From the NCBI GenBank assembly GCA_020847735.1, contig JADLBL010000011.1:1-64000 (forward strand): a stretch of DNA of 64,000 bases, written 5' to 3'. How positions within the stretch are numbered: the first letter of the stretch is position 1; every line of letters begins with the position of its first letter. The translations under genes were made by a program, and so were the position numbers. The stretch is from Candidatus Eisenbacteria bacterium (lineage in GTDB: Bacteria > Eisenbacteria > RBG-16-71-46). This document shows, one piece after another, positions 1-64,000 of the stretch. The notes under the pieces were generated by a model. That model was not told the origin of the DNA. It did not search any database and saw only the letters and a program-made list of their open reading frames with translations.

Positions 1-99
1 GCCTGCGGGTTCCGCAGCCGCGCGCGCTTCCGCATCGCGATCTACTTCCACTGCGGCGGACTCGACCTCTACCCCGCCTGCGCGTGGTCAGGCGCATGA
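1..99 (+). CDS. C-terminal tail of an unidentified gene, 5' end outside the window
   Basis: Frame 1 is open from the first base to a TGA at 97-99, giving 32 residues rich in Arg and aromatics with the motif [12 protein letters not shown] cannot name the family. The position at the edge of a mobile region makes a transposase tail possible, but that is only an impression. It lies just outside the tRNA-derived 13-base repeat at 128-140. Confidence 0.3.
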
Positions 100-127
100 T
101 TCCAGCCACACCATTCTCGGAAGCCCC

Positions 128-140
128 CGGGTTATGAGCC
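128..140. repeat. 13-base copy of the tRNA-fMet anticodon arm (possible att remnant)
   Basis: CGGGTTATGAGCC at 128-140 is identical to bases 5083-5095 inside the minus-strand initiator tRNA. It covers the CAT anticodon and the 3' side of the anticodon stem. The flanks do not match. An identical 13-mer 5 kb from the tRNA is unlikely by chance and could be the far-side crossover product of an element that entered the tRNA gene. No integrase gene remains between the copies. Confidence 0.45.
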
Positions 141-171
141 GGACTGTCTGGGTGGGCACGGGTCGGACGAG

Positions 172-450
172 GTGCGGGCCGCGGTGCGGTGCCTCCAGAA
201 GATGACATCGATGACCTGGACCGACGTCTTCAGGACAGGGGGCAAGCAGCCACAGAGCAGGACCGGACTACACTGGACGGTCTACCCCAACTCAGCGCTT
301 AGAGGCGTCACTCGTCCGGCGAACCTGAGTCCTGACGTCCGCATCGTCGGGATCCGAGCGTCCGAGCGTCAGCGCATCTTCGGCGCGCACCTTGACGACG
401 CCTTTTACGTGATCTGGTTCGACCGTTGCCACGGCATCGTCCCCGCCTGA
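172..450 (+). CDS. Small conserved-looking hypothetical protein
   Basis: This 92-codon ORF starts at GTG 172 and its frame stays open further upstream, so the N-terminus is uncertain and may be truncated. The C-terminal half reads like a folded domain and ends in YVIWFDRCHGIVP, a WFDR-x-H pattern I associate with small uncharacterised proteins near mobile genes. No catalytic motif or membrane segment is visible. It sits 297 bases before the AIPR gene, inside the putative island. Function is unknown. Confidence 0.5.
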   Translation: MRAAVRCLQKMTSMTWTDVFRTGGKQPQSRTGLHWTVYPNSALRGVTRPANLSPDVRIVGIRASERQRIFGAHLDDAFYVIWFDRCHGIVPA

Positions 451-747
451 CGGGCCCAGCAGCAGTTCCTCGACTTTGGCGCCGAGCGCGTGGCCGGTTC
501 ATGCGCATTCTTCGGCGGTCCAGCCGGGACGCGCGGTAATTGCCCTTCCCTGGAGTCGCTTGACGAACTGCAGTCCAGGGACCTCCCCGTAGCCTGGCCC
601 GCCGAGATGCGCCGCACTCCACGCTTGACTTCGGTGTGCCGCAGAGCGGAGACTGCGCCCCGTCGCGCCAAATAGGCCGACGCCAGCTGCAGGGGTCCAC
701 CCTCAGTTGGGCACAAGGCGAATCGCCTTTGCGATTGGAGCGCCACC
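451..747. other. Intergenic stretch before the AIPR gene
   Basis: No convincing gene. Short ORFs here lack a ribosome-binding site and protein-like composition. TTGGAG at 735-740 is the ribosome-binding site of the next gene. I see no clear promoter. Confidence 0.4.
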
Positions 748-1944
748 ATGGCCGCTACGACCCATCTGACTTTCCCCGTTGTTTCGTTCCGCCACCTCGA
801 AACCCCGTTTCAGCCGAAGGGGTTCCGCGACTACTTCGCGATCGTCGAGGTGAAGAATCTTCCCGATCTCACTGATTGGCGGAAGATCAACGTTCGTGAC
901 CCGAAGCTCACTGGGTCCGTCCCGCGAGCCATCCGCGACAGCCTGCACGCGAACACGGAGACCTTCCTCTTCCTGAACCGCGGGCTCGTCATCTCGGCCG
1001 CCGACGTGTCGTTCGACAATCGCTCCGGCAAGTTGTCGCTCGTGATGGAGGATCCGAATCTCCATGGGCTGATGGATGGCGGGCACACGTACAAGATCCT
1101 CATCGAGGAGCAGGAAGGTCTCGAGGGGACTCAGTACGTCCGACTCGAGATCATTCAGGGATTCACGAAGGACGACATCCGCGATCTCGTCGACGCTCGC
1201 AACACCTCGAATCAAGTGCGCGACGAGAGCCTGATGAACTTGGCGGGCGAGTTCGACAAGCTCAAGAGGGCTGTCTCCCGTCATCAGTACGCTGAGCTCA
1301 TCGCGTACAAGGAGCACGAGATCATGGAGGACGGTGGCACCAAGCCGATCGACATCCGTGAGATCATCTCGCTGCTCATGGTTTTCGATCGGGAGCACTT
1401 CGATGCTGCCACCCACCCGATCAATGCGTATCGCTCGAAGGCTGCCAGCCTGAACCACTTCGGCCAGAACCGGAGGTCCTTCGAGAAGATCTACCCGCTT
1501 GCGAACGACATTCTCCAGCTCTGGGACCACATCCACCTGCAGCTGCCCGAGCTCTACAACCGGGCGCGCGGGAAGGGAGAGGATGTGAGCGGTGGGAAGT
1601 TCGGGAAGCTCACCGGCGTGGCCATGTACGAGGGCAAGCGCCGCGAACCCCTCTATTTCGTCAAGGGCGATTCGAAGTACAGTATTCCGACCGGGTTCAA
1701 GTACCCGATCCTCGGTGCGTTCCGTGCAATTCTCGAAGAATCTGACGGGCGGTACGTGTGGGGCAAGGGTCTCGACCCTAAGGTGCTGCTCATGTCCGGG
1801 CTCGGGGAGACGCTTGCCGGTATTGTCGGCAACTTCGCTCTCGATCAGCGCAACCCATCGAAGACGGGAAAGTCGGCACTTGTCTGGCAGAGTTGTTATC
1901 AGGCCGCGGAGCTGGTGTACCTGCGGTCGAAGGCGGCGAAGTGA
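748..1944 (+). CDS. AIPR-family (abortive infection phage resistance) protein
   Basis: The 398-residue product matches the AIPR domain pattern. It has a FLFLNRGLVISA segment near residue 72, an LHGLMDGGHTYKIL core near 108, and NTSNQVRDESLMNL near 152. AIPR proteins are known from phage-resistance loci, including the five-gene Mza system (MutL, Z1, DUF, AIPR); their biochemical activity is not settled. ATG 748 follows TTGGAG at 735-740. The next gene begins 20 bases after the stop, so the two probably form an operon. No membrane segment or signal peptide is seen. Codon choice seems slightly less GC-biased than in the core genes downstream, consistent with acquisition. Confidence 0.85.
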   Translation: MAATTHLTFPVVSFRHLETPFQPKGFRDYFAIVEVKNLPDLTDWRKINVRDPKLTGSVPRAIRDSLHANTETFLFLNRGLVISAADVSFDNRSGKLSLVMEDPNLHGLMDGGHTYKILIEEQEGLEGTQYVRLEIIQGFTKDDIRDLVDARNTSNQVRDESLMNLAGEFDKLKRAVSRHQYAELIAYKEHEIMEDGGTKPIDIREIISLLMVFDREHFDAATHPINAYRSKAASLNHFGQNRRSFEKIYPLANDILQLWDHIHLQLPELYNRARGKGEDVSGGKFGKLTGVAMYEGKRREPLYFVKGDSKYSIPTGFKYPILGAFRAILEESDGRYVWGKGLDPKVLLMSGLGETLAGIVGNFALDQRNPSKTGKSALVWQSCYQAAELVYLRSKAAK

Positions 1945-1964
1945 CTTCCGCTAAGGGAGACTCG

Positions 1965-3899
1965 ATGACGCTCTTCGATTCGACGAACGACTCCCATGAC
2001 GGGATGGTCCTTCGCTTCCGAACGGGTGCGGCGATGCCCGCGCGACTTGGCGCGGAGCAGCTGAAGGACGAGATCACGGCGGTGCTCGAACTGGTGAAGA
2101 ATGCCTATGACGCTGATGCCTCGCACGTGCTTGTCGAATTCCGCGAGGGCGAGGTTGGCCAGACGATCACGATTCAGGACGACGGCAGCGGCATGGGGCT
2201 GGACGACCTTCAGGGCAAATGGGCCTGGCTGGCCACCGAGAACAAGATTCGAGACGAGCGTAGTCCGAAGCTGAAGCGGCGGCGCCTCGGACAGAAGGGC
2301 GTCGGTCGGTTCGCCGCGCAGAAGCTGGGCCACACGCTGCTGCTCCGGACGCGGCCCGAGGGGCAGGCGGATGTCTATCAGGTGCTCTTCGATTGGGACG
2401 AGCTGCAGGGCGACCGTGAGCTTGGCGACTACGAGTTTCCAATCAAGATCAAGGGCTCGAAGCTGTATGAGCCCGTGCACGGCTCTCGACTTGAAATCAA
2501 GCCGCTGCGGATTCGGTGGTCGAAGCCGCGATGGGTCAAGCTTCGGGCACAGCTCGCGCAGCTCATCGACCCCGAGGCAGGAGTTGCTGACTTTGCGGTG
2601 GAACTCCGCACACCTTGGCCCGAGCTGAATGGTGTCCTGCGCAACCCGCTCCAGGGAAAAGAGACGCACTCGCTGGAGTTCATGCTGGGCGCGGACGGGA
2701 GCCAGCGCATCGTGCTCACAAAGGATGGAAAGCCGAAGGTCGAGACACGGGCGGTAGACATACCGGGCTTCGGCGCGCTTGGCGGACGGCTTCGCTACTA
2801 CGGCCAAGGCTTCCGCAAGGCCGAGGTCAGCCGGGGTGGTGACGCGGACGCCGACTGGAACATGGGGGTGCGGGTCTTTCGCGACGCGTGCCGCGTGAGA
2901 CCGTATGGAGAGCCCGGACCCGAAGGTGACTGGCTGCAGATCTACCGCACCCGGTACACCGGCGGCAGCCGCTTCCGCCTCAAGCCGCACTACCTCGAGG
3001 GGTCGATTCACATCTCGAAAGACGCGAACCCCGCTCTGCGGGACACGACGAGCCGCGAAGGGATCGAGCTCAACGACTCCTACGCTGAGTTTGCCGAGTA
3101 CGTCAGGTCCATGGTCGGCCTGCTCTCCGACTTTGTCAGGGAAGACGAGGTGCGGGAGGAGCGTTCACGCATGCAGGAGCGCTATCGCAAGGCCCTCGAT
3201 CCGCTTTCCAGCGGGCTCAACAAGCTCAAGAGCGATCGCTACACCAGCGCGGTCGACCGAGCCGACCGGAATATTCGAAAGGCACTGACGGAACAAGGAG
3301 TGAAGGCTGTTCCCGTCGTCAATAACTCGCACTGGGAATGCCTGGACTGCACGGACAGCTGGAAGGCGCCTCGAGACCAGACGCCCCGAATCTGCCGCGA
3401 GTACTCAGTGGGCCGTGACGGAAAGCCCACCGGCAAGGTTGGATGCGGTAGCTCAAACATCCGGCGAAAGGAAAACACGGCTCGTGACGGCCACGACCCC
3501 GCAGGCTTACCAGGTGCGCTGGCCGACCTGCTTGCAGGCAATCCCGCATTCGTGTCAGGTACCCAGCTGAGGCCCGTCATCGACTGGGAGATGGGCGAGA
3601 ACGACGAAGAGGCCGAAGTGAGGACCACCGAGCGCCAGCTCGCGATTAACGGGCGGCATCCTTTGTTCAAGGCGGCGGATTTGCTAGACGGGAACGAGAC
3701 GAAGGAGGGGGAGGCGTTTGAGAACCTCCGTGCCGTCGCGGCGCTGAGCATGCACATCGTCACCTCGGCGGCTCATGCCTGGGCAAAGTGGCACTTCGAG
3801 CAAGCGGGTCGCGAGTTCGAGATCTACCTGGCCAGGCTCACGGAACTCAAAACTGCGTGCCTCGTGGGATCCGCAGCGCAGCAAGTCAGGGACGAGTGA
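1965..3899 (+). CDS. GHKL-type ATPase (Hsp90/MutL/MORC-like), AIPR partner
   Basis: The 644-residue protein has an N-terminal Bergerat-fold ATPase. The N-box is ELVKNAYDADA (Glu42 and Asn46), the G1 motif is DDGSGM near 72-77, and the G2 loop is GQKGVGRFA near 109-117. Near residues 458-500 four cysteines (CLDC, then a Cys in RICREY and one in VGCGSS) suggest a zinc ribbon. A C-terminal helical part follows. ATG 1965 is preferred because AAGGGAGA lies at 1953-1960 and longer starts run into the AIPR gene. GHKL ATPases with AIPR occur in the Mza defence family, but the Z1 and DUF genes are absent here. The stop codon abuts an IS21-like insertion that left the ORF intact. Confidence 0.8.
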   Translation: MTLFDSTNDSHDGMVLRFRTGAAMPARLGAEQLKDEITAVLELVKNAYDADASHVLVEFREGEVGQTITIQDDGSGMGLDDLQGKWAWLATENKIRDERSPKLKRRRLGQKGVGRFAAQKLGHTLLLRTRPEGQADVYQVLFDWDELQGDRELGDYEFPIKIKGSKLYEPVHGSRLEIKPLRIRWSKPRWVKLRAQLAQLIDPEAGVADFAVELRTPWPELNGVLRNPLQGKETHSLEFMLGADGSQRIVLTKDGKPKVETRAVDIPGFGALGGRLRYYGQGFRKAEVSRGGDADADWNMGVRVFRDACRVRPYGEPGPEGDWLQIYRTRYTGGSRFRLKPHYLEGSIHISKDANPALRDTTSREGIELNDSYAEFAEYVRSMVGLLSDFVREDEVREERSRMQERYRKALDPLSSGLNKLKSDRYTSAVDRADRNIRKALTEQGVKAVPVVNNSHWECLDCTDSWKAPRDQTPRICREYSVGRDGKPTGKVGCGSSNIRRKENTARDGHDPAGLPGALADLLAGNPAFVSGTQLRPVIDWEMGENDEEAEVRTTERQLAINGRHPLFKAADLLDGNETKEGEAFENLRAVAALSMHIVTSAAHAWAKWHFEQAGREFEIYLARLTELKTACLVGSAAQQVRDE

Positions 3900-3913
3900 T
3901 GGGCGACAATTAG

Positions 3914-4090
3914 AACCACCGCCCGGCGCCAGACGGCGCGCTGCGCCACCTGATCGATCATGGCGAGGGGATCTCGGCGGCGGCGGTCGCAGCGATCGTG
4001 CACTCGGGCGAGCCGCTGGCGCAGCCGACGGCGGTGACCATCGCCGAGGTGGATCTGGAGCCCTACGACGCGCTGGCGGGGTGTGCGTGA
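3914..4090 (+). pseudogene. istA: istA C-terminal remnant (IS21 transposase)
   Basis: After an in-frame TAG at 3911-3913 the frame is open to TGA 4088-4090. It encodes 58 residues ending VTIAEVDLEPYDALAGCA, the typical tail of IstA. The DDE catalytic core is missing. The TGA overlaps the istB start as TGATG, the normal istA/istB arrangement, so this is a truncated element and not a chance ORF. Confidence 0.65.
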
Positions 4091-4860
4091 TGGCGATGAC
4101 CAGCGCGCTGAAGACCGAGTTGACCCAGCACCTGAAGGATCTGCACCTGCCGACGATCCGTGAATGCTACGCCGAGCAGGCCGACAAGGCGCGCCAGGAG
4201 GACCTTGCGCACGAGCGCTACCTGCTCGAGCTGGCGCGGCGCGAGAGAGAGGTACGCCGGGCTAACCGGATCGCGCGACTACTTCGCGAGTCGCGGCTGC
4301 CGCTGGAGAAGAACCTCAAGACGTTCGACCACAGGCGCCTGCCGGCGCGCGTTCACCAGCAGGTCGAGGTCCTGCTCGAGGGCTCGTTCCTCGGTCGGCA
4401 CGAGAACGTGCTGGCGTTCGGCAACCCCGGGAGCGGCAAGACCCACCTGCTGTGCGCCATCGGCCAGGAGCTGATCGTCCGTCGCCGGCGCCGGGTCTAC
4501 TTCTCCCCGTGCAACCTGCTGGTGCAGGAGCTGCTGGTCGCCAAGCGCGGCCTCAAGCTGGCTCGGGTCCTGAAGCGGCTGGCCGCCCACGACGCGATCG
4601 TGATCGACGACATCGGCTACGTGCAGCAGAACCGCGAGGAAATGGAGGTGCTGTTCGCTCTGCTCGCGAACCGCTACGAGCGCGGCAGCGTGATCCTGAC
4701 CAGCAACCTGCCGTTCTTGAAGTGGGAGTCGATCTTCAAGGATCCGATGACGACGGCGGCGGCGATCGACCGCCTCGTCCACCACAGCGTCATCCTCGAA
4801 CAGAACCTGGCCAGCTACCGCTTGGAGGCGTCGAAGAAGGGCAAAGAGAGCAAGAGCTGA
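4090..4860 (+). CDS. istB: IstB-like ATPase, IS21-family transposition helper
   Basis: The product is 256 residues, a normal IstB length. It has an N-terminal helical region, Walker A GNPGSGKTH near residue 112, Walker B IVIDDIGY near 170, and a sensor region with ILTSNLPF. IstB is a DnaA/DnaC-like AAA+ ATPase that assembles on target DNA and activates the IstA transposase. ATG 4090 overlaps the istA stop. The gene seems intact although its istA partner is reduced to a tail. Confidence 0.9.
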   Translation: MAMTSALKTELTQHLKDLHLPTIRECYAEQADKARQEDLAHERYLLELARREREVRRANRIARLLRESRLPLEKNLKTFDHRRLPARVHQQVEVLLEGSFLGRHENVLAFGNPGSGKTHLLCAIGQELIVRRRRRVYFSPCNLLVQELLVAKRGLKLARVLKRLAAHDAIVIDDIGYVQQNREEMEVLFALLANRYERGSVILTSNLPFLKWESIFKDPMTTAAAIDRLVHHSVILEQNLASYRLEASKKGKESKS

Positions 4861-4878
4861 GGGTCAGAGTCCGGGAGA

Positions 4879-4890
4879 AATAGTTGTCGC
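4879..4890 (+). repeat. IS21 end repeat, copy 1
   Basis: AATAGTTGTCGC, first of two identical direct 12-mers starting 23 bases apart downstream of istB. They are probably transposase-binding repeats of the right end. Confidence 0.55.
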
Positions 4891-4901
4891 CGGCCGGAAA
4901 G

Positions 4902-4913
4902 AATAGTTGTCGC
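4902..4913 (+). repeat. IS21 end repeat, copy 2
   Basis: Second AATAGTTGTCGC. It is followed immediately by TGAT, which also precedes the element on its left side. Confidence 0.55.
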
Positions 4914-5014
4914 TGATCAGCCTTCAGCCGCGGCAGGCCGTTGGGGAACCGCTCCGGTGCTTCGCGAATGCCTCGGCGAGCACGCGGGCCGAAGGGTCGC
5001 CAGAACGACAACGA

Positions 5015-5040
5015 GCCCCGGCGGGTTACCCCACCGGGGC
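5015..5040 (-). terminator. Terminator hairpin of the initiator tRNA
   Basis: GCCCCGG (5015-5021) pairs with CCGGGGC (5034-5040). Read on the minus strand the hairpin lies 9 bases after the tRNA CCA end and is followed by a T-rich TCGTTGTCGTTCT. Confidence 0.55.
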
Positions 5041-5048
5041 ACTCAAGT

Positions 5049-5125
<77 letters not shown>

Positions 5126-5136
5126 ACAGTGCCGGC

Positions 5137-5165
5137 AAACTAGCGGCCGGCACGCAGGGTGTCAA
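5137..5165 (-). promoter_or_regulatory. Sigma-70-type promoter of tRNA-fMet
   Basis: On the minus strand TTGACA (5165-5160) and TAGTTT (5142-5137) are separated by 17 bases. The predicted start is a few bases before the tRNA 5' end at 5125. The -35 box is a perfect consensus match. Confidence 0.75.
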
Positions 5166-5244
5166 GGCCGCCCGGCGCCTGGCCGGGTGCCCGGCGATGC
5201 GGTCGCGGCGCCGGGAACGCGGCAACTCCGGCCCGGCCGTGGCG

Positions 5245-5273
5245 TTGCGCGGGCCCTGCCGCGCCGATATGCT
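5245..5273 (+). promoter_or_regulatory. Promoter candidate for the outer-membrane barrel gene
   Basis: TTGCGC (5245-5250) and TATGCT (5268-5273) with a 17-base spacer, about 70 bases before the start codon. The murA promoter candidate has the same TTGCGC-17 layout. Confidence 0.45.
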
Positions 5274-5342
5274 GCGCCGTCTGACCGGGTGCACCCACGC
5301 TTCCTGAACATCCTGAACGTCACGTTTGCACGGAGGTTTCCG

Positions 5343-6155
5343 TTGATTCGATTCCGTCCTTGGGCCGTGCCGGGGGCCGTGCTCGTGTGCCTGCTGGCCC
5401 TGAGCGCGGGTCGGGCCCGGGCCGCGGCCGAGGTCCATCGGCTGAACTTGATGCTCTCGGGCATCCCGACGAGCGTCGCGGGTGGCGACTTCAACGACGC
5501 GATCGAGCGGTACAACAAGCTCAAGCTCGACCCGGTGGGCTACGAGCATCTCGAGAAGATCGCGTTCACGTGGGCGTTCGACGGTGAGCTGCGGTATTTC
5601 GTGCGACCGAACTTCGCGGTGACCGCGGGCATCTCGCACCTGCGCGCGGGGCAGCGCAAGGAATTCCTGCCCAGCATCACGACGGGCATCAACCTGCACA
5701 CCGAGGTCCTCACCGTGCCCGTGCACGTGGGCGCCGCCTACTACCTGCAGCCCTACAACCAGGGCGACTTCCAGGCGCGCGCGTACTTCGGCGCCGGCAT
5801 GGTTCAGTACACGCACACGCGCGCCCGCTTCGAACAGGTGTTGTCCATGGCCACGTTCGACTCGACCCTGTACGCGAACTCGGGCGGCACCCAGCGCTAC
5901 TCGCTGACGCAGGACGCACCCGGCTACTACGTCGAGGGCGGCGGTCACATGTTCTTCGCGAGCCGTTTCTCGGCGATGGTGGGCGTCGTCTACCGCAGCG
6001 GCGTGCTGCGCGGCATGGTGCTCGACGCGGCCGACCAGGACGGCGTTCCGACTTCGACGCCGCGCTACACCGCGGTGCTCAATCCGGACGGCAGCCCGTA
6101 CAAGCTGGACGTCAGCGGGATCGGCGTGAAGCTGGCGGTCGGCATCGGGTTCTGA
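5343..6155 (+). CDS. Outer-membrane beta-barrel protein with signal peptide
   Basis: TTG 5343 is chosen because GGAGG lies at 5332-5336 with ideal spacing, and the product then begins with a positively charged, hydrophobic signal peptide ending near SAGRARA-AAE. The mature ~245 residues alternate polar and hydrophobic strands with many Gly and aromatic residues. They end in VKLAVGIGF with a terminal Phe, as outer-membrane barrels do. Segments such as ARAYFGAGMVQYTHT resemble OmpA/OmpW-type small barrels, but I cannot assign a family. It is monocistronic, ending at a very strong hairpin. Confidence 0.7.
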   Translation: MIRFRPWAVPGAVLVCLLALSAGRARAAAEVHRLNLMLSGIPTSVAGGDFNDAIERYNKLKLDPVGYEHLEKIAFTWAFDGELRYFVRPNFAVTAGISHLRAGQRKEFLPSITTGINLHTEVLTVPVHVGAAYYLQPYNQGDFQARAYFGAGMVQYTHTRARFEQVLSMATFDSTLYANSGGTQRYSLTQDAPGYYVEGGGHMFFASRFSAMVGVVYRSGVLRGMVLDAADQDGVPTSTPRYTAVLNPDGSPYKLDVSGIGVKLAVGIGF

Positions 6156-6173
6156 AGCCGGCGCCGAAGGACG

Positions 6174-6207
6174 GCGGGGCGGGCGCCTTCGAGGGCGCCC
6201 GCCCCGC
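6174..6207 (+). terminator. Strong intrinsic terminator, probably bidirectional
   Basis: A perfect 14-bp stem (GCGGGGCGGGCGCC at 6174-6187 with 6194-6207), a six-base TTCGAG loop, then TTTCGTCTTCCCC. It lies between the convergent barrel gene and ftsB-like gene. Confidence 0.75.
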
Positions 6208-6220
6208 TTTCGTCTTCCCC

Positions 6221-6586
6221 TCAGCGCGCGAGCGAGTCCGCGTGGCCGTTCCCGAGGCGGTAGATGGTCTCGTTGGGGCGCGCCAGGCCCTGCCGGCGCA
6301 GGACCTCCTCGGCGTGCTCCTGCCGCACGCGCGGGTCGTCGAGCCGCGCCTCGAGCTTGCGCGTCTCGGCCTGCACGCGCCGGGTCTCGACGTCGGTCTC
6401 GGTGAGTTCCTGGCGCAGGCGCACGATGCGCCACAGGCTGTGGTCCGAGAGCACGGCCGCCCACAGCAACCAGGCCGAGACGGCGAGCAGGGCCCAGCGG
6501 ATCCACCGGCGCTCGCCACCACCGGGCAGGTAGGGTGAGCGCAGCGGCTTCTTCAGGACGCGTGCGGTGATGTCCCTGGGGCGCAC
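6221..6586 (-). CDS. FtsB/DivIC-like septum formation initiator
   Basis: The 121-residue protein has a basic N-terminus, one membrane segment (WALLAVSAWLLWAAVL near residues 31-46) and a coiled coil of about 50 residues (LRQELTETDVETRRVQAETR). It ends with a conserved-type tail containing EEVLRRQGLARPNETIYRL. This is the FtsB/DivIC layout, a bitopic divisome protein joining FtsL and FtsQ. The start is GTG 6586 with GGGAGG about seven bases upstream on the minus strand. It lies downstream of enolase, a neighbourhood seen in many bacteria (eno-ftsB), with 91 bases between them. Confidence 0.8.
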   Translation of the reverse strand: MRPRDITARVLKKPLRSPYLPGGGERRWIRWALLAVSAWLLWAAVLSDHSLWRIVRLRQELTETDVETRRVQAETRKLEARLDDPRVRQEHAEEVLRRQGLARPNETIYRLGNGHADSLAR

Positions 6587-6677
6587 GTTCGACCTCCCTG
6601 TCGGTTGCGCCGGCGCGCCGCGCGGTTCGAGGCGTGCCGTCCTCCGGCGGCGCCAGTCCGTGGCGCCGGTGCAGCGA

Positions 6678-8001
<1,324 letters not shown>

Positions 8002-8069
8002 GGCCCGCGCCCTGGGGTGTGCCCGGATGGGTCCGACGGGCGAAATGCACGCTTTCGGGCCTCTGGGTC

Positions 8070-8099
8070 TTGACCGCGCCCTGACCGCCTCCCTAAGGT
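8070..8099 (+). promoter_or_regulatory. Candidate promoter of the ECF sigma operon
   Basis: TTGACC (8070-8075) and TAAGGT (8094-8099), 18-base spacer, 58 bases before the GTG start. Confidence 0.35.
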
Positions 8100-8157
8100 G
8101 CGCCGCCATGAAACATCGCCCTCCTCGAGCCCGTAGGCGGGCACAGGTCGTTGGAAC

Positions 8158-8727
8158 GTGAGCGGCGAGGATGCCGAGCTCGTTCGCGGGGCGCTCGCGG
8201 GCAACCAGAAGGCCTGCCGGGACCTCGTACTCCGCTACCAGCGCCAGGTTTTCTCGGTGCTCATGCGGGTGGTGCGTAGCCCGCAGGACGCCGAGGACTT
8301 GACCCAGGAAACCTTCGTCCGGATGTTCCGGGCGCTGGAACGATACGACCCGGAGAGGCCGTTCACGGCCTGGCTGTTCACCATCGCGACCCGCCTGGGC
8401 ATTGATCACCTGCGGCGGAGGCGCGTGAAGACGGTCTCGCTGAACTACTCGGAACCCGGGTCCACGGAGGAGCGCACGATCGACGTGGAGGACCCCGGCC
8501 TTCTGCCGGACGAGCAGGCGGTGCACGCGGAGGAGGAGGTCCGGGCCAGGGACCTGATTGATTCGCTGCCGGAGCACTACCGGATCGTCGTGGTCCTCCG
8601 GCACCAGCAGGACCTGTCGTACGAGGAGATCGCGGAAGCGCTCAACATGCCGCTCGGCACGGTGAAGGCGAGAATCCACCGCGCGCGGGCGCTCCTGAAG
8701 GACCGGCTCGAAGGCCAATCGTCATGA
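8158..8727 (+). CDS. ECF (RpoE-like) RNA polymerase sigma factor
   Basis: At 189 residues this has the length and two-domain layout of ECF sigma factors. Region 2 spans residues ~25-90 with DAEDLTQETFVRMFRAL and the -10-recognition helix FTAWLFTIATRLGIDHLRRR. A linker follows, then region 4 at ~130-185 with LPEHYRIVVVLRHQQDLSYEE and a helix-turn-helix LNMPLGTVKARIHRAR. It would direct RNA polymerase to envelope-stress-type promoters. GTG 8158 is the start. It overlaps the next gene by four bases (ATGA), and that gene is a zinc-binding anti-sigma factor, so the pair is surely co-regulated. Confidence 0.93.
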   Translation: MSGEDAELVRGALAGNQKACRDLVLRYQRQVFSVLMRVVRSPQDAEDLTQETFVRMFRALERYDPERPFTAWLFTIATRLGIDHLRRRRVKTVSLNYSEPGSTEERTIDVEDPGLLPDEQAVHAEEEVRARDLIDSLPEHYRIVVVLRHQQDLSYEEIAEALNMPLGTVKARIHRARALLKDRLEGQSS

Positions 8728-9341
8728 ATCGTCACCTCGACTTCGAACTCGTGCAGGACTACCTCGACGGCGAACTGAGCCACGAGCAGTCGCGCGAGCT
8801 GGAAGCGCACCTCGCCGATTGCGCGGAATGCGCCCGCGAACTGGCGAGCTATCGTCTCGTATTCGAGCGTCTCGAACATCTGCCGCTGTTCGATCCCGGC
8901 CCCGGGCTGGTGGATCGGGTGCTCGCCGAGGCGTTGCCCGCGCATCCCGCGCGCTGGGTCCGGCTCGCCGGCTGGGCGTACGGCGTCAGTCTCGCGGCCA
9001 GCCTCGGTGGACTGGCGCTCGCCCTTGCCGCTCCCGTGTCCCGTGCGTGGCTCTTCACGCTCACGGCCGACGCGGCCCGCTCGCTCGTGCGCGCGTTCCT
9101 GTTCGTGATGCAGTCCCTCAATACCGGCCTCGTCCACGCCGTGGAGCTGGTGAGCACCCGTGGCGAATGGCTTCGCTCGCTGCCGGCGCTGCAGGCCGTC
9201 CTCAAGCCCCTTTCGCAGCCGGTGGTTCTGTTCACGATCTGGGCCGCGCTGCTCGTGGGCGTGGCCCTGCTGTGGTGGATGCGCCCGCAGCGCGGGCGGA
9301 CGATGGGAGGGAGCCGCCATGTCGGCGTCCTGGGCTTCTAG
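8724..9341 (+). CDS. Zinc-finger anti-sigma factor, membrane anchored
   Basis: The N-terminus carries the HxxxCxxC signature HLADCAEC of the ZAS/zf-HC2 domain, preceded by DYLDGELS. This domain binds and holds ECF sigma factors. Hydrophobic segments near residues 85-110 and 170-190 (VVLFTIWAALLVGVALLWW) suggest two membrane spans, placing the domain in the cytosol. The 205-residue protein starts by ATGA overlap with the sigma gene, the usual arrangement for a cognate pair. Release could involve proteolysis or redox loss of zinc; that is family knowledge, not seen here. Confidence 0.88.
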   Translation: MNRHLDFELVQDYLDGELSHEQSRELEAHLADCAECARELASYRLVFERLEHLPLFDPGPGLVDRVLAEALPAHPARWVRLAGWAYGVSLAASLGGLALALAAPVSRAWLFTLTADAARSLVRAFLFVMQSLNTGLVHAVELVSTRGEWLRSLPALQAVLKPLSQPVVLFTIWAALLVGVALLWWMRPQRGRTMGGSRHVGVLGF

Positions 9342-10419
9342 GAACTGGAAGCGCGCGGCCGCGGCCCTCGCGGTGCTGGCGGTCGTCTCGGGCAGCGCGG
9401 CCGCCGATGTCGTGGTCCATCGCGGAGGCGACTCGGGCGAGGTCGTTCGCCGGGTACGCATCTCGAACAGCGGCGTGATCGTGGTGAAGTCGGGCTCCTC
9501 GGACGGGGACTCGGCCGCGGCCGCGGATTCGTCGGCGGACATCGCCCTGCACGGGGACGGCGGCGCCGGCATGGTCCGCCTGTTCTCCGACGCGAACGTT
9601 GCCGCCGGCGAACAACTGGACGGCGACGTCGTCGCGGTCTTCGGCAGCGTTCACGTCGCCGGCAACGTCTCGGGTTCCGTGGTCGCCGTGTTCGGCTCGG
9701 TGGAGTTCGAACCCGGCGCGAGCGTGGACGGGGACGCGGTCGCCGTCGGCGGCGCCGTCCAGCACACCGAGGGCGTGCGGATCGGCGGCCAGACGGTCTC
9801 GATCGGCCTGGCGCCGCTCAGCTTCGGGCTGCCGGGTGTGCCGGTGATGCTGGCGTTCCTCGCCCTGGGCTGGATCGTCACCCTGTTCTTCGGCTGGGTC
9901 TTCGCGGCCCTCTTTCCCGAACGGCTGGTGCGCGTCGCCGTCACTTCCTCGCGCCGCACGCTGCTGTCGCTGGTGCTGGGCCTGCTGGCGTTTCTCGTCA
10001 TGCCGGTCGCGGCGATCCTGCTCATCGTCACCGTGATCGGGCTGCCGATCGGGATCATGCTGCCCTTCGTCTATGTCGCGCTCGTGTATGCGGGGCAGAT
10101 CGCCGGCACCTACGTGCTCGGCTGCAAGCTCACCCGCCGTCCGCTCGATGGCCGGGGAGCGATGCGTCCGATCCTCGCCGGAACCTTGCTGGTCGGCTGC
10201 TTCTTCGCGATCGGTGTGCTGCTCTGGAGCAGCCCGGGCACGGCGCGCACCTTCGCGGTGTTTTTCCATCTCGTCGGCCTGCTCGTCATGACGGGTCTTT
10301 CGGTGATCGGCTCGGGCGCCTTCCTGCTCTCCCGGCTGGGCACCCGTCCCCTGACCCTCGGGGATGAGCCCGCGGCGGCGAACACAACCGCCGCCGGCGC
10401 GGCCTCCGCCATGCCCTGA
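9319..10419 (+). CDS. Membrane protein with bactofilin-like repeats (polymer-forming cytoskeletal type)
   Basis: ATG 9319 follows GGAGGGAG and overlaps the anti-sigma gene by 23 bases. The 366-residue product has a signal peptide ending near GSAAA, then a repeat-rich beta region (DGDVVAVFGSVHVAGNVSGS, FGSVEFEPGASVDGDAV) typical of bactofilin-like right-handed beta structures. Four or five membrane helices follow (MLAFLALGWIVTLFFGW, LLAFLVMPVAAILLIVTVIG and others). Such proteins are common last genes of ECF operons in FCB bacteria. The context suggests an envelope-stress or envelope-shape role, but no enzyme motif is seen. Confidence 0.7.
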   Translation: MSASWASRNWKRAAAALAVLAVVSGSAAADVVVHRGGDSGEVVRRVRISNSGVIVVKSGSSDGDSAAAADSSADIALHGDGGAGMVRLFSDANVAAGEQLDGDVVAVFGSVHVAGNVSGSVVAVFGSVEFEPGASVDGDAVAVGGAVQHTEGVRIGGQTVSIGLAPLSFGLPGVPVMLAFLALGWIVTLFFGWVFAALFPERLVRVAVTSSRRTLLSLVLGLLAFLVMPVAAILLIVTVIGLPIGIMLPFVYVALVYAGQIAGTYVLGCKLTRRPLDGRGAMRPILAGTLLVGCFFAIGVLLWSSPGTARTFAVFFHLVGLLVMTGLSVIGSGAFLLSRLGTRPLTLGDEPAAANTTAAGAASAMP

Positions 10420-10454
10420 CGAACCCGCCCCGCTTCGCCGCCGCAGTGGACCCG

Positions 10455-10486
10455 AACCGCCCTGGGTGACCTGGCCCGGGGCGGTT
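10455..10486 (+). terminator. Terminator-like hairpin after the ECF operon
   Basis: AACCGCCC (10455-10462) pairs with GGGCGGTT (10479-10486) around a 16-base loop that can extend the stem. A short T-containing tail follows. Confidence 0.4.
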
Positions 10487-10675
10487 TCGCGTCTGGGGCG
10501 ACGAACCCGAAGAATCGCTCCTGACGGCGCATGCAACCAGCCCGAGCACGGAGGCGGGTCCCGGCCGGCGCGCCGAAAGCGTTGCGGCACAGGCCGTAAC
10601 AGTGCCGTGGGTCGGGCGGCCCGGTGGCGGGCGAGACGCATGACCATGGCACAGGGCTCGCCATGAGAAACCTGC

Positions 10676-11677
10676 ATGACGCCCGCCCGTCACCTTCGCT
10701 TCCTCGGCCTCGCCGCCTTCCTGCTGGCGTCCCCGGCGATGCCCGCATTCGCCAACGAGGTGGCCGCGAGCGCCGCCGCGCCCGGCATTCGCCTGCACAC
10801 GGCGCAGGAGACGCTTCGGGACTACTGCCGCTGGGTGGACGGGAGCCTCGTGTTCAGTGTGCCCGGCGGCGCGAGCTGGGAACTGGTCACGAGCGTGGAC
10901 GATCCCGCGATCTCGAACCGGGGCGACGGCCAGTTCCATCCGTTCGATCCGGCGCAGGTCGGTGTCGCGCTCACCGGCATCCGCTACCCGCTCCAGCACG
11001 TCTCCGCCGAAGTCTTCGTTCTGCCGTACCCGCGTCGGCTGGGCCTCGAGTCGGCCGCCGGTCCCGGCCTGATCCTGCTTTCGCCGGGCGTTCGCGAGAT
11101 GGCCGCCGAACAGCAGATCGCCGAGTTCACGCACGAGCTCGGCCACGTCGTGCAGCATGTCGTCCTTCCCGACAGCGACACCGAGAACTGGAGCCGCTAC
11201 CGCGAGCTGCGGGGCATTGACGACGCCGAGGTATACACCGGCACGTCGGCGCACGCCGACCGGCCGCACGAGATCTGGGCGGAGGACTTTCGCGTGCTCT
11301 TCGGCGCTCCACTCGCGAACACGGCGGGAACCATCGAGAACGCGGAGCTCGAGTACCCGACTCTGGTCACCGGTCTTTCCTCCTTCATGGCCTCGCTGGC
11401 CGCTCCGGCGGGCCGTCCGCTGGCGCTGGCGGTGCTCGGTACGGGCGGGCGTGGCGCCGTGCGCCTGGCGCGTGCGGGCTACTCGCCGGCGCCGCTCGAC
11501 CTGTACGACGTGACCGGGCGCCGCCTGGCGACGGTGACTCCCCTCGCCGACGCGCTCGGCTCGACCTGGCTGTGGGACGGGCGCGACAACACGGGCCGCG
11601 ACGTGCGCGCCGCGGTGGTCTTCGCACGCGTGCGCGACGGCTCGGGCGGCGTGACGCGCATCGTCCGCCTGCCCTGA
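10676..11677 (+). CDS. Secreted HELGH zincin-like protein with FlgD-like C-terminal domain
   Basis: The 333-residue protein has a signal peptide (FLGLAAFLLASPAMPAFA, cleavage near residue 26). A central region contains EFTHELGHVVQHV near 150, an HExxH zinc motif with a DDAEVYTGTSAHADRPHEIWAEDF segment cut by Ala/His/Asp-rich turns and a possible third ligand in the HEIWAEDF part. The last ~65 residues (LYDVTGRRLATV, TWLWDGRDNTGRDV) are the FlgD-like / type-IX-sorting-like fold. A secreted metallopeptidase-like role is likely, but the substrate is unknown. ATG 10676 has only a weak ribosome-binding site. Confidence 0.65.
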   Translation: MTPARHLRFLGLAAFLLASPAMPAFANEVAASAAAPGIRLHTAQETLRDYCRWVDGSLVFSVPGGASWELVTSVDDPAISNRGDGQFHPFDPAQVGVALTGIRYPLQHVSAEVFVLPYPRRLGLESAAGPGLILLSPGVREMAAEQQIAEFTHELGHVVQHVVLPDSDTENWSRYRELRGIDDAEVYTGTSAHADRPHEIWAEDFRVLFGAPLANTAGTIENAELEYPTLVTGLSSFMASLAAPAGRPLALAVLGTGGRGAVRLARAGYSPAPLDLYDVTGRRLATVTPLADALGSTWLWDGRDNTGRDVRAAVVFARVRDGSGGVTRIVRLP

Positions 11678-11685
11678 GCGCGGCG

Positions 11686-11707
11686 GCCCGGGCGCTGATG
11701 CCCGGGC
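11686..11707. terminator. Convergent terminator hairpin
   Basis: GCCCGGGC (11686-11693) and GCCCGGGC (11700-11707) form an 8-bp stem with a GCTGAT loop, between two convergent genes. Confidence 0.45.
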
Positions 11708-11708
11708 G

Positions 11709-12386
11709 TCAGCGGTCCGGCAGGCTGTCGGGCGAGAACTCCGCGCTCACCGCGCGTGCCCGCGCATCGCCCAGCCCGGCGATGTTGCGCACCGTGTCGA
11801 ACAGCGCGCGTGGCAGCGCGGTCAACGCTCCGAACCCAGAGCCCTGCCGCCCGCGAACCTCACCGGAGAGCGCCTCCTCGACTTCTTCGGCGTCCTCGAC
11901 ACTGAGCGGCTTCACCGTGGCCGACAGCACCACGAAGTAGCTGGCTGACGGCGCGAGCCGATCGGACCGCGGAAACGACATCGCGAACGGGCCCGAGAGC
12001 GCGGACTCGAGCGAATCGAGGGAAGAGACCGTTATTGCCGGGAGCCCGGCGCGTTCCAGCAGCCAGGCGTTCGCCCACACGTCCCTGCGCAGGCGCACGG
12101 TGGCGTCCATCGAGCGCTCGACGCGGTCGAACCAGCCGTTGCGGCGGCGCCACAGCTCCGCATGCAGCGCGAGCGTCACCGGCATGCCCCGGGACAGGCT
12201 CTGTTCGACCCGGGTTTCCAGCGGATCGCCGAGCCGGAACGAGATGCCGATGCGTCCCTCCACGTCGCGATGGGGCCGCAACGAGGCGAACTCGATCGCG
12301 CCCGCGGGCGCGGCCGAGAGCAGCACGAGGACCGCCGCGACGAACGCGGACACGGAGCGGGCGGGGGCGGGGAGCCGGGGAGTCAA
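11709..12386 (-). CDS. DUF4390-like secreted/periplasmic protein
   Basis: The 225-residue product has a signal peptide (VAAVLVLLSAAPAGA). Its body matches the DUF4390 pattern: a beta-rich start with GRIGISFRL, LSRGMPVTLALHAELWRRRNGWFD, then RLRRDVWANAWLLE and ASYFVVLSATVKPLSVEDAEEVE. DUF4390 genes are found beside NtrY/NtrX-type kinase-regulator pairs, as here. The function is unknown. It starts 15 bases after the D15 gene and probably shares its sigma-54 promoter. Confidence 0.75.
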   Translation of the reverse strand: MTPRLPAPARSVSAFVAAVLVLLSAAPAGAIEFASLRPHRDVEGRIGISFRLGDPLETRVEQSLSRGMPVTLALHAELWRRRNGWFDRVERSMDATVRLRRDVWANAWLLERAGLPAITVSSLDSLESALSGPFAMSFPRSDRLAPSASYFVVLSATVKPLSVEDAEEVEEALSGEVRGRQGSGFGALTALPRALFDTVRNIAGLGDARARAVSAEFSPDSLPDR

Positions 12387-12401
12387 GCGGTCCTTGTTCG
12401 G

Positions 12402-13700
12402 CTAGAAGGGTCGGTTCAAGCGGAGTCCCACCACGAAATCGGAGCCCGGATCCTGGAGGTTGCGGGCGAAGGTCACGCGCACGTCGTCCTCGGAGGTGGA
12501 CAGGCCGACGCCGCCGTCCACGGCGAAGTGTTGCCGGCCGACGTCCCAGGCGCCGCCGGAGCCGCTCCATGCCGTGCCCGCGTCCGCGAACACGATCGCG
12601 TGCAGGCCGCTCTCGAAGCCGCCCTCGCGGAACCGCCACAAGCCGACCGTGTACTCCGCCTGCGCGAGCGCCATCCGGTCGCCGCGGAAGGCGCCGATGG
12701 GATGCGCGCGCAGACCGTCCACGCCGCCGACCGCGAACTGTTCCTGGGCCGGCAGGGTGCCGGCGAGCCGCGAGCCGCCGACGGCGCGCAGCGCGAGCGT
12801 GGTTGCCGGTGAAAGGCGCACGACGCTGCGCAGGTCGGCGAGCGCGCGCGTGTAGGTGAAATCGCCTCCGAGCTGGCCACCCGCGCGCTGCAGTTCGATC
12901 CAGTGATAGAAGCCGCCGCGCGACAGCTGCGTCCGGTGGGCGAGCCGCTCGAGGCGGACGAGCGCCCGACGGGCCACCCCTTCGTCGATCGCCGGGTTCG
13001 GGCGCAGCGGCCGATCGGTGTGGAGCCAGGAGCGGACGTGGCGGCTCGAGGCGAGCGAACGGTACTCGTCGCCGCGCAGGTGGACGCTGACGGTGGAAAA
13101 GTCCGGCACGCGCCACGACAGGTAGGCGCCGAAGCCCTCGCGCTCGAAGTAGTCGCGCCAGTCCTCGTGCGCGACGAGCAGGGCGAGAGAGTTCTCGAGG
13201 TCCTCGACCTGCTGCAGGTCCGGGTGGTCGGTCCGGCGGATCATCCCGACGCCCAGCACGAAACGGGCGGTCGGCAGCAGCGGCTGCTCGATCTGCACGC
13301 CGTAGAGCACGCGCCGGCGCCCGGTGGCGTAGTCCAGGCGTGCGCCGAGCCGTGGGTTCATGGTCTGCGGCTGCTGCGCCTGGAACCACAGGCCGTAGCG
13401 CAGCAGGTCCACGCGGTTGTAGTCGAGCGACAGGCTGAAGTCCGTGGCGCGCCGGGCGTGAGCGTCGCGCCAGGGCTCCGGCGCCGTGAGCAGGGCATCC
13501 CCGACCGGCGCACGCAACCAGTCGCCCTCGCTGTCGCCGCGCAGCGGGAGCGAGCGCTCTTCGAGGACGGGTTCGGCTCCGGCGCTGTCGCGGTAGCCGC
13601 CGAACGGGCGGAAATCCATGCTGTCCGCCGCGGCGCCCTGGCTGCGGGCTGGCGGCGCGACGAGCAGGGCGAGGAGCAGGACGATGGGCCAGCGATTCAC
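12402..13700 (-). CDS. Omp85/D15-type outer-membrane beta-barrel protein
   Basis: This 432-residue protein begins with a signal peptide (IVLLLALLVAPPARS). It continues with barrel-like strands and near residue 320 has GGVDGLRAHPIGAFRGD, corresponding to the conserved Omp85 motif (GG-x-RGY-like) in a lumen-inserted loop. It ends in VVGLRLNRPF with terminal Phe. There are no obvious POTRA domains, so it resembles the short surface-antigen members and not BamA itself. A sigma-54 promoter 50-65 bases upstream of ATG 13700 and the adjacent sigma-54 activator gene suggest regulated expression. Confidence 0.75.
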   Translation of the reverse strand: MNRWPIVLLLALLVAPPARSQGAAADSMDFRPFGGYRDSAGAEPVLEERSLPLRGDSEGDWLRAPVGDALLTAPEPWRDAHARRATDFSLSLDYNRVDLLRYGLWFQAQQPQTMNPRLGARLDYATGRRRVLYGVQIEQPLLPTARFVLGVGMIRRTDHPDLQQVEDLENSLALLVAHEDWRDYFEREGFGAYLSWRVPDFSTVSVHLRGDEYRSLASSRHVRSWLHTDRPLRPNPAIDEGVARRALVRLERLAHRTQLSRGGFYHWIELQRAGGQLGGDFTYTRALADLRSVVRLSPATTLALRAVGGSRLAGTLPAQEQFAVGGVDGLRAHPIGAFRGDRMALAQAEYTVGLWRFREGGFESGLHAIVFADAGTAWSGSGGAWDVGRQHFAVDGGVGLSTSEDDVRVTFARNLQDPGSDFVVGLRLNRPF

Positions 13701-13748
13701 GCGATGCCTCCAGGGCGGGCAGGGAACGGACGACGCGCCCAGTCAGAA

Positions 13749-13764
13749 GGCAATGCGCATACCA
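13749..13764 (-). promoter_or_regulatory. Sigma-54 (-24/-12) promoter of the D15-DUF4390 operon
   Basis: Minus-strand TGGTATGCGCATTGCC fits the TGGYAYR-N4-TTGCW consensus at all positions but the last, with the required 10-base GG to GC distance. The predicted start lies about 35-40 bases before the D15 ATG. Confidence 0.7.
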
Positions 13765-13855
13765 GCGCCACGGTCCGAACACGGGCACGGGCCCGCGCCG
13801 GACGCGGAGTTGCGCGGCCGCGGCGCGCGCCGCCGCGGCGAACTGTCGCGCACGC

Positions 13856-13871
13856 GCCACAGTGCTGTGGC
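13856..13871. promoter_or_regulatory. Palindromic candidate enhancer for a sigma-54 activator
   Basis: GCCACAG-TG-CTGTGGC, seven-base arms, centred about 100 bases upstream of the -24 box. This is the usual place for an activator site, just outside the ntrX-like coding end. Confidence 0.5.
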
Positions 13872-13881
13872 CGCGACGCGC

Positions 13882-15261
13882 TCATCGCCGGGCGATGCCG
13901 TACTTGCGCATCTTCCGGTGCAGGTTCGTGCGGTCGATGCCCAGCCCGGCGGCGGCCTGCGTGACGTTCCAGTCCGCGGCCTCGAGCGCCCGCCGGATCG
14001 AATCGATCTCGCTGCGCGCGACCCGTCCGCGCAGCCCGGCCTCCTCGCCGTCGCCCGGCTGGCTTTCGAGCCAGGGCAGCAGGTCGGCGGGCGTGACCTG
14101 CTCGCCCTCGACCAGCACGACCGCGCGCTCCATGAGGTTTCTCATCTCGCGGACGTTGCCGGGCCACGGATATTCGGCGAGCAGTTGCTCGGCCTCGGGC
14201 GTGAGCCGCAGGCCGGTGCGACCCTCGATGGCGGCGAACTGGGCCAGGAAGTAGCGAGCGAGCGTGCCGATGTCTGCGCGCCGCTCGCGCAGCGGCGGAA
14301 CCTGGACGGGCAGCACGTTGAGCCGGAAGTACAGGTCCTCGCGGAACTCGCCCGAGCGCACCTGGTCGGCGAGGTCCTTGTTGGTCGCCGCCACGAGCCG
14401 GACGTCCACGCGGGCGGTTCGCGTGCCGCCGACCCGTTCGAGTTCGTTCGTCTCGACGACGCGCAGCAGCTTGGCCTGCGCCTCGGGGGCGAGATCCCCG
14501 ACCTCGTCGAGAAACAGCGTGCCTCCGTCGGCCAGTTCGAGCCGGCCCTTCTTGCTCTGCACGGCTCCGGTGAACGCTCCCCGCTCGTAACCGAACAGTT
14601 CGCTCTCGAGCAGGTCCCTCGGGATGGCGGCGCAGTTGAGCTTCACGAACGGCCCGGACGAGCGCTTCGAAAGCGCGTGCACCGCGTGCGCGACCAGTTC
14701 CTTGCCCGAGCCGTTCTCGCCCGTGACGAGCACCCGACCCGACGAGGGGCCGACGCGCCGAACCTGCTCGCGGAGCCGGGCGATCGCCGGGCTGTCGCCG
14801 ACCATGCCGAGCGTCTCGTCGCCGGCGGGAGGCGCGCCGCCGGCCGGCGGGCGGGGAGCGCGACGCAGTCGCGAGACGCGCACCGCTTCGGCCAGGGTCA
14901 CGAGCAGGGCCTCGGGATCGCGAATCGGCTTCTCGATGAAGTCGAAGGCGCCGCGCTGGCCCGCCTTGAGCGCGTTCTCGACCGTGCCCTCGCCGGAAAC
15001 GATGAGAACGGCCGTGTCCGGCGCCTGTTCGGCGATGCGCACCAGAGCGTCGAGCCCGTTCTCGCCGGGCATGCGGATGTCGAGCAGCACGACGTCGAAT
15101 CGCGCGGCCTCGAGCTCGGCGTAGGCCCCGGCCGCGTTCGGCGCCTCCCGGACGACGTGCCCCTCGTCCTCCAGCACGCCGCGCAGCTGGCGGCGGATCG
15201 CGGAGTCGTCGTCCACCAGCAGGATCTGGAAGGAGTCGTGCCTGGCCATGGGTTCGATCAT
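13882..15261 (-). CDS. NtrX/NtrC-like sigma-54-dependent response regulator
   Basis: The 459-residue protein has three parts. The receiver (residues ~9-125) shows LLVDDDSAIRRQL, phospho-acceptor VVLLDIRMPGENG and FIEKPI. The AAA+ domain (~155-390) has Walker A GENGSGKELVAH, the GAFTGA sigma-54 contact loop and Walker B GGTLFLDEVGD. A Fis-type helix-turn-helix ends it (NVTQAAAGLGIDRTNLHRKM). ATG 15261 overlaps the kinase stop (ATGA); ATG 15249 is an alternative. It likely activates the sigma-54 promoter at 13749-13764 just past its own end. Confidence 0.92.
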   Translation of the reverse strand: MIEPMARHDSFQILLVDDDSAIRRQLRGVLEDEGHVVREAPNAAGAYAELEAARFDVVLLDIRMPGENGLDALVRIAEQAPDTAVLIVSGEGTVENALKAGQRGAFDFIEKPIRDPEALLVTLAEAVRVSRLRRAPRPPAGGAPPAGDETLGMVGDSPAIARLREQVRRVGPSSGRVLVTGENGSGKELVAHAVHALSKRSSGPFVKLNCAAIPRDLLESELFGYERGAFTGAVQSKKGRLELADGGTLFLDEVGDLAPEAQAKLLRVVETNELERVGGTRTARVDVRLVAATNKDLADQVRSGEFREDLYFRLNVLPVQVPPLRERRADIGTLARYFLAQFAAIEGRTGLRLTPEAEQLLAEYPWPGNVREMRNLMERAVVLVEGEQVTPADLLPWLESQPGDGEEAGLRGRVARSEIDSIRRALEAADWNVTQAAAGLGIDRTNLHRKMRKYGIARR

Positions 15262-16769
15262 CCGTTCGGAGTTTGGAGCGGGAGCGAGAGCCGGGCGCAC
15301 GCCCCGCCGCCCTCGCGGTTCGACAGCTCGACGTGGCCGCCGTGCTGGACGGCGATGTCGCGTACCAGCGAGAGGCCGAGTCCGCTGCCGCGGTTGCGGG
15401 TGCTGACATAGGGTTCGAAAACGCGTTCGGCGAGTTCGGCCGGAGGACCTGGTCCGCGATCGAGCACTTCGAGGCGCGCCTGCGCGCCCTCCGTGCCGAC
15501 GCGCACCTCGACGGTGGCGCCCGCCGGGCTCGCTTCGCACGCGTTGAGCAGCAGGTTATGTACGGCGAGCGACAACAGCAACCGGTCGCCGCGCACCGGG
15601 GCGCTGCCCGCGCAGGTGACCCGCACCGTCAGGCCTTCGGGCTCGTGCAGCGCCGCCGCCGAGCGCGCCACCTCGCCCAGGTCGAGCCCTTCGAGTCGCG
15701 GCTCGGGCAGCCGGGCGTAGTTCGAGAACTGCTCCGCGAGCCGCGCGAGATGCTCGACCTCCTGCAGCAGCGCCGCGAGGCTGTCGCGCACCGCCGCCCG
15801 CTCCCGCTCGGGCACGGCGTCGGCTCGTTTCTGCAGGCGGTGAAGCGACAGTCGCATGGGGGTGAGGGGGTTCTTGATCTCGTGCGCGAGCCGGCGCGCG
15901 ACGTCGCGCCATGCGGCCTCCCGTTCGGCGCGGGCGAGTCCCTCGCGGGCCTCGGCCAGGCGTGTCGTCATCGCGTTGAACGAGGACGCGAGCGCCCGCA
16001 GCTCGGGCGCGCCCGCTTCGGCCACCCGGGCGCCGAGGTCACCCTCGGCCACCCGCCCGAACGCCGCCGTCAGGCCCACGAGCGGTTCCGACATCTGGCG
16101 CGACAGCGTGCGGGCGAGCAGCACGGCCGTGACCGCGACGAGCACCGACAGCGCCCCGACCAGCAGCCACACCCAGCGGTGCTGCAGGTCCACGAGCACC
16201 GCAAGCCGGCCGTAGTAGCCGCGCGCCTGGCCGATCTGCTCGACGCGCGCGAAGAAATCCGGCGTGAGCCGCACGCCGGTCACGATCGCCGCGTCGGGCC
16301 CCATGGCCGCGACGGCGGCGAGCACGCCACGCGGCGAGCGCAGTAGGCGTGAACCCTCGAGCGCGGACCCGATCTCGGGAGCAAGGTCGAGCGTGTCGGC
16401 GGCCAGCACGCCGCCGGGCACGATCTGCTCGGCGACGTGCCAGCCTCCGTTCACCCGCACGCAGACGAGGACGAAGTCGAGCCCGGCGTCACGAAGTCCG
16501 TCGCGCAGGCGCGAGCGGCGGGCGGCGTCGAGCGGCAGGGGCTGGAGTTCGGCCGCCCACGAGTCGGCGCGCTCGAGCACCGTCGCCTCGAGCCGGGTGA
16601 GCGCGGTGCGTGTGACCTCGACGGCGGACTCGAGCGCCTGGTCCACTCCCGGCCGGTACCATCGGTCGGTGGAGCGGTTGAGCTGGTCGATCGTGAAGAC
16701 CGCGAAGCCCAGCGTCGGCAGGAGCGCGAGTGCCAGGAACGCGACGAGCAGCCGGGCCCGGAGACTCAC
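15258..16769 (-). CDS. NtrY-like membrane sensor histidine kinase
   Basis: This 503-residue kinase has an N-terminal membrane helix (LLVAFLALALLPTLGFAVF), a ~150-residue extracytoplasmic sensor region, and a second helix near 198-218 (WVWLLVGALSVLVAVTAVLLA). A HAMP segment leads to the DHp helix with RRLAHEIKNPLTPMRLSL, whose His is the phosphorylation site. The ATPase domain has NLLLNACEAS, DRGPG and GSGLGLSLV. The HEIKNPLTP box is typical of NtrY. It overlaps its regulator by four bases and follows rlmN by 16 bases. The signal it senses is not apparent. Confidence 0.92.
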   Translation of the reverse strand: MSLRARLLVAFLALALLPTLGFAVFTIDQLNRSTDRWYRPGVDQALESAVEVTRTALTRLEATVLERADSWAAELQPLPLDAARRSRLRDGLRDAGLDFVLVCVRVNGGWHVAEQIVPGGVLAADTLDLAPEIGSALEGSRLLRSPRGVLAAVAAMGPDAAIVTGVRLTPDFFARVEQIGQARGYYGRLAVLVDLQHRWVWLLVGALSVLVAVTAVLLARTLSRQMSEPLVGLTAAFGRVAEGDLGARVAEAGAPELRALASSFNAMTTRLAEAREGLARAEREAAWRDVARRLAHEIKNPLTPMRLSLHRLQKRADAVPERERAAVRDSLAALLQEVEHLARLAEQFSNYARLPEPRLEGLDLGEVARSAAALHEPEGLTVRVTCAGSAPVRGDRLLLSLAVHNLLLNACEASPAGATVEVRVGTEGAQARLEVLDRGPGPPAELAERVFEPYVSTRNRGSGLGLSLVRDIAVQHGGHVELSNREGGGACARLSLPLQTPNG

Positions 16770-16785
16770 GCGGGCGCGCCGTCCG

Positions 16786-17856
16786 TCACGCCTGGGGCGA
16801 GAGGCCTCCGAGCTGCCCGCAGGCCGCCCAGATCTCGCCGCCCATCGTGTTACGGACCGTTACGGCCGGCGCCCGGGGGTGGAGTCTTGCGGCGAATTCG
16901 GCGATCGCCTGCGGACTTGGCCGCTTCCATTCGAGTCCCGGCACCGGATTGTAGGGAATGATGTTGATCTTGCTGGGCAGGGCGCGAGCGAAAGCCGCCA
17001 GACGGTCCGCGTCCCCGGGAGAGTCGTTGACGCCCCCGATGAGCGTGTACTCGAGCGTCACGCGGCGCCCGACGGTGGCGCCGTACTCGTGGGCGGCGTC
17101 CAGTACTTCGGCGATCGGCCAGCGGCGATTGACCGGCATCAGCCGGTCCCGCACCTCGTCGGTCGTGGCGTGCAGCGAGAGCGCGAGCCCGACCTGCAGG
17201 TCGAGCCTGGCGAGTTCGCGGATCTGCGGGACGAGTCCGGAGGTCGAGACCGTGATCCGCCGCGCCCCGAGGTTCAGGCCGCGCTCGTCGTGCAGGATGC
17301 GGATCGCCTCGCTCACCGGACCGAGGTTCGCCAGCGGCTCCCCCATGCCCATGAAGACGATGTTGAAGCGGTCGTCGCGCCACTGGTGCAGGTCGCCCAT
17401 CACGAGCACCTGCGCGATGATCTCCTCGGCGCGCAGGTTGCGCAGCAATCCCATCCGTCCGGTCGCGCAGAAGGCGCACTTGAGCGCACATCCGACCTGC
17501 GACGAGACGCAGAAGGTGAGGCGCTTCGGCGTGCGCATGGACACGCTCTCGACCCGCGCGCCGTCCTCCAGCGTGAACACCAGCTTGTGGGTGTCACCGT
17601 CGGCGCTGGCGAGCACGTGCGCGGGCGGAAGCGCCATGTCGAGGATGGCGCCGACTTCCTGCCGGAGGCTGGCCGGCAGGTTCGTCATCCGGGACGGCTC
17701 TCGAACCTGTTTCTGATAAACCCACGCGAACAACTGGTCCGCCCGATAAGCCGAAAGCCCCATGCGACCCAGGTGTCCGGCGAGGCGCGCTCGCGCGAAC
17801 CCGTAGAAACTTGGGGTTGAATCGTTCGAAGGCAGGATTGGGATCGCGGATTCCAT
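16786..17856 (-). CDS. rlmN: 23S rRNA / tRNA adenine-C2 methyltransferase RlmN (radical SAM)
   Basis: The 356-residue product carries the radical-SAM cluster motif CxxxCxxC as CALKCAFC (Cys123, Cys127, Cys130), GMGEPLANL, a STSGLVPQI stretch and LSLHATTDEVRD. The C-terminal IWAACGQL holds the methyl-carrying Cys. RlmN methylates A2503 of 23S rRNA and A37 of some tRNAs. ATG 17856 is chosen over a longer frame because homologues begin near here and GGAA precedes it. It heads the minus-strand rlmN-kinase-regulator cluster and diverges from the ArsR-type gene. Confidence 0.95.
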   Translation of the reverse strand: MESAIPILPSNDSTPSFYGFARARLAGHLGRMGLSAYRADQLFAWVYQKQVREPSRMTNLPASLRQEVGAILDMALPPAHVLASADGDTHKLVFTLEDGARVESVSMRTPKRLTFCVSSQVGCALKCAFCATGRMGLLRNLRAEEIIAQVLVMGDLHQWRDDRFNIVFMGMGEPLANLGPVSEAIRILHDERGLNLGARRITVSTSGLVPQIRELARLDLQVGLALSLHATTDEVRDRLMPVNRRWPIAEVLDAAHEYGATVGRRVTLEYTLIGGVNDSPGDADRLAAFARALPSKINIIPYNPVPGLEWKRPSPQAIAEFAARLHPRAPAVTVRNTMGGEIWAACGQLGGLSPQA

Positions 17857-17936
17857 GCGGGTTCCAGGTGATGATGCGTTGGGGCGCGACGGGCCGCAAA
17901 GTACCACAGCATTCGACGTTGCGACCACGGCCAGCG

Positions 17937-17957
17937 GCATGATATGCATGGCGATGC
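17937..17957. promoter_or_regulatory. GCAT/ATGC repeat cluster, possible ArsR operator
   Basis: GCAT-GAT-ATGC followed directly by GCAT-GGCG-ATGC covers the region of the ArsR start codon and the rlmN-arsR divergent gap. Overlapping dyads here would suit autoregulation; this is inference only. Confidence 0.25.
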
Positions 17958-18531
17958 AATGAATGAAGCCGCCTCGGATCTTCACGCCATGCTCGCCTCG
18001 CTGGGGCATGCCTCACGCCTTCGCATCGCGCTCAGCCTCATCCAGGGAGAGCGGTGCGTCGGCGACCTCGCGCTCGCCATCGGCCTTTCGCAGTCCTGCA
18101 CCACTCGGCACATCCAGGCGCTCGAGCGAGCCGGCCTGGTGAGGTCGCGGCGCGACGGTAAGCGCGTACTGGTCGGGCTCGACCGGGAGCGCCGCGGCGT
18201 GGCCCCGCTGATCGGCTGGCTGCTGTCGGGCTCCGGGACGGCGTCCGGCGCCGGTGGCATCGGCAAAGGCCCGCGGCCGAGCCCGTCGAGGGCGACCCGA
18301 TCCAGTCGAGCCACCAGAGCCGTGGGCGAGCAACCACCCCGAGCGCTCCATGGTGCCTCGCGGACGCCGGAGCCGGCGGCCGGAGCATCTGCCCCGGAGA
18401 CTTCCGTGGGAGGGGACGCGGAAACGCCTCACTACTCCGGCCCGGCATCTGGTACATCTGCGGATTCCAAGCAAGATTCGCGGCCCGGATTCCGCCGCCC
18501 TCGAGAGACGCTGGAGGATTTCCTGTTGTAA
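17944..18531 (+). CDS. ArsR-type winged-helix regulator with long disordered tail
   Basis: Residues ~10-85 match the ArsR HTH fold: LASLGHASRLRIALSLI, CVGDLALAIGLSQSCTTRHIQALERAGLV and RRDGKRVLVGL. The remaining ~105 residues are Ser/Pro/Gly/Ala-rich and predicted disordered, closing with a short acidic-hydrophobic RRPRETLEDFLL. ArsR regulators are normally ~100 residues, so the tail is unusual. Metal-binding cysteines of classic ArsR members are not evident. Start 17944 or 17959 (MNEAAS) is possible, and neither has a clear ribosome-binding site. It ends 20 bases before the ppx gene and may be co-transcribed with it. Confidence 0.75.
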   Translation: MHGDAMNEAASDLHAMLASLGHASRLRIALSLIQGERCVGDLALAIGLSQSCTTRHIQALERAGLVRSRRDGKRVLVGLDRERRGVAPLIGWLLSGSGTASGAGGIGKGPRPSPSRATRSSRATRAVGEQPPRALHGASRTPEPAAGASAPETSVGGDAETPHYSGPASGTSADSKQDSRPGFRRPRETLEDFLL

Positions 18532-18551
18532 ACGTCGAAGGACCCGAACAT

Positions 18552-19514
18552 ATGCGTTTCGGTGCAATAGATATCGGTTCAAACTCCGTGCGACTCCTGG
18601 TTGGTGGTCTGACCGGCGACGACCCGTGGGCCCCTGACCTCGAGTCGGTGGCGCGCGCCGGCGAACCTTGTCGACTTGGCAAGGGGTTGCACGAGTCGGG
18701 CGTCATCGCCGACGAGCTGATCGACCGGGCGTCCGCCATCGCACAGGAGTTCGCCCGAAGGGCACGCTCGCTGGGCGCCGCTCACGTAATTGCCGGCGCG
18801 ACGGCGGCGCTGCGAAGCGCCGCCAACGGGCAGGAGGCGGCCGAGCGCATCGCCACACGAGCAGGGTTGCCGGTCCGCATTCTGAGCGGCGACGAGGAGG
18901 CGCGGCTGGTCTACCGGGCGGTGGTTCTGGGGCTCGGAAGTCGGTCGCGCGCGAGTCAGTGCGTGATCTTCGATCTGGGCGGCGGCAGCACCGAGGTGGT
19001 CAGCGGGGTCGGCGCCAGCGCCGGACGCTGGAACAGCCTGCCATTCGGTGCGGTTTCGGTTCACGAGCGCGCCCTCTCTGGCGATCCCCCGGACGATGCG
19101 ACGATCCGTTCCGCAAGTGACATCATCACCCGTGAACTTATGCATGGCTGTGCACAGTTGCCCGAGCGCAGTACGTTGCTGGCGGGCGTTGGCGGAACGG
19201 TGACGGTGCTCGCGTCGCTCGACCGCGGCCTGACCGATTACGACCCGGCCATGCTCGAGGGCTGGTACATCGAGCGTTCGCGCGCGCAGGCGCTCATCGA
19301 TCGCATCGTCCGGCTGTCGCTCGCCGAGCGTCGCAATCTCCCCATCATGGGGGAGGGCAGGGCGGACATCATCGGGGCGGGTGCCCTGATCGTCCGGGCG
19401 CTCATGGAGCGCTTCCAGGCGCCGGGGCTTGTGGCCTCCACGCAGGGCCTGCGCTACGGGCTGGTCCGCCTCGCCGCCGAGGAATGGCTCTCGGGCCGTC
19501 GGACGGGCAGTTAG
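18552..19514 (+). CDS. ppx: Ppx/GppA family exopolyphosphatase / pppGpp phosphatase
   Basis: The 320-residue product is an ASKHA-fold phosphatase of the Ppx/GppA family. Signatures are AIDIGSNSVRLLV at the N-terminus, GATAALRSAANG, LSGDEEARLVY, the phosphate loop FDLGGGSTEVV near 140 and GVGGTVTVLASL near 222. The length fits the short, single-module type lacking the C-terminal HD part, so activity on polyphosphate or pppGpp cannot be told apart here. It starts 20 bases downstream of the ArsR-type gene behind GAAGGA. Confidence 0.9.
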   Translation: MRFGAIDIGSNSVRLLVGGLTGDDPWAPDLESVARAGEPCRLGKGLHESGVIADELIDRASAIAQEFARRARSLGAAHVIAGATAALRSAANGQEAAERIATRAGLPVRILSGDEEARLVYRAVVLGLGSRSRASQCVIFDLGGGSTEVVSGVGASAGRWNSLPFGAVSVHERALSGDPPDDATIRSASDIITRELMHGCAQLPERSTLLAGVGGTVTVLASLDRGLTDYDPAMLEGWYIERSRAQALIDRIVRLSLAERRNLPIMGEGRADIIGAGALIVRALMERFQAPGLVASTQGLRYGLVRLAAEEWLSGRRTGS

Positions 19515-19517
19515 CCG

Positions 19518-19547
19518 TTGACGATTCTTTTGCAGGCGGCGGATACT
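19518..19547 (+). promoter_or_regulatory. Candidate promoter after ppx
   Basis: TTGACG (19518-19523) and GATACT (19542-19547) with an 18-base spacer, about 115 bases before the small secreted-protein gene. Confidence 0.4.
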
Positions 19548-19661
19548 TCCCGCAGGCAACCGCTGGTCCCCACTCCATTTTGTTCGCTGCCGTCCCGGCG
19601 TCCTCCAGCCGGGCGGTGTTGTTCGTCACTTCTTGCCAGTGCTGGAGGGAGCGGGATTCGC

Positions 19662-19970
19662 ATGACCAAGCTTCGCAGCAGACTCCTCGTCTCACTGGTC
19701 CTTGCCGCGGTGGCGATCGCCATCGCGGGGATCGAGGCCGCCTCGGCCCGACCTTCCGAGCGCCGTTCGCTTCCGGCTCCGACGTCGTTCACGTCGTCGC
19801 GTCCGGGCGCCGGTTCGTTCGGTGGGGAACCGGACCCGACCGGCAACGGTTCTCCTCAGCCTTCGGTCAAGCCCGCTTCGCTGGTCGGGCTGCCGAATTT
19901 CTGGCTGCTGGACTACTGGATCAAGTGGCGGATGCGGAGCCATCACGCCCAGCGACACGCGAGACGCTGA
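19662..19970 (+). CDS. Small secreted hypothetical protein
   Basis: ATG 19662 follows GGAGGGA at 19644-19650 and gives 102 residues. A signal-peptide-like start (LLVSLVLAAVAIAIAGIEAASA) is followed by a Ser/Pro/Gly-rich low-complexity middle and a basic, aromatic end (FWLLDYWIKWRMRSHHAQRHARR). I recognise no family. It precedes the large sigma-54 activator gene by 93 bases and may be its leader cistron. Confidence 0.5.
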   Translation: MTKLRSRLLVSLVLAAVAIAIAGIEAASARPSERRSLPAPTSFTSSRPGAGSFGGEPDPTGNGSPQPSVKPASLVGLPNFWLLDYWIKWRMRSHHAQRHARR

Positions 19971-20063
19971 CTTTCGGTCTTCACGTGGCTCGATGACGTG
20001 CAGGTGCAAGGGCAAGGTGGTCCGAGCACCCAACCGGGTTTGTGAATCGTCGAGGACTTGACC

Positions 20064-23000
20064 GTGCAGAGAGCGATCCCCCCCGATCAGCCTGAACGGG
20101 TCCTGCTGCCGCGAGACGGCTTCGGACAACGCGAGGCGGTCGGAGATCTGAATCTCGCCGCGGACAACTACGCGGGCGCCGTCGAAGCGTTTGGAGCGGC
20201 CCTTTCGGCCACCGACGCGCACGACGTGCCGTCGCGCGTTCGCCTGCTGCTCAAGCTCGCGGAGTCCGAATACCACCGGGGCGCGAGCGACGCCGCCGAA
20301 GCGGCCGCCCGCAGGGCGCGGGTCGAAGGGCGCGTCCTGGAGGACGGGCGCGTCCGTGCCGCCGTCGCGGCGCGACTCGCCGCGGTTTCGTTCGACGCGT
20401 CGAACTACCGGCGGTCGTTGCGCTACGCGCGCTACGCCTACGCCGTGCTTCGGGACACGGACGAGCACCGCACCGTCGGGAACATCGCGTTGACGCTCGG
20501 CAGCAACATGCAGCGCCTCGGTCAGCCTCACGCCGCCATCGAGTGGTTCCAGAACGCCGCGGCGACTTTCCGCCGCATCGAGCACGCCGAGGGCCTCGTC
20601 ATCGCCCTCAACAACCTCGGCATCACGTACAAGAACCTGCGCGAATGGCGCGAGGCGGTGCGCTTCCTGGAGCAGGCGCTGGCCATCGACGAGCGCAAGG
20701 GGCTGTACGCCCGCATGCGTTCGCACCATCAGAGCCTCGGCCTGATTCGCTATCGGCTCGGGCAGTGGGATCTCGCGGACGAGCACTTCCGTCACTCGCT
20801 TCGCATCGCCCGCGAGGTGGGCCACCCGACGAGTGAAGCGCAGGCGCTGCTCGCACTCGGCATGCTCTGCCGCCGCCGCCGCCAGTACGAGCGCGCGGGC
20901 GAACACTACTCGCGAGCCCTCGAACTCGCGCGCCAGACGGGGGCGCAGCGCGAATCGCAGTTGGCCCGCGAGTTCCTCGCCGAGATCGAGCTCGATCGGG
21001 GCCAGGGCGCCGCCGCGCTGGCGCTGCTCGAGCCCGCGCTCGAGGAGGCGCGCGAGTCGGCGCCGCACGGCGACATGACGATGGAGCTGGAGACGCGCGT
21101 CGGTCTGGCGATGCAGTGGATCGGTCGCCTCGACGAAGCGCATGCGCACGGCATGAAGGGGCTCGCGCTGGCCGAGCGACTGGGCGACCGCGTCGAGCAC
21201 GCCATCGCCCTGCGAACGCTGGCTCGACTCGAGGCCCTGCGCGGGCAGGCGGCCGCGATGGAGCGGCACCTGCGGGACGCGATCGAGGCGTTCGACCGGC
21301 TGGGCGAGTCCTACGAGCACGCGATCACGCTGGCGGAATGGGGCGAATACCTGCTGCTGCTGCCGGCGAGCTCGCGGCTGCGCCTGGCGCTCGAGCCGGT
21401 CAGCGACGCCGCGCGTCGCGCCTCGGCCATGTTCCGCCAGCTCGGGGTCGTTTCGCTCGCCGCCGAAGCGCTGCTGACGCTCGCGCGGCTCGAATCCGAG
21501 CGCGAACACTACGACCAGGCGCTGTCCCTGCTCGAGCAGGCCGAGTTGTGGCTGACCGAGTGCACCGATTCCGGCACCGAGGAGCGGCTGGCCACGCTGC
21601 GGCGCGACATCGAGCGCCAGTACGTCGCGGTTTCGCTCTCGACGTGCAACGAGTTCCGGGCGCTCGAAGAAGCCAACCGGCTATTCCGCGAGACCAACGA
21701 CATGGAAGGTCTGCTCGCCCAGATCGTGAAGCTCGCGGTCGAACACTCGGGCGGCGACCGGGGGTTTCTCGCCTTCAGCTCGACGGGGGGGCGCCTGGAC
21801 GTCGTCGCTCAGCACGGGCTCGGCCGGGATCGTGCCCGCCGCGTGTTGCGCGTGCTCGAAGAGGTGGGCGGCGCCCGTCTCGCCGAGAACGGCCCCACCT
21901 TCTCGAGCCGTGTCGCCGCCGACCCGCGGTTCGGAGCCGCGCTCACCGAGGCGCTCGAAGGGGTGGGCTCGCTCGTCTGCGTACCGCTGAACTTCCCGTC
22001 GCAATCGGTCGGGCTGGTCTACGTGGACCGACTCAACGACAACCTGCTCGGCGCGTTCCGCCAGCGCGAACTGAACATGCTCGCGGTGCTCGCGAACAGC
22101 GCCGCCGTGGCCATCGTCGAGGCGCAGCGCTCGCTGCTGCTGACCGAGAACCAGCAGCTCCGCGACAAGCTTCGCCCCAGCCCTGGCACCGAGCGCATCG
22201 TTTCGATCTCGCGCGAGATCGCCGACATCCTGCTGCTCCTGCGGAAGGTCGGCGACAGCAACGCCACCGTCCTGTTCATGGGCGAGACCGGCACCGGCAA
22301 GGGCCTGTTCGCGCAGGTCGTGCACGAGACGTCGAACCGTCGCGACCATCCGTTCGTGCAGGTGAACTGCGCGGCGCTGCCCGAGCAGTTGCTCGAGAGC
22401 GAGCTTTTCGGCTACGTGCACGGAGCGTTCACGGGCGCGACCCGCGACAAGACCGGACTGTTCGAGGAGGCCGCGGGCGGCACCATCTTCCTCGACGAGA
22501 TCGAGAAGATTCCCGAGGCCATGCAGGCGAAGCTGCTGCACGTTCTCGACCGCGGGGAAATCCGACCCGTCGGCGCGACGCGCACGCGCAAGGTGGACGC
22601 GCGTGTCATCTGCGCGACGAGCAGCGACCTGCGCGAGCGCATTCGCGAGGGACGGTTCCTCGAGGATCTCTACTACCGGCTCAACGACATCACCGTGCGC
22701 GTGCCCTCGCTTCGCGAGCGGCGCGAGGACATCCCGGTGCTGGCTCAGCATTTCGCCGCGCTTTACTCCCGGCAGATGGACAAGACCCTGCGAGGCTTCA
22801 CGCCGGAAGTCATGCGCACCTTCCTTTCGCACGAGTGGCGCGGGAACGTGCGCGAGCTGGAAAAGCTCGTGAAGCGAATGGTCGTGCTGGCGGACGAGGG
22901 CGACACCCTGGGATTGGAGCTGCTGCCCGCCGAACTGCGCGACGTGCGCGCGAGCGAGCCGGCAGCCCGGGCGCCGAGCGGGCCGCCCCTCGAGGGGCCG

Positions 23001-23186
23001 CCGGGTGGCAGGACGCTTCGCAGCGGCGTCTCCGAACTCGAGAAGCAGATGATCGCCGGCGCGCTCGCCCGGCACAGGGGCAACAAGGCTCGTGTGGCGC
23101 GCGAACTGGGGGTGAGCTACCCGACGTTGCTCAACCGGATCCGTACCTATCGCCTCGAGGCTCCGCAGGAGGAAAGCCGGGGCTAA
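20064..23186 (+). CDS. TPR-GAF-AAA+ sigma-54-dependent transcription activator
   Basis: The 1040-residue protein opens with about 450 residues of TPR-type helical repeats (for example AIEWFQNAAATFRRIEHAEG, ALNNLGITYKNLREW). A GAF domain follows at ~545-680 and then a sigma-54 AAA+ domain with Walker A GETGTGKG near 740, the GAFTGA loop near 788 and GGTIFLDEIEK. It ends in a Fis-type helix-turn-helix (NKARVARELGVSYPTLLNRI near 1007). There is no receiver, so control is probably by protein partners or ligands. GTG 20064 suits the GAGG at 20052 better than TTG 20058. Sigma-54 promoters lie in the gap just downstream. Confidence 0.9.
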   Translation: MQRAIPPDQPERVLLPRDGFGQREAVGDLNLAADNYAGAVEAFGAALSATDAHDVPSRVRLLLKLAESEYHRGASDAAEAAARRARVEGRVLEDGRVRAAVAARLAAVSFDASNYRRSLRYARYAYAVLRDTDEHRTVGNIALTLGSNMQRLGQPHAAIEWFQNAAATFRRIEHAEGLVIALNNLGITYKNLREWREAVRFLEQALAIDERKGLYARMRSHHQSLGLIRYRLGQWDLADEHFRHSLRIAREVGHPTSEAQALLALGMLCRRRRQYERAGEHYSRALELARQTGAQRESQLAREFLAEIELDRGQGAAALALLEPALEEARESAPHGDMTMELETRVGLAMQWIGRLDEAHAHGMKGLALAERLGDRVEHAIALRTLARLEALRGQAAAMERHLRDAIEAFDRLGESYEHAITLAEWGEYLLLLPASSRLRLALEPVSDAARRASAMFRQLGVVSLAAEALLTLARLESEREHYDQALSLLEQAELWLTECTDSGTEERLATLRRDIERQYVAVSLSTCNEFRALEEANRLFRETNDMEGLLAQIVKLAVEHSGGDRGFLAFSSTGGRLDVVAQHGLGRDRARRVLRVLEEVGGARLAENGPTFSSRVAADPRFGAALTEALEGVGSLVCVPLNFPSQSVGLVYVDRLNDNLLGAFRQRELNMLAVLANSAAVAIVEAQRSLLLTENQQLRDKLRPSPGTERIVSISREIADILLLLRKVGDSNATVLFMGETGTGKGLFAQVVHETSNRRDHPFVQVNCAALPEQLLESELFGYVHGAFTGATRDKTGLFEEAAGGTIFLDEIEKIPEAMQAKLLHVLDRGEIRPVGATRTRKVDARVICATSSDLRERIREGRFLEDLYYRLNDITVRVPSLRERREDIPVLAQHFAALYSRQMDKTLRGFTPEVMRTFLSHEWRGNVRELEKLVKRMVVLADEGDTLGLELLPAELRDVRASEPAARAPSGPPLEGPPGGRTLRSGVSELEKQMIAGALARHRGNKARVARELGVSYPTLLNRIRTYRLEAPQEESRG

Positions 23187-23232
23187 AAGAACTTTCCGAA
23201 CCGGAACCCGAAGATTGTTTTACAGGCATGTT

Positions 23233-23265
23233 GGCCCCGTTCAGGCACTTAGCCAGAACGGGGCC
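23233..23265 (+). terminator. 10-bp inverted repeat: terminator or activator site
   Basis: GGCCCCGTTC (23233-23242) and GAACGGGGCC (23256-23265) are separated by 13 bases and followed by TTCGACTTT. It could end the activator mRNA. With the next inverted repeat 61 bases on it could also form a paired enhancer. Confidence 0.5.
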
Positions 23266-23295
23266 TTCGACTTTGAAAGCTGTTTCTACATCACG

Positions 23296-23324
23296 CGAAT
23301 CCGGCATGCCGAAAGGCGGATTCG
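23296..23324. promoter_or_regulatory. 8-bp inverted repeat, candidate enhancer
   Basis: CGAATCCG (23296-23303) and CGGATTCG (23317-23324) with a 13-base spacer, the same spacer as the preceding repeat. The centre is about 90 bases before the -24 box of the sigma-54 match at 23399. Confidence 0.4.
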
Positions 23325-23398
23325 AACGTCGCTCGATCTGTCGCGTAACCCGCTTGCACGGCACCGATTGAAAGAATGTCCGGCAGTTGTGCGCGCGC

Positions 23399-23414
23399 TG
23401 GCACAGCGGCTGCT
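23399..23414 (+). promoter_or_regulatory. Sigma-54 promoter match inside the large gap
   Basis: TGGCACAGCGGCTGCT fits TGGCACR-N4-TTGCW with one change (CTGC for TTGC) and correct GG-GC spacing. No clear protein gene follows within 550 bases. Confidence 0.5.
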
Positions 23415-23614
23415 TTGTCATCGGGCCGGAGGGGGGGACCTCCACACAACCGGCGGAACATCGCCGGGCACATCTGGGCTAGCCGGCTGCGCGGGGACTG
23501 GTCGAGGGTACGAGCCCCGTCTAGCAGACAACGCATCGGAATCCGCCACCGGCTAGCTTGGAGTTTCAGATTTGAAGCAATCCTCTGGTCGTTCGGTGAT
23601 GGGACGGCCCCGGG

Positions 23615-23725
23615 ATGAGGAGCGAGAAGTACCCGGTCAGGCTCTTCGTCTCGCGGGAGTACGCCGGGCCAGAGGTTTCGGACACCGGTTATTCGCGGCT
23701 TTGGCCAACACTGGGGGATGTCTAG
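23615..23725 (+). CDS. Very small ORF (36 codons), doubtful
   Basis: ATG 23615 to TAG 23723-23725 gives a balanced peptide beginning MRSEKYPVRLFVSREY and ending LWPTLGDV, with no signal peptide or cysteines. There is no good Shine-Dalgarno sequence. It may be a chance ORF inside the putative RNA. Confidence 0.2.
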   Translation: MRSEKYPVRLFVSREYAGPEVSDTGYSRLWPTLGDV

Positions 23726-23814
23726 GCTGTAGACGCGATGAAGCTCGACCGGTGTCCACCCTGTTCAGCCGGTGTGGCGCCCTTTGCACACCTGAGTCCG
23801 AGGCGCACACCGCA

Positions 23815-23843
23815 CCGCCGCCGGTTCCTCGAGCCGGCGGCGG
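23815..23843 (+). terminator. Terminator-like hairpin in the gap
   Basis: CCGCCGCCGG (23815-23824) pairs with CCGGCGGCGG (23834-23843) around TTCCTCGAG, followed by TCTCAATTCTT. It also lies about 100 bases upstream of the second sigma-54 promoter, so an activator-site role is an alternative. Confidence 0.5.
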
Positions 23844-23929
23844 TCTCAATTCTTCCAACCCGCAGGGGGATCACGCGGTAGCTTTGAACCCGCCGGGGTG
23901 GGAACGTCCCGGTGCCCGGCGCGTCCATC

Positions 23930-23945
23930 TGGCACGGGCATTGCC
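23930..23945 (+). promoter_or_regulatory. Near-perfect sigma-54 promoter of the lipoprotein gene
   Basis: TGGCACGGGCATTGCC matches TGGCACG-N4-TTGC exactly. The predicted start is near 23957, 40 bases before ATG 23997. Confidence 0.8.
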
Positions 23946-23996
23946 GTGTAAGTCCACGGGTAACGGATTGCGTCCCATTCGAGCGGAGATCGTGTC

Positions 23997-24812
23997 ATGC
24001 GTACCGTCCTCCTGCTTTCCGCCTTCGCGCTGGCGTTCCTGGTCGCCGGCTGCAACGAGACTTCCGCGCCTCGCGACGTGACCCCTCCGGCCGCGCCGCG
24101 CGGCCTCTACTCCGTCACGGGAGATCAGCAGGCCACGCTGCACTGGCTGGCCAACACCGAAGGCGACGTCTCCGGCTATCGCATCTACACCGCTTCGCTC
24201 GCGGACGGCGCCGACGGGCCCTACTACCGGGTCGGCACGACGACACAGACCAGCTTCGTCGTCGCCGGAATGACCAATGGCGTGACCCGGTACCTGGCGG
24301 TCTCGGCGGTGGACAACGCCGGAAACGAGAGCGAGCTCTCGTACGACACCGTCTTCGACACCCCGCGCCCGGCGGGTTTCGGCGCCACGCTGTCGAACTT
24401 CCTCGACGGGGTGACCGGCGCCGGCTGGGATTTTTCGGCCGCCTCGACGCGGGCCTCCAACGATCCTGCCACGGACATCTTCTTCGGCTACAACGGCAGC
24501 GTGTTCCAGATGTTCACGCCGGACGTCAACACGGACATTCAGGACATGGGTTGGACTTCCAATCTGGACGCCATTGACTTCGCGCCGCCCGCCGGCTGGT
24601 CGCCGACCGGGTCGGTGGAACTGATCCCGGGCCACGCCTACGTGGTCTGGACCCGCGACAACCATTACGCCAAGTTCCGGGTCACGAGCCTCTCGGCCTC
24701 GGCGGTGGTGTTCGACTGGGCCTACCAGACCGACCCGGGCAACGGCGAGCTCATGGTCCAGCGCACGACCCGCGAGGGCGAGGCGGGCCGGCCGATCGCC
24801 TGGCTGAGGTGA
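23997..24812 (+). CDS. Fibronectin type III lipoprotein under sigma-54 control
   Basis: The 271-residue protein has a lipoprotein signal with lipobox LVAGC (Cys19). A fibronectin type III domain follows (TPPAAPRGLYSVTGDQQATL through YLAVSAVDNAGNESE, residues ~30-118), then a C-terminal beta-rich part containing DNHYAKFRVTSLS. The C-terminal part has the look of HmuY/DUF-type surface lipoprotein domains, but I cannot assign it. A near-perfect sigma-54 promoter precedes it, and the large TPR-GAF activator upstream is the obvious regulator. Confidence 0.75.
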   Translation: MRTVLLLSAFALAFLVAGCNETSAPRDVTPPAAPRGLYSVTGDQQATLHWLANTEGDVSGYRIYTASLADGADGPYYRVGTTTQTSFVVAGMTNGVTRYLAVSAVDNAGNESELSYDTVFDTPRPAGFGATLSNFLDGVTGAGWDFSAASTRASNDPATDIFFGYNGSVFQMFTPDVNTDIQDMGWTSNLDAIDFAPPAGWSPTGSVELIPGHAYVVWTRDNHYAKFRVTSLSASAVVFDWAYQTDPGNGELMVQRTTREGEAGRPIAWLR

Positions 24813-24931
24813 AATCAACGTGAAGCGGGCGGACTTCGGAGGCGGCTGCGCTAGGATAGTGCCCGCGCGCAACAGGACGCGGGGAGAAAGGTCCTGTCTC
24901 ACGGGGTACCTGTAGCGAAGGAGTGACGGCC

Positions 24932-26386
24932 ATGCTGCGCACGAACTGGGTTTCCGGAGTCGCCGCCACGATCGCGGTGCTGCTCGTTTCGGCCACCGCG
25001 GCGATCGCCCGCCCGCTCTCGGTCGAGGTCTGGACCGACCGGGGGGACGACGCGGTCTACACCGCCGGTGACGCCATGCAGGTGAAGGTGCGCGCCAACG
25101 ACGACGCCTACCTGCTCGTCTACGAGATCAACTCCGACGGTCAGGTCACGGTGCTGTTCCCGTTCCGGCGCGCCTCGGGCATGGTCGAAGGTCGCAGCAC
25201 GCTGCGCCTGCCGCCCGAGGACTCGCGCTACGAGCTGACGGTCGAGAGCGACACGGGCCTGGGCTACATCGTCGCGCTGGCGTCGCGCCGGCCGTTCCGT
25301 GAGCTGCCCTGGTACCTGCGACCGTTCGACCCGCAGGGCGAGAGCGTCGGCTACGAAGGGCGGCACGACGACACCGACGGCTTCGACGACGACGGCCGCG
25401 TACTCGGTGACCCGACGGTCGCCATCGAGCGCATCCGCCGTGCGGTGCTGGGCGATCCGGGAGACCTCGACGATTTCGCGACCTCCTACACGACCTACTA
25501 CGTGGGTCACGAGGTCCGCTATCCGCGCTATCTCTGCAACGACTGCCACCGGCCGGGATCCTGGTCGTGGTGGGATGGGTTCGACCCGTACTACGCGTCG
25601 TGTTCGGTGTTCGACTTCCGCGTGAACTGGAACTGGTGCTGGGGGCCGTGCATGTGGTCGAGCCACGTGCCCTACTACTACTACGTGGTTCGCTCCGACT
25701 GCCCGCCCCGCTATCGCGGCTGGTACGACCGCCACGATCGCTGGTCCTCGTGGGACGGATCACGCACCTGGAGCAATCTCTGGGGTGGCCCGCTCGTGCG
25801 CCACAAGTCGGCGCCTCCCGTCGGCTACATCCCGCCGCCGGTCAAGGGCAGCGATGCGCCGCGCGGGTTGCCTCCCGGATTCATCAAGAGCGCCGGTGGC
25901 CCCGGCGGCCGCGGGTCGGTTCCCATCGGACGAAATCGTCCCGACGTCGGCCAGGGGGATCGGCCGGGAGGCCAGGTCTGGCGCACACCGCCCGGCGCAG
26001 GCGGCACTCCGGGAGTGAAGGCGCCGGATCGCGCCGGCACGAGGGAGCAGCCGCGCTTCCGGCCGCCGAGGCCGACGACGCCCGACCGCGACGACAAGGG
26101 GTACCAGCCGCGGCAGGATCAGCCGCGCCGCGAGCCGGCGCGCTACGACCCTCCGCGGCAGGATCAGCCGCGCCGCGAGCCGGAGCGTTACGATCCTCCG
26201 CGGCAGGATCAGCCGCGCCGCGAGCAGCCGCGCCACGACCCGCCCAGGCAGGACCAGCCGCGCCACGAGCAGCCGCGCTATGACCCGCCGCGGCAGGATT
26301 CGCCCAGGCAGGAGCGGCCGGAGCAACCGAGGCGAGAGCCCGGCGGCTCCTCGGGCGGAGGCAAGCACAAGGGCGGCGGCCGCTGA
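24932..26386 (+). CDS. Secreted DUF4384 protein with Arg/Gln/Asp/Pro repeat tail
   Basis: ATG 24932 follows GAAGGAG with correct spacing (GTG 24923 is less likely). The 484-residue product has a signal peptide ending near AAIARP and a DUF4384 domain at ~25-110 (VEVWTDRGDDAVYTAGDAMQ, YLLVYEINSDGQVTVLFP). An aromatic, Cys-containing middle follows (YYYYVVRSDCPPRYRGWY). The tail has four 15-residue repeats of the type RQDQPRREPxRYDPP and ends Gly/Lys-rich. DUF4384 proteins are often envelope or secretion-associated, but the function is not settled. The basic tail could bind polyanions; that is inference. Confidence 0.75.
   Translation: MLRTNWVSGVAATIAVLLVSATAAIARPLSVEVWTDRGDDAVYTAGDAMQVKVRANDDAYLLVYEINSDGQVTVLFPFRRASGMVEGRSTLRLPPEDSRYELTVESDTGLGYIVALASRRPFRELPWYLRPFDPQGESVGYEGRHDDTDGFDDDGRVLGDPTVAIERIRRAVLGDPGDLDDFATSYTTYYVGHEVRYPRYLCNDCHRPGSWSWWDGFDPYYASCSVFDFRVNWNWCWGPCMWSSHVPYYYYVVRSDCPPRYRGWYDRHDRWSSWDGSRTWSNLWGGPLVRHKSAPPVGYIPPPVKGSDAPRGLPPGFIKSAGGPGGRGSVPIGRNRPDVGQGDRPGGQVWRTPPGAGGTPGVKAPDRAGTREQPRFRPPRPTTPDRDDKGYQPRQDQPRREPARYDPPRQDQPRREPERYDPPRQDQPRREQPRHDPPRQDQPRHEQPRYDPPRQDSPRQERPEQPRREPGGSSGGGKHKGGGR
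26111..26325 (+). repeat. 45-base tandem repeat within the DUF4384 gene
   Basis: Four units start at 26111, 26156, 26201 and 26246, with a degenerate fifth from 26291. Each encodes 15 residues beginning RQDQPR or a close variant. Copy number may vary by slippage. Confidence 0.85.
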
Positions 26387-26413
26387 CGACAGCACCCGGG
26401 TGTAGCGTATACT
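26383..26413 (+). promoter_or_regulatory. Weak promoter candidate before the PorV-like gene
   Basis: CTGACG (26383-26388) and TATACT (26408-26413) with a long 19-base spacer. A strong hairpin lies between it and the gene. Confidence 0.25.
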
Positions 26414-26430
26414 GCCGCGCCTGATTCGCG

Positions 26431-26463
26431 GGCAGCGGGGCCGGAGTCACCGGCCCCGCTGCC
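26431..26463 (+). terminator. Strong hairpin between the DUF4384 and PorV-like genes
   Basis: A perfect 14-bp stem (26431-26444 with 26450-26463) and a five-base AGTCA loop, followed by TTGTGCGTT. It ends only 31 bases before the next start codon, so it could terminate or attenuate. Confidence 0.65.
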
Positions 26464-26494
26464 TTGTGCGTTCGATTCCCTGGAGTTTCGAGAC

Positions 26495-27409
26495 GTGATC
26501 CGACGCAGGTCCCTGCTGCTCCCTCTTGTCAGCCTGCTGGTTGCTTCGGCCGCCCCTGCCGCGCCGCCCGGTTTCGCCTTCCTCGAAGTGCCCGCGGGCG
26601 CCCGGGCTTCGGCGATGGGCGGGGCGTACCTTGCGGTGGCGGAAGGGGTGGAAGGGGCGTTCTGGAACCCCGCGACACTCTCGGGGGTCCAGGGCACCCA
26701 GCTCGTCGCGACCCACTACGAGTTCTTCGAGAGCCTGCGGCACGACCAATTCGCGCTCGCCGGGCAGCTCTTCGGCGGCGGAATGGCGGCCTCCGTTCGG
26801 GCGATGTACACCGAGCCGATCGAGGAGCGCGACGAGCTCGGCAATCTCATCGGCACGTTCGGCGCGCACGATCTCGAGATGCAGCTGGGCTACGGGCGAA
26901 AGGGCGCCGGCGGCACGAGCGTCGGCTTCGCGGCGCAGCTCGTGCGGGAGCGCATCGCCAGCGAGTCGGCGATGACCTGGGGCATGAGCGCCGGTCTCGC
27001 ATGGCTCCCCGAACGCTGGCGTGACCTGCGCGCCGGCCTGGCCGTGCAGCACCTCGGCCCCGCGGCGCACTACGAGTTCGACGGTCAGCGCGGCGCCCCC
27101 GTCGGCCTGCCCCTCGCGCTTCACGGAGGGCTCGCCTGGCACCGGGCGCTCGGGCGGGGCCTTGCGCTGACCCCGGCGCTCGACGTGCGCGCGACGCGTG
27201 GCCGCCAGGCGGTGGTCGCGCTCGGCGGCGAGCTCGAGTCGGAAACCGGCGCGTCGCTTCGCGCCGGGCTGCGACAGGGCGACGACATCGCGAACTTCAG
27301 CGCCGGCCTCGGCTGGCGCTACCGCGGTTACCGCGTGGACTACGCCTGGGTGCCGTCGAAGCTCGATCTCGGCGACACGCACCGCTTCTCGTTCGGCGCT
27401 CAGTTCTGA
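26495..27409 (+). CDS. PorV/PorQ-like (UPF0164) outer-membrane protein
   Basis: GTG 26495 follows TGGAG. The 304-residue protein has a signal peptide (LLLPLVSLLVASAAPAAP) and then the family hallmark FLEVPAGARASAMGGAYLAV with GAFWNPATLSG. The rest is beta-barrel-like and ends FSFGAQF. PorV and PorQ are FadL-like barrels that serve type IX secretion in Bacteroidota; relatives are widespread in FCB bacteria, where the role is less clear. FlgD/type-IX-like C-terminal domains occur on three other proteins of this window, which makes a secretion role plausible. Confidence 0.8.
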   Translation: MIRRRSLLLPLVSLLVASAAPAAPPGFAFLEVPAGARASAMGGAYLAVAEGVEGAFWNPATLSGVQGTQLVATHYEFFESLRHDQFALAGQLFGGGMAASVRAMYTEPIEERDELGNLIGTFGAHDLEMQLGYGRKGAGGTSVGFAAQLVRERIASESAMTWGMSAGLAWLPERWRDLRAGLAVQHLGPAAHYEFDGQRGAPVGLPLALHGGLAWHRALGRGLALTPALDVRATRGRQAVVALGGELESETGASLRAGLRQGDDIANFSAGLGWRYRGYRVDYAWVPSKLDLGDTHRFSFGAQF

Positions 27410-27426
27410 AGCCTGCGCCGGGCGTG

Positions 27427-27445
27427 CCGCGGCCGGCCGCCGCGG
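27427..27445. terminator. Convergent hairpin
   Basis: CCGCGGC and GCCGCGG arms (27427-27433, 27439-27445) around CGGCC, between the convergent porV-like and lpxH genes. Confidence 0.35.
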
Positions 27446-27451
27446 TCGCGG

Positions 27452-28189
27452 TCAGGCCGGAGCCGGCCAGGTCTTGAGCGTGATCCGGCCGTTCTCCATC
27501 TCGGCGTACGTGAAGCGCTCGATCCAGTCGCCGAGCACGAAGAACTCGCGGCCGTTCTCGCGTCGCTCGTAGGCGTGGTGGAAATGCCCGACCAGCACGC
27601 CGTCGTAACCTTCCGCGAAGCGCGGCCCGGCGATCTCGCGCCACAGCCGCTCGGGCTGCAGCGGCGGGTGCCCGCGCGAGCCGCGGGACCAGCCCGAGAC
27701 GACGTGGGCGAGCGGGATGCCGAGGTCCGGATGGAGCAGCTGGTAGAGCCCGATGCTGAGCGGACTGCGAATCACGCCGCGCAGCATGCGGTAGCCGAGG
27801 TCGCCGCCCACGAGGCCGTCACCATGATGCACCCAGAGCCGACGGCCCTGCTGCTCGATCGTCACGGGCCGGTCCGTCGTGCGCACGCCGAGCGTCTCGC
27901 GCAGGAAACTGCCCAGCCAGAAGTCGTGGTTGCCGTTCAGGTACTGGATGTCGATCCCGGCGGCGCGCAGTCGCTGCAGGACGGCCAGCGTGGGGAAGGC
28001 GCGGCGTGGGATCGCGGTCCGGTATTCGAACCAAAAGTCGAACAGGTCGCCGACGATAACGAGGGAGGATGCGCGTCCGGGCAGCGTGTCGAGAAGGCTG
28101 TGGAGCCTGGCCTCGCGCGAGGCCTCCCGTTCCCTGGACTCGGCGCCCAGATGTGCGTCCGAGAGAAACACCACCGTGCCGGTGTGCAT
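27452..28189 (-). CDS. lpxH: UDP-2,3-diacylglucosamine pyrophosphatase LpxH
   Basis: The 245-residue cytosolic metallophosphoesterase removes UMP from UDP-2,3-diacylglucosamine in lipid A synthesis. Motifs in order are FLSDAHLG near 8, GDLFDFWFEYR near 46, LNGNHDFWLG near 81, HHGDG near 115 and GHFHHAY near 198, giving the two-metal site. ATG 28189 is chosen over a longer frame with no homology. Its presence supports an LPS-bearing outer membrane. A general LpxH-like phosphoesterase with another substrate is the alternative. Confidence 0.85.
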   Translation of the reverse strand: MHTGTVVFLSDAHLGAESREREASREARLHSLLDTLPGRASSLVIVGDLFDFWFEYRTAIPRRAFPTLAVLQRLRAAGIDIQYLNGNHDFWLGSFLRETLGVRTTDRPVTIEQQGRRLWVHHGDGLVGGDLGYRMLRGVIRSPLSIGLYQLLHPDLGIPLAHVVSGWSRGSRGHPPLQPERLWREIAGPRFAEGYDGVLVGHFHHAYERRENGREFFVLGDWIERFTYAEMENGRITLKTWPAPA

Positions 28190-28426
28190 GCCGGCGCAGT
28201 CTAGTCGTCGTACAGGAACCGCGCCAAGCGTTGCCGGGCGCGTCGGGTGAGCCCGGCTCCTCCGGTCGGCCGCGCGGCGGCGGACCACACGTCAATGCTT
28301 CATCAGTTCTCGAGTCGCACGCGCAACCGTCGCAGCATCCGGCGCGTCTGACCCCATAGCGAGCGCCGGAAACCACGAAGCCAGCTTTCGCGCGAGGCCC
28401 TCGGGTCGGACGCGCACGCGGCCAAA

Positions 28427-28456
28427 TTGACGGCCGCTGAACAGCATCGGTCTATC
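28427..28456 (+). promoter_or_regulatory. Promoter candidate of htrA
   Basis: TTGACG (28427-28432) and TCTATC (28451-28456), 18-base spacer. The resulting leader is about 100 bases. The rest of 28190-28560 shows no gene. Confidence 0.45.
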
Positions 28457-28560
28457 GGATCCCGGCCCTCGCGGCCTAGTCTCTCAAGGACATGCGGAGA
28501 GGCCGCCCGCCCCTCCGGTGCCGCATCGCCCGTCTCCCAAGTCAAGCACGGAGGAGTCAG

Positions 28561-30045
28561 ATGGACGGAAGGTCGGTCATTCGCCCGCGCAATTACTTCA
28601 TCGGTGCCGTCGCGCTCGTCGTCGCCGGACTCGTGGTGGGCCTCGGTCTCAGCGCGGGCCTCAACCTGCAGCGCGCCTCACGCGCGGCGGACGCGCAGGT
28701 CGCGTCCGTGGCCGCGCAGAACTCCGCGGCGCTGCCGGAGAGCCCGTTCGTGAGCGTCGTGGAGCGCGCGCTCCCGGCGGTGGTGTTCATCGACGTACAG
28801 AAGAAGGCCTCCGCCATGGGAGATCCGGGGGCGGACGACTTCATGCGCCGCTTCTTCGGTGACCAGGCGCCGCGCCGCCCGCAGCGCACCCCGTCGTCCG
28901 GTTCCGGGTTCATCTTCGATTCGCAGGGCCACATCCTCACGAACAATCACGTGGTGAGCAACGCCGACGACATCACGGTCACGCTCAACGACCGTCGCTC
29001 GTTCAAGGCCAAGGTCGTGGGCGCCGACCCCGAAACCGACGTCGCGGTCATCCAGATCTCGGGCAGCAACCTGCCCGTGCTGCCGCTCGGCGACTCCGAC
29101 CAGATGCGCGTCGGCGACTGGGCGATCGCCATCGGCAATCCGCTCGGCCAGCTTCGCGGCTCGGTGACCGTGGGCGTCGTGAGCGCGCAGGGCCGCACCG
29201 ACCTCAACATCTATGGCGGCACCCCCGAGTACCAGGATTTCATCCAGACGGACGCGTCCATCAACTTCGGCAACTCGGGCGGACCGCTGTGCAACATCCG
29301 CGGCGAGGCGATCGGCATCAACACCGCCGTCAACACGAGCGGCCAGGGCATCGGCTTCGCGGTTCCGATCAATCTCGCCAAGCACGTCGCCGATCAGCTC
29401 GTCGCGCACGGGCAGGTGCGGCGCTCGATGCTGGGCGTCCTGCTCGCCGACTTCACGCCCGAGCTCGCGGACGGCTTCGGCCTTTCGGGCAAGGAGGGCG
29501 TGCTCATTCAGCGCGTGCTCGACAACACCCCCGCCTCGCGCGCCGGCCTTCAGCGCAACGACCTGATCGTCGAGTACGACGGGCAGCCGGTGAACGATCT
29601 GCAGAAGCTCCGCCTGAAGGTGGCCGATACCCCGCCGGGACAGAAGGCGTCGCTGGTCGTGCTGCGTGGTGGCAAGCGCCTGACCTTCAACATCACGCTG
29701 GCGGACAAGGACACGCAGGTCGCCTCCAACACGCCCGCGGTCACGGGCGCGGACGATTCCGTGGACCTGGGCGGCATCAGCGTCCGGGACCTGCGCCCGG
29801 ACGAGCTGAAGCAGCTCGGCATCCAGGCCGGCGTTCGCGTGACGGACGTGGCGGACGGTAGTCTGGCCGAGGAACGCGGGATCCAGCCGAACGACGTGAT
29901 CGAACAGGTGGGGCCGACGTCCGTGAAGGACGCCGCCTCGTTCACGAAGTTGATGGACTCCGCGAAGAAGGCGGGACGCCCGGCGGCGCTGCTCGTGAAC
30001 CGCGAAGGCGCCTCGAGGTTCGTGACGCTGAGACTCGGCAACTGA
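28561..30045 (+). CDS. HtrA/DegP-family periplasmic serine protease
   Basis: ATG 28561 lies behind GGAGGAG. The 494-residue protein has an N-terminal membrane anchor or uncleaved signal (VALVVAGLVVGLGLSAG) and a trypsin-like domain with triad His ~130 (TNNHVVSNAD), Asp ~160 (ETDVAVIQ) and Ser ~239 (FGNSGGPLCN). Two PDZ domains follow at ~290-380 and ~405-490. It is a protein quality-control protease/chaperone of the periplasm. A promoter lies ~105 bases upstream and a terminator directly after, so it is probably monocistronic. Confidence 0.94.
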   Translation: MDGRSVIRPRNYFIGAVALVVAGLVVGLGLSAGLNLQRASRAADAQVASVAAQNSAALPESPFVSVVERALPAVVFIDVQKKASAMGDPGADDFMRRFFGDQAPRRPQRTPSSGSGFIFDSQGHILTNNHVVSNADDITVTLNDRRSFKAKVVGADPETDVAVIQISGSNLPVLPLGDSDQMRVGDWAIAIGNPLGQLRGSVTVGVVSAQGRTDLNIYGGTPEYQDFIQTDASINFGNSGGPLCNIRGEAIGINTAVNTSGQGIGFAVPINLAKHVADQLVAHGQVRRSMLGVLLADFTPELADGFGLSGKEGVLIQRVLDNTPASRAGLQRNDLIVEYDGQPVNDLQKLRLKVADTPPGQKASLVVLRGGKRLTFNITLADKDTQVASNTPAVTGADDSVDLGGISVRDLRPDELKQLGIQAGVRVTDVADGSLAEERGIQPNDVIEQVGPTSVKDAASFTKLMDSAKKAGRPAALLVNREGASRFVTLRLGN

Positions 30046-30075
30046 TCGCTTCCCGGCTCGACACGGAATCACGGG

Positions 30076-30101
30076 CGGGAGGCGGCGCAGGCCGCCTCCC
30101 G
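30076..30101 (+). terminator. Terminator of htrA
   Basis: An 11-bp stem (CGGGAGGCGGC at 30076-30086 with 30091-30101), GCAG loop, then TCGTTCC. Confidence 0.6.
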
Positions 30102-30128
30102 TCGTTCCATGGACGGAAACCGACGACG

Positions 30129-31355
30129 ATGCTCAAGTCCCTGAAGACCACATTGCTGCTCGGATGGGTGTGCGCGGCGTTCGCCGCCGCGGGGACGGCC
30201 CATGCGGACACGCCGGCGCCCCCGACGCTGGGCGGCATCCGCGCCTGGTCCGCGCCGTCGAACACCCGGATCGTGTTCGATTTCTCCCAGCCCGTCGCGC
30301 CGGTCATGCCCGACTCCGGCTCGGCGCGCCAGCTCGTCGTCTCGGTGCCGGCGCCCGGCATCACCGCCGCGGCCGATGTTCCCGCGACCCTCGCGGTGCG
30401 GGACACCGCGGTGGACTCGGTCGTCACCGTGTTCGACGAGTCGGGGGTCCGCTTCATCCTCATGCTGGCGCCCGGCGCTTCGTTTCGCGCCTTCGTGCTT
30501 CCCGCCGACGCCGAGAAACCGTTCCGCGTCGTCGTGGACGTCTTCAGCCTCGCGGCCCGCGAGGCCGAGAGCAGGCGGCTCGCCGCGCTCGCGGCGGCCA
30601 AGAAGCGCGACCGGGTCCGGCTCGTCGTCGTGGATGCCGGTCACGGCGGTGACGACACGGGCGCGCGCGGCCCGGGCGGCGTGCTCGAGAAGAACGTCAC
30701 GCTCGCCATCGCCAGGGCTCTGGCCGACGAGCTCAACAAGGTGACCGGCATTCGGGCCATCCTGACGCGGGACTCCGACTTCTTCATTCCGCTGCGCGAA
30801 CGCTACGGCATCGCCGAGAAGGCCCGGGCGGACCTGTTCGTGAGCATCCACTGCAACTCGAGCCGGCGGCGCGGCCGCGGCAGCGGCACCGAGGTCTACT
30901 TCCTGTCGCTGAAGGGCGCGAGCGACCAGGCCGACGCGGACCTCGCCGACCTCGAGAACGCCGCCGATCTGGTGGGCGGGGTTCCGCCGCAGGCGCAGGA
31001 CGACGTGGTCGGCGTGCTGTACGACGTGAAGCGCAACGTCGCTCTCGAGCGCAGCCAGTTGCTCGCCGAGACGCTGCTCGACCACATCGCGGCCGACCGC
31101 CGCGTCGAGTCACGCGGCATCAAGCAGGCGGGATTCGTCGTCCTCAAGTCGGTCGAGTTCCCGAGCGTGCTGGTCGAGACCGCCTTCATCAACAATTACC
31201 GCGAGGTGAAGCTGCTGAAGGACCCGGCCTTCCAGAGGCAGATGGGCAAACAGCTCGCCAACGGGGTCGTCGCCTACTTCAAGCAGGCGGGCGTCCCGCT
31301 GGGTGGGTCACCCGCCGAGGCGGCCCTCCCGCCTTCCGCGAATCAGGGCCGGTAG
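30129..31355 (+). CDS. N-acetylmuramoyl-L-alanine amidase (AMIN + Amidase_3)
   Basis: The 408-residue periplasmic enzyme cleaves the MurNAc-L-Ala bond of peptidoglycan. A signal peptide (TTLLLGWVCAAFAAAGTAHA) and an AMIN-like beta domain (~30-140) precede the zinc amidase. The amidase has VVVDAGHGGDDTGARG near 172, the Glu of GGVLEKNVTLAIA, SIHCNSS near 243 and the catalytic Glu in VLVETAFINN near 352. The insertion between SIHCN and the end resembles the regulatory helix of AmiB/AmiC types, which EnvC/NlpD-like activators displace. This points to a role in cell separation. Confidence 0.93.
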   Translation: MLKSLKTTLLLGWVCAAFAAAGTAHADTPAPPTLGGIRAWSAPSNTRIVFDFSQPVAPVMPDSGSARQLVVSVPAPGITAAADVPATLAVRDTAVDSVVTVFDESGVRFILMLAPGASFRAFVLPADAEKPFRVVVDVFSLAAREAESRRLAALAAAKKRDRVRLVVVDAGHGGDDTGARGPGGVLEKNVTLAIARALADELNKVTGIRAILTRDSDFFIPLRERYGIAEKARADLFVSIHCNSSRRRGRGSGTEVYFLSLKGASDQADADLADLENAADLVGGVPPQAQDDVVGVLYDVKRNVALERSQLLAETLLDHIAADRRVESRGIKQAGFVVLKSVEFPSVLVETAFINNYREVKLLKDPAFQRQMGKQLANGVVAYFKQAGVPLGGSPAEAALPPSANQGR

Positions 31356-31378
31356 CGGTCCGGCGGGCGGGCGCCGCG

Positions 31379-34300
31379 TCAGCGCCCCGCCTCGGCGATT
31401 CGCCCGTCCGGCCGGATGTCGAGCACGCCGCCCGCCTTGCATCGGTCGCGAACCAGCGCTTCCATCGCGCCGCGGATCAGCAGGCCCGTGTCGGTCTTTT
31501 CGGCCCCGGTCGCGAGCACGTTGTAGTTGTCGCCGCCGGTGGCCATGAAGTTGTTGACCGCCACCTTGTAGAGCTTCGCCGGGTCGAGCGGCGTCCCGTC
31601 CGCGAGCGCCAGAGAGACGACGCGGCTGCCCTTCGGCTTCGACAGGTCGAGCGTGTAGCGAAGCCCGCTCACCTGCGTGATGCGCTCGTTTCGCAGTCCC
31701 TGTTCGAGCGCGAGCTTCACCTCGTCGCCGGTCAGTTTCTCGGTCACGATCGTGTTGTCGAACGGCATGATGTCGTAGATCGCGCCGCGCGTGATCTCGC
31801 CGGCCGCGAGGTTCGCCCGCATGCCGCCCGGGTTCTGCATCGCGATGTCCACGCCCGAAACGAACCGCATGGCGTCGGAGATGAAGTCCCCGATCGTCGC
31901 TTCGGGCCGGCGGCGGTCGAGCGCGACGGCGGCGCGCCCGATCACCTCGGCGGCGATGGGCCCGACGCTCTCGTTCCAGCGCTCGACGCGCCCGAACCAC
32001 GACGAGTCCACCGGGGCGTCGCCCGCGATCACCGGAATCATGCGCTGGCGCTTCTCCAGCACCTGCCGCTTCACGGGATCCACGACCATGTCCACGACCG
32101 CGAGCCACTGGCCGAGCGCTCCCGCGATCATGACCGAGGCCCCGTTGATCCGGTCGTCAATGACGTTGTGGCTGTGGCCCCCGAGCCAGGCGTCCACGCC
32201 CGGCACGCCGCGAGCGAGCCTCGCGACGTCCCCGTGCGCGCCGCGCGTCGAATCCGTCTCGCCCGGAATGTGCCCGACCGCGATCACGATCGCGCTCCCT
32301 TCCTTGCGCAGGCGGGGGACGATCGGGGCCGCCGCGGCGGAGTCGTCCCCGAACTTCAGGTGCGCGACGTTCTCCGCGAGGGTCACCCGCGGCGTTCCGG
32401 GATAGGCCAGCCCGAGAATGCCGACCCGCACACCGCGGCGCGTGACGATCGTGTCGCTGCGCACCCACCACGGCCGTCTGCCGGTCCTGCGCTCGGTGAT
32501 GTTCGCGCCGAGGGTCGCGAAGCGCATCTGCATCGCGCGCGCCTTGAGCGTGTCGGCGGTCCAGTCGTAGTCGTGATTTCCGATCGCGTGGGCCGTGTAG
32601 CCGAGCAGATTCATCTGCTCGACCACCGGCCGGCCGAACTGGAGGTTCGACAGCATCGAGCCCTGGAACGTGTCGCCGCCGTCCACGAGCACCGTGCCCG
32701 CGGGATTCTCGGAGGTCAGTTGCTCGATCGCCGACGCGAGGTAGACCGTGCCGCCGGTCGCGCGCCCGCTGCGACGGTCGCGCGCGGTCGAGATCACCGC
32801 GCCGTGGAAGTCGGTGGTCTCGATGACGCGCACCTGCGGGAAGCGCATGTTCGAGACCATGCCCAGCCACTGCGCGCGCGTCAGCCCGCCGCCGAGCGCC
32901 GCGGCGTCGAGCGACGTTCCGCCCGCCAGCGACAGGCCGGTGAGCAGTCCACGACGGTAGGCGTCGTCGCCCGCACGGCCGGAAGCGAGCGCGAAGCCCG
33001 CGGAGCGCGCGGCCCGCTCGCACCAGTCGAGCGCCGTGCCGACGGTCGCCGGCTGGAAGGGCTTGAAGCTCTCGCCCTGTCCGTCGCGGCCGAGCACGCC
33101 GCGCGAGAGGATGCCGTCCACCCAGACCTGCACCTCGTCGGGCACGTCCCCGAACGCCCCGGAGGGGCGCTTCGAGCGCAGGTTCAGCGCCCGCCCCAGC
33201 CCGTAGGCCAGATCCACGCGCCGGGCCGGCTCCTCGGGAATCAGGTGGCGCACTTCGGCGGCGGGAACCAGCCCGAAGCGCACCAGCCGGTCGATCAGCG
33301 GACGCTCCGGCATCGCCGCGTAGTCGGGCAACAGCGTCCAGGCCGGCTCGATCTTCGCCGGCACGTCCGGGTGGCGCCGGACGTAGTCGAGGAGCGCGGC
33401 GGGGGCGCTGAGTGCCGGCCGCCCGAGGACGCGCGCCCGGCGGATCATCGTGAAGTCGCCGCCGCCCGCGGCGCGGTAGCCGTTGACCGCGACCCGCAGC
33501 TTTCGCGAGGGATCGAGCGGCCGGCCGTTCAGCGACAACTGGAGGATGCGGTCGCCCGCGGGCCGGGTCAGGTCCACTTCGCAGGTCACGCCCAGGGGCA
33601 TGTCGAAGTTCCAGGTGGGCATGCCCGGAACGGTGAGCGGTTGCTGGTCGTCGTACGTGTAGTCGGCGAACAGCCGCGCCGAGTGCTCCAGCGCCTCCTT
33701 GAGGTCCGCTCCGTCGAGCTCCACGGTCACGAGCGTGTTCTCGTACGGGTAGAGCCGCATCAGGTCGCGCACCGTGACGGGCCCGGCGGGGATCCGCTGA
33801 GTCCCGTCGAACAGGGTCGCGAGAGAGACGTCGGCGCCGGTGGCGTCGAGCTGCGCACGCTGGACCAGCTGGAGCAGCGCGTTGTCGGCGTAGCGTCCCC
33901 CCGGAGCGCCGAGCGGAGCCGCCGCGTGACCGACGACCACGTCGAGCGCCACCTTCGTACGGGCCGCGTAGCCGGCAAGGGTGTCGGCGAGCGCCAGGTC
34001 GGTCGCGACCGTGTCGGCGATGGCGATCACACGCGCGCGCCGATCCGTCAGCTTCCAGGGACTGGTGTCGGTCGCGCGCGTGAACGTCAGGTCCACGCGG
34101 CCGACGGCGTCGCCGGAGTGCCCGGCCTGGGTCACCAGGGTGCCGTCCACCATCACCGAGGGCACGATCGTGTGCGTGTGCCCCAGGATGACCACGTCCA
34201 GACCGACCACCTCGTGGGCCAGTCGCCAGCCGAAGTTCTCGTTCGGCACGTCTCCCAGGCGCGGCTGCCCGGTGCGGGTGTCCTTCTCGAGCCCGGTATG

Positions 34301-34945
34301 CGCGAGCGCGATCACCACGTCGCAGTGCTCGGCGCCGCGCAGTCGGTTCACTTCACGCTGGGCGATCTCGATGGGCGAAAGGAACTGGTAGCCCGCGCAC
34401 TGCGTCGAATCCACGAGCCGGGGCACCGCCGGGGTGGCGAGCCCGATCACGCCGACCCGCACTCCGCCCGGGTACTCGCGGACGACGGACGGCGGGAACG
34501 CCGGCGAGCCGTCGGAGCGAACGACGTTCGCCGCGATCCACGGGAAGTTGGCGGCGGCGCGGGTCGCTTCGAGCACCGCTGGCCCGTAGTCGAACTCGTG
34601 GTTGCCGACCGCCATCGCGTCGTAGCCGAGCGCGTTCATCGCGCGCGTGACCGGCTCGGGCTCGCCCGCGTGGTCGCGCTGCCAGACCGAAACGAGCGCG
34701 CTGCCCGAGGTCGCGTCGCCCGCGTCGAGCAGCATCACCGGCGTGCCGCCGCCGCGAACCTCGGAGACGATCGTGGCGATCTTCGCGAGTCCGCGGGTCA
34801 CCGGCTGGTTCCGCAGGTCGTCGAACGGCAGCAGCGCGCCATGCAGGTCGGTCGTGTGGAGGATGGTGACGCGGGTTTCCTCGGCGCGCGCCGGGGGAGG
34901 GAGGAAGGCGAGAACCAACAGCGCGGCGAGAATGGAACGACGCAT
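31379..34945 (-). CDS. Double 5'-nucleotidase / cyclic-nucleotide phosphodiesterase, secreted
   Basis: At 1188 residues this is about twice the usual length. After a signal peptide comes module 1: metallophosphoesterase ~25-300 with TTDLHGALLPFDD, GDATSGS, GNHEFDYG, GHTHT; 5'-nucleotidase C-domain ~330-500. A linker of ~150 residues contains an S-layer-homology-like stretch (AFGDVPDEVQVWVDGILSRG). Module 2 has metallophosphoesterase ~690-920 with TTDFHGAVIS, GGDTFQGS, GNHDYDW, GGHSHN; C-domain ~950-1160 with QNPGGMRANL. Both sets of metal ligands look intact. It probably scavenges extracellular nucleotides. It is convergent with the amidase. Confidence 0.88.
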   Translation of the reverse strand: MRRSILAALLVLAFLPPPARAEETRVTILHTTDLHGALLPFDDLRNQPVTRGLAKIATIVSEVRGGGTPVMLLDAGDATSGSALVSVWQRDHAGEPEPVTRAMNALGYDAMAVGNHEFDYGPAVLEATRAAANFPWIAANVVRSDGSPAFPPSVVREYPGGVRVGVIGLATPAVPRLVDSTQCAGYQFLSPIEIAQREVNRLRGAEHCDVVIALAHTGLEKDTRTGQPRLGDVPNENFGWRLAHEVVGLDVVILGHTHTIVPSVMVDGTLVTQAGHSGDAVGRVDLTFTRATDTSPWKLTDRRARVIAIADTVATDLALADTLAGYAARTKVALDVVVGHAAAPLGAPGGRYADNALLQLVQRAQLDATGADVSLATLFDGTQRIPAGPVTVRDLMRLYPYENTLVTVELDGADLKEALEHSARLFADYTYDDQQPLTVPGMPTWNFDMPLGVTCEVDLTRPAGDRILQLSLNGRPLDPSRKLRVAVNGYRAAGGGDFTMIRRARVLGRPALSAPAALLDYVRRHPDVPAKIEPAWTLLPDYAAMPERPLIDRLVRFGLVPAAEVRHLIPEEPARRVDLAYGLGRALNLRSKRPSGAFGDVPDEVQVWVDGILSRGVLGRDGQGESFKPFQPATVGTALDWCERAARSAGFALASGRAGDDAYRRGLLTGLSLAGGTSLDAAALGGGLTRAQWLGMVSNMRFPQVRVIETTDFHGAVISTARDRRSGRATGGTVYLASAIEQLTSENPAGTVLVDGGDTFQGSMLSNLQFGRPVVEQMNLLGYTAHAIGNHDYDWTADTLKARAMQMRFATLGANITERRTGRRPWWVRSDTIVTRRGVRVGILGLAYPGTPRVTLAENVAHLKFGDDSAAAAPIVPRLRKEGSAIVIAVGHIPGETDSTRGAHGDVARLARGVPGVDAWLGGHSHNVIDDRINGASVMIAGALGQWLAVVDMVVDPVKRQVLEKRQRMIPVIAGDAPVDSSWFGRVERWNESVGPIAAEVIGRAAVALDRRRPEATIGDFISDAMRFVSGVDIAMQNPGGMRANLAAGEITRGAIYDIMPFDNTIVTEKLTGDEVKLALEQGLRNERITQVSGLRYTLDLSKPKGSRVVSLALADGTPLDPAKLYKVAVNNFMATGGDNYNVLATGAEKTDTGLLIRGAMEALVRDRCKAGGVLDIRPDGRIAEAGR

Positions 34946-35090
34946 GCGCGGACAACCTCCAGACGCACGCCGGCGGCCGGGGCGCGCGGGGCTTCGGGGT
35001 GGATTGCGGCCGCGAACCGTAGCAGCGCGACGCGGGCCCCGCCAGCATGCGCCCGCCCGGGGAGGCGCGGCCTCGTTCCGCGCCCGCCGC

Positions 35091-35120
35091 TTGAGACGGC
35101 GGAACGCGCGCCCCTATAGT
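35091..35120 (+). promoter_or_regulatory. Promoter of the zinc-ribbon TPR gene
   Basis: TTGAGA (35091-35096) and TATAGT (35115-35120), 18-base spacer, about 40 bases before the ATG. Confidence 0.6.
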
Positions 35121-35161
35121 GTCGCTTCCCCTGCCCGGCCACGAGCCCGCGGAGTCCCGAC

Positions 35162-35962
35162 ATGCCCGAATCGCTTCGCTGCCCGAGCTGCGGCCACCTG
35201 AACGAGAACACCGCCGAAGGATGCGCGCGCTGCAACTTCCCGCTGCGCCCGGCCGCCGACGCTCCGCCACCTTCCGCCGGCACGCCGGATCCGGCGGCCC
35301 AGCCGCCGACGCCCGAGCCGCAGGTCCGCGGGTTCGATCCGTCCATCCCGCGACTGCGCCCGATCCGGCCGCGCCGGCCGGCCGGCCCGGCGCAGCAGCT
35401 CCAGACCCAGCTGTGGGTGATCCTCGGCGCGCTCGCCGTGCTGATCGTGCTCTTCACGGCTTTCCGGGGGTTCCAGAAGAACAACGCGCCGGTTCCGGTC
35501 GAGGGAGCGCAGACGCAGCAGCAGCAGATCGCCGACCTGGCGCGGGCCGAGCTGGCCAAGGACTCGACCAACGTCGTGGCGCGCATCGCGCTGGCCGACG
35601 TTCTCTACGACACCGGCAACTGGTCGGAGGCCATCATCCACTACCGCGCGTCGCTGCGGATCGACCCGCAGCGCGTCGAGTCGCTCGTGGATCTGGGCGT
35701 GTGCTACTTCAACCTGTCGCACCCGCAGGAGGCGGTCGAGCTCTTCAAGAAGGCGCTGGAGATCGACCCGCACCATCCGGTGGCGCTCTTCAACCTCGGC
35801 TTCGTCGCCGAGTCCCAGCACGAGCCGGCGGTTGCCCTGCAGTTCTACGAGCGCGCGAAGGCGTCGAACCCCCCGCAGGGCATGGGACCGCCGCTCGAAG
35901 AGGCGATCCAGCGCGTGCGAGCGCAGCGGGACGGCAAGGCGGAGGGCTCCGGCCCACGCTGA
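35162..35962 (+). CDS. Zinc-ribbon, membrane-anchored TPR protein
   Basis: The 266-residue protein starts with a zinc ribbon (CPSCGHLNENTAEGCARC). A proline-rich linker leads to one membrane helix near 82-100 (LWVILGALAVLIVLFTAF), then about three TPR motifs (VARIALADVLYDTGNWSEAI, ESLVDLGVCYFNLSHPQEAV, VALFNLGFVAESQHEPAVAL). The ribbon is predicted cytosolic and the TPRs periplasmic. A scaffold role is likely, and the partner is unknown. It has its own promoter and is followed by lpdA after 143 bases. Confidence 0.75.
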   Translation: MPESLRCPSCGHLNENTAEGCARCNFPLRPAADAPPPSAGTPDPAAQPPTPEPQVRGFDPSIPRLRPIRPRRPAGPAQQLQTQLWVILGALAVLIVLFTAFRGFQKNNAPVPVEGAQTQQQQIADLARAELAKDSTNVVARIALADVLYDTGNWSEAIIHYRASLRIDPQRVESLVDLGVCYFNLSHPQEAVELFKKALEIDPHHPVALFNLGFVAESQHEPAVALQFYERAKASNPPQGMGPPLEEAIQRVRAQRDGKAEGSGPR

Positions 35963-36105
35963 GCCCCGCGGCGACGCGCGGCCGCTCCCGCGATGGCCCC
36001 TGTTGACAGGGGCTGCGCGAGGCTCAAGAGTCGCGGTTCCTTTTCGCTTCGCACGCGCCGGGCGCACCCGGCCCGCGCCATTCCCTTTCGCACGGACGAC
36101 CCGCC

Positions 36106-37530
36106 ATGTCGAAACCGCACTATTCCCTCGTCGTCGTGGGCACCGGCCCCGGCGGCTATGTCGCGGCCATCCGCGCCGCGCAACTGGGCCTGAAGACCGC
36201 CGTCGTCGAGAAGGACGAACTGGGCGGCACGTGCCTCAACTGGGGCTGCATTCCGACCAAGGCCTGGATCGTGACCGCGCACCTCTACGAGACCATCAAG
36301 CGCGCGAAGGAATACGGCATCGAGGTCGGGGAACCGAAGATCCACTGGCCGTCGCTGCTCGAGCGGAAGAATCGGATCGTCAAGCAACTGACGGGCGGCG
36401 TGAAGTCGCTGCTTTCCGGCCGCGGCGTGGACATCCACCGCGGCGTCGCGCGTCTCGAGAGCGCCAATCGTCTGTCGGTGACGCCGCCGGCGGGAGGCGC
36501 GCAGGAGATCACCGCGGACAACGTGATGCTGGCGACCGGCGCCTACGCGTGGACGCCGCCCGGCTGGGATCTCGATGGCGAACGCGTGATCGGCAGCAAG
36601 GAGGCGCTCGACCTGACGAAACAGCCGAAGCGCCTCGCGGTCCTGGGCGGCGGCGTCATCGGCTGCGAGTTCGCCTCCTTCTTCGCCGCCCTCGGCACGC
36701 AGGTGACGCTGATCGAGATGCTGCCGCGGCTCGTCATGGCCGAGGACGAGGAGATCTCGGCCGCGCTCGAGCGGGAAATGAAGAAGCAGAAGATCGCGCT
36801 TCACCTGGGCGCCAGGGTCGAGGACCGCAGGGACAACCCCGACGGTTCGCTGACGCTGACGCTGTCGGGCGGCAGGACGGTGGACGTGGATTGCGTGCTC
36901 GTCGCGACCGGCCGGCGCCCGTACCGCGGCGGACTCGGGCTCGAAAAGATCGGCATCGCCAGCACCGATCGCGGAAAGATCGCCGTCAACGACCGTCTGC
37001 AGACCAGCGTGCCGGGCATCTACGCGATCGGCGACGTCACCGACATCAAGCAGCTCGCGCACTTCGCGAGCGCCCAGGGCAAGGCCGCGGCCGAGATCAT
37101 TGCCGGCCATGCGGCACAGACGAACTGGCGCGCGGTGCCCGCCGCGACGTTCACGAGTCCCGAGATCGCGAGCGTCGGCCTGACCGAGGCCGAGGCGAAG
37201 GCCGAGGGACGCGAGGTCAAGGTCGGTCGCTTCCCGTTCCGCGCCCACGGGCGCAACATCGCCGACGGCGAGACGGCCGGGTTCGTGAAGCTGGTCGGCG
37301 ACGCGCGAACCGACCAGGTGCTGGGCGCGCACATCATCGGCGCCAAGGCGAGCGACCTGATCCACGAGTGTTCGCTGGCGATCGGGGCCGACCTGAACAT
37401 CGCCGACCTCGCGCAGGCGATCCACGCCCACCCGACCATGACCGAGGCGATCGGAGAGGCCGCGGAGGATGCCGACGGGCTGGCGATCCACCTGATGCGC
37501 ATGGAAGCGAAAGCGGCCGCGAAGAGCTGA
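36106..37530 (+). CDS. lpdA: Dihydrolipoyl dehydrogenase
   Basis: The 474-residue flavoprotein oxidises dihydrolipoamide in 2-oxoacid dehydrogenase or glycine cleavage complexes. FAD motif GTGPGGYVAAIRAAQLG begins near 12. The redox disulfide is GGTCLNWGCIP (Cys43, Cys48), the NAD motif LGGGVIGCEFASFFAALG lies near 184, the second FAD motif is GIYAIGDVT, and the catalytic HAHPTMTEAIGEA is near the C-terminus. All key residues are present. No E1/E2 genes are adjacent. TTGACA at 36003-36008 has only a weak -10 partner. Confidence 0.96.
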   Translation: MSKPHYSLVVVGTGPGGYVAAIRAAQLGLKTAVVEKDELGGTCLNWGCIPTKAWIVTAHLYETIKRAKEYGIEVGEPKIHWPSLLERKNRIVKQLTGGVKSLLSGRGVDIHRGVARLESANRLSVTPPAGGAQEITADNVMLATGAYAWTPPGWDLDGERVIGSKEALDLTKQPKRLAVLGGGVIGCEFASFFAALGTQVTLIEMLPRLVMAEDEEISAALEREMKKQKIALHLGARVEDRRDNPDGSLTLTLSGGRTVDVDCVLVATGRRPYRGGLGLEKIGIASTDRGKIAVNDRLQTSVPGIYAIGDVTDIKQLAHFASAQGKAAAEIIAGHAAQTNWRAVPAATFTSPEIASVGLTEAEAKAEGREVKVGRFPFRAHGRNIADGETAGFVKLVGDARTDQVLGAHIIGAKASDLIHECSLAIGADLNIADLAQAIHAHPTMTEAIGEAAEDADGLAIHLMRMEAKAAAKS

Positions 37531-37560
37531 CCGGGCTTCACGGCTCGCAGGGAGGCAGGG

Positions 37561-37589
37561 CGCCCGCGGAGGGAGCATTCCCGCGGGCG
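37561..37589 (+). terminator. Terminator after lpdA
   Basis: CGCCCGCGG (37561-37569) pairs with CCGCGGGCG (37581-37589) across an 11-base loop. Confidence 0.5.
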
Positions 37590-37641
37590 TCACGCGTTCT
37601 CCGGCTCGCCACGCGCCGCCGGCTCGGCTAGCCTTCGCGTC

Positions 37642-38187
37642 ATGACCGCCAAAGCTCCAGCGTCACCCGGAAAGCCCCGCCCCGAAGTCTGGCTTCGCGG
37701 CCCCGTGCCCGAGCTGCCGCCGGCGCTTCAGCCGGTCGCCCATTCGCTGCTGCAGGTGCGCGAGGATCTGCCGCCCCTGCTGGCGTCGCTCAGCGACGAA
37801 CGCATCTGGGCCCGCCCCGGCGGCTCGGCGTCCATCGGCTATCACGCCGCCCATCTGGCTGGCAGCCTCGTGCGCCTCGCCACCTACGCCCGCGGCGAAT
37901 CGCTGAGCGCGGCGCAGCTCGCGGACCTGGAGGCCGAACGGAACGTGGACGCGGCGCGACCAGAGCGCGCCGAACTCGTCCGGCGGGTGAACGAAGCCAT
38001 CGAGTCCGTCCTGCACGACCTCTCGACCTACTTCGAGGACGATCTGTTCACGCCCCGCGAGGTCGGACGCGCGAAGCTTCCCTCCACCGTGATCGGCCTG
38101 CTCTCGCACGCCGCCGAGCACACCGCGCGCCACGCCGGTCAGATCGCGACGCTCGTGCGGGTGACCAGCGCCTCGAGCGGCGGCTAG
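37642..38187 (+). CDS. DinB-superfamily protein
   Basis: The 181-residue protein shows the four-helix DinB pattern: ISIGYHAAHLAGSLVRL-type first helix (GSASIGYHAAHLAGSL) and a final HAAEHTARHAGQIATLV helix. The spaced histidines (HAAH, HAAEHTARHAG) would form the nickel/zinc site. DinB-like proteins include thiol-dependent S-transferases and many of unknown role, so no substrate is proposed. The following kinase gene starts ten bases after its stop, so they may be co-transcribed. A second DinB-like gene occurs at 44256. Confidence 0.75.
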   Translation: MTAKAPASPGKPRPEVWLRGPVPELPPALQPVAHSLLQVREDLPPLLASLSDERIWARPGGSASIGYHAAHLAGSLVRLATYARGESLSAAQLADLEAERNVDAARPERAELVRRVNEAIESVLHDLSTYFEDDLFTPREVGRAKLPSTVIGLLSHAAEHTARHAGQIATLVRVTSASSGG

Positions 38188-38197
38188 CGTCCCGAGC

Positions 38198-39535
38198 GTG
38201 CACCGCAGCCAGACCTACACGCTCGCTTTCGCGCTCGTCGCCGCGCTGGTCACGGCGCTCGCGGCGGCGCTCGCCTACCGGGGCCTCAGCGCCGCGTTCG
38301 AAGGCGAGTTCCGTGCGCGCGTGGCGCGGGTCGCCAACATCGCCGCGACCCAGGTCGCACCCTCCGCGATCGCCGAGCTGCGGCAGTTCGGCGCCGAGAC
38401 GGGGGGCTTTCTCGAGGTGCAGGCGCAACTCGACATGCTTTGCGCCGTGACCGGATTCGAGGACTTCCAGCTCGTGGACACCACGCGGGCGGTGCTCTAC
38501 GACGTGCGCCGCGCCGAGGAGGGAATCGGCGCGATCAGCATGTGGGACTCGCTCGCACGTCCCGCGCTCGAACGCGCGATCGCGGGCGAGGCGACGAGCG
38601 GGCCGCCCCTGACGCGCGAAGGAAGCGAGGTGCGCACGGCGTTCCATCCGGTGATCGACAAGGGCCGTGTCGTCGCGGTGCTGGTCGCCGAGGCTCATCC
38701 CGAATGGGCGGGAGAGCTGCGGCGATTGGGGCGGCGCCTGACGCTCGTCGCGCTGGTGAGCCTGCTCGCGATCGCCGTGCTGGCCGGCATCCTCGTGCGG
38801 GGAATCGGCCGGACGCTCGCGCTCGAGCGGCAGCTCACGCGCGCGGACAATCTCGCGGCGATGGGGCGCATGACCGCGACGCTCGCGCACGAGATCAAGA
38901 ATCCGCTGGCGATCATTCGCGGCTCGACCAAACGGCTCGGCAAGCTCGAACCGGAGGCGCAGCGCATGGCCGATTCGGTGATCGAGGAAGTGGACCGGCT
39001 CGGCCGCACGGTCGGCCGCTACCTGCAGTTCGCCCGGATCGAAGCGAACCCGGGCGAGACCGGCGACCTCGCCAACGCGCTCGGCGCGACGTTGGACCTG
39101 CTCGAGGGCGAGGTGCGGGCCCGCGGCTGCGTGCTCGATCGCGCCGGCGACCTTGCCTCGCCGGCCGTCGTCCGCCTCGATCTCGAGTCGCTCAAACAGG
39201 TCTGCCTGAACCTGGTGCTCAACGCGCTGGAGGCCTCGCCGCCGGGGGGCAGGGTGCGCGTCGCCCTCGAGCGTCACGGCGGGCGCGCGGCGCTGTCGGT
39301 GCGCGACGAGGGCCCGGGCATGGCGGAGGATGTCGTCCGCAGGCTTGGCGAGCCGTTCTTCACGACCAAGGCGAGGGGCACGGGGCTCGGATTGTTCCTC
39401 TCGAAGCGGCTCGTCGAGAGCGCCGGTGGCCGGCTCGCCGTGGCCAGCAGCCCCGGCGGCGGCACGGGCGTGAGCGCGACGTTCCGGCTCCTGCCCGTCG
39501 CCCCGTCGCAGCCGCGCCCGGGCGCCGGCGGTTGA
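38198..39535 (+). CDS. Membrane sensor histidine kinase
   Basis: GTG 38198 starts a 445-residue kinase. Its N-terminal membrane helix is LAFALVAALVTALAAALAY and an extracytoplasmic sensor spans ~30-175. A second helix is LTLVALVSLLAIAVLAGILV. The DHp H-box is TLAHEIKNPLAIIRGS (His ~231) and the ATPase motifs are NLVLNALEASPPGG, DEGPGM and GTGLGLFLS. It resembles the ZraS/NtrB-type kinases that drive sigma-54 response regulators. A small lipoprotein gene and then such a regulator follow. Confidence 0.9.
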   Translation: MHRSQTYTLAFALVAALVTALAAALAYRGLSAAFEGEFRARVARVANIAATQVAPSAIAELRQFGAETGGFLEVQAQLDMLCAVTGFEDFQLVDTTRAVLYDVRRAEEGIGAISMWDSLARPALERAIAGEATSGPPLTREGSEVRTAFHPVIDKGRVVAVLVAEAHPEWAGELRRLGRRLTLVALVSLLAIAVLAGILVRGIGRTLALERQLTRADNLAAMGRMTATLAHEIKNPLAIIRGSTKRLGKLEPEAQRMADSVIEEVDRLGRTVGRYLQFARIEANPGETGDLANALGATLDLLEGEVRARGCVLDRAGDLASPAVVRLDLESLKQVCLNLVLNALEASPPGGRVRVALERHGGRAALSVRDEGPGMAEDVVRRLGEPFFTTKARGTGLGLFLSKRLVESAGGRLAVASSPGGGTGVSATFRLLPVAPSQPRPGAGG

Positions 39536-39611
39536 TGCGAAGCGTTCGGGAAGGCTAACGTCTGCCGCGGTTGCCGACGCACGAAGCCGTGACTTTCGAA
39601 CGGAGAACCTC

Positions 39612-39911
39612 GTGAAGCGAAAGCTCGCCTTGCTGCTCCTGCTCGCCACCGTGCTGGCCGGCTCGCTCGCGACCGGCGGTTGCTCGAAGCGCTACCGGAT
39701 CGAGATCCAGTCGGACACGTGCTGGGACGGCCAGATCGACGAGGGGCAGGGAATCTTCGACTGCGGCAATTCCTCCTACAAGGTCATCGGCGCCCTGCGT
39801 TGCGTGCGCGTTCAGAAGAAGACGGCCGCGGGGTACGTGCGCGTGCGCATTGATAGCGGACCGTGGGCCGAGACCAGCGAGCCCAACGGAATCGTCCAGG
39901 TTTGCCGCTGA
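39612..39911 (+). CDS. Small four-cysteine lipoprotein between kinase and regulator
   Basis: GTG 39612 behind CGGAGA gives 99 residues. A lipoprotein-type signal (LALLLLLATVLAGSLATGGC) ends at Cys24. The mature part has four further cysteines (DTCWDG, FDCGN, LRCVRV and a near-terminal VCR), enough for two disulfides. The fold is probably a small beta sandwich; no family recognised. Placement between a histidine kinase and its regulator suggests an accessory sensor or a regulated target. The regulator starts 22 bases after its stop. Confidence 0.65.
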   Translation: MKRKLALLLLLATVLAGSLATGGCSKRYRIEIQSDTCWDGQIDEGQGIFDCGNSSYKVIGALRCVRVQKKTAAGYVRVRIDSGPWAETSEPNGIVQVCR

Positions 39912-39933
39912 ACCGGGCGCAGGGGAGGGACGC

Positions 39934-41316
<1,383 letters not shown>

Positions 41317-41372
41317 CCCGGGGCCAGCGGAGCCTTCCGCGCCGCCCGCCCGCCGCGTATGCTGACCCGGAC

Positions 41373-42032
41373 ATGAACGTCCTGCGCGGCTGGCTGTTCG
41401 ACAATCTCGGGCTCAAGTTCACCGCCCTGCTGCTGGCCGTGGCCGTGTATCTCAACGTCTACACGGACCGCAGCACGACGATGCTGCTGTCCTTTCCGGT
41501 CGAGTTCACCGACCTGCCCGATTCGCTCGCGCTGAGCGGGCCGGCCCCCGCGGTCGTGCAGGCGCAGATGCGCGGGACCTGGAAGCAGTTGATCGGCATG
41601 CGCGTGCGCGAGCCGCGACTCAAGCTGTCGCTGCTGGGCGCGGGAACCGGGCGCTTCAGCCGCGCGCTGACCCCCGCCGATCTGCCGATGTCGGAGCAGG
41701 GCGTGACGGTCGAGAATCTCATCGGTCCGCGAATGATCGAGATCGACATCGACGGCCGCACGACGCGGGAGCTGCCGATCGCGGCGCGCGTGGTCGGCGT
41801 TCCCGCCGCCGGCTTCGAGTTCGGCGGATTCGTCCGGCTGGATCCGCCCTTCGTGAAGGTGACCGGCGCCGCGAAATCGCTGGGCGGGCTGGACTCCCTC
41901 GTGCTCGCGCCGCTCGACCTCAGCGGCCGGCGCGACACGGTCCGGGCGGAACTGGCGATCGCCGACCTGCCGGACTGGTGCACGAGCGATCCGGCCACCG
42001 TGCACGTGAAACTGGCGCTGACGCGGCGCTGA
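41373..42032 (+). CDS. YbbR/CdaR-like membrane-anchored protein
   Basis: The 219-residue protein has an N-terminal motif NLGLKFTALLLAVAVYLNVY, the single membrane anchor typical of YbbR proteins. Two YbbR-like beta repeats follow (SFPVEFTDLPDSLAL and ELPIAARVVGVPAAGFEF...VKVTGAAKSL). In Firmicutes the relative CdaR regulates the diadenylate cyclase CdaA; neither cdaA nor glmM is adjacent here, so that link is unproven. It starts 56 bases after the response regulator gene. Confidence 0.8.
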   Translation: MNVLRGWLFDNLGLKFTALLLAVAVYLNVYTDRSTTMLLSFPVEFTDLPDSLALSGPAPAVVQAQMRGTWKQLIGMRVREPRLKLSLLGAGTGRFSRALTPADLPMSEQGVTVENLIGPRMIEIDIDGRTTRELPIAARVVGVPAAGFEFGGFVRLDPPFVKVTGAAKSLGGLDSLVLAPLDLSGRRDTVRAELAIADLPDWCTSDPATVHVKLALTRR

Positions 42033-42434
42033 CGCCCGGGCGACCGGGAGGCGGGCCGCACGAACGACAACGCCGGCCCAGGGAGAGCCGGCGCGTCGTA
42101 CCGGAAGACCTCGCGGGGGCGCAAGCCACGCTGGAGATGGCAGGCTCGGATGGTAGGACGCGACTCACGCGCCCCGCACCGGAGCATCGAGCAATGGCGA
42201 TGCCACGCCCCGCCCGGCCTGCGATTACGCGCTAGCGACCTGAAATCGAAGCTGCTAGCCGGCCGGCCGCAGGACGGCTCCGGACCCTGCTGCCGTGCCC
42301 CGGCTGCGAAGCGCACGCGCCGTGCGGGCGGAGTTGCACGACCGGCGAGGCCTCCTTGGACCTGCGGAGCCGGCGGGCACCCGCCGACAACCGGTGACGC
42401 CGGGGCGAAAAGCCCCGCGAATCGATTCCCGTTC
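42033..42434. other. Long gap upstream of the rho promoter
   Basis: No supported gene. A small CGGGGC-GAAAA-GCCCCG hairpin at 42401-42417 may end upstream transcription. Several GC-rich inverted repeats are present, but none matches an RNA family I know. Confidence 0.3.
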
Positions 42435-42464
42435 TTGACACCGCGCCGCGCACCTCACTAAATT
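42435..42464 (+). promoter_or_regulatory. Strong promoter of rho
   Basis: TTGACA (42435-42440, perfect) and TAAATT (42459-42464) with an 18-base spacer. Confidence 0.7.
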
Positions 42465-42469
42465 TCACC

Positions 42470-42783
42470 CGTCGTTCAGGCGCACCACGCCAGCCACGCG
42501 CCGCCGACCACGGCCCCGCCCCGCGGGCCCCGAACGCCAGCCTTCCCGATCCCCGCATCCCAGGAGCCGTTCGACCGGTCTCACCGGTCCCAGCCGATCC
42601 GTTTCACGCTCCCAGCCACGAGGAATGTCTCCGCAGCATCCGGTTCGCGCCCGTCGCGGACCCGTTCGCGCACCCGAGCCGACCACGAGGCCAGCGGCCC
42701 AGCGCCGTCCACGGCCACACCGCCGCACGCGCGCCTTCGGCGTGACGTGGGGCGGCGCCCACTTCCAGCCAAGGCGACCGCGC
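42470..42783 (+). other. Long leader of rho mRNA
   Basis: About 310 bases lie between the predicted start and the rho ATG. Its + strand is C-rich and partly G-poor (for example 42470-42560), the composition Rho itself prefers. Rho autoregulation through its leader is known in E. coli; here it is inference. An in-frame ATG at 42625 behind GAGGA could add a 53-residue Arg/Pro-rich extension. Confidence 0.4.
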
Positions 42784-44118
42784 ATGGAACCCCAGGAGAT
42801 CCCGGCAGCGCCCGAGACCGGCGAAGCCCCCGCGACCCCGTCCGTCGGCACGGCACCGGGCGCGCAGACGCTCGAGCTGCAGGCGCTCAAGGGCAAGACC
42901 ATGTCCGAGCTGCTGCGCATCTGTCAGGAGCTCGAGATCACCGGCACGAGCGGCCTGCGCAAGCAGGAGCTGATCTTCATGATCCTCGAGGGCCAGACCG
43001 AGCGGAACGGCCTGATCTTCAACGAGGGCGTGCTCGAGATCCTGCCCGAGGGCTACGGTTTCCTGCGCTCGGCGCAATACAACTACCTGCCGGGGCCCGA
43101 CGACATCTACGTCTCGCCTTCGCAGATCAAACGCTTCGACCTGCACACGGGCGACACCGTGTCGGGGCAGGTGCGGCCGCCCAAGGAAGGCGAACGCTAC
43201 TTCGCGCTGCTGCGCGTCGAGGCCGTGAACTTCGAGAGCCCCGAGTCGGCGAAGGGCAAGATCCTGTTCGACAACCTGACGCCGCTCTACCCCATCGCGA
43301 AGCTCAACCTCGAGACCAAGGACCGCTGCCTCGAGACGCGCATCATTGACCTGCTTTCGCCGATCGGCAAGGGCCAGCGCGCGCTGATCACCTCGCCGCC
43401 CAAGGCGGGCAAGACGGTGCTGCTGCAGAAGCTCGCCAACGCCATCGCCGAGAACCATCCCGAGGTGGTGCTCATCGTGCTGCTGATTGACGAGCGCCCC
43501 GAGGAGGTCACCGACATGCAGCGCTCGGTGAAGGGCGAGGTCGTCTCGTCCACCTTCGACGAACCCGCCGAGCGCCACGTGCAGGTCGCCGAAATGGTGA
43601 TCGAGAAGGCCAAGCGCCTCGTCGAGCACGGCCGCGACGTCGTCATCCTGCTCGATTCGATCACGCGCCTGGCGCGCGCGCACAACACGGTCGTGCCGCA
43701 CTCGGGCAAGATCCTGTCGGGCGGCGTGGACGCGAACGCGCTGCAGCGCCCCAAGCGCTTCTTCGGGTCGGCGCGCAACATCGAAGCCGGCGGCTCGCTC
43801 ACGATCGTCGCGACCGCGCTCATTGAGACCGGCTCGCGCATGGACGAGGTGATCTTCGAGGAGTTCAAGGGCACCGGAAACTCCGAGCTGGTCCTGGATC
43901 GCAAGATCGCCGACAAGCGCATTTTTCCGGCCATTGACATCAACCGCTCCGGCACCCGCAAGGAAGAGCTGCTGCTCGCGCCCGACGTGCTCTCGCGTGT
44001 CTGGATCCTGCGCAAGTTTCTCAACGAACTGAACCCGGTCGAGGCGATGGAGTTCCTCATCACGCGCATGAGCGACACCAAGACGAACAAGAAGTTTCTC
44101 GAGAACATGAACTCCTGA
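42784..44118 (+). CDS. rho: Transcription termination factor Rho
   Basis: The 444-residue hexameric RNA helicase has the Rho N-terminal helical domain ([18 protein letters not shown]) and the cold-shock-like RNA site ([28 protein letters not shown]). ATPase motifs are Walker [13 protein letters not shown] near 191, Walker [15 protein letters not shown] near 272, and the Q/R-loop region [10 protein letters not shown]. All catalytic parts are intact. ATG 42784 is the homology-supported start. An upstream in-frame ATG at 42625 would add a basic extension of the kind seen in some high-GC phyla. Confidence 0.97.
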
Positions 44119-44135
44119 TCCTTCAGCGGCTCCGC

Positions 44136-44177
44136 GCGTGCCGGCCGGCGGCCCGCGCGCGCGGCCGCCCGGCACGC
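44136..44177 (+). terminator. Hairpin after rho
   Basis: GCGTGCCGG (44136-44144) pairs with CCGGCACGC (44169-44177); the interior is also self-complementary and GC-rich. There is no T-run. Confidence 0.4.
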
Positions 44178-44255
44178 CGTACCCGACTTCCTTGCGAAGT
44201 CCCGCGGGCTCGTGCTGCTATCCTGCGTGCGGCGTCCGTTCCGCCCGGAGGATCC

Positions 44256-44747
44256 ATGAAGGAAACCGCACGCATCGCCGACCAGCTTCACCGCAGCCTC
44301 GCGGGGCCCGCCTGGCACGGCCCGTCGGTGCTCGAAGTGCTGGCGGGGCTCACGCCGAAGCAGGCCGCCGCGAGGCCGATCTCCGGCTGGAAGAGCATCT
44401 GGGATCTGGCGCTTCATCAGATCGTCTGGCAGGACGCGGTGCGTGCGCATCTCGCGGGTCGCTGGCCGGTCATCAAGCTCGGCGGTCCGAAGGACTGGCC
44501 GCCCGCTCCGAAACCCACCCTGGCCGCGTGGAACGCGACGCTCGCGAAACTCCGGCGTTCCAACGCGGCGCTCGTCCGGGCCGCCCGCGCGTTTCCCGAC
44601 TCGAGGCTCGACCGGCCTCTCAAGGAAGGCGCGTCGAGCGCATACGTGCAGCTGCACGGCGCCGTGCAGCACAACCTCTGGCACGCGGGCGAGATGGCCG
44701 CGCTCAAGCGGGCGCAGGGTCTGCCGGTGCTGAAGCCTAAGGCGTGA
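44256..44747 (+). CDS. DinB-family putative metal-binding protein
   Basis: The 163-residue protein has the DinB four-helix signature: [19 protein letters not shown] in helix 2 and [19 protein letters not shown] in helix 4, with His residues placed for a metal site. The residues [11 protein letters not shown] suit the YfiT/DinB_2 branch. Function is unknown. It is independent of the other DinB gene at 37642 and has GGAGG before ATG 44256. Confidence 0.8.
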
Positions 44748-44793
44748 CGCGCCCCGTGCCCGCGTCGCCGGGGCCGATCGCGGAAGGGAGCGC

Positions 44794-45744
44794 GTGCGCG
44801 CGGCGCGGCGGGTGAAGTTCGCACGCGTCGCTCTCGCGCTGGCGGCGTTGCTCGCCGGTCTGGCGGTGTCCGTCGCGCCGCAATCCGCCGTTCCGTCCGC
44901 GCCGGCGACGCCGGCCGCGCCCGCCACGCCGCCGTCGTTCCGGCAGGACGTCGCCTGGTCGCCCGACGGCCAGACGATCGCCTGGTCCGAGTACTCGATC
45001 GTCGAGCCGGACAGCTCGCCGAGCTGGAGCATCTGGAGCTCGACTCCCGCCGGCACCCGGCGCGTGCGCCTCGTTCCGAACGCGCAGTGGGTGGACTTCT
45101 CGCCCGATGGCCGCCGGCTCGTCTATGGCGCGCAGGTGGACGGCAACTGGGACGTGTACAGCGCCCGGCGGGACGGGTCCGACGCCCGGCGGCTGACGCG
45201 CGACCCGGCGGTGGATCGCGAGCCGGCATGGTCGCCGCGCGGCGACCGGATCGCATTCACCTCGAACCGCGACGGCGCGCAGGAGCTGTTCGTGATGAAC
45301 GCCGACGGCTCGAACCCACGAAGGCTGACGAACGATTCGACCGACTCGCACAATCCGGCCTGGTCGGCCGACGGCACGAAGCTCGTCTGGTACGCGCGTG
45401 ACGCGGGCGGCGATCGCCTGCACGTCGCGAGCGCCGACGGCTCGAACGCCGCGGTCGTGCCCACGACCGACGCGGGCGCGATCCATCCCTGCTTCCTGCC
45501 CGACGGACGGCTGCTGTTCGCCGGGCTCACCCCGGCGGGCCGAAGGCTGCTGACCACCATCGCGACCGACGGCTCGAACCAGGTCGTGCTGGGAGGAATC
45601 GAGGCCTTCTACGCCCGCCCCTCGCGCGACGGCCGCCGCATCGCGTTCCTCGCCGGCGCCTGGCCGCGCTCGCGCATTTGCGTCGCCCGCGCCGACGGCA
45701 GCGCCGCGCGAATCGTGATCGGCGACCCGCGCGAGCAGCGGTAG
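44794..45744 (+). CDS. Secreted PD40/TolB-like beta-propeller protein
   Basis: GTG 44794 gives 316 residues with a signal peptide ([18 protein letters not shown]) and an Ala/Pro linker. At least five WD40-like (PD40) blades follow, as in [64 protein letters not shown] and [23 protein letters not shown]-type strands link the blades. Such propellers resemble TolB's C-terminal domain and mediate protein contacts in the periplasm. There are no Pal/TolA genes nearby, so it is not called TolB. Confidence 0.8.
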
Positions 45745-45997
45745 GTCCAGGGTCGGGGGCCGACCCATTCGCCGGATCCTGGACTCGCTCGCAGCATGTC
45801 CATGAAGCCGCCGTGAACAATTCCTTCCCAGTTCGACATTCAGCGCGTAACCTTTTCCCACCCCCGAATCGAGCAGGGAGAGGATGTCGTTTCGCACCCT
45901 GGGACGGACGCTCGGCGATCCATCGCGGCGTGGCGGTCAGCGGCCCCGGGACGACTCGGCTCATCGCGGGCCGCAGGCCCGTTCGGAGGAGGCCGCC

Positions 45998-48900
45998 ATG
46001 CCGTCGTCCGTCACGCAACGCACGTCGCTGCCCGCGCCGGCAGGCACCGGTCGGAAGGTCGTGGTGCTCGCGATGCTTCTCACGCAATTTGCCCCCCCCC
46101 GGAACTCGTGCGGCATCCCTGAGCACGACCGGCCGGTGGTCGAGCACGGGTGATCTCGGCGTCGTGGGCACGCACGTCGTGCTGCTGCGCGAGCCGCAGT
46201 CGAACGCGGCCAAGGTGTTCCTGTTCGGGGAGTCGGGCTCGAACCAGAAGATGAAGCTGTGGCGATTCTTCGCGGACGACGACACGCTGCGGCTGCCACC
46301 GGCGACCTTCGTGGACTCGCTGTCGGTGCTGGAATCGGTCGCGCATCCGGACACGGCGGTGAACGACCTGTTCTGCAACGGACATTCGGTGCTGCCCGAT
46401 GGGCGGATGCTGTTCCTGGGCGGGAACTACCAGCCGCGGAACGCCTGCGAGACGGTGTACACATTTGATCCGGCGTGGTTCGGCGGGGCGGCGAATCCGT
46501 GGACGACGGACGCGACCATGGCGGCCGAGCGCTGGTACGCGACGGCGACGGCGCTGCCGGACGGGCGCACGCTGGCGGCGGCGGGTGAAGCGCGGAGCTG
46601 GTTCGGGGCCTACGGCGGCCGCACGAACGCCGGCGCCAGCGACCGCACGTGGCGTTCGCTGGCGTTCGCGGCGCGATACTACTGGGGCGACACGACGGCG
46701 GTGCCGGCGGAGATAACGCCGCCCACGGGGCTGACCCGGGTGCGGAAGAACTTTCCGACTGCGGGGCAGTACCCGCGTGCGCGGGAGGACCACGCGCAGG
46801 CCGGCATCCCGAGCGGCACGGCGGTGATCTTCGGTGGCCGGCAGGTGGTGTCGGCCGCCGAGGACACGGTGCTGGGAGATGCCTGGCTCGTGCAGCCCTC
46901 GCCGCTGCCGAACGATTCGGTCATGACCTGGATCCGGCTCAATCAGATGGACTACGACGCGACCCCCGGCCTGCCCGAGGCGATTCCGTGCCCGCGCACG
47001 CGCGCGGCGATGGTTTGGGCGGGCGTGACCTGGGGGGATGCGAGGACGACTCTGACCGGCGCGCAGGACAGTCTGGCCTGCTATCTGTTCGGCGGCCTCG
47101 ATTCGAGCGGGCACGCGCTGAGCGATCTGTGGCTCGGGCGGGTCCGTCCCTCGGCCTCGCGCCTGGTGGACGGCTACTACCGGCAGGTGCAGGACCTTGC
47201 CTGGCAGCGTGTGCTGCCCGACGACACGCCGGGTCGTGCCCGCTACGGCCACACGCTGTGGTTCGACCCGGGCGATGCCGGCGTGAGCGGGGCTCCGTAC
47301 GCGCGGCTCGTCGTGTTCGGCGGGCAGACGAACGACAGCACCCTCGCTCCGGACAGCCTCTACACCTTCGGTGTGGGCAGCGTCGCGCCGGCGCAGTGGC
47401 AGGCATTGCGGCCGGCGACGGATCCGGTCTGGGGCTCGCCGAAGGCGCGCCAGGGGCACATGGCGACGCAGCAGCGGCCGATGCTGCGCGGGGAGTCGCA
47501 CAAGTTCTACCTGTTCGGCGGCCAGGACGGGCGCGGCAATCTGCTGACGGACGCCGATGCGCGCTGCACCAACGGACTCGACTCGCACCTGTGGGCGCTG
47601 AGCCGTTCGGACACGACCGCGGCGGGTCCGAACTACGAATGGGACTGGATCGCGTGGTCGTGCAATCAGAAGCCAGGTCCGCTGCCGCGCGCGCGCGCGG
47701 CGATGGCCTACGACAGCTGGAGCGAGCGGCTGGTGGTGGTCGGCGGCGATCTGAACGGCGACGGCCAGGCGGGCGGGCTCACGGACTCGGTGTGGTGCAT
47801 TCAGGTCGAAAGCTACGGATCCGGGGTCAAGAACAAGTGGTTCCAGCCACCCGTGCGGGCCCGGGGTTTTCCCGCCATGCCGCCGACCAAGGGCCTGTCG
47901 CTGCTCGCGTACGGGGACGCGGGCTACATCAACGAGAGCAGCCTGGAAGCGTACGATCCGAGCGGCACGTCGCCGTCGTGCTCGCCGTGGTCGGCGCCGC
48001 AGGGAACGTGGACCACCGTGACGAGCCAGGATTCGCTCAGCCAGCGATCCATCTCGGCGTATCCCTACCTGTTCGTGTTGCCGGACGGACGGCTCTTCAA
48101 CGCCGGTCCGGCCCCGGCGGATCGGCTGGATCAGCCGTACCGGCGGTTCTACAGCCTCGCCACGAACCAGTGGTCGGACGACGCCTCCCACCATTTCATG
48201 GATGCCGCGGTGATGGGATCGGCGGTCATGTACCGGCCGGGGAAGGTGCTGCGGGCGGGCTCGCACGGCCCCAGCGACCAGGGTACGGCGCATGCCCGGA
48301 CCGAAACGATCGAGATCGCGGCGGGGCAGATGCCGGCGTGGGAGGTTTACGGAGGACAAGGGAACGCCCCGTTGACCGCCCGGATGAATCACAATTTGAC
48401 GTTGCTGCCCACCGGCGACGTTCTGGCGACCGGGGGCGTGACCAAGCCGCTCAGCGATGGCGGCTTGCCTGTCCAGCGCCCACAACTCTGGCGAGTCGGT
48501 GCGGGATCCTGGAACGCGATCGGGGACTCGTTGCGAGAAGATCACAAGATCCGCAACTATCACTCGGCCGCACTGCTCCTTCCGGACGGACGCGTGATGA
48601 CCTCAGGGGGCGAGGATCCGAACCTGGCGGATCGGGTGACGGTGAGCATCTTCGAGCCGCCGTACCTGTTCAGCGGCGATAGCTATGCGCATCGCCCGGC
48701 GATCGCCGACGGGCCCGAGGTCCTGCGCTACGGCGAGCCGTTCACACTGACGCTCGCCGACGCGGCCGATCTGGACTCGATTCGCAGCGTCGCTCTGCTG
48801 CGGCCGGCGGCAGTCACGCACGGCTTCGACCAGAGCCAGCGCTTCGTGCCGCTGGCGTTCGTGGCGCGGACGGCCCCGGCGCGTCTGCTGGCGTGGGCGC

Positions 48901-50627
48901 CGCCCGACAGCTTCTACGCGCCGCCGGGTGAGTACATGCTGTTCGTCACCCTCGGCCGCGGCACCGGTGCCAGCTCCTTGCCCGTGCCCTCGCTTGCCAG
49001 GTGGGTGACGGTGCGCCGACCTGCGGGCGCCCAGCGCGATTCGCTCGACGTCGTGCCCCCGCGGGGTGGGACGTACATGAACCTGAGCAAGGTCAACGCG
49101 TGCGAGAGCACGCCGGCGATTCGGCTGCGCTGGAACGCCCCGGCCGATGACGACACGCTGGCGTTTTCGGGCAAGGCGAGGAGCTACAACCTGCGCTGGA
49201 CGCTCAACAGCAGCCCGCCGCATTTCAACCAGTGGACGGCGAAGGCGACTGCGGCGCCCCAGGCGGTCTTCGCGACCGAGGAGGTGATGGTGGACGGTCT
49301 GCAGGACCAGGTCTGGTACCGGTTTGCTCTGAAGGCGATCGGTGACAACGCCGACAGCTCGGCGCTCTCCAACGAACTCGTGACGAACGCCGTCCAGTGT
49401 GACGACGGCGGCAGCTCGGGCGGTGGGGGCGGCGGCCAGTACGGCACTCGTGCCCAGACGGCGAGCCGGGGCGACTTCGGGAAGCCCGGCGCGGGCAGCC
49501 CATCCGCGAACGAGAACACGCTCTTCCCCGGCGTGCCGCTCGGCGCACGAGCACGGGACATGCTGCGCCTGCGGCAGCCGCCGGGACTGGTCGGTGGTCA
49601 GCGGCGGGCGTACCTCCGCCAGGGCGAGAGCCGCGGGCTGCTCGTCTCGCAGGTGCGACTACTCGCGGCCGACCACGCGGAGGGAACCGAGGTGGTTGTG
49701 GCCCCGTCTGGGGAGTTGCGGGCAGGCGTTCGCGCCGCCACGACGCTCGCTCGCGACCGGATGGGGCGCGATGTCACGGCGCGGGCGACCGGTCTTGGAG
49801 CCGAGCCGGTCTACGCCGACTCGGGCGAGGTGCTCGAGATCTCCCTGCCGGGGCAGGTGTCACCGGCCGCGCGCACGCTTGTGCTCGAGCTGATGGCAGG
49901 CGGGAGCCAGTCGGCCGGCGTGCTCGTCGAGCGCGACCCTGGCGACGGGGTGTGGACACAGTTGGCGGTGGTTCACCCGCGGCGTGACTGGGACGTAACC
50001 GCCCTGCCGGAGGTTCGGACCGAACGGCTGCGGCTCACGTTCAAGGGCGCCCATGCACTGCGTTTCGCCGGTGAGCTCGCAGGTGCGAGCGCGGTCGTGG
50101 CGCGGCCGGCGCCTCTCGTTCATGCCGTGAGCACTTTCGCCGGTGAAGCGTTCGACGCGGTAGGTGGCACGGTGGACACGACCCTGGCGATGGTCGCGGG
50201 CGACACGCTCTCGCTGCTCTTCGGTGATCTGGCGCCGCCGCAGGAGGGCGCGCGCACGTGGCTGCTGGAGGCGACGGGCACGCCGGTGGCGCCTTCGCTG
50301 GCGCACTTGCTCGCCGGTCGCCTGGCGAAGGATGAGCCGAGTGGCCTTCCGACCGCCTTCGCGGTTCACCCGGCGGCGCCCAACCCGGCGCACGGCACGG
50401 TCCGGCTGGCGTTCGATCTGCCGCGGCGCACGAGCGTTCGCCTGGAGATCTTCGATCCGCAGGGTCGCCGGGTGAGGCGCTTCGACGGCGAGTACGCCGC
50501 AGGCCGGCAGGCGTTGGAGTGGGACCTGCGGCACACGAACGGTCCGCGCTTGGCGCCCGGGATCTACTCGTTCCGGGTGGTGGCCGGCACGTTCCGGGCG
50601 CAGCGCAAGCTGGTGGTGCTGCCATGA
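45998..50627 (+). CDS. Galactose-oxidase-like secreted protein, frame broken at a poly-C tract
   Basis: ATG 45998 behind CGGAGGAGG encodes a signal peptide (KVVVLAMLLTQFA) in one frame. The mature protein continues in another from the nine-C tract at 46092-46100. With eight Cs one 1542-residue ORF results. The kelch-like propeller has FCNGHSVLPDGRMLFLGGN, RWYATATALPDGR and NYHSAALLLPDGRV. A DUF1929-type domain follows (FEPPYLFSGD, VTHGFDQSQRFVPL), then fibronectin III, a Gly-rich linker and a FlgD-like end. Cys, Tyr-His and His residues match copper-radical-oxidase ligand positions. The stop overlaps the next start. Confidence 0.75.
46092..46100 (+). repeat. Nine-C homopolymer in the signal-peptide region
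   Basis: The tract separates the frame carrying the start and signal peptide from the frame of the mature protein. Loss of one C (or gain of two) restores a single ORF. Confidence 0.85.
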
Positions 50628-53029
50628 GGACCGAGCACTTCCCCAACTGCTCGTTTCGCGAGCACCACGCGCACCGTCCGTTGTGGACTCGGCGCCACCG
50701 AGAAGCGCTCCTTGTCGTGGTGCTTGTCGTCGGAACTCTGTTGGTGCGTGGGGGCTGGGCCCAGACCGCAATGCCAGAGCAACGACTCTCGACCAGTATT
50801 TCCACTCGTTACCACGATCCGCAACTGGTGGCTCAAGGACAGGGGGCCTTCGGTGCTTGGGGTGGTGCCGACGCGTACCCGAACAATGTCTCCTACGGAA
50901 TCTCGATGGACCGTGGCGTCACCTGGACCAATGAGTGGGTATTGCCACTCGCCATTCCTCCTTACTGGGGTGCTCAAGTTCCCTTGGCGATCGCTACGGG
51001 GCAAGGGGGAGCCGTGCACCTGCTCGTGGACAACATCGGGCACTTCTACTATCGCCGGCCGGCGCTCGATGTCCCGAGCTGGACGCCAGCGGTTTCGTGC
51101 GGCTATGAAGGTGGCGATTACGACCGACCAGACGATTTGCCGGTCATCGGAGCGGACCCTCTCGGTGAACGTGTCTACACCACCTTCACCCGCTGCAACG
51201 CACCGTACCAAAGCACAATCTGGTTCCTCCGTTCGTTGAATTCAGGGGCAACGTGGTCATCGCACCTCGACCTCAGCAGTCCGAACTGCAACGGTTCGAG
51301 CCTGGTCGTGGGGCCGGACGGCTCGCTTTACGTGACCTGGGTGGATTACGCCCTGGGTCAGGTCCTCATGCGCCGCTCGGCGGACCTCGGCGCGACGTTC
51401 TCGCCCCCGAGTGTCGTGACCAGCATGCTCGACAACCTTGCGACAACGCCCGTGGGCTGGAACGTGCCTTTCGGTATGGGACTCCGCAGCTACCCGTACT
51501 ACCGCGAAGGCCTCGTGCGGGGCGCCCCGAACTTTCCGACGCTCGCGATTGATCGCAGCAACAACCCATCGCGCGGCACCCTCTACCTCGCCTGGGCCGA
51601 GCATGCCGAGGGAACGCCCGCGCCCGCAACCGTCACTCATGTTGACACTGAGCTCAACGACACTCCCGCGAACGCACAGATGGTGACGCTCGACAGCAAC
51701 ATCAGCGGCTCGCTCTGGAGCGGCGGCCACACCGGCCCGGTAGACCGGGACTGGTTCGCCTTCGACGGCGCCGCCGGTCAGACGATCCAGCTCGACGGTG
51801 ACTCCCCGAGCGTCTACGGCAAGGGCTGCCAGCTCCTCGAGCAGCTTCCGGATGGCAGCCTTCTGTCGCTCGCGTGGCTGCTCATGCTCGGAAACCGGGA
51901 CCTGGAGAACGGAGCCCACGGCAAGGCGCCAGTCGTGACGTTGCCGCGCACCGGACGCTACCTGCTGAGCTTGACCGGAAGCACCATCGAGGCGCCATAC
52001 TATTTTCTTCGCCTTCGCACCTGGCAGGTGGCTCCCGGATCGGTGGCGCGCGACATGCGGGACATCGTGTTGATCCGCTCGACCGACGGCGGCGTAACGT
52101 GGTCGCCCAGGGTCCGGGTCAACCACGACCCGGCGGGAGCGGACCAGCATCAGCCCAACGTGGCCGTGGACGGTCAGGGGCGCGTGTACGTGGCCTGGTA
52201 CGACCGGCGTGGCTCGGCATTCGGCAACGAAGTGCGCCCCTACGCGGCGGTGTCGGTGGACGGTGGCGCCAGCTTCGGGCCCGACCTGCCGCTTCGCGCG
52301 GGCTTCAACCCCTGGGACGGCAGCCAGTCGGCGGAGCTGATCGGCGATCGCATCGCGCTGGCCGCGGGCGACGACTTCGGCATGGTGGCGTGGACGGACT
52401 TTCGCGACTGGCCGAACCGCTGCGACATCTATGGGGCGCGCATCGTGGACGTGCCGACGGCGGTGGCGGCGGTCTCCGACCTTGCGGCCGAGCCGGTGGC
52501 GGCCGGCGTGCGGCTCCACTGGCGCGTCAATGACCTGCAAGGGCTCTCGGGCCTGGTGGTTCTGCGTAGTGAAGGCAGCGGCTCGGAGGAAGCGGTCGGC
52601 TCGGTGACCCTCGCGGGTGGCGCGAGCGAAGCGGAGTACGTGGACGCCGGAGTCGAGCCGGGCCGTGAGTATCGCTACCGGTTACGATTCACCTGGAACG
52701 GTGAGGTGCTGCATCTTGGCCCGGTGGACGTGCGCACACCGGCGCGCATCTCGACGTTGGAGTGGCGGGCGAGCGGCCCCAATCCCTTTACGGCTCGGAC
52801 GACGGTGACGCTGGCGCTGCCTCGGGCCGAAGCGGCTCTGGTCCGGGTGTACGACGTGCAGGGAAAGGTGGTGCGAACGCTTCACGATGAATGGCTTGAA
52901 GCGGGCGAGCGCCGGCTCGAGTGGGACGGCCGCGATACCGCTGGGACCGATGTCGCACCAGGATTGTACTTCGTCTCCGCGCAAGCGGGTGGCGGGTCGG
53001 TGACGACCAGACTCACGCGGGTCCGATAA
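50624..53029 (+). CDS. Secreted BNR/Asp-box protein with PPC, FnIII and FlgD-like domains
   Basis: ATG 50624 overlaps the preceding stop (ATGA). The 801-residue protein has a signal anchor (LLVVVLVVGTLLVRGGWAQ) and sialidase-like propeller blades with at least five Asp-boxes (SMDRGVTW, SLNSGATW, SADLGATF, STDGGVTW, SVDGGASF). A pre-peptidase C-type domain lies near 345-470 (NDTPANAQM, VDRDWFAF), a fibronectin III near 625-715, and a FlgD-like end has VYDVQGKVVRTL and LEWDGRDTAGTDVAPGLYF. The sialidase catalytic Arg triad is not evident, so it is probably a binding or adhesion protein. Coupling to the oxidase-like gene suggests joint export. Confidence 0.8.
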   Translation: MRTEHFPNCSFREHHAHRPLWTRRHREALLVVVLVVGTLLVRGGWAQTAMPEQRLSTSISTRYHDPQLVAQGQGAFGAWGGADAYPNNVSYGISMDRGVTWTNEWVLPLAIPPYWGAQVPLAIATGQGGAVHLLVDNIGHFYYRRPALDVPSWTPAVSCGYEGGDYDRPDDLPVIGADPLGERVYTTFTRCNAPYQSTIWFLRSLNSGATWSSHLDLSSPNCNGSSLVVGPDGSLYVTWVDYALGQVLMRRSADLGATFSPPSVVTSMLDNLATTPVGWNVPFGMGLRSYPYYREGLVRGAPNFPTLAIDRSNNPSRGTLYLAWAEHAEGTPAPATVTHVDTELNDTPANAQMVTLDSNISGSLWSGGHTGPVDRDWFAFDGAAGQTIQLDGDSPSVYGKGCQLLEQLPDGSLLSLAWLLMLGNRDLENGAHGKAPVVTLPRTGRYLLSLTGSTIEAPYYFLRLRTWQVAPGSVARDMRDIVLIRSTDGGVTWSPRVRVNHDPAGADQHQPNVAVDGQGRVYVAWYDRRGSAFGNEVRPYAAVSVDGGASFGPDLPLRAGFNPWDGSQSAELIGDRIALAAGDDFGMVAWTDFRDWPNRCDIYGARIVDVPTAVAAVSDLAAEPVAAGVRLHWRVNDLQGLSGLVVLRSEGSGSEEAVGSVTLAGGASEAEYVDAGVEPGREYRYRLRFTWNGEVLHLGPVDVRTPARISTLEWRASGPNPFTARTTVTLALPRAEAALVRVYDVQGKVVRTLHDEWLEAGERRLEWDGRDTAGTDVAPGLYFVSAQAGGGSVTTRLTRVR

Positions 53030-53047
53030 CTCCGTGGAGGGGTGGGT

Positions 53048-53458
53048 TCATTCGGTCGGATGCGGAGGAACCCGCGGCCGCGCTTCGATCACCTCGGCCC
53101 GCGAGCCGTCCGAAGGTGCGGCGGCCGCGGGCGACGATGTGACGGCGCGCTTTCGCCGTGCGAGTGCGATGATCGCGACAGCCGTCGTCCAGGTCGGTGC
53201 GATGCCGACGACCGGAATCAGTTCCGCGATGAGGGTGGGCAACAGCGCGATGTGCCAGCCAAGCATCCAGACAAGGGCCACCGCGACTGCCACGTCGAGC
53301 GCATCGTTCAGTGGTGAGAGCGCGCCCTCGACGAACAGGGGCAGTGCCGCGAACTGAACGACGTCGGCGGCGATGGCCACGATCCACGCCGCCGGGGACA
53401 CGGGCCCTGCGAGGGGGCGGTCGCTTTGCTCCTCCGGATCCGACATGTCGGGGACCAT
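53048..53458 (-). CDS. Small hypothetical membrane protein
   Basis: Reading from ATG 53458 (or 53446) gives about 136 residues with two or three hydrophobic helices (AAWIVAIAADVVQFAALPLF, ALDVAVAVALVWMLGWHIAL, LPTLIAELIPVVGIAPTWTT). A basic RRKRA and an Ala/Pro-rich cytosolic tail follow. No family is recognised. It is convergent with the BNR gene and has a palindromic hairpin upstream. Confidence 0.5.
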   Translation of the reverse strand: MVPDMSDPEEQSDRPLAGPVSPAAWIVAIAADVVQFAALPLFVEGALSPLNDALDVAVAVALVWMLGWHIALLPTLIAELIPVVGIAPTWTTAVAIIALARRKRAVTSSPAAAAPSDGSRAEVIEARPRVPPHPTE

Positions 53459-53550
53459 ACGCTTCTGCGCCGGGTCCTGTCCCCACCTCGTGCCCGCGAT
53501 GGCGCTTCCCGCGGCCACGTCGGCCGTTCAGGAGTGATTCTGTCCTCTGA

Positions 53551-53568
53551 CCAGCCGGCGCCGGCTGG
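53551..53568. terminator. 18-base perfect palindrome
   Basis: CCAGCCGGCGCCGGCTGG, followed by GGTTTGAG. It lies in the 400-base gap between divergent genes, so either a terminator-like structure or a regulatory dyad is possible. The rest of the gap holds TTGCCC and CATACT (53718-53747), a weak rpmE promoter. Confidence 0.35.
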
Positions 53569-53867
53569 GGTTTGAGAACGGTCGGCTCGCGTAACAACGC
53601 GCAAATAGACTTGGGATCGGCGAGCGGCGCAGTTTGTCTTCGGGAGGACGGAATCGCGTTGGACTTGGGCGGGACTGGCTTGCGTTGGAGCGGCGCAAAG
53701 CAGAGCCAGCCCCCTGCTTGCCCGCGGACCCGCCGCTCGGGCATACTCGCCGCCCTCTTACCACCCCTACCCAGGCGGAGCGCCCGGCACCATCCGCAGT
53801 CCCGCGTCGCGCGAAGCGGCGCCGGCCCGGACGCCGGGGAACGCCGCCGCAGCGGAGAAGCACCCAG

Positions 53868-54128
53868 ATGAAGGCAGGCATTCATCCGATCTACGAGATG
53901 CGCCCGTTCCACTGCTACGGCTGCGGAGCGGAGTGGAGCACGCGCACCACGCTCAAGCCGCACTCCTCGGACGGCAAGGTTCACCTCGACATCTGCTCGA
54001 GCTGCCACCCGTTCTTCACCGGCAAGCAGAAGCTGCTCGACAAGGCCGGCCGCGTGGATCGCTTCCGCAAGCGCTACGCGAAGGTCACGGCCGAGAAGGC
54101 GGAGAAGTCCGAAGCTTCGAACGGCTAG
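53868..54128 (+). CDS. rpmE: Ribosomal protein bL31 (zinc-binding type)
   Basis: ATG 53868 behind GGAGAAG gives 86 residues. The family pattern MKAGIHPIYEM is followed by CYGCGAEW and DICSSCHPFFTGKQK, so the CxxC...CxxC zinc site of the C+ paralogue is present, then GRVDRFRKRYAK. The C-terminal Lys/Glu tail is slightly longer than in E. coli. The gene order rpmE-yqhQ-prfA agrees with translation-gene clusters in many phyla. Confidence 0.95.
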   Translation: MKAGIHPIYEMRPFHCYGCGAEWSTRTTLKPHSSDGKVHLDICSSCHPFFTGKQKLLDKAGRVDRFRKRYAKVTAEKAEKSEASNG

Positions 54129-54204
54129 CGACGCACATCGGGCCTCCGCATGCCGGTCGCACGGCCGCGCGCGGGGGCCCGAGTCTTTGTCCGCGGAGTT
54201 CCCC

Positions 54205-55161
54205 ATGCCCTTCCTGCCGGTCGGCGGCCAGGCGGTCGTCGAAGGCGTCATGATGCGCGCGCCGTCGAAGATCGCGGTCGCCGTCCGCCGCGCGGACGGC
54301 ACCGTCACGTTCATGGACCGCGCGTTCGAATCGGTGACCAGGCGCCATCGCTGGCTCGGCCTGCCGGTCGTGCGCGGTGCGGTGTCGCTCTTCGAGACGA
54401 TGTACGTCGGCGTCCTCGCGCTCAACTTCAGCGCCGACGAGGCGGTGAAGGACGAGCCGGTGAAGGACGCGGCGCAGGGCGCGAAGGGCGGGCAGGAAGG
54501 AAAGGGCGGACTCGGCGCACTGGTCCAGGGCCTGACCCTGCTGCTCGCGCTGGCGTTGGGACTCTTCCTGTTCGTGGTGCTGCCCGCGCGGCTCACGAGC
54601 ACGCTCGGCTTTCACGGCCGCGTCGCCTTCGGGCTCGTGGACGGGCTCTTCCGGTTGCTCGCGTTCGTCCTCTACCTGCTGCTCATCTCGCAGTGGAAGG
54701 AGATGGCGCGCGTGCTCGGCTATCACGGCGCCGAGCACAAGGCGATCCACGCGGTCGAGGCGGGCGTCGAGCTGACCCCGGAGAACGTCCAGCGTTTCCC
54801 GCGCCTGCACCCGCGCTGTGGAACGACGTTCCTGTTCCTCGTCGTCGTCATCAGCATCGTCGTGTTCACGTTCGTGGGGCGGCCGACGAACGTGGCGATG
54901 CACCTGGTGCGCATCGCCTGCATGCCGCTCATCGCCGGCGTCGCGTTCGAGTTCATCCGGCTTTCGGGCAAGTACTTCGATCGCCCGTGGGTGCGCGCGG
55001 TCACCTGGCCCGGCATGCAGTTCCAGCTGCTCACGACCCGCGAGCCCGACCTGGCGATGTGCGAGGTGGCGATCCGCTCGCTCGAGCGCGTGCTCGACGA
55101 CGCGACCGTGGTGAAGATGCGCGCCGAAGGCGGCATGAAGGAGCTGAGCTTCATCCAATGA
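54205..55161 (+). CDS. yqhQ: YqhQ-like DUF1385 membrane protein
   Basis: The 318-residue protein opens with [17 protein letters not shown], the DUF1385 signature, followed by [11 protein letters not shown]. Four or five membrane helices come next ([48 protein letters not shown]). The conserved [13 protein letters not shown] and [12 protein letters not shown] lie between helices. ATG 54205 fits GCGGAG better than TTG 54187. Function is unknown. It overlaps prfA (ATGATG), a linkage conserved in Firmicutes and others. Confidence 0.88.
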
Positions 55162-56249
55162 TGGACGCGAACATGGCCGAGGCGCTGCGGCGCGTGGAGG
55201 AACGTTACGCCGAGCTCGAGACGCTGCTCTCCGACCCGGCGGTGGCGACCGACCCGCGTCGGCTGCGCGACCTGTCCCGGGAGCGCGCGCGGCTGCAGGA
55301 GACCGTGAACCGTTCCGCCGAGTACCGTGAAGTCGCGAGGACGATCGCCGACGACGAGCAGGCGGCGGCGTCCGGCGACGCCGAGCTGGCCGAGCTGGCC
55401 AACGCCGAACTCCCGGGCCTGCGCGAGCGCGAGGCCGCGCTGGGCGAACAGCTCAAGAAGCTGCTGCTGCCGCGCGACCCGGACGACGACAAGAACGTGA
55501 TCGTCGAAATCCGGGCCGGTACCGGCGGCGACGAGGCGGCGCTGTTCGCCGGCGACCTCTACCGCATGTACTCCAAGTACGCCGACGCGCGCGGCTGGAA
55601 GCACGAGGTGATGAGCCTCTCCGAAGCGGCGGTGGGCGGCTACAAGGAAGTGATCTTCACGCTCGAGGGCGAGAGCGTGTACCGCGAGATGAAGTTCGAG
55701 TCGGGCGTGCACCGCGTGCAGCGCGTTCCGGCCACCGAGGCGTCGGGCCGCATCCACACCTCGGCCGCGACGGTGGCGGTGCTGCCGGAGGTCGAGGACG
55801 TGGACGTGGACATACGCGAGGAGGACCTGCGGGTGGACGTTTATCGCTCGGGCGGCAAGGGCGGCCAGGGCGTCAACACGACCGACTCGGCGGTGCGCAT
55901 CACGCACCTGCCGACCGGCGTCGTCGTGACCTGCCAGGACGAACGCTCGCAGATCAAGAATCGGGCGAAGGCCATGAAGGTGCTGCGCGCCCGTCTCTAC
56001 GACGCGAAACTGGCCGAAGCCCAGGCGAAGTACGCGGCGCAGCGAAAGTCGCAGGTCTCGACCGGCGACCGCTCGGCCAAGATCCGCACCTACAACTTCC
56101 CTCAGGGCCGCGTGACGGATCACCGCATCAACTTCACGCTGCACTCGCTCGCGAACTTCATGGAGGGCGAGATCGGCGAGATGACCGAGGCGCTGGTGGT
56201 GGCCGATGCCGCCGAGCGCCTCGCGGCGCTCGCCGGCGGCGGCTCCTGA
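55158..56249 (+). CDS. prfA: Peptide chain release factor 1
   Basis: The 363-residue RF1 recognises UAA and UAG. The tripeptide anticodon is PAT in [20 protein letters not shown], and the hydrolysis motif GGQ lies in [19 protein letters not shown] near 233. The N-terminal coiled domain begins [19 protein letters not shown]. The Gln after GGQ is followed by Gly, as in Thermus-type RF1. Start 55158 or 55161 overlaps the yqhQ stop. The modifying enzyme gene prmC lies about 1.9 kb downstream and is not adjacent. Confidence 0.96.
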
Positions 56250-56403
56250 CCGCGGCCCGGATCGTCGTGCCGCCGGGCGTCCGTCCCCGCGGGTGACGCT
56301 TCGCGCACGGCGCGCACGCCTCGCGGGTGCGCAGCGCGGGGCATTCGCGGCGCTCGGTCCCGGCACGTCCCGTGCTGACTCCCCGCACGGGAGGGTCGCT
56401 CGG

Positions 56404-57054
56404 ATGAACGAGCCGCTGATGCTCGAGGACTGGGACGGGGAGGAGCCCGCGCCGCGGGAGAAGGTCGCGTTCTGGCCGGCGTGGTGGTGGCCGGTGCTGG
56501 TGTGGCTGCCGCTGGACGGCTGGCACTCGCGCTTCGCGCGCGACCTGCCGCGACGGCTGCCCGCGCCGGACGCGCACGCGTGGTCCTCACCGGAGGTGCT
56601 TGCGTGGGTGGCGACCGCCGCGGTGCTGCTGGCGGCGCTGGCCGAGGCCGGCTTCTATGGCATGCTGTGGGCCGCGCGCGGGCGGCGGCTGCCGATCGCG
56701 GCGGCCACGGTGGCGGTGGTGCAAACGGGCGTGCTCGAGCTGCTGGCGCTGCAGGTGCTCGACGCGGCGCGGCACGGAGCCGGGCCGTGGGCGGCGGCGC
56801 TCGCGGGAGCGCGTGCGTTCGCACCCGACGGCGCCGCCGTGGGCGCCATCGCGATCGCGTTCGGCGGCGCCGGGCTGCTGGCGCTGGCGCGTTGCGCGCT
56901 GTGGGCGGAGTTTCAGTCCGCACTCACGGGCAGCCGTTTTCGCGAAGCGTTCGCGCTGACGTGCGCGGTGTGGTTCGCGTCGCACCTCGCGCAGTGGTGG
57001 CTGATCGAGTTGTGGGTGGGGAGCGCCCTTCCGGGCCGCGGCCCCTCCGGATGA
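56404..57054 (+). CDS. Uncharacterised polytopic membrane protein
   Basis: ATG 56404 starts a 216-residue protein. An acidic N-terminus (MLEDWDGEEPAPREK) and an aromatic first segment (VAFWPAWWWPVLVWLPL) precede about four further Ala/Leu-rich helices, the last being FALTCAVWFASHLAQWWLIELW. No conserved cysteine pair or enzyme motif is seen. The next gene, a thioredoxin-fold protein, starts ten bases after its stop. It opens a four-gene insertion between prfA and prmC. Confidence 0.6.
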   Translation: MNEPLMLEDWDGEEPAPREKVAFWPAWWWPVLVWLPLDGWHSRFARDLPRRLPAPDAHAWSSPEVLAWVATAAVLLAALAEAGFYGMLWAARGRRLPIAAATVAVVQTGVLELLALQVLDAARHGAGPWAAALAGARAFAPDGAAVGAIAIAFGGAGLLALARCALWAEFQSALTGSRFREAFALTCAVWFASHLAQWWLIELWVGSALPGRGPSG

Positions 57055-57064
57055 AGGAGCCCGC

Positions 57065-57547
57065 GTGGCCGAGACCCTCGTGACCCGGATCAACCGCCTC
57101 GCGCTCCTGCTCGCGCTGGTGTTGTTCGTCGGGCTCGGAGCGATGTGGTGGAGGGAGCGTACGCGCCACTACGAGACGCCGCGCTGGCCGGACGCCTCGC
57201 TCGCGCGCCTGGTGGCGCCGGGGCCCGGCGCGCCCGCGCGGCGCTGGATCGTCGCCGTGAACCCGGAGTGCCCGCACTGCACGGCGCGCCTCGCCGAGCT
57301 GCGCCGCGACGGAGCGGCCGACCACGACGGTGCGGCGCTCGGCGTGCTCCTCGTGGACGTGCCGCGGCGGCCCGATTCGCTGGTGGTCGGCGCGGGCCTG
57401 GCGGCCGGCGTGTGGTGGGACTCGGCCGGCGCCTGGCGCCGCCGCTGGGGCCGGCGGGTCTACGGCGAGACGCTCGTCTTCGGACCTGACGGAACGCTCG
57501 ATCGCGTGCTTTCGCCGACGGAGGACCTCGCGCCCCCTGCGCGCTGA
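57065..57547 (+). CDS. Membrane-anchored thioredoxin-fold protein with CPHC
   Basis: GTG 57065 starts a 160-residue protein with one N-terminal anchor (LALLLALVLFVGLGAMWW). The redox motif lies in IVAVNPECPHCTARLAELR near residue 75, and the C-terminal part reads like a thioredoxin strand (GETLVFGPDGTLDRVL). CPHC is the DsbA-type active site, so a periplasmic disulfide oxidase or reductase is likely. Directly downstream are two secreted peptides with cysteine pairs, possible substrates. Confidence 0.7.
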   Translation: MAETLVTRINRLALLLALVLFVGLGAMWWRERTRHYETPRWPDASLARLVAPGPGAPARRWIVAVNPECPHCTARLAELRRDGAADHDGAALGVLLVDVPRRPDSLVVGAGLAAGVWWDSAGAWRRRWGRRVYGETLVFGPDGTLDRVLSPTEDLAPPAR

Positions 57548-57593
57548 CGCCTACGGTTCGCCCCCGCGTGTTCATGGAAAGGGGGTGATCCAC

Positions 57594-57827
57594 ATGCGGA
57601 AGACTTCCCGCCGCTGGCTCGCTGCGGTGACGATGGCGCCGCTGCTGTTCGCTCCGGTGGCGGCCGTTGCGCTCGCTGACGACGGCGAACCGGAGGTCGG
57701 CGCGGGCCCGAGGCAGTTCGTCAAGTACTCGTCCTGCGCCGGCGGGCTCGCGCTCGCGCCCAATCCGGGCGCGGCGTTCGCCGCGTTCATGGTGTGTCTG
57801 AAGATGTTCATGGACGAGCCGCTCTGA
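57594..57827 (+). CDS. Small secreted peptide 1 with a cysteine pair
   Basis: ATG 57594 follows AAGGGGG. The 77 residues comprise a signal peptide (WLAAVTMAPLLFAPVAAVALA) and a ~48-residue mature part with Cys in YSSCAGG and FMVCLKM, separated by 19 residues. The short acidic stretch DDGEPEVGAG comes just after cleavage. Length and layout parallel the next gene. A bacteriocin-like or structural peptide is possible; no family recognised. Confidence 0.55.
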   Translation: MRKTSRRWLAAVTMAPLLFAPVAAVALADDGEPEVGAGPRQFVKYSSCAGGLALAPNPGAAFAAFMVCLKMFMDEPL

Positions 57828-57853
57828 TCCACCCGCCCCTCGAGGAACCTGTC

Positions 57854-58117
57854 ATGTCCCGTTTCGATCGTTCGCGCCGCGCCCTCGTGACGCTCGCCCT
57901 CGGCGCGCTGCTTCTGGCCCCGCTCTCGACCCGGGCGCTCGCCGGGAGTGAACCGGACACCGGCGAATCCAAGGCCGGCGTGGTCTTCGCCGTCATCTGC
58001 GGAGCGAGTGTTTCCATCAACCGCATGGCTCCGGGAACGCCCATCGTGGTCGCCGTCGGAGCGTTCTCGTGCGCGATGATGGTCGCCCTCGCCTGGGCCG
58101 AGCCCGACGTGCCGTGA
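57854..58117 (+). CDS. Small secreted peptide 2 with a cysteine pair
   Basis: ATG 57854 gives 87 residues with a signal peptide (ALVTLALGALLLAPLSTRALA), an acidic start (GSEPDTGESKAG) and a hydrophobic, Gly-rich core with two cysteines (AVICGAS and AFSCAMM, 23 residues apart). Like peptide 1 it is acidic after cleavage, then hydrophobic with one Cys pair, and ends in an acidic Pro-containing tail. The hydrophobic core could insert in membranes. Confidence 0.55.
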   Translation: MSRFDRSRRALVTLALGALLLAPLSTRALAGSEPDTGESKAGVVFAVICGASVSINRMAPGTPIVVAVGAFSCAMMVALAWAEPDVP

Positions 58118-58180
58118 CGCAGGCGCCTTTCGCGGGGCCGGCCGCGCCCCGCGGGCGGCGCGTTCGACTATGCTGACCGC

Positions 58181-59092
58181 ATGATCCCTCCGACCGTGGC
58201 GGCCGCGCTGCGTGCGGCCGAGGCGCGCCTGGCGCACGGCAGCGAGTCGCCGCGCTCCGATGCCGCCGAACTGCTGAGCCGCCTGCTGGGCACCGGCCGC
58301 GGTGAACTGCGCGCGCTCGGCGCGCGGACGCTGGACGGAGTGCAGGCCGCAACGCTCGAAGCCTGGCTCGCGCGTCGCGAACGAGGCGAACCGGTGCAGT
58401 ACATCACCGGCCGTGCGGCGTTCCGGCGGCTGGACCTCGCGGTGGATCGCCGCGTGCTCGTGCCGCGGCCCGAGACGGAGGGCCTGGTCGAGGCGGTGCT
58501 CGACGCGCTCGCGGCCGAGCGCGACCGCTGGCCGGCTCCGCGGGTGCTCGATCTCGGCACGGGCTCGGGGGCGATCGCGCTCGCCATCGCGGATGAACTG
58601 CCGGCGGCCGTCGTGACCGCGACCGACGCCTCGGACGGTGCGCTCGCGCTGGCGCGCGAGAACGCCGCCTCTTGCGGGCTCGCGGCTCGGGTCGCCTTCG
58701 CCGAAGGCCGCTGGTTCGGCGCGGTCGCGCAGGACGAACGCTTCGAGGTCGTCGTCTCGAACCCGCCGTACATCGCCGAGTCCGAAGCCGCCGAACTGCC
58801 GCGGGACGTTCGCGAGTGGGAGCCCGCGGCCGCGCTTTACTCGGGCGGGGGCGGGCTCGAAGACCTGCGCGAGATCGTGGACGACGCCCCGCGGCACCTG
58901 GTCGCCGGCGGGCTGCTGGCGCTCGAGCTGGCCGAGAATCGCGCGCGCGAGGTCGCGGCGTGGTTCGAGGGCGCGCACGACTGGTCCGGCGCGCGGTTGC
59001 TCGACGACCTCTCCGGGCGCCCGCGCGTGCTGCTCGCGCGGCGCGAGCGCGGCCCCGCCATCGCTCCGGCGCAGTGGGACGAGGAGCGATAA
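58181..59092 (+). CDS. prmC: Release factor glutamine methyltransferase PrmC
   Basis: The 303-residue enzyme methylates the Gln of the GGQ motif in release factors. The N-terminal helical domain is at ~1-75. The AdoMet motif is VLDLGTGSGAIALAIA near 127 and the catalytic motif is VVSNPPYIAESE near 193. Also typical are LVPRPETEGLVE and YSGGGGLEDLREIV. It acts on the prfA product encoded upstream. Four small genes separate the two, unlike the usual prfA-prmC adjacency. Confidence 0.95.
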   Translation: MIPPTVAAALRAAEARLAHGSESPRSDAAELLSRLLGTGRGELRALGARTLDGVQAATLEAWLARRERGEPVQYITGRAAFRRLDLAVDRRVLVPRPETEGLVEAVLDALAAERDRWPAPRVLDLGTGSGAIALAIADELPAAVVTATDASDGALALARENAASCGLAARVAFAEGRWFGAVAQDERFEVVVSNPPYIAESEAAELPRDVREWEPAAALYSGGGGLEDLREIVDDAPRHLVAGGLLALELAENRAREVAAWFEGAHDWSGARLLDDLSGRPRVLLARRERGPAIAPAQWDEER

Positions 59093-59209
59093 GCGAGACT
59101 CAACGCGGCGCGCGTCACCGCGTGTCCGGCGTCGCGAGCCGGCGGGAGGTGCGCTATCGTGCGTGCCCCGGGTCGCACGCCCTTCATCGGTTCCCCGGAG
59201 GCGTACTTC

Positions 59210-60072
<863 letters not shown>

Positions 60073-60076
<4 letters not shown>

Positions 60077-60549
60077 ACGGCGTACCCGCCATGCCCGCGC
60101 CGCTCGCCGCGCTCGCGGCCGAGTTCGAGCGCATGGATCGCGGCCTGCGCACCGAATCGCTGATCGACTACGCCGACCAGTTCGAGGAGGTCGCTCCGGA
60201 GATCGCGAGGCGGCCCTTCCCGGAGCTGAACCGGGCGCCCCGCTGCGAGTCGGAGGCCTACGTGTTCGCGACCGACCGGCCCGACGGAACGCTCGACTTT
60301 CACTTCGCGGTCGAAAACCCGCAGGGCCTGTCGGCGAAGGCGTGGGCGGTGATCGTGCGGGAGACCTGTTCCGGTCAGCCGCTCGAGCAGGTGGCGGCCG
60401 CGCCGCAGGACGTCATCTACCGCATCTTCGGCCGCGACCTGTCCATGGGGAAGGGCCAGGGCCTGATCGGCATGATGGAGCTGGTGCAGCACGCCGCCCG
60501 CGTGCGCATCGAGTGGAAGCGGCGGCACGCGGCCGGGCTCGAGGGCTGA
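60073..60549 (+). CDS. sufE: SufE-like sulfur acceptor
   Basis: The 158-residue protein has the SufE layout. [14 protein letters not shown] precedes the acceptor cysteine in [12 protein letters not shown] (Cys58); [22 protein letters not shown] and [16 protein letters not shown] complete it. SufE takes persulfide from SufS during Fe-S cluster assembly. No sufS or sufBCD lies nearby. Instead it is translationally coupled to a sulfurtransferase, so the sulfur donor may differ. Confidence 0.9.
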
Positions 60550-60567
60550 CGTCCCGGGGCGCGCGCC

Positions 60568-60990
60568 TCAGGCGACGAGCCGCGCCCCCCAGACGATCAG
60601 CAGCGCCGCTCCGTGCGCGACGGCCCACGCGCGCAGCCAGGCCCGCGGCGGACGCCAGCCGCGGACCAGCGCGAGCGGCGCGAGCAGCCACAGCAGGGCG
60701 GCTTCGGCCGCCAGCGGCGCGGCGAGCGGATGCTTCGCGAGCGAGGCGGCCGGCCGGCCGTGCGCGAGCAGCGAGAGCGCCCGCGTCATGCCGCAGGTCG
60801 GACACTCGACGTGCGTGACCCGACGGAACAGGCACACGGACCAGGCGGCGTCCTCCGGCGGAGTCCAGGCCGCGAGCAGCAGCCAGGCGCCGAGCATCGC
60901 CAGCCCGGCGTTTCGCCACGTCCGCCAGGCCCGCCCGCGAGCCGCGGCGCGCGGGCCCGCGCAGGCCAGCGGGGGGGAGCCGGCGGACAT
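60568..60990 (-). CDS. DUF2752 membrane protein
   Basis: The 140-residue protein carries the DUF2752 core VECPTCGMTRALSLLAHGRPAASLAKHPLAAPL, split here as CPTCGMTRAL and LAKHPLAAPL, flanked by three hydrophobic helices (GLAMLGAWLLLAAW, AEAALLWLLAPLAL, AWAVAHGAALLIVWG). The CPxCGxTR motif is invariant in the family; the function is unknown. ATG 60990 lies five bases after the stop of the DUF1684 gene, so the two are probably one operon. It is convergent with sufE. Confidence 0.82.
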   Translation of the reverse strand: MSAGSPPLACAGPRAAARGRAWRTWRNAGLAMLGAWLLLAAWTPPEDAAWSVCLFRRVTHVECPTCGMTRALSLLAHGRPAASLAKHPLAAPLAAEAALLWLLAPLALVRGWRPPRAWLRAWAVAHGAALLIVWGARLVA

Positions 60991-60995
60991 GCGCT

Positions 60996-61952
60996 TCAGT
61001 GCCCCGCCATGTGCGGGTTTCGCGCTCCGGCGCGAATCGCGACCGCGACCGTGTTCGAGCGGGTCGGAATCGGACAGTTGTAGTGGTCGCTGAACGCGCA
61101 CGCCGGGTTGTAGGCGAGGTTGAAGTCGAGCAGCCAGCGCCCGTCGCCGAGCGGCTCGGGGTCGAGGTAGCGGCCGACGCCGTAGGACTCCCGCCCGGTC
61201 GTCGCGTCGCGGAAGAAGATGCTGATGGAGTTCTCGTCCACGCCCGGCTCGAGCAGGCGCTGCGCTTCGAAGCGGCACGGCTTGCCGCCGACGAGCAGGT
61301 CGAACCAGCCCACGCGCAGGGCGCGGCGCTCGTTGCCCCGCGTCGAGAGGATCACGACCGTGTCGGCCTTCGGGTCCGGCACGAGCGGGGCGACGAAGCG
61401 GTAGGCGAAGTTCACCGGGAACCACGGCATCGGCTTGTAGTCCGCGAAGCGGGGGCTCTTCGGGTCGAACACGATGATGGCCGGGTAGCGCTGGTGCGAC
61501 AGCCGCACCGACCAGCGGCCGACGCGCAGCATCGAGGGCGGCAGGACCACGTCGCGCACCGCGTCGTGGCCGGCGGTGACGACGCCGACGGGATCCAGGG
61601 CCTCGACGTGGAACGAGTCGCCGACCACGGTCGCGCGCAGCGCGTGCGCCGGCATCCCGGGGTCCTCGATGCGAACGTCGCAGTCCGCCGCGCTGCCGAC
61701 GACGAGCGTGCTCCTGCGCAGGTAGTCCACGCGCCGGACGGTCGCGAGGTACGAAGTCGGGCTGGTGCGAAGCGCTTCGTTGTCCTCGGCGCGGCCCTGC
61801 TCGATGAGTCGTGCGAGCGAGTCCCGCTCGGCGGCGGACAGGCGCTCCGGCCGCACGGGTTTCGCCAGCGCGGCGGGCGCCGTCAAGATATGGACGGCGA
61901 ACAGCAGGGCGAGCGACGCGACGACTTCGCGGCCCGCGGCGGGCACTCTCAT
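60996..61952 (-). CDS. Secreted DUF1684 protein
   Basis: ATG 61952 behind GAGGAGA gives 318 residues. A signal peptide (VASLALLFAVHILTAPAALA) is followed by a helix and an FHA-like beta region (TLVVGSAADCDVRIED). The DUF1684 core has YPAIIVFDPKSPRFADYKP, WFPVNFAYRF, RDATTGRESYGVGRYLD and LDFNLAYNPACAFSDHYNCP. DUF1684 proteins are common in FCB and actinobacterial genomes. The function is unknown, and conserved Tyr/Cys/His suggest a binding site. Confidence 0.85.
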   Translation of the reverse strand: MRVPAAGREVVASLALLFAVHILTAPAALAKPVRPERLSAAERDSLARLIEQGRAEDNEALRTSPTSYLATVRRVDYLRRSTLVVGSAADCDVRIEDPGMPAHALRATVVGDSFHVEALDPVGVVTAGHDAVRDVVLPPSMLRVGRWSVRLSHQRYPAIIVFDPKSPRFADYKPMPWFPVNFAYRFVAPLVPDPKADTVVILSTRGNERRALRVGWFDLLVGGKPCRFEAQRLLEPGVDENSISIFFRDATTGRESYGVGRYLDPEPLGDGRWLLDFNLAYNPACAFSDHYNCPIPTRSNTVAVAIRAGARNPHMAGH

Positions 61953-62114
61953 GCGATCTCCTCGGGAATCCGGCCGGGTGGGACGGCGGGGAGCATAGGG
62001 GCCGGCGGCCGGGATGCGAAACCCTTCGAGAACGGGCAGCTCCGGGCGGGCGCGTTCCGCCACGTGCGTCGCGTGCGCCTCACGAATCCACGGAGCCGAT
62101 CGCTCGCAGGACGG

Positions 62115-62143
62115 TTGCGCCGGCCCGCCCGGCTGCCGATAAT
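62115..62143 (+). promoter_or_regulatory. Promoter candidate of murA
   Basis: TTGCGC (62115-62120) and GATAAT (62138-62143), 17-base spacer, in the divergent gap between the DUF1684 gene and murA. Confidence 0.5.
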
Positions 62144-62280
62144 CCCGCCGACTTCCCTTCACGGCGATTCGCGAGGCCCGGGACGGCCGCGTTCGGATCG
62201 CCGACCTTCCCAGGGGCCAGCACATGGACGTCGCCTCTTCGCGCCCGCAGCGCAGGGCCACCGATTCGGACACCGGAACC

Positions 62281-63534
62281 ATGGACGCACTCGTCATCCA
62301 GGGCGGCCGCCCGCTGCACGGCCGCGTCGCCGTCAGCGGCGCCAAGAACGCCGCGCTGCCCGTCATGGCCGCGACGCTGCTCGCGCCGGGCGTGCACCGG
62401 CTGCGCAACTGTCCGCAGCTCGCCGACACGCGCACGTTCGGCCGGGTGCTCGAGACGCTCGGCGCCGGGGTTTCGTTCGCGGGCGGCACGTGCACCATTG
62501 ACACGACGAACGTCAGCAGCGTCGAGGCGCCCTACGAGCTGGTGAAGACGATGCGCGCCAGCATCTACGTGCTCGGGCCGCTGCTCGCCCGCTTCGGCGC
62601 CGCGCGCGTCTCGCTGCCCGGCGGCTGCGCGTGGGGGCCGCGACCGGTGAATCTGCACCTCACCGGGCTGCAGGCCATGGGCGCGCAGCTCGACATCGAG
62701 CACGGCTACATCGTCGGCAAGGGCGTCGCGCTGCACGGCGCGAACTTCAACTTCGACGTGGTCAGCGTCGGCGCGACGGCGCAGCTCATGATGGCCGCGA
62801 CGCTCGCCGAGGGCACGACCGTGCTCGAGAACGTCGCGATCGAGCCCGACATCACCGTGCTCGGCGACGTGCTCGTCGCCTGCGGCGCGCGCATCGAGGG
62901 CCTCGGATCGCGCCGGGTGACGATCCACGGCGTCCGCTCGCTGCGGCCCATCGACACCGCGATCATCGCCGACCGCATCGAGGCCGCGACCTTCGCCGCG
63001 GCGGCGGCGATGACCGGCGGCTCCATCACGCTCGAGAACGTAGTGCCCGATCATTTCGAGGCGTCGCTCAGGAAGCTCGAGGAAACGGGCTGCTCGATCG
63101 TGCGCGAGCACGACGAGGTCACGGTCAGCGGACCGAAGCGGCCGCACGCGGCCGACGTCACGACCGCGCCGTTCCCCGGCTTTCCCACCGACATGCAGGC
63201 GCAGATGATGGCCGTCGCGGCCATCGCCGACGGCACGAGCGTGATCACCGACACCATCTACCTCGACCGTTTCTCGCACGTGCCCGAGCTGGGACGCATG
63301 GGCGCGGACATCGACCTCAAGGGGAACGTCGCGGTCGTCAAGGGCGTCGGGCGATTGTCGGGCGCGCCGGTCATGGCGACCGACCTGCGCGCGAGCGCCG
63401 CGCTCGCCCTGGCGGCGCTGGTGGCCGAGGGCGAGACGAAGATCTCCCGCATCTACCACCTCGATCGCGGCTACGAGAACTTCGACGCCAAGCTGACCTC
63501 GCTCGGCGCGCGCGTCGAGCGCATCCGCGAATGA
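62281..63534 (+). CDS. murA: UDP-N-acetylglucosamine 1-carboxyvinyltransferase MurA
   Basis: MurA transfers enolpyruvate to UDP-GlcNAc, the first committed step of peptidoglycan synthesis. With ATG 62281 the product is 417 residues, and Lys22 (SGAKNAALP) and the catalytic Cys116 (LPGGCAWGPRPVNLHL) fall at E. coli-like positions. ATG 62224 would add 19 poorly conserved residues. Other signatures are MMAATLAEGTTVLENVAIEPD, FPTDMQAQMMA and DLRASAALALA. Cys at the active site predicts fosfomycin sensitivity. Its stop overlaps the next start (ATGA). Confidence 0.95.
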   Translation: MDALVIQGGRPLHGRVAVSGAKNAALPVMAATLLAPGVHRLRNCPQLADTRTFGRVLETLGAGVSFAGGTCTIDTTNVSSVEAPYELVKTMRASIYVLGPLLARFGAARVSLPGGCAWGPRPVNLHLTGLQAMGAQLDIEHGYIVGKGVALHGANFNFDVVSVGATAQLMMAATLAEGTTVLENVAIEPDITVLGDVLVACGARIEGLGSRRVTIHGVRSLRPIDTAIIADRIEAATFAAAAAMTGGSITLENVVPDHFEASLRKLEETGCSIVREHDEVTVSGPKRPHAADVTTAPFPGFPTDMQAQMMAVAAIADGTSVITDTIYLDRFSHVPELGRMGADIDLKGNVAVVKGVGRLSGAPVMATDLRASAALALAALVAEGETKISRIYHLDRGYENFDAKLTSLGARVERIRE

Positions 63535-64000
63535 CGCCGCGCGGGCCGTCGCGCGTGCGCGAGCGGCGGAGCGCGCGGCGCGGCCGGCCCGCGCCGGCGG
63601 GGCGACGCGCGGAGCCGGGCGCCGAATCCGGCGACAAGCGGTACGACCAGCGATACTTCGATCGCTGGTACCGCCGTTCGAAGCTGGGCGTCGGCGCGCG
63701 CGAGTTCGTCGCGCGCAAGGTTCGCCTCGCGGTCGCGGCCGCCGAGTACGTCCTCGCGCGGCCGATCCGCACGGTGCTTGACGTGGGCTGCGGCGAGGGC
63801 GCGTGGCGACCGATTCTCGCCCGCATGCGCCCGGGCATCGAGTACACGGGCTTCGACTCCAGCGACTACGCGATCCGACGCTTCGGCCGCCGCCGCAACC
63901 TGCACCGCGGTTCGCTCGGCGAGATGGGCTTCGTCGGGCTGCGAGGCCAGTACGACCTGGTCGTATGCGCCGACGTGCTGCACTACGTTCGCTCGCCCGA
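63531..64000 (+). CDS. Class I SAM-dependent methyltransferase, truncated by the window end
   Basis: ATG 63531 overlaps the murA stop. The frame stays open to the window end (156 residues seen). A basic, disordered N-terminus (~35 residues, many Arg) precedes RYDQRYFDRWYRRSK. The AdoMet motif I is VLDVGCGEGAWRPIL near 83, the acidic motif is YTGFDSSDYAIRRF and motif IV is YDLVVCADVLHYV. This fits a class I small-molecule or lipid methyltransferase; the substrate is not predictable. Confidence 0.8.
   Translation, partial: MTPRGPSRVRERRSARRGRPAPAGRRAEPGAESGDKRYDQRYFDRWYRRSKLGVGAREFVARKVRLAVAAAEYVLARPIRTVLDVGCGEGAWRPILARMRPGIEYTGFDSSDYAIRRFGRRRNLHRGSLGEMGFVGLRGQYDLVVCADVLHYVRSP

Follow-up and report, generated by a model that had tools for sequence, protein, structure and literature searches.

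A short AIPR gene beside a paraMORC-type GHKL ATPase gene in a tRNA-Met island of a Candidatus Eisenbacteria bacterium: a candidate restriction-like pair

Introduction

AIPR proteins form a widespread family for which we found no assigned biochemical activity in the literature. MORC and MutL proteins act as ATP-gated DNA clamps, and it has been proposed that the eukaryotic MORC proteins stem from paraMORCs and MORCs of bacteria. AIPR has been listed in the same operon network as the paraMORC ATPases (Iyer, Abhiman and Aravind 2008, PMC2292703), for which, as for the MORCs, DNA looping has been proposed. The paraMORC ATPases of restriction-modification (R-M) systems described there share with the GHKL protein reported here an N-terminal GHKL module joined to an S5 domain, intact ATP motifs and a C-terminal extension of their own, as well as a sporadic distribution and an association with R-M genes. 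Their operons differ from our locus, however, which has no methyltransferase, helicase or identified endonuclease and in which AIPR is the direct partner of the ATPase; nor can the C-terminus of our GHKL protein, with its cysteine cluster and INGRHPL segment, be assigned clearly to any of the five paraMORC families described (PMC2292703).

Other described systems resemble the locus in part. The HEF_HK proteins (Bellieny-Rabelo 2021, PMC8011034) have the same N-terminal HATPase_c_3 module as our GHKL protein, and the closest relatives of that protein share their layout of two ATPase modules and often adjoin C5 methyltransferases, whereas the protein itself has neither the C-terminal histidine-kinase-like HATPase_c nor a response-regulator partner. 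Type II AIPR-containing Z1/PD-(D/E)XK/C5-MTase defence candidates (PMC9523054) likewise place AIPR near a MORC-family protein, but all three of their core genes are absent here. Mza also joins AIPR with a GHKL/MutL-like protein; by curated models the pair's subfamilies differ from those of Mza, and the pair lacks Z1, DUF and sigma factor. Finally, the predicted AIPR structure may resemble the fold of the ParB/Srx switches DndB, GmrS (DUF262) and SspE.

Here we analyse a stretch of 64,000 nucleotides (the window; contig JADLBL010000011.1, positions 1 to 64,000) from a Candidatus Eisenbacteria bacterium, in which a short AIPR gene is followed by a paraMORC/MORC-type GHKL ATPase gene. The chances seem to us about even that the two form a rare two-gene operon acting jointly against foreign DNA in a restriction-like manner, and it is plausible that they represent a new variant of restriction-type defence distinct from Mza. 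A natural two-gene pairing of this kind would be a small, tractable system for studying AIPR activity, for example nucleotide binding via DGGHT, and for asking whether a bacterial MORC-type clamp works without a methylation mark, within the limit that the AIPR-paraMORC pairing has been seen once only.

Results

The pair lies in a small foreign island at a tRNA-Met gene

The two genes are carried by a foreign island of ~4.9 kb, essentially positions 145-5048, which is horizontally acquired and integrated into a tRNA-Met gene. This gene (CAT; 5049-5125, minus strand) is reconstituted at the right edge of the island, and a stretch comprising the tRNA 3' half and downstream terminator-like sequence is duplicated, with the right copy at 4984-5091 and the left copy, ~108 bp with 2 mismatches, at the start of another contig (C22). 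The core from ~6 kb on has a G+C content of 70-73%, whereas the AIPR gene and the greater part of the GHKL gene lie at 59-65%. In relatives, a cytochrome-oxidase (cox) operon is followed by the tRNA-Met and by the core genes found here to the right of 5345; in this genome that order is broken, and the oxidase genes lie on C22. Low G+C, broken core order and the 108-bp duplication together support the reading of this region as small and foreign.

At the left edge, CGGGTTATGAGCCGGAC at 128-144 matches 5083-5099 within the tRNA-Met at 16 of 17 positions, and only 0.07 chance matches to the 13-bp core of this repeat, with at most one mismatch, are expected in the window. The tRNA-derived repeat that had been said to bound the pair is therefore real, and 128-144 proves in addition to be the inner part of a split attachment site, of which GGGTTATGAGCCGGAC (129-144, plus strand) is the inner remnant. 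Adjoining it at 1-128 (plus strand) is the 3' end of a multicopy ISL3-family element, with the contig edge inside the element and its other end starting C22. The element separates this remnant from the tRNA 3'-half copy on C22; since ISL3 ends are found on both contigs and the 8-bp target duplication GGGTTATG on both sides, the ISL3 sits inside the left attachment site. Judged from the sequence, the piece missing between C22 and the window contig should be only an ISL3 copy. Two other readings were discarded: an island that runs on past the left contig edge, in DNA not sequenced, was rejected because both contig ends lie in one multicopy ISL3 and share the 8-bp duplication, and the split site replaced the view of 128-144 as a chance repeat or a separate att site.

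Window positions 1-127 occur at 6 places in the genome, mostly contig ends, and the opposite ISL3 end (C22:1-124) likewise recurs 6 times; a full copy of 1358 bp (C20:216700-218057, L262) encodes DDE_Tnp_ISL3 (E 1e-64). This multicopy element breaks the assembly at several contig ends.

Within the island we recognised the AIPR, GHKL and IS genes only, with no integrase and no methyltransferase, helicase or nuclease gene.

Two intact neighbouring genes encode an AIPR protein and a MORC-type ATPase

The AIPR gene (748-1944, 398 aa, short form) and the GHKL gene (1965-3899, 644 aa) are both intact reading frames on the plus strand, and the 20 bases between them hold a Shine-Dalgarno-like AAGGGAG. 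That these two families are neighbours 20 bases apart, as first proposed, was borne out by Pfam matches, by the frames and by reading the gap. The 20-bp spacing and the good ribosome-binding site suggest that AIPR and GHKL lie on one transcript.

The AIPR protein matches PF10592 (E 3.3e-26; 93.1 bits against a gathering cut-off of 25), as do 61/61 members of the AIPR alignment that we compiled, and it keeps the invariant positions of these 61 sequences, including D110-G-G-H-T114 and A150-R151. Its structure model is of high quality (pLDDT 94.6), and a Foldseek search against predicted viral structures returned, as top named matches, AIPR, the N-terminal domains of GmrSD, proteins of DNA-sulfur modification (DndB-type) and ParB/Sulfiredoxin proteins. 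In the full ranking only the first two matches have E < 1e-3, namely a phage protein that is uncharacterised and an AIPR of viral origin. A PDB fold search with the model gave nothing significant, nor does the protein match the ParB/Srx switches significantly in sequence, and the alignment members show no weak Pfam matches to the ParB, DUF262 or DndB families; the likeness to the switches thus lies in the predicted viral structures. On this resemblance, AIPR is predicted to have a ParB/Srx-like (GmrSD/DndB-like) fold, and we take its DGGHTY motif to be comparable to the DGQHR/DGQQR of the ParB/Srx superfamily switches. Binding of ATP, CTP or GTP is described for proteins of the ParB fold, DndB-like ones among them (PMC12704722), so that nucleotide binding by AIPR is a guess from analogy.

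The GHKL protein matches HATPase_c_3 (E 2.4e-17). Its N, G1 and G2 motifs are intact, as foreseen, and can be read directly from the translation: E42LVKN46 (E42xxxN46), D72DGSG76 (D72xGxG76) and G109QKGVG114 (G109xKGVG114), with Glu42 numbered correctly from the start. Together with the HATPase fold, these motifs identify it as a GHKL ATPase. The AlphaFold2 model is confident to about residue 420, i.e. over the ATPase/S5 part only, and in a Foldseek search of the PDB the MORC2 ATPase with DNA ranked first (E 5.8e-13), followed by SMCHD1, Hsp90 and MutL. Model and matches agree on a GHKL + S5 module of paraMORC/MORC type; a methyltransferase, helicase or nuclease, the other mark of such loci, is missing from the locus. 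The BbrUII/HgiDII-type NCBIfam equivalog scored 66.6 bits against a cut-off of 550, over the N-terminal ATPase region only.

The C-terminal 234 aa, the part in which paraMORC families carry extensions of their own (RE fold, TIR, HxH), were modelled with low confidence and had no convincing relatives. This part, for which close relatives are lacking, contains a C-x2-C...C...C cluster (459, 462, 477, 494) and an INGRHPL segment; the latter resembles that of two 500-aa GHKL proteins (L100, L131). A search with the C-terminus alone gave marginal matches only, none of them in plasmids. We identified no nuclease domain in either protein.

The pair does not fit Mza

One reading of the two genes takes them for a reduced form of Mza (MutL, Z1, DUF, AIPR), in which the same two superfamilies are present. 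The curated MzaE model scored 10.6 bits against our AIPR (cut-off 1050) and the curated MzaB model 16.9 bits against our GHKL (cut-off 850), the AIPR has 398 aa against the 593 positions of the MzaE model, and Z1 (PF10593) has no match in the whole genome, in a search that was positive in the control genome of Corynebacterium glutamicum. The absence of Z1 and of a further DUF gene from the locus was thus described correctly, whereas a derivation from Mza fails on these results and is, in our estimate, extremely improbable. What stands of the proposed anti-phage pair is that both families are tied to restriction or defence loci; the Mza origin and, as shown below, the recurring module do not.

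GHKL relatives lie mainly in restriction-modification loci

The nearest relatives of the GHKL protein share only 19-28% identity with it across the full alignment, and they have a C-terminal HATPase_c that the window protein lacks. Among the 47 relatives sampled (at least ~47 bits), at least 35 had, by our own count, a gene for a DNA methyltransferase or for Vsr in the stretch examined, a figure that is a lower bound because in part of these loci the flanks span ~1.5 kb, where distant AIPR genes could also be missed. The methyltransferase is usually directly upstream of the GHKL gene, and in several loci (L168, L169, L013, L014, L170, L173) one or two genes follow behind it, among whose products are an HNH endonuclease, Vsr or a protein of 430-460 aa.

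In the window, the gene behind GHKL is instead a fragment of an IS21 element, in agreement with the earlier description of a remnant adjoining the pair. Sequence reading places an istA C-terminal remnant of ~60 codons (frame 3) at 3914-4090, followed by a complete istB helper ATPase gene at 4090-4860 (IstB_IS21, E 3.7e-57; NCBIfam 239 bits against 200), both on the plus strand; a repeat search found two copies of a 20-bp repeat at 4871-4913, probably the terminal repeats of the IS21 right end. The element has lost its 5' part, and its scar borders directly on the stop codon of the GHKL gene. Since the scar lies directly behind the GHKL gene, loss of downstream genes is possible, and the pair could be what is left, at the 5' end, of a paraMORC-type restriction operon that was once longer and whose nuclease or other genes were lost via IS21 insertion and a left-end deletion. 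The loss of nearly all of istA and the genes behind GHKL in the relatives above fit such a history, but both frames are intact, the GHKL C-terminus is not shorter than the stretch after the HP motif in L100 and L131, and we recognised no piece of any lost gene; we regard this origin as a minority possibility, with perhaps one chance in four.

The pair was found once

A scan of the whole collection kept 80 AIPR loci, and with these ~90 AIPR loci were covered overall. We found no second AIPR-GHKL pair in these ~90 loci or in the 47 GHKL loci: a search with the window protein, a profile and a motif scan found no GHKL gene beside AIPR in the AIPR loci, the window-protein search returning one marginal 225-aa match 7 kb from AIPR (L078), and AIPR proteins, with the AIPR profile for the wider stretches, found no AIPR in the GHKL loci. 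When 39 AIPR-carrying genomes were searched for GHKL, the matches were mostly weak and confined to the N-terminal ATPase domain; one of these genomes has a 1018-aa GHKL relative beside a C5 methyltransferase. A search of 46 other genomes of the phylum found no AIPR, and viral contigs contain AIPR relatives in 5 cases and no GHKL relative.

The nearest AIPR relatives (48-63% identity) occur in Acidobacteria, Bradyrhizobium, Chloroflexi and Sumerlaea, where their neighbours (IMPDH, RecG, a class I tRNA synthetase of E/Q type, a penicillin-binding protein, TadE/G-like, DUF5131) are mutually unrelated and often housekeeping genes. A co-directional gene lies within 150 bp downstream of AIPR in only 18/72 relatives, and the identities of these genes mostly differ. 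By this sequence survey, short-form AIPR usually stands alone. The neighbourhood survey that the original prediction called for thus found no homologous pair, hence none inside full Mza operons either, and a minimal, separately working unit that recurs receives no support: AIPR relatives adjoin unrelated genes, and the sequences surveyed lend no backing to a conserved two-gene module. With no recurrence of the pair anywhere in the data that we searched, selection for joint function stays conjectural.

The usual solitude of AIPR relatives and the single occurrence of the pair, together with unrelated cargo at the same tRNA in other genomes, would also suit chance neighbours, that is, independent cargo in an integration hotspot, with AIPR a stand-alone abortive-infection or regulatory gene and GHKL an orphan R-M component. 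The 20-bp spacing with its ribosome-binding site, which suggests one transcript, and the R-M contexts common to both families (PMC2292703) weigh against coincidence, and we hold it to be unlikely, at around one in five.

A role other than defence, for example in mobile-element maintenance or DNA repair, was also considered. For some of the GHKL relatives no R-M gene lies nearby, and 5.6-kb enterococcal plasmids carry little cargo other than AIPR and a divergent HTH gene, a content more suggestive of maintenance or regulation; R-M loci, however, hold most GHKL relatives, and such a role appears improbable to us, at about one in ten.

A possible mechanism for a restriction-like pair

Should the two genes form a joint restriction-like operon, we infer the joint action of AIPR and GHKL, its target and its outcome as follows. 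The GHKL-S5 ATPase would close on DNA in an ATP-gated manner, and AIPR, as a ParB/Srx-like nucleotide-binding protein, would serve as a nucleotide-controlled effector or switch that is recruited by GHKL. AIPR lies promoter-proximally, where most related GHKL loci have a DNA methyltransferase, and with AIPR in that place the system would do without reliance on a methylation mark of its own, or would have lost the mark. A bolder version, which we put forward tentatively and consider to have a roughly one-in-four prospect, is a methyltransferase-free AIPR-paraMORC defence module, carried as integrase-less ~4.9-kb cargo at tRNA-Met, in which the ParB/Srx-like AIPR replaces the modification partner and gives the MORC-type clamp target discrimination or killing.

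Other AIPR contexts and the tRNA-Met site

In a minority of loci, mainly in Firmicutes, AIPR adjoins one of three genes, for a Z1 protein, for a C5 methyltransferase or for a protein of 732 aa that recurs. In four loci (L036:11190-13388, L041, L048, L053), AIPR is followed by a protein of ~732 aa that has no Pfam or PADLOC match; the two genes are within ~20 bp of each other in 3/4 of these loci, with an apparent overlap in L048, and in two cases a C5 methyltransferase lies behind the unit on the opposite strand. This unit makes a stronger case than the AIPR-GHKL pair for a two-gene AIPR system that is conserved.

On plasmids, AIPR is often solitary with a divergent HTH gene. The two genes are the main cargo of a 5.6-kb enterococcal plasmid (L007:3822-5416), which hints at a stand-alone or maintenance role of AIPR. 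An Enterococcus faecalis plasmid (L006:5980-10743) carries AIPR followed by the PADLOC candidates PDC-M33A and PDC-M33B (159 and 42 bits) and a weakly DUF6339-like gene, and a Terribacillus plasmid (L002:5992-9870) carries AIPR paired with a Z1 protein, in whose vicinity we found no GHKL. A short, apparently frameshifted AIPR gene stands on a gut contig that is filed as phage (L010:1-4150); its neighbours were named by eye as a fragment of a methyltransferase and as a possible restriction endonuclease and TIR protein.

At the same tRNA-Met, two other genomes of the phylum carry different integrase-less cargo between tRNA 3'-half repeats: ~4.1 kb with Fic, an AbiEi-like antitoxin and one further gene (L214:3777-7975), and ~5.2 kb of unannotated genes (L207:7806-13106). 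The tRNA-Met gene looks like an integration hotspot for cargo islands of 4-5 kb.

Follow-up and report, generated by a model that had tools for sequence, protein, structure and literature searches.

A folded, apparently noncoding RNA gene with a sigma-54 promoter between an activator and a lipoprotein gene in Eisenbacteria

The 810-base gap (positions 23187–23996) that separates an open reading frame (ORF) for a sigma-54 activator from one for a lipoprotein-like protein in a Candidatus Eisenbacteria genome is apparently the gene for a folded noncoding RNA, encoded on the forward strand and read from a −24/−12 promoter at 23399. Judged by its sequence signature, this RNA occurs across nearly all examined Eisenbacteria and is phylum-wide. 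We consider it likely that the adjacent activator drives the promoter of the RNA (P1) and probably also that of the lipoprotein gene (P2), and that the RNA is an Hfq-independent, trans-acting regulator displaying two G-rich loops. This model builds on the promoter, the structure, the linkage to the activator, the conservation, the lack of a conserved ORF, the presence of rpoN and the lack of Hfq matches; from these we infer that the RNA is transcribed, which activator drives it, that it acts in trans and what its loops do.

The gap, its promoters and its repeats

The window is the whole 64 000-nucleotide stretch of DNA that was analysed. On its forward strand, the ORF at 20058–23186, the start codon of which is uncertain, encodes an activator composed, according to Pfam, of N-terminal TPRs, a GAF domain, an AAA+ sigma-54 interaction domain and a Fis-type HTH; rpoN was found in the same genome. 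The lipoprotein-like protein encoded downstream (23997–24812, forward strand) has an fn3-like region, the Pfam fn3 match being just below the cut-off, and a homologue lies downstream of the RNA in 20 of 20 family loci. An earlier note on this DNA had described an 810-base gap beside a sigma-54 activator, holding two inverted repeats, a −24/−12 site and a hairpin and no convincing protein. The gap and all of these features are present where it had placed them, and no reading frame is conserved among relatives. Searched at the DNA level, the gap matched in 20/20 Eisenbacteria genomes of the same family and in 0/39 outside it, and the best of these matches show a conserved block that starts at P1 and stops near the 3′ hairpin.

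To set chance levels, the gap was resampled 1000 times with an order-1 Markov model. A best sigma-54 site scoring at least 10 was obtained in 29 of the resampled gaps and two such sites in a single one, and the real gap has two: P1 (TGGCACAGCGGCTGCT, 23399–23414), the promoter of the RNA, for which a transcription start near 23425 is predicted, and P2 (TGGCACGGGCATTGCC, 23930–23945), the promoter of the lipoprotein gene. Both lie on the forward strand and both are kept in 20/20 family loci. The promoter claimed earlier is real, but the second site, P2, which scores better than P1, had been overlooked. The scan also returned one extra site in each of five loci (L004, L009, L015, L018 and L020), which were set aside by position.

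The two inverted repeats had been read as a paired enhancer, with identical spacers. Both spacers are 13 bases long, with centres 61 bases apart, but the paired-enhancer role was rejected, as the first repeat is a partly conserved hairpin and the second is unconserved and at chance level. The first (GGCCCCGTTC-N13-GAACGGGGCC, 23233–23265, forward strand; hairpin loop ..CACTTAGCC) has a similar hairpin in 13/20 family loci, a count that comes from a loose scan and includes a match of a different kind in L016; at least one perfect 10-bp repeat was seen in 2.1% of the resampled gaps. This repeat lies directly after the activator gene, and more probably serves the 3′ end of that gene's transcript than acts as an enhancer. 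The second (CGAATCCG-N13-CGGATTCG, 23296–23324), with its 8-bp arms, is unremarkable, since 25% of the resampled gaps contain at least one perfect 8-bp repeat; none of the other 19 family loci showed a repeat with these arms and this spacer, and we excluded it from the system. What stands of the enhancer-driven regulatory RNA proposed earlier is thus a sigma-54-driven noncoding unit beside an activator, without the two repeats as its enhancer. Conservation in relatives, set as a test beforehand, holds for the promoter, the 5′ hairpin and the folded domains, only partly for the first repeat and not for the second.

Inspection by eye of positions 23190–23285, and of the same place in L001–L020, revealed in many relatives an AT-rich palindrome, TATnAA-N5-TTnATA, behind the activator gene, followed by a hairpin whose loop, ..GAGTTAGC/CACTTAGC, is conserved, and then by TTTGTTTC. 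This region is possibly a promoter, an operator or a terminator.

Column conservation over the 20 family loci points to another candidate upstream activating site, with the family consensus CAAC-N3-TTG-N4-AA (23361–23376, forward strand). This block is fixed in position, from 38 to 23 bases before the −24 element, and its copy in the studied genome is a poor match to the consensus; we regard it as a better candidate for the P1 enhancer than the two inverted repeats. A dyad search for a P1 enhancer retrieved CAAC-N2-GTTG in five of the 20 P1 regions, the shuffled maximum being also five. Before P2, GTGT-N12-ACAC occurs in 10/20 family loci, against a shuffled maximum of six, and this region is a possible P2 enhancer. 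Between domain B of the RNA (see below) and the second hairpin (23768–23812), many family loci keep the pattern GGTGTnGCG..GCACACCTG..GCGCACACC.

Structure of the RNA

The conserved folded RNA spans approximately 23427–23757, i.e. roughly 330 nt, and the minimum free energy (MFE) of 23427–23770 is better than that of shuffled sequences by 3.13 standard deviations (z = −3.13). It begins with SL1, a 5′ hairpin of the form GGAGG-GGGGGA-CCUCC (23428–23443), found in 41/47 class genomes; SL1 is invariant in sequence and for this reason lies outside the reach of covariation. A small hairpin, CCGGCG..CGCCGG (23450–23468), appears in the MFE fold and is visible in most family sequences. Domain A follows (23473–23561), with a 13-bp closing helix, an inner helix, small hairpins and a conserved CGAGGGUACGAGCCCC. 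Its helices are nearly invariant, so that covariation is slight (two pairs, a value reached by 19 of 500 shuffles) and gives this domain weak support. The middle domain (23582–23675), which contains ACCCGGUC, is variable, and its structure is suggestive only: the closing helix, CCUCUGG/CCAGAGG in the studied genome, recurs, with varying sequence, in much the same position in several loci, and single-locus scores are mostly within the reach of shuffles. All of these elements, and the two described next, are on the forward strand.

Domain B (23680–23757), composed of an 11-bp closing helix, an inner helix and the loop ACA-CUGGGGGA-UGU, gives the clearest covariation. Twelve of its 25 pairs changed on both sides, where shuffles averaged 6.1 such pairs (0/500 as high), 92.8% of cells are paired, and the covariation score is 0.306 against 0.172 for shuffles; this signal is lost when partners are slid as a control. 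In the short form of the RNA carried by family f5 (eight sequences), nine pairs changed on both sides against 3.5 in shuffles (1/500). The covariance analysis across relatives that the earlier note had called for yields compensatory changes above shuffles in both domain B and the f5 short form, in support of the fold.

A T-rich tract comes after the closing helix of domain B in many relatives and gives it the look of an intrinsic terminator, which makes this domain a likely first terminator, and T tracts also follow the closing helix of the short form. The second terminator candidate is a GC-rich hairpin, ACCGCCGCCGG..CCGGCGGCGGT, followed by CTCAATTCTT (23814–23844), a hairpin type seen by eye in nine of the 20 family loci (L001–L009, the studied locus included). 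Ending there would possibly give an RNA of about 420 nt, the length proposed earlier; the hairpin is present and this length is possible, but conserved folding ends near 23757. In the shortest relatives, the RNA is about 130 nt long.

Could the gap instead encode a small protein? Single sequences do contain open frames, the longest of 83 codons or, in L020 with its insertion, of 182 codons, but no open frame is common to the relatives, the lengths of spacers and domains differ by non-multiples of three, the f5 short-form RNAs lack any ORF above 29 codons, and conservation tracks base pairing. We thus hold a coding function to be extremely improbable. As for L020, its domains A and B are 730 bases apart, compared with 78–158 in the other 19 family loci, and its middle domain contains an open frame of 125 codons from an ATG, an insertion into the RNA gene.

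Distribution and linkage to the activator

P1 and SL1 at near-fixed spacing were retrieved from 38/47 class genomes and from none of the 338 genomes of other lineages, and the reversed control pattern matched in 0/385 genomes. For SL1 alone, the search returned no match in six of the 47 class genomes, and its reversed control pattern gave five matches in the class genomes. Three genomes (G024, G028 and G045) have SL1 with a −24/−12 site outside the strict pattern. The domain B model matched in 21/47 class genomes, and some families lack domain A or B or have it in a form that could not be recognised. From genomes outside the family, 21 loci were inspected before the lipoprotein gene: 15 carry SL1, two (L131 and L136) have a different 5′ end and a weak domain A match (E = 0.0083 and 0.0052, respectively), two (L132 and L144) are without SL1, and two (L140 and L141) are cut short by contig ends. 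In stretches fetched from six more genomes, the RNA also lies behind an activator homologue.

Overall, 40 of 41 loci (19/20 + 15/15 + 6/6) have an activator homologue immediately before the RNA, and the only miss, L016, has just about 290 bases before P1. In one locus (L162), the RNA stands behind the activator, and the lipoprotein gene is on the same contig but about 13 kb distant; in another (L165), the gene behind the RNA is PorV-like.

These arrangements bear on the view that the conserved sequence acts in cis, as a leader in the form of a long structured 5′ UTR that controls the lipoprotein gene, with no separate RNA. Such a leader would fit the position of the RNA, directly upstream of the lipoprotein gene and in the same direction in 20/20 family loci. 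However, the lipoprotein gene has its own sigma-54 promoter, P2, in all of these loci, the RNA follows the activator with no lipoprotein gene behind it in L162 and L165, and T tracts come after the helix that closes domain B or the short form. A leader is thus quite unlikely.

The tighter linkage of the RNA to the activator than to the lipoprotein gene could also reflect feedback, in which the RNA would bind the TPR or GAF region of the activator, or its mRNA, and tune it. However, co-inheritance of a regulator with its target promoter, as in cbrB-crcZ, explains the same linkage, and Pfam detected no known RNA-binding domain in the activator. We consider feedback on the activator unlikely. We favour a trans-acting RNA on account of its separation from the lipoprotein promoter, its terminator-like ends and its tie to the activator.

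Further downstream of the lipoprotein gene lie genes for a DUF4384 protein, a PorV/PorQ-family protein and an HtrA/DegP-type protease, together with one that, by its sequence, we take to encode an LpxH-like hydrolase. Given these neighbours, an envelope role of the regulon is a reasonable guess.

Mode of action and relation to known systems

In the model that we favour, the TPR-GAF-AAA+-Fis activator would bind upstream of P1 and let sigma-54 RNA polymerase transcribe the RNA, and would likewise activate P2 and with it the lipoprotein gene. The RNA would then act in trans and independently of Hfq, the G-rich loops of SL1 and domain B being presented to a protein or RNA partner. A more far-reaching version is possible, though we hold it only tentatively: the RNA would constitute a new phylum-wide class of folded RNA, and a TPR-GAF sigma-54 activator dedicated to it would have this RNA as its main output. 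In a phylum free of Hfq, it would work through its G-rich loops as a ribonucleoprotein or a protein-titrating device, and its large domains (A, middle and B) would have come and gone while the 5′ hairpin stayed constant.

A search for Hfq (PF17209) gave no match in any of the 47 class genomes (G000–G046); the same search finds Hfq in E. coli and others. On this result an Hfq-titrating, CrcZ-like mechanism was rejected, and the usual Hfq-dependent pairing is disfavoured. Antisense action on the lipoprotein leader was rejected as well: in 19 loci (L020 was left out for its long insertion), pairing between the RNA and this leader was not above shuffles as a set, with a mean fraction of 0.41.

The GGA-containing loops raise the further question of a CsrA sponge, in which they would titrate CsrA. 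CsrB and RsmZ are sponges of this type, with GGA in hairpin loops, and known CsrA sponges carry many such loops. Like them, the Eisenbacteria RNA has GGA in hairpin loops, its loop ACA-CUGGGGGA-UGU resembles the CsrA site, and CsrA is found in 34/47 class genomes, including the studied one. Unlike CsrB and RsmZ, it has few loops, only two GGA loops being conserved throughout, and several RNA-bearing genomes are without CsrA: no CsrA match was obtained in seven of the 38 genomes with P1 and SL1, some of which are incomplete, whereas three are 94–96% complete. A CsrA sponge is thus very unlikely.

Among known sigma-54-dependent RNAs, CrcZ and CrcY of the Pseudomonadaceae are close in layout: the RNA gene is separate and lies downstream of its activator gene, cbrB, in conserved synteny, and CrcZ acts by binding Crc/Hfq (PMC8871633). 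The Eisenbacteria RNA gene likewise lies directly downstream of a sigma-54 activator gene in conserved synteny. It differs from CrcZ in that its activator is of the TPR-GAF type rather than a response regulator, the RNA is richly folded, and both Hfq and Rfam matches are lacking. Qrr1 of Vibrio fischeri is a sigma-54-dependent small RNA that is switched on by the enhancer-binding proteins LuxO and SypG and represses LitR post-transcriptionally (PMC10162802). The promoter logic of the Eisenbacteria RNA, sigma-54 plus an activator, is similar to that of Qrr1, but the RNA has no Rfam match and belongs to genomes without an Hfq match.

No Rfam family reaches its gathering score for the RNA in the window or in 15 relatives, and within the gap only chance-level matches to other families appear at E ≤ 10. 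Since Rfam and Hfq matches are both lacking, the RNA would be neither CrcZ nor Qrr1, and we would class it as a new RNA family within a known kind, the sigma-54-dependent noncoding RNA gene. In the open-licence literature, we found nothing on Eisenbacteria together with sigma-54, and Eisenbacteria together with noncoding RNA only as a soil co-assembly. Little mapping of regulatory RNAs has been done in uncultured phyla, and an RNA tied to one activator, with a precise sequence signature, no Rfam match and no Hfq, provides a defined case of sigma-54-dependent RNAs without this chaperone.

In other phyla (L036, L073 and L080), a lipoprotein homologue stands beside an activator homologue with a short gap and no RNA, unlike in Eisenbacteria, where the RNA gene lies between the two. 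As these phyla pair activator and lipoprotein without it, the Eisenbacteria line probably acquired the RNA, and the comparison suggests that an RNA gene was gained inside an existing regulon. Lipoprotein homologues are also present in many Poribacteria, which make up most of L048–L083; a scan of the 1.3 kb upstream in eight of them (L048–L052, L060, L063 and L078) gave no sigma-54 site that reached the required quality. In L073 and L080, a single near-consensus sigma-54 site can be read by eye. Palindromes or half-sites such as GCACAATTTTTGTGC precede the single sigma-54 site in L035, L073 and L080, loci of other phyla, where they are a likely enhancer of the lipoprotein gene.
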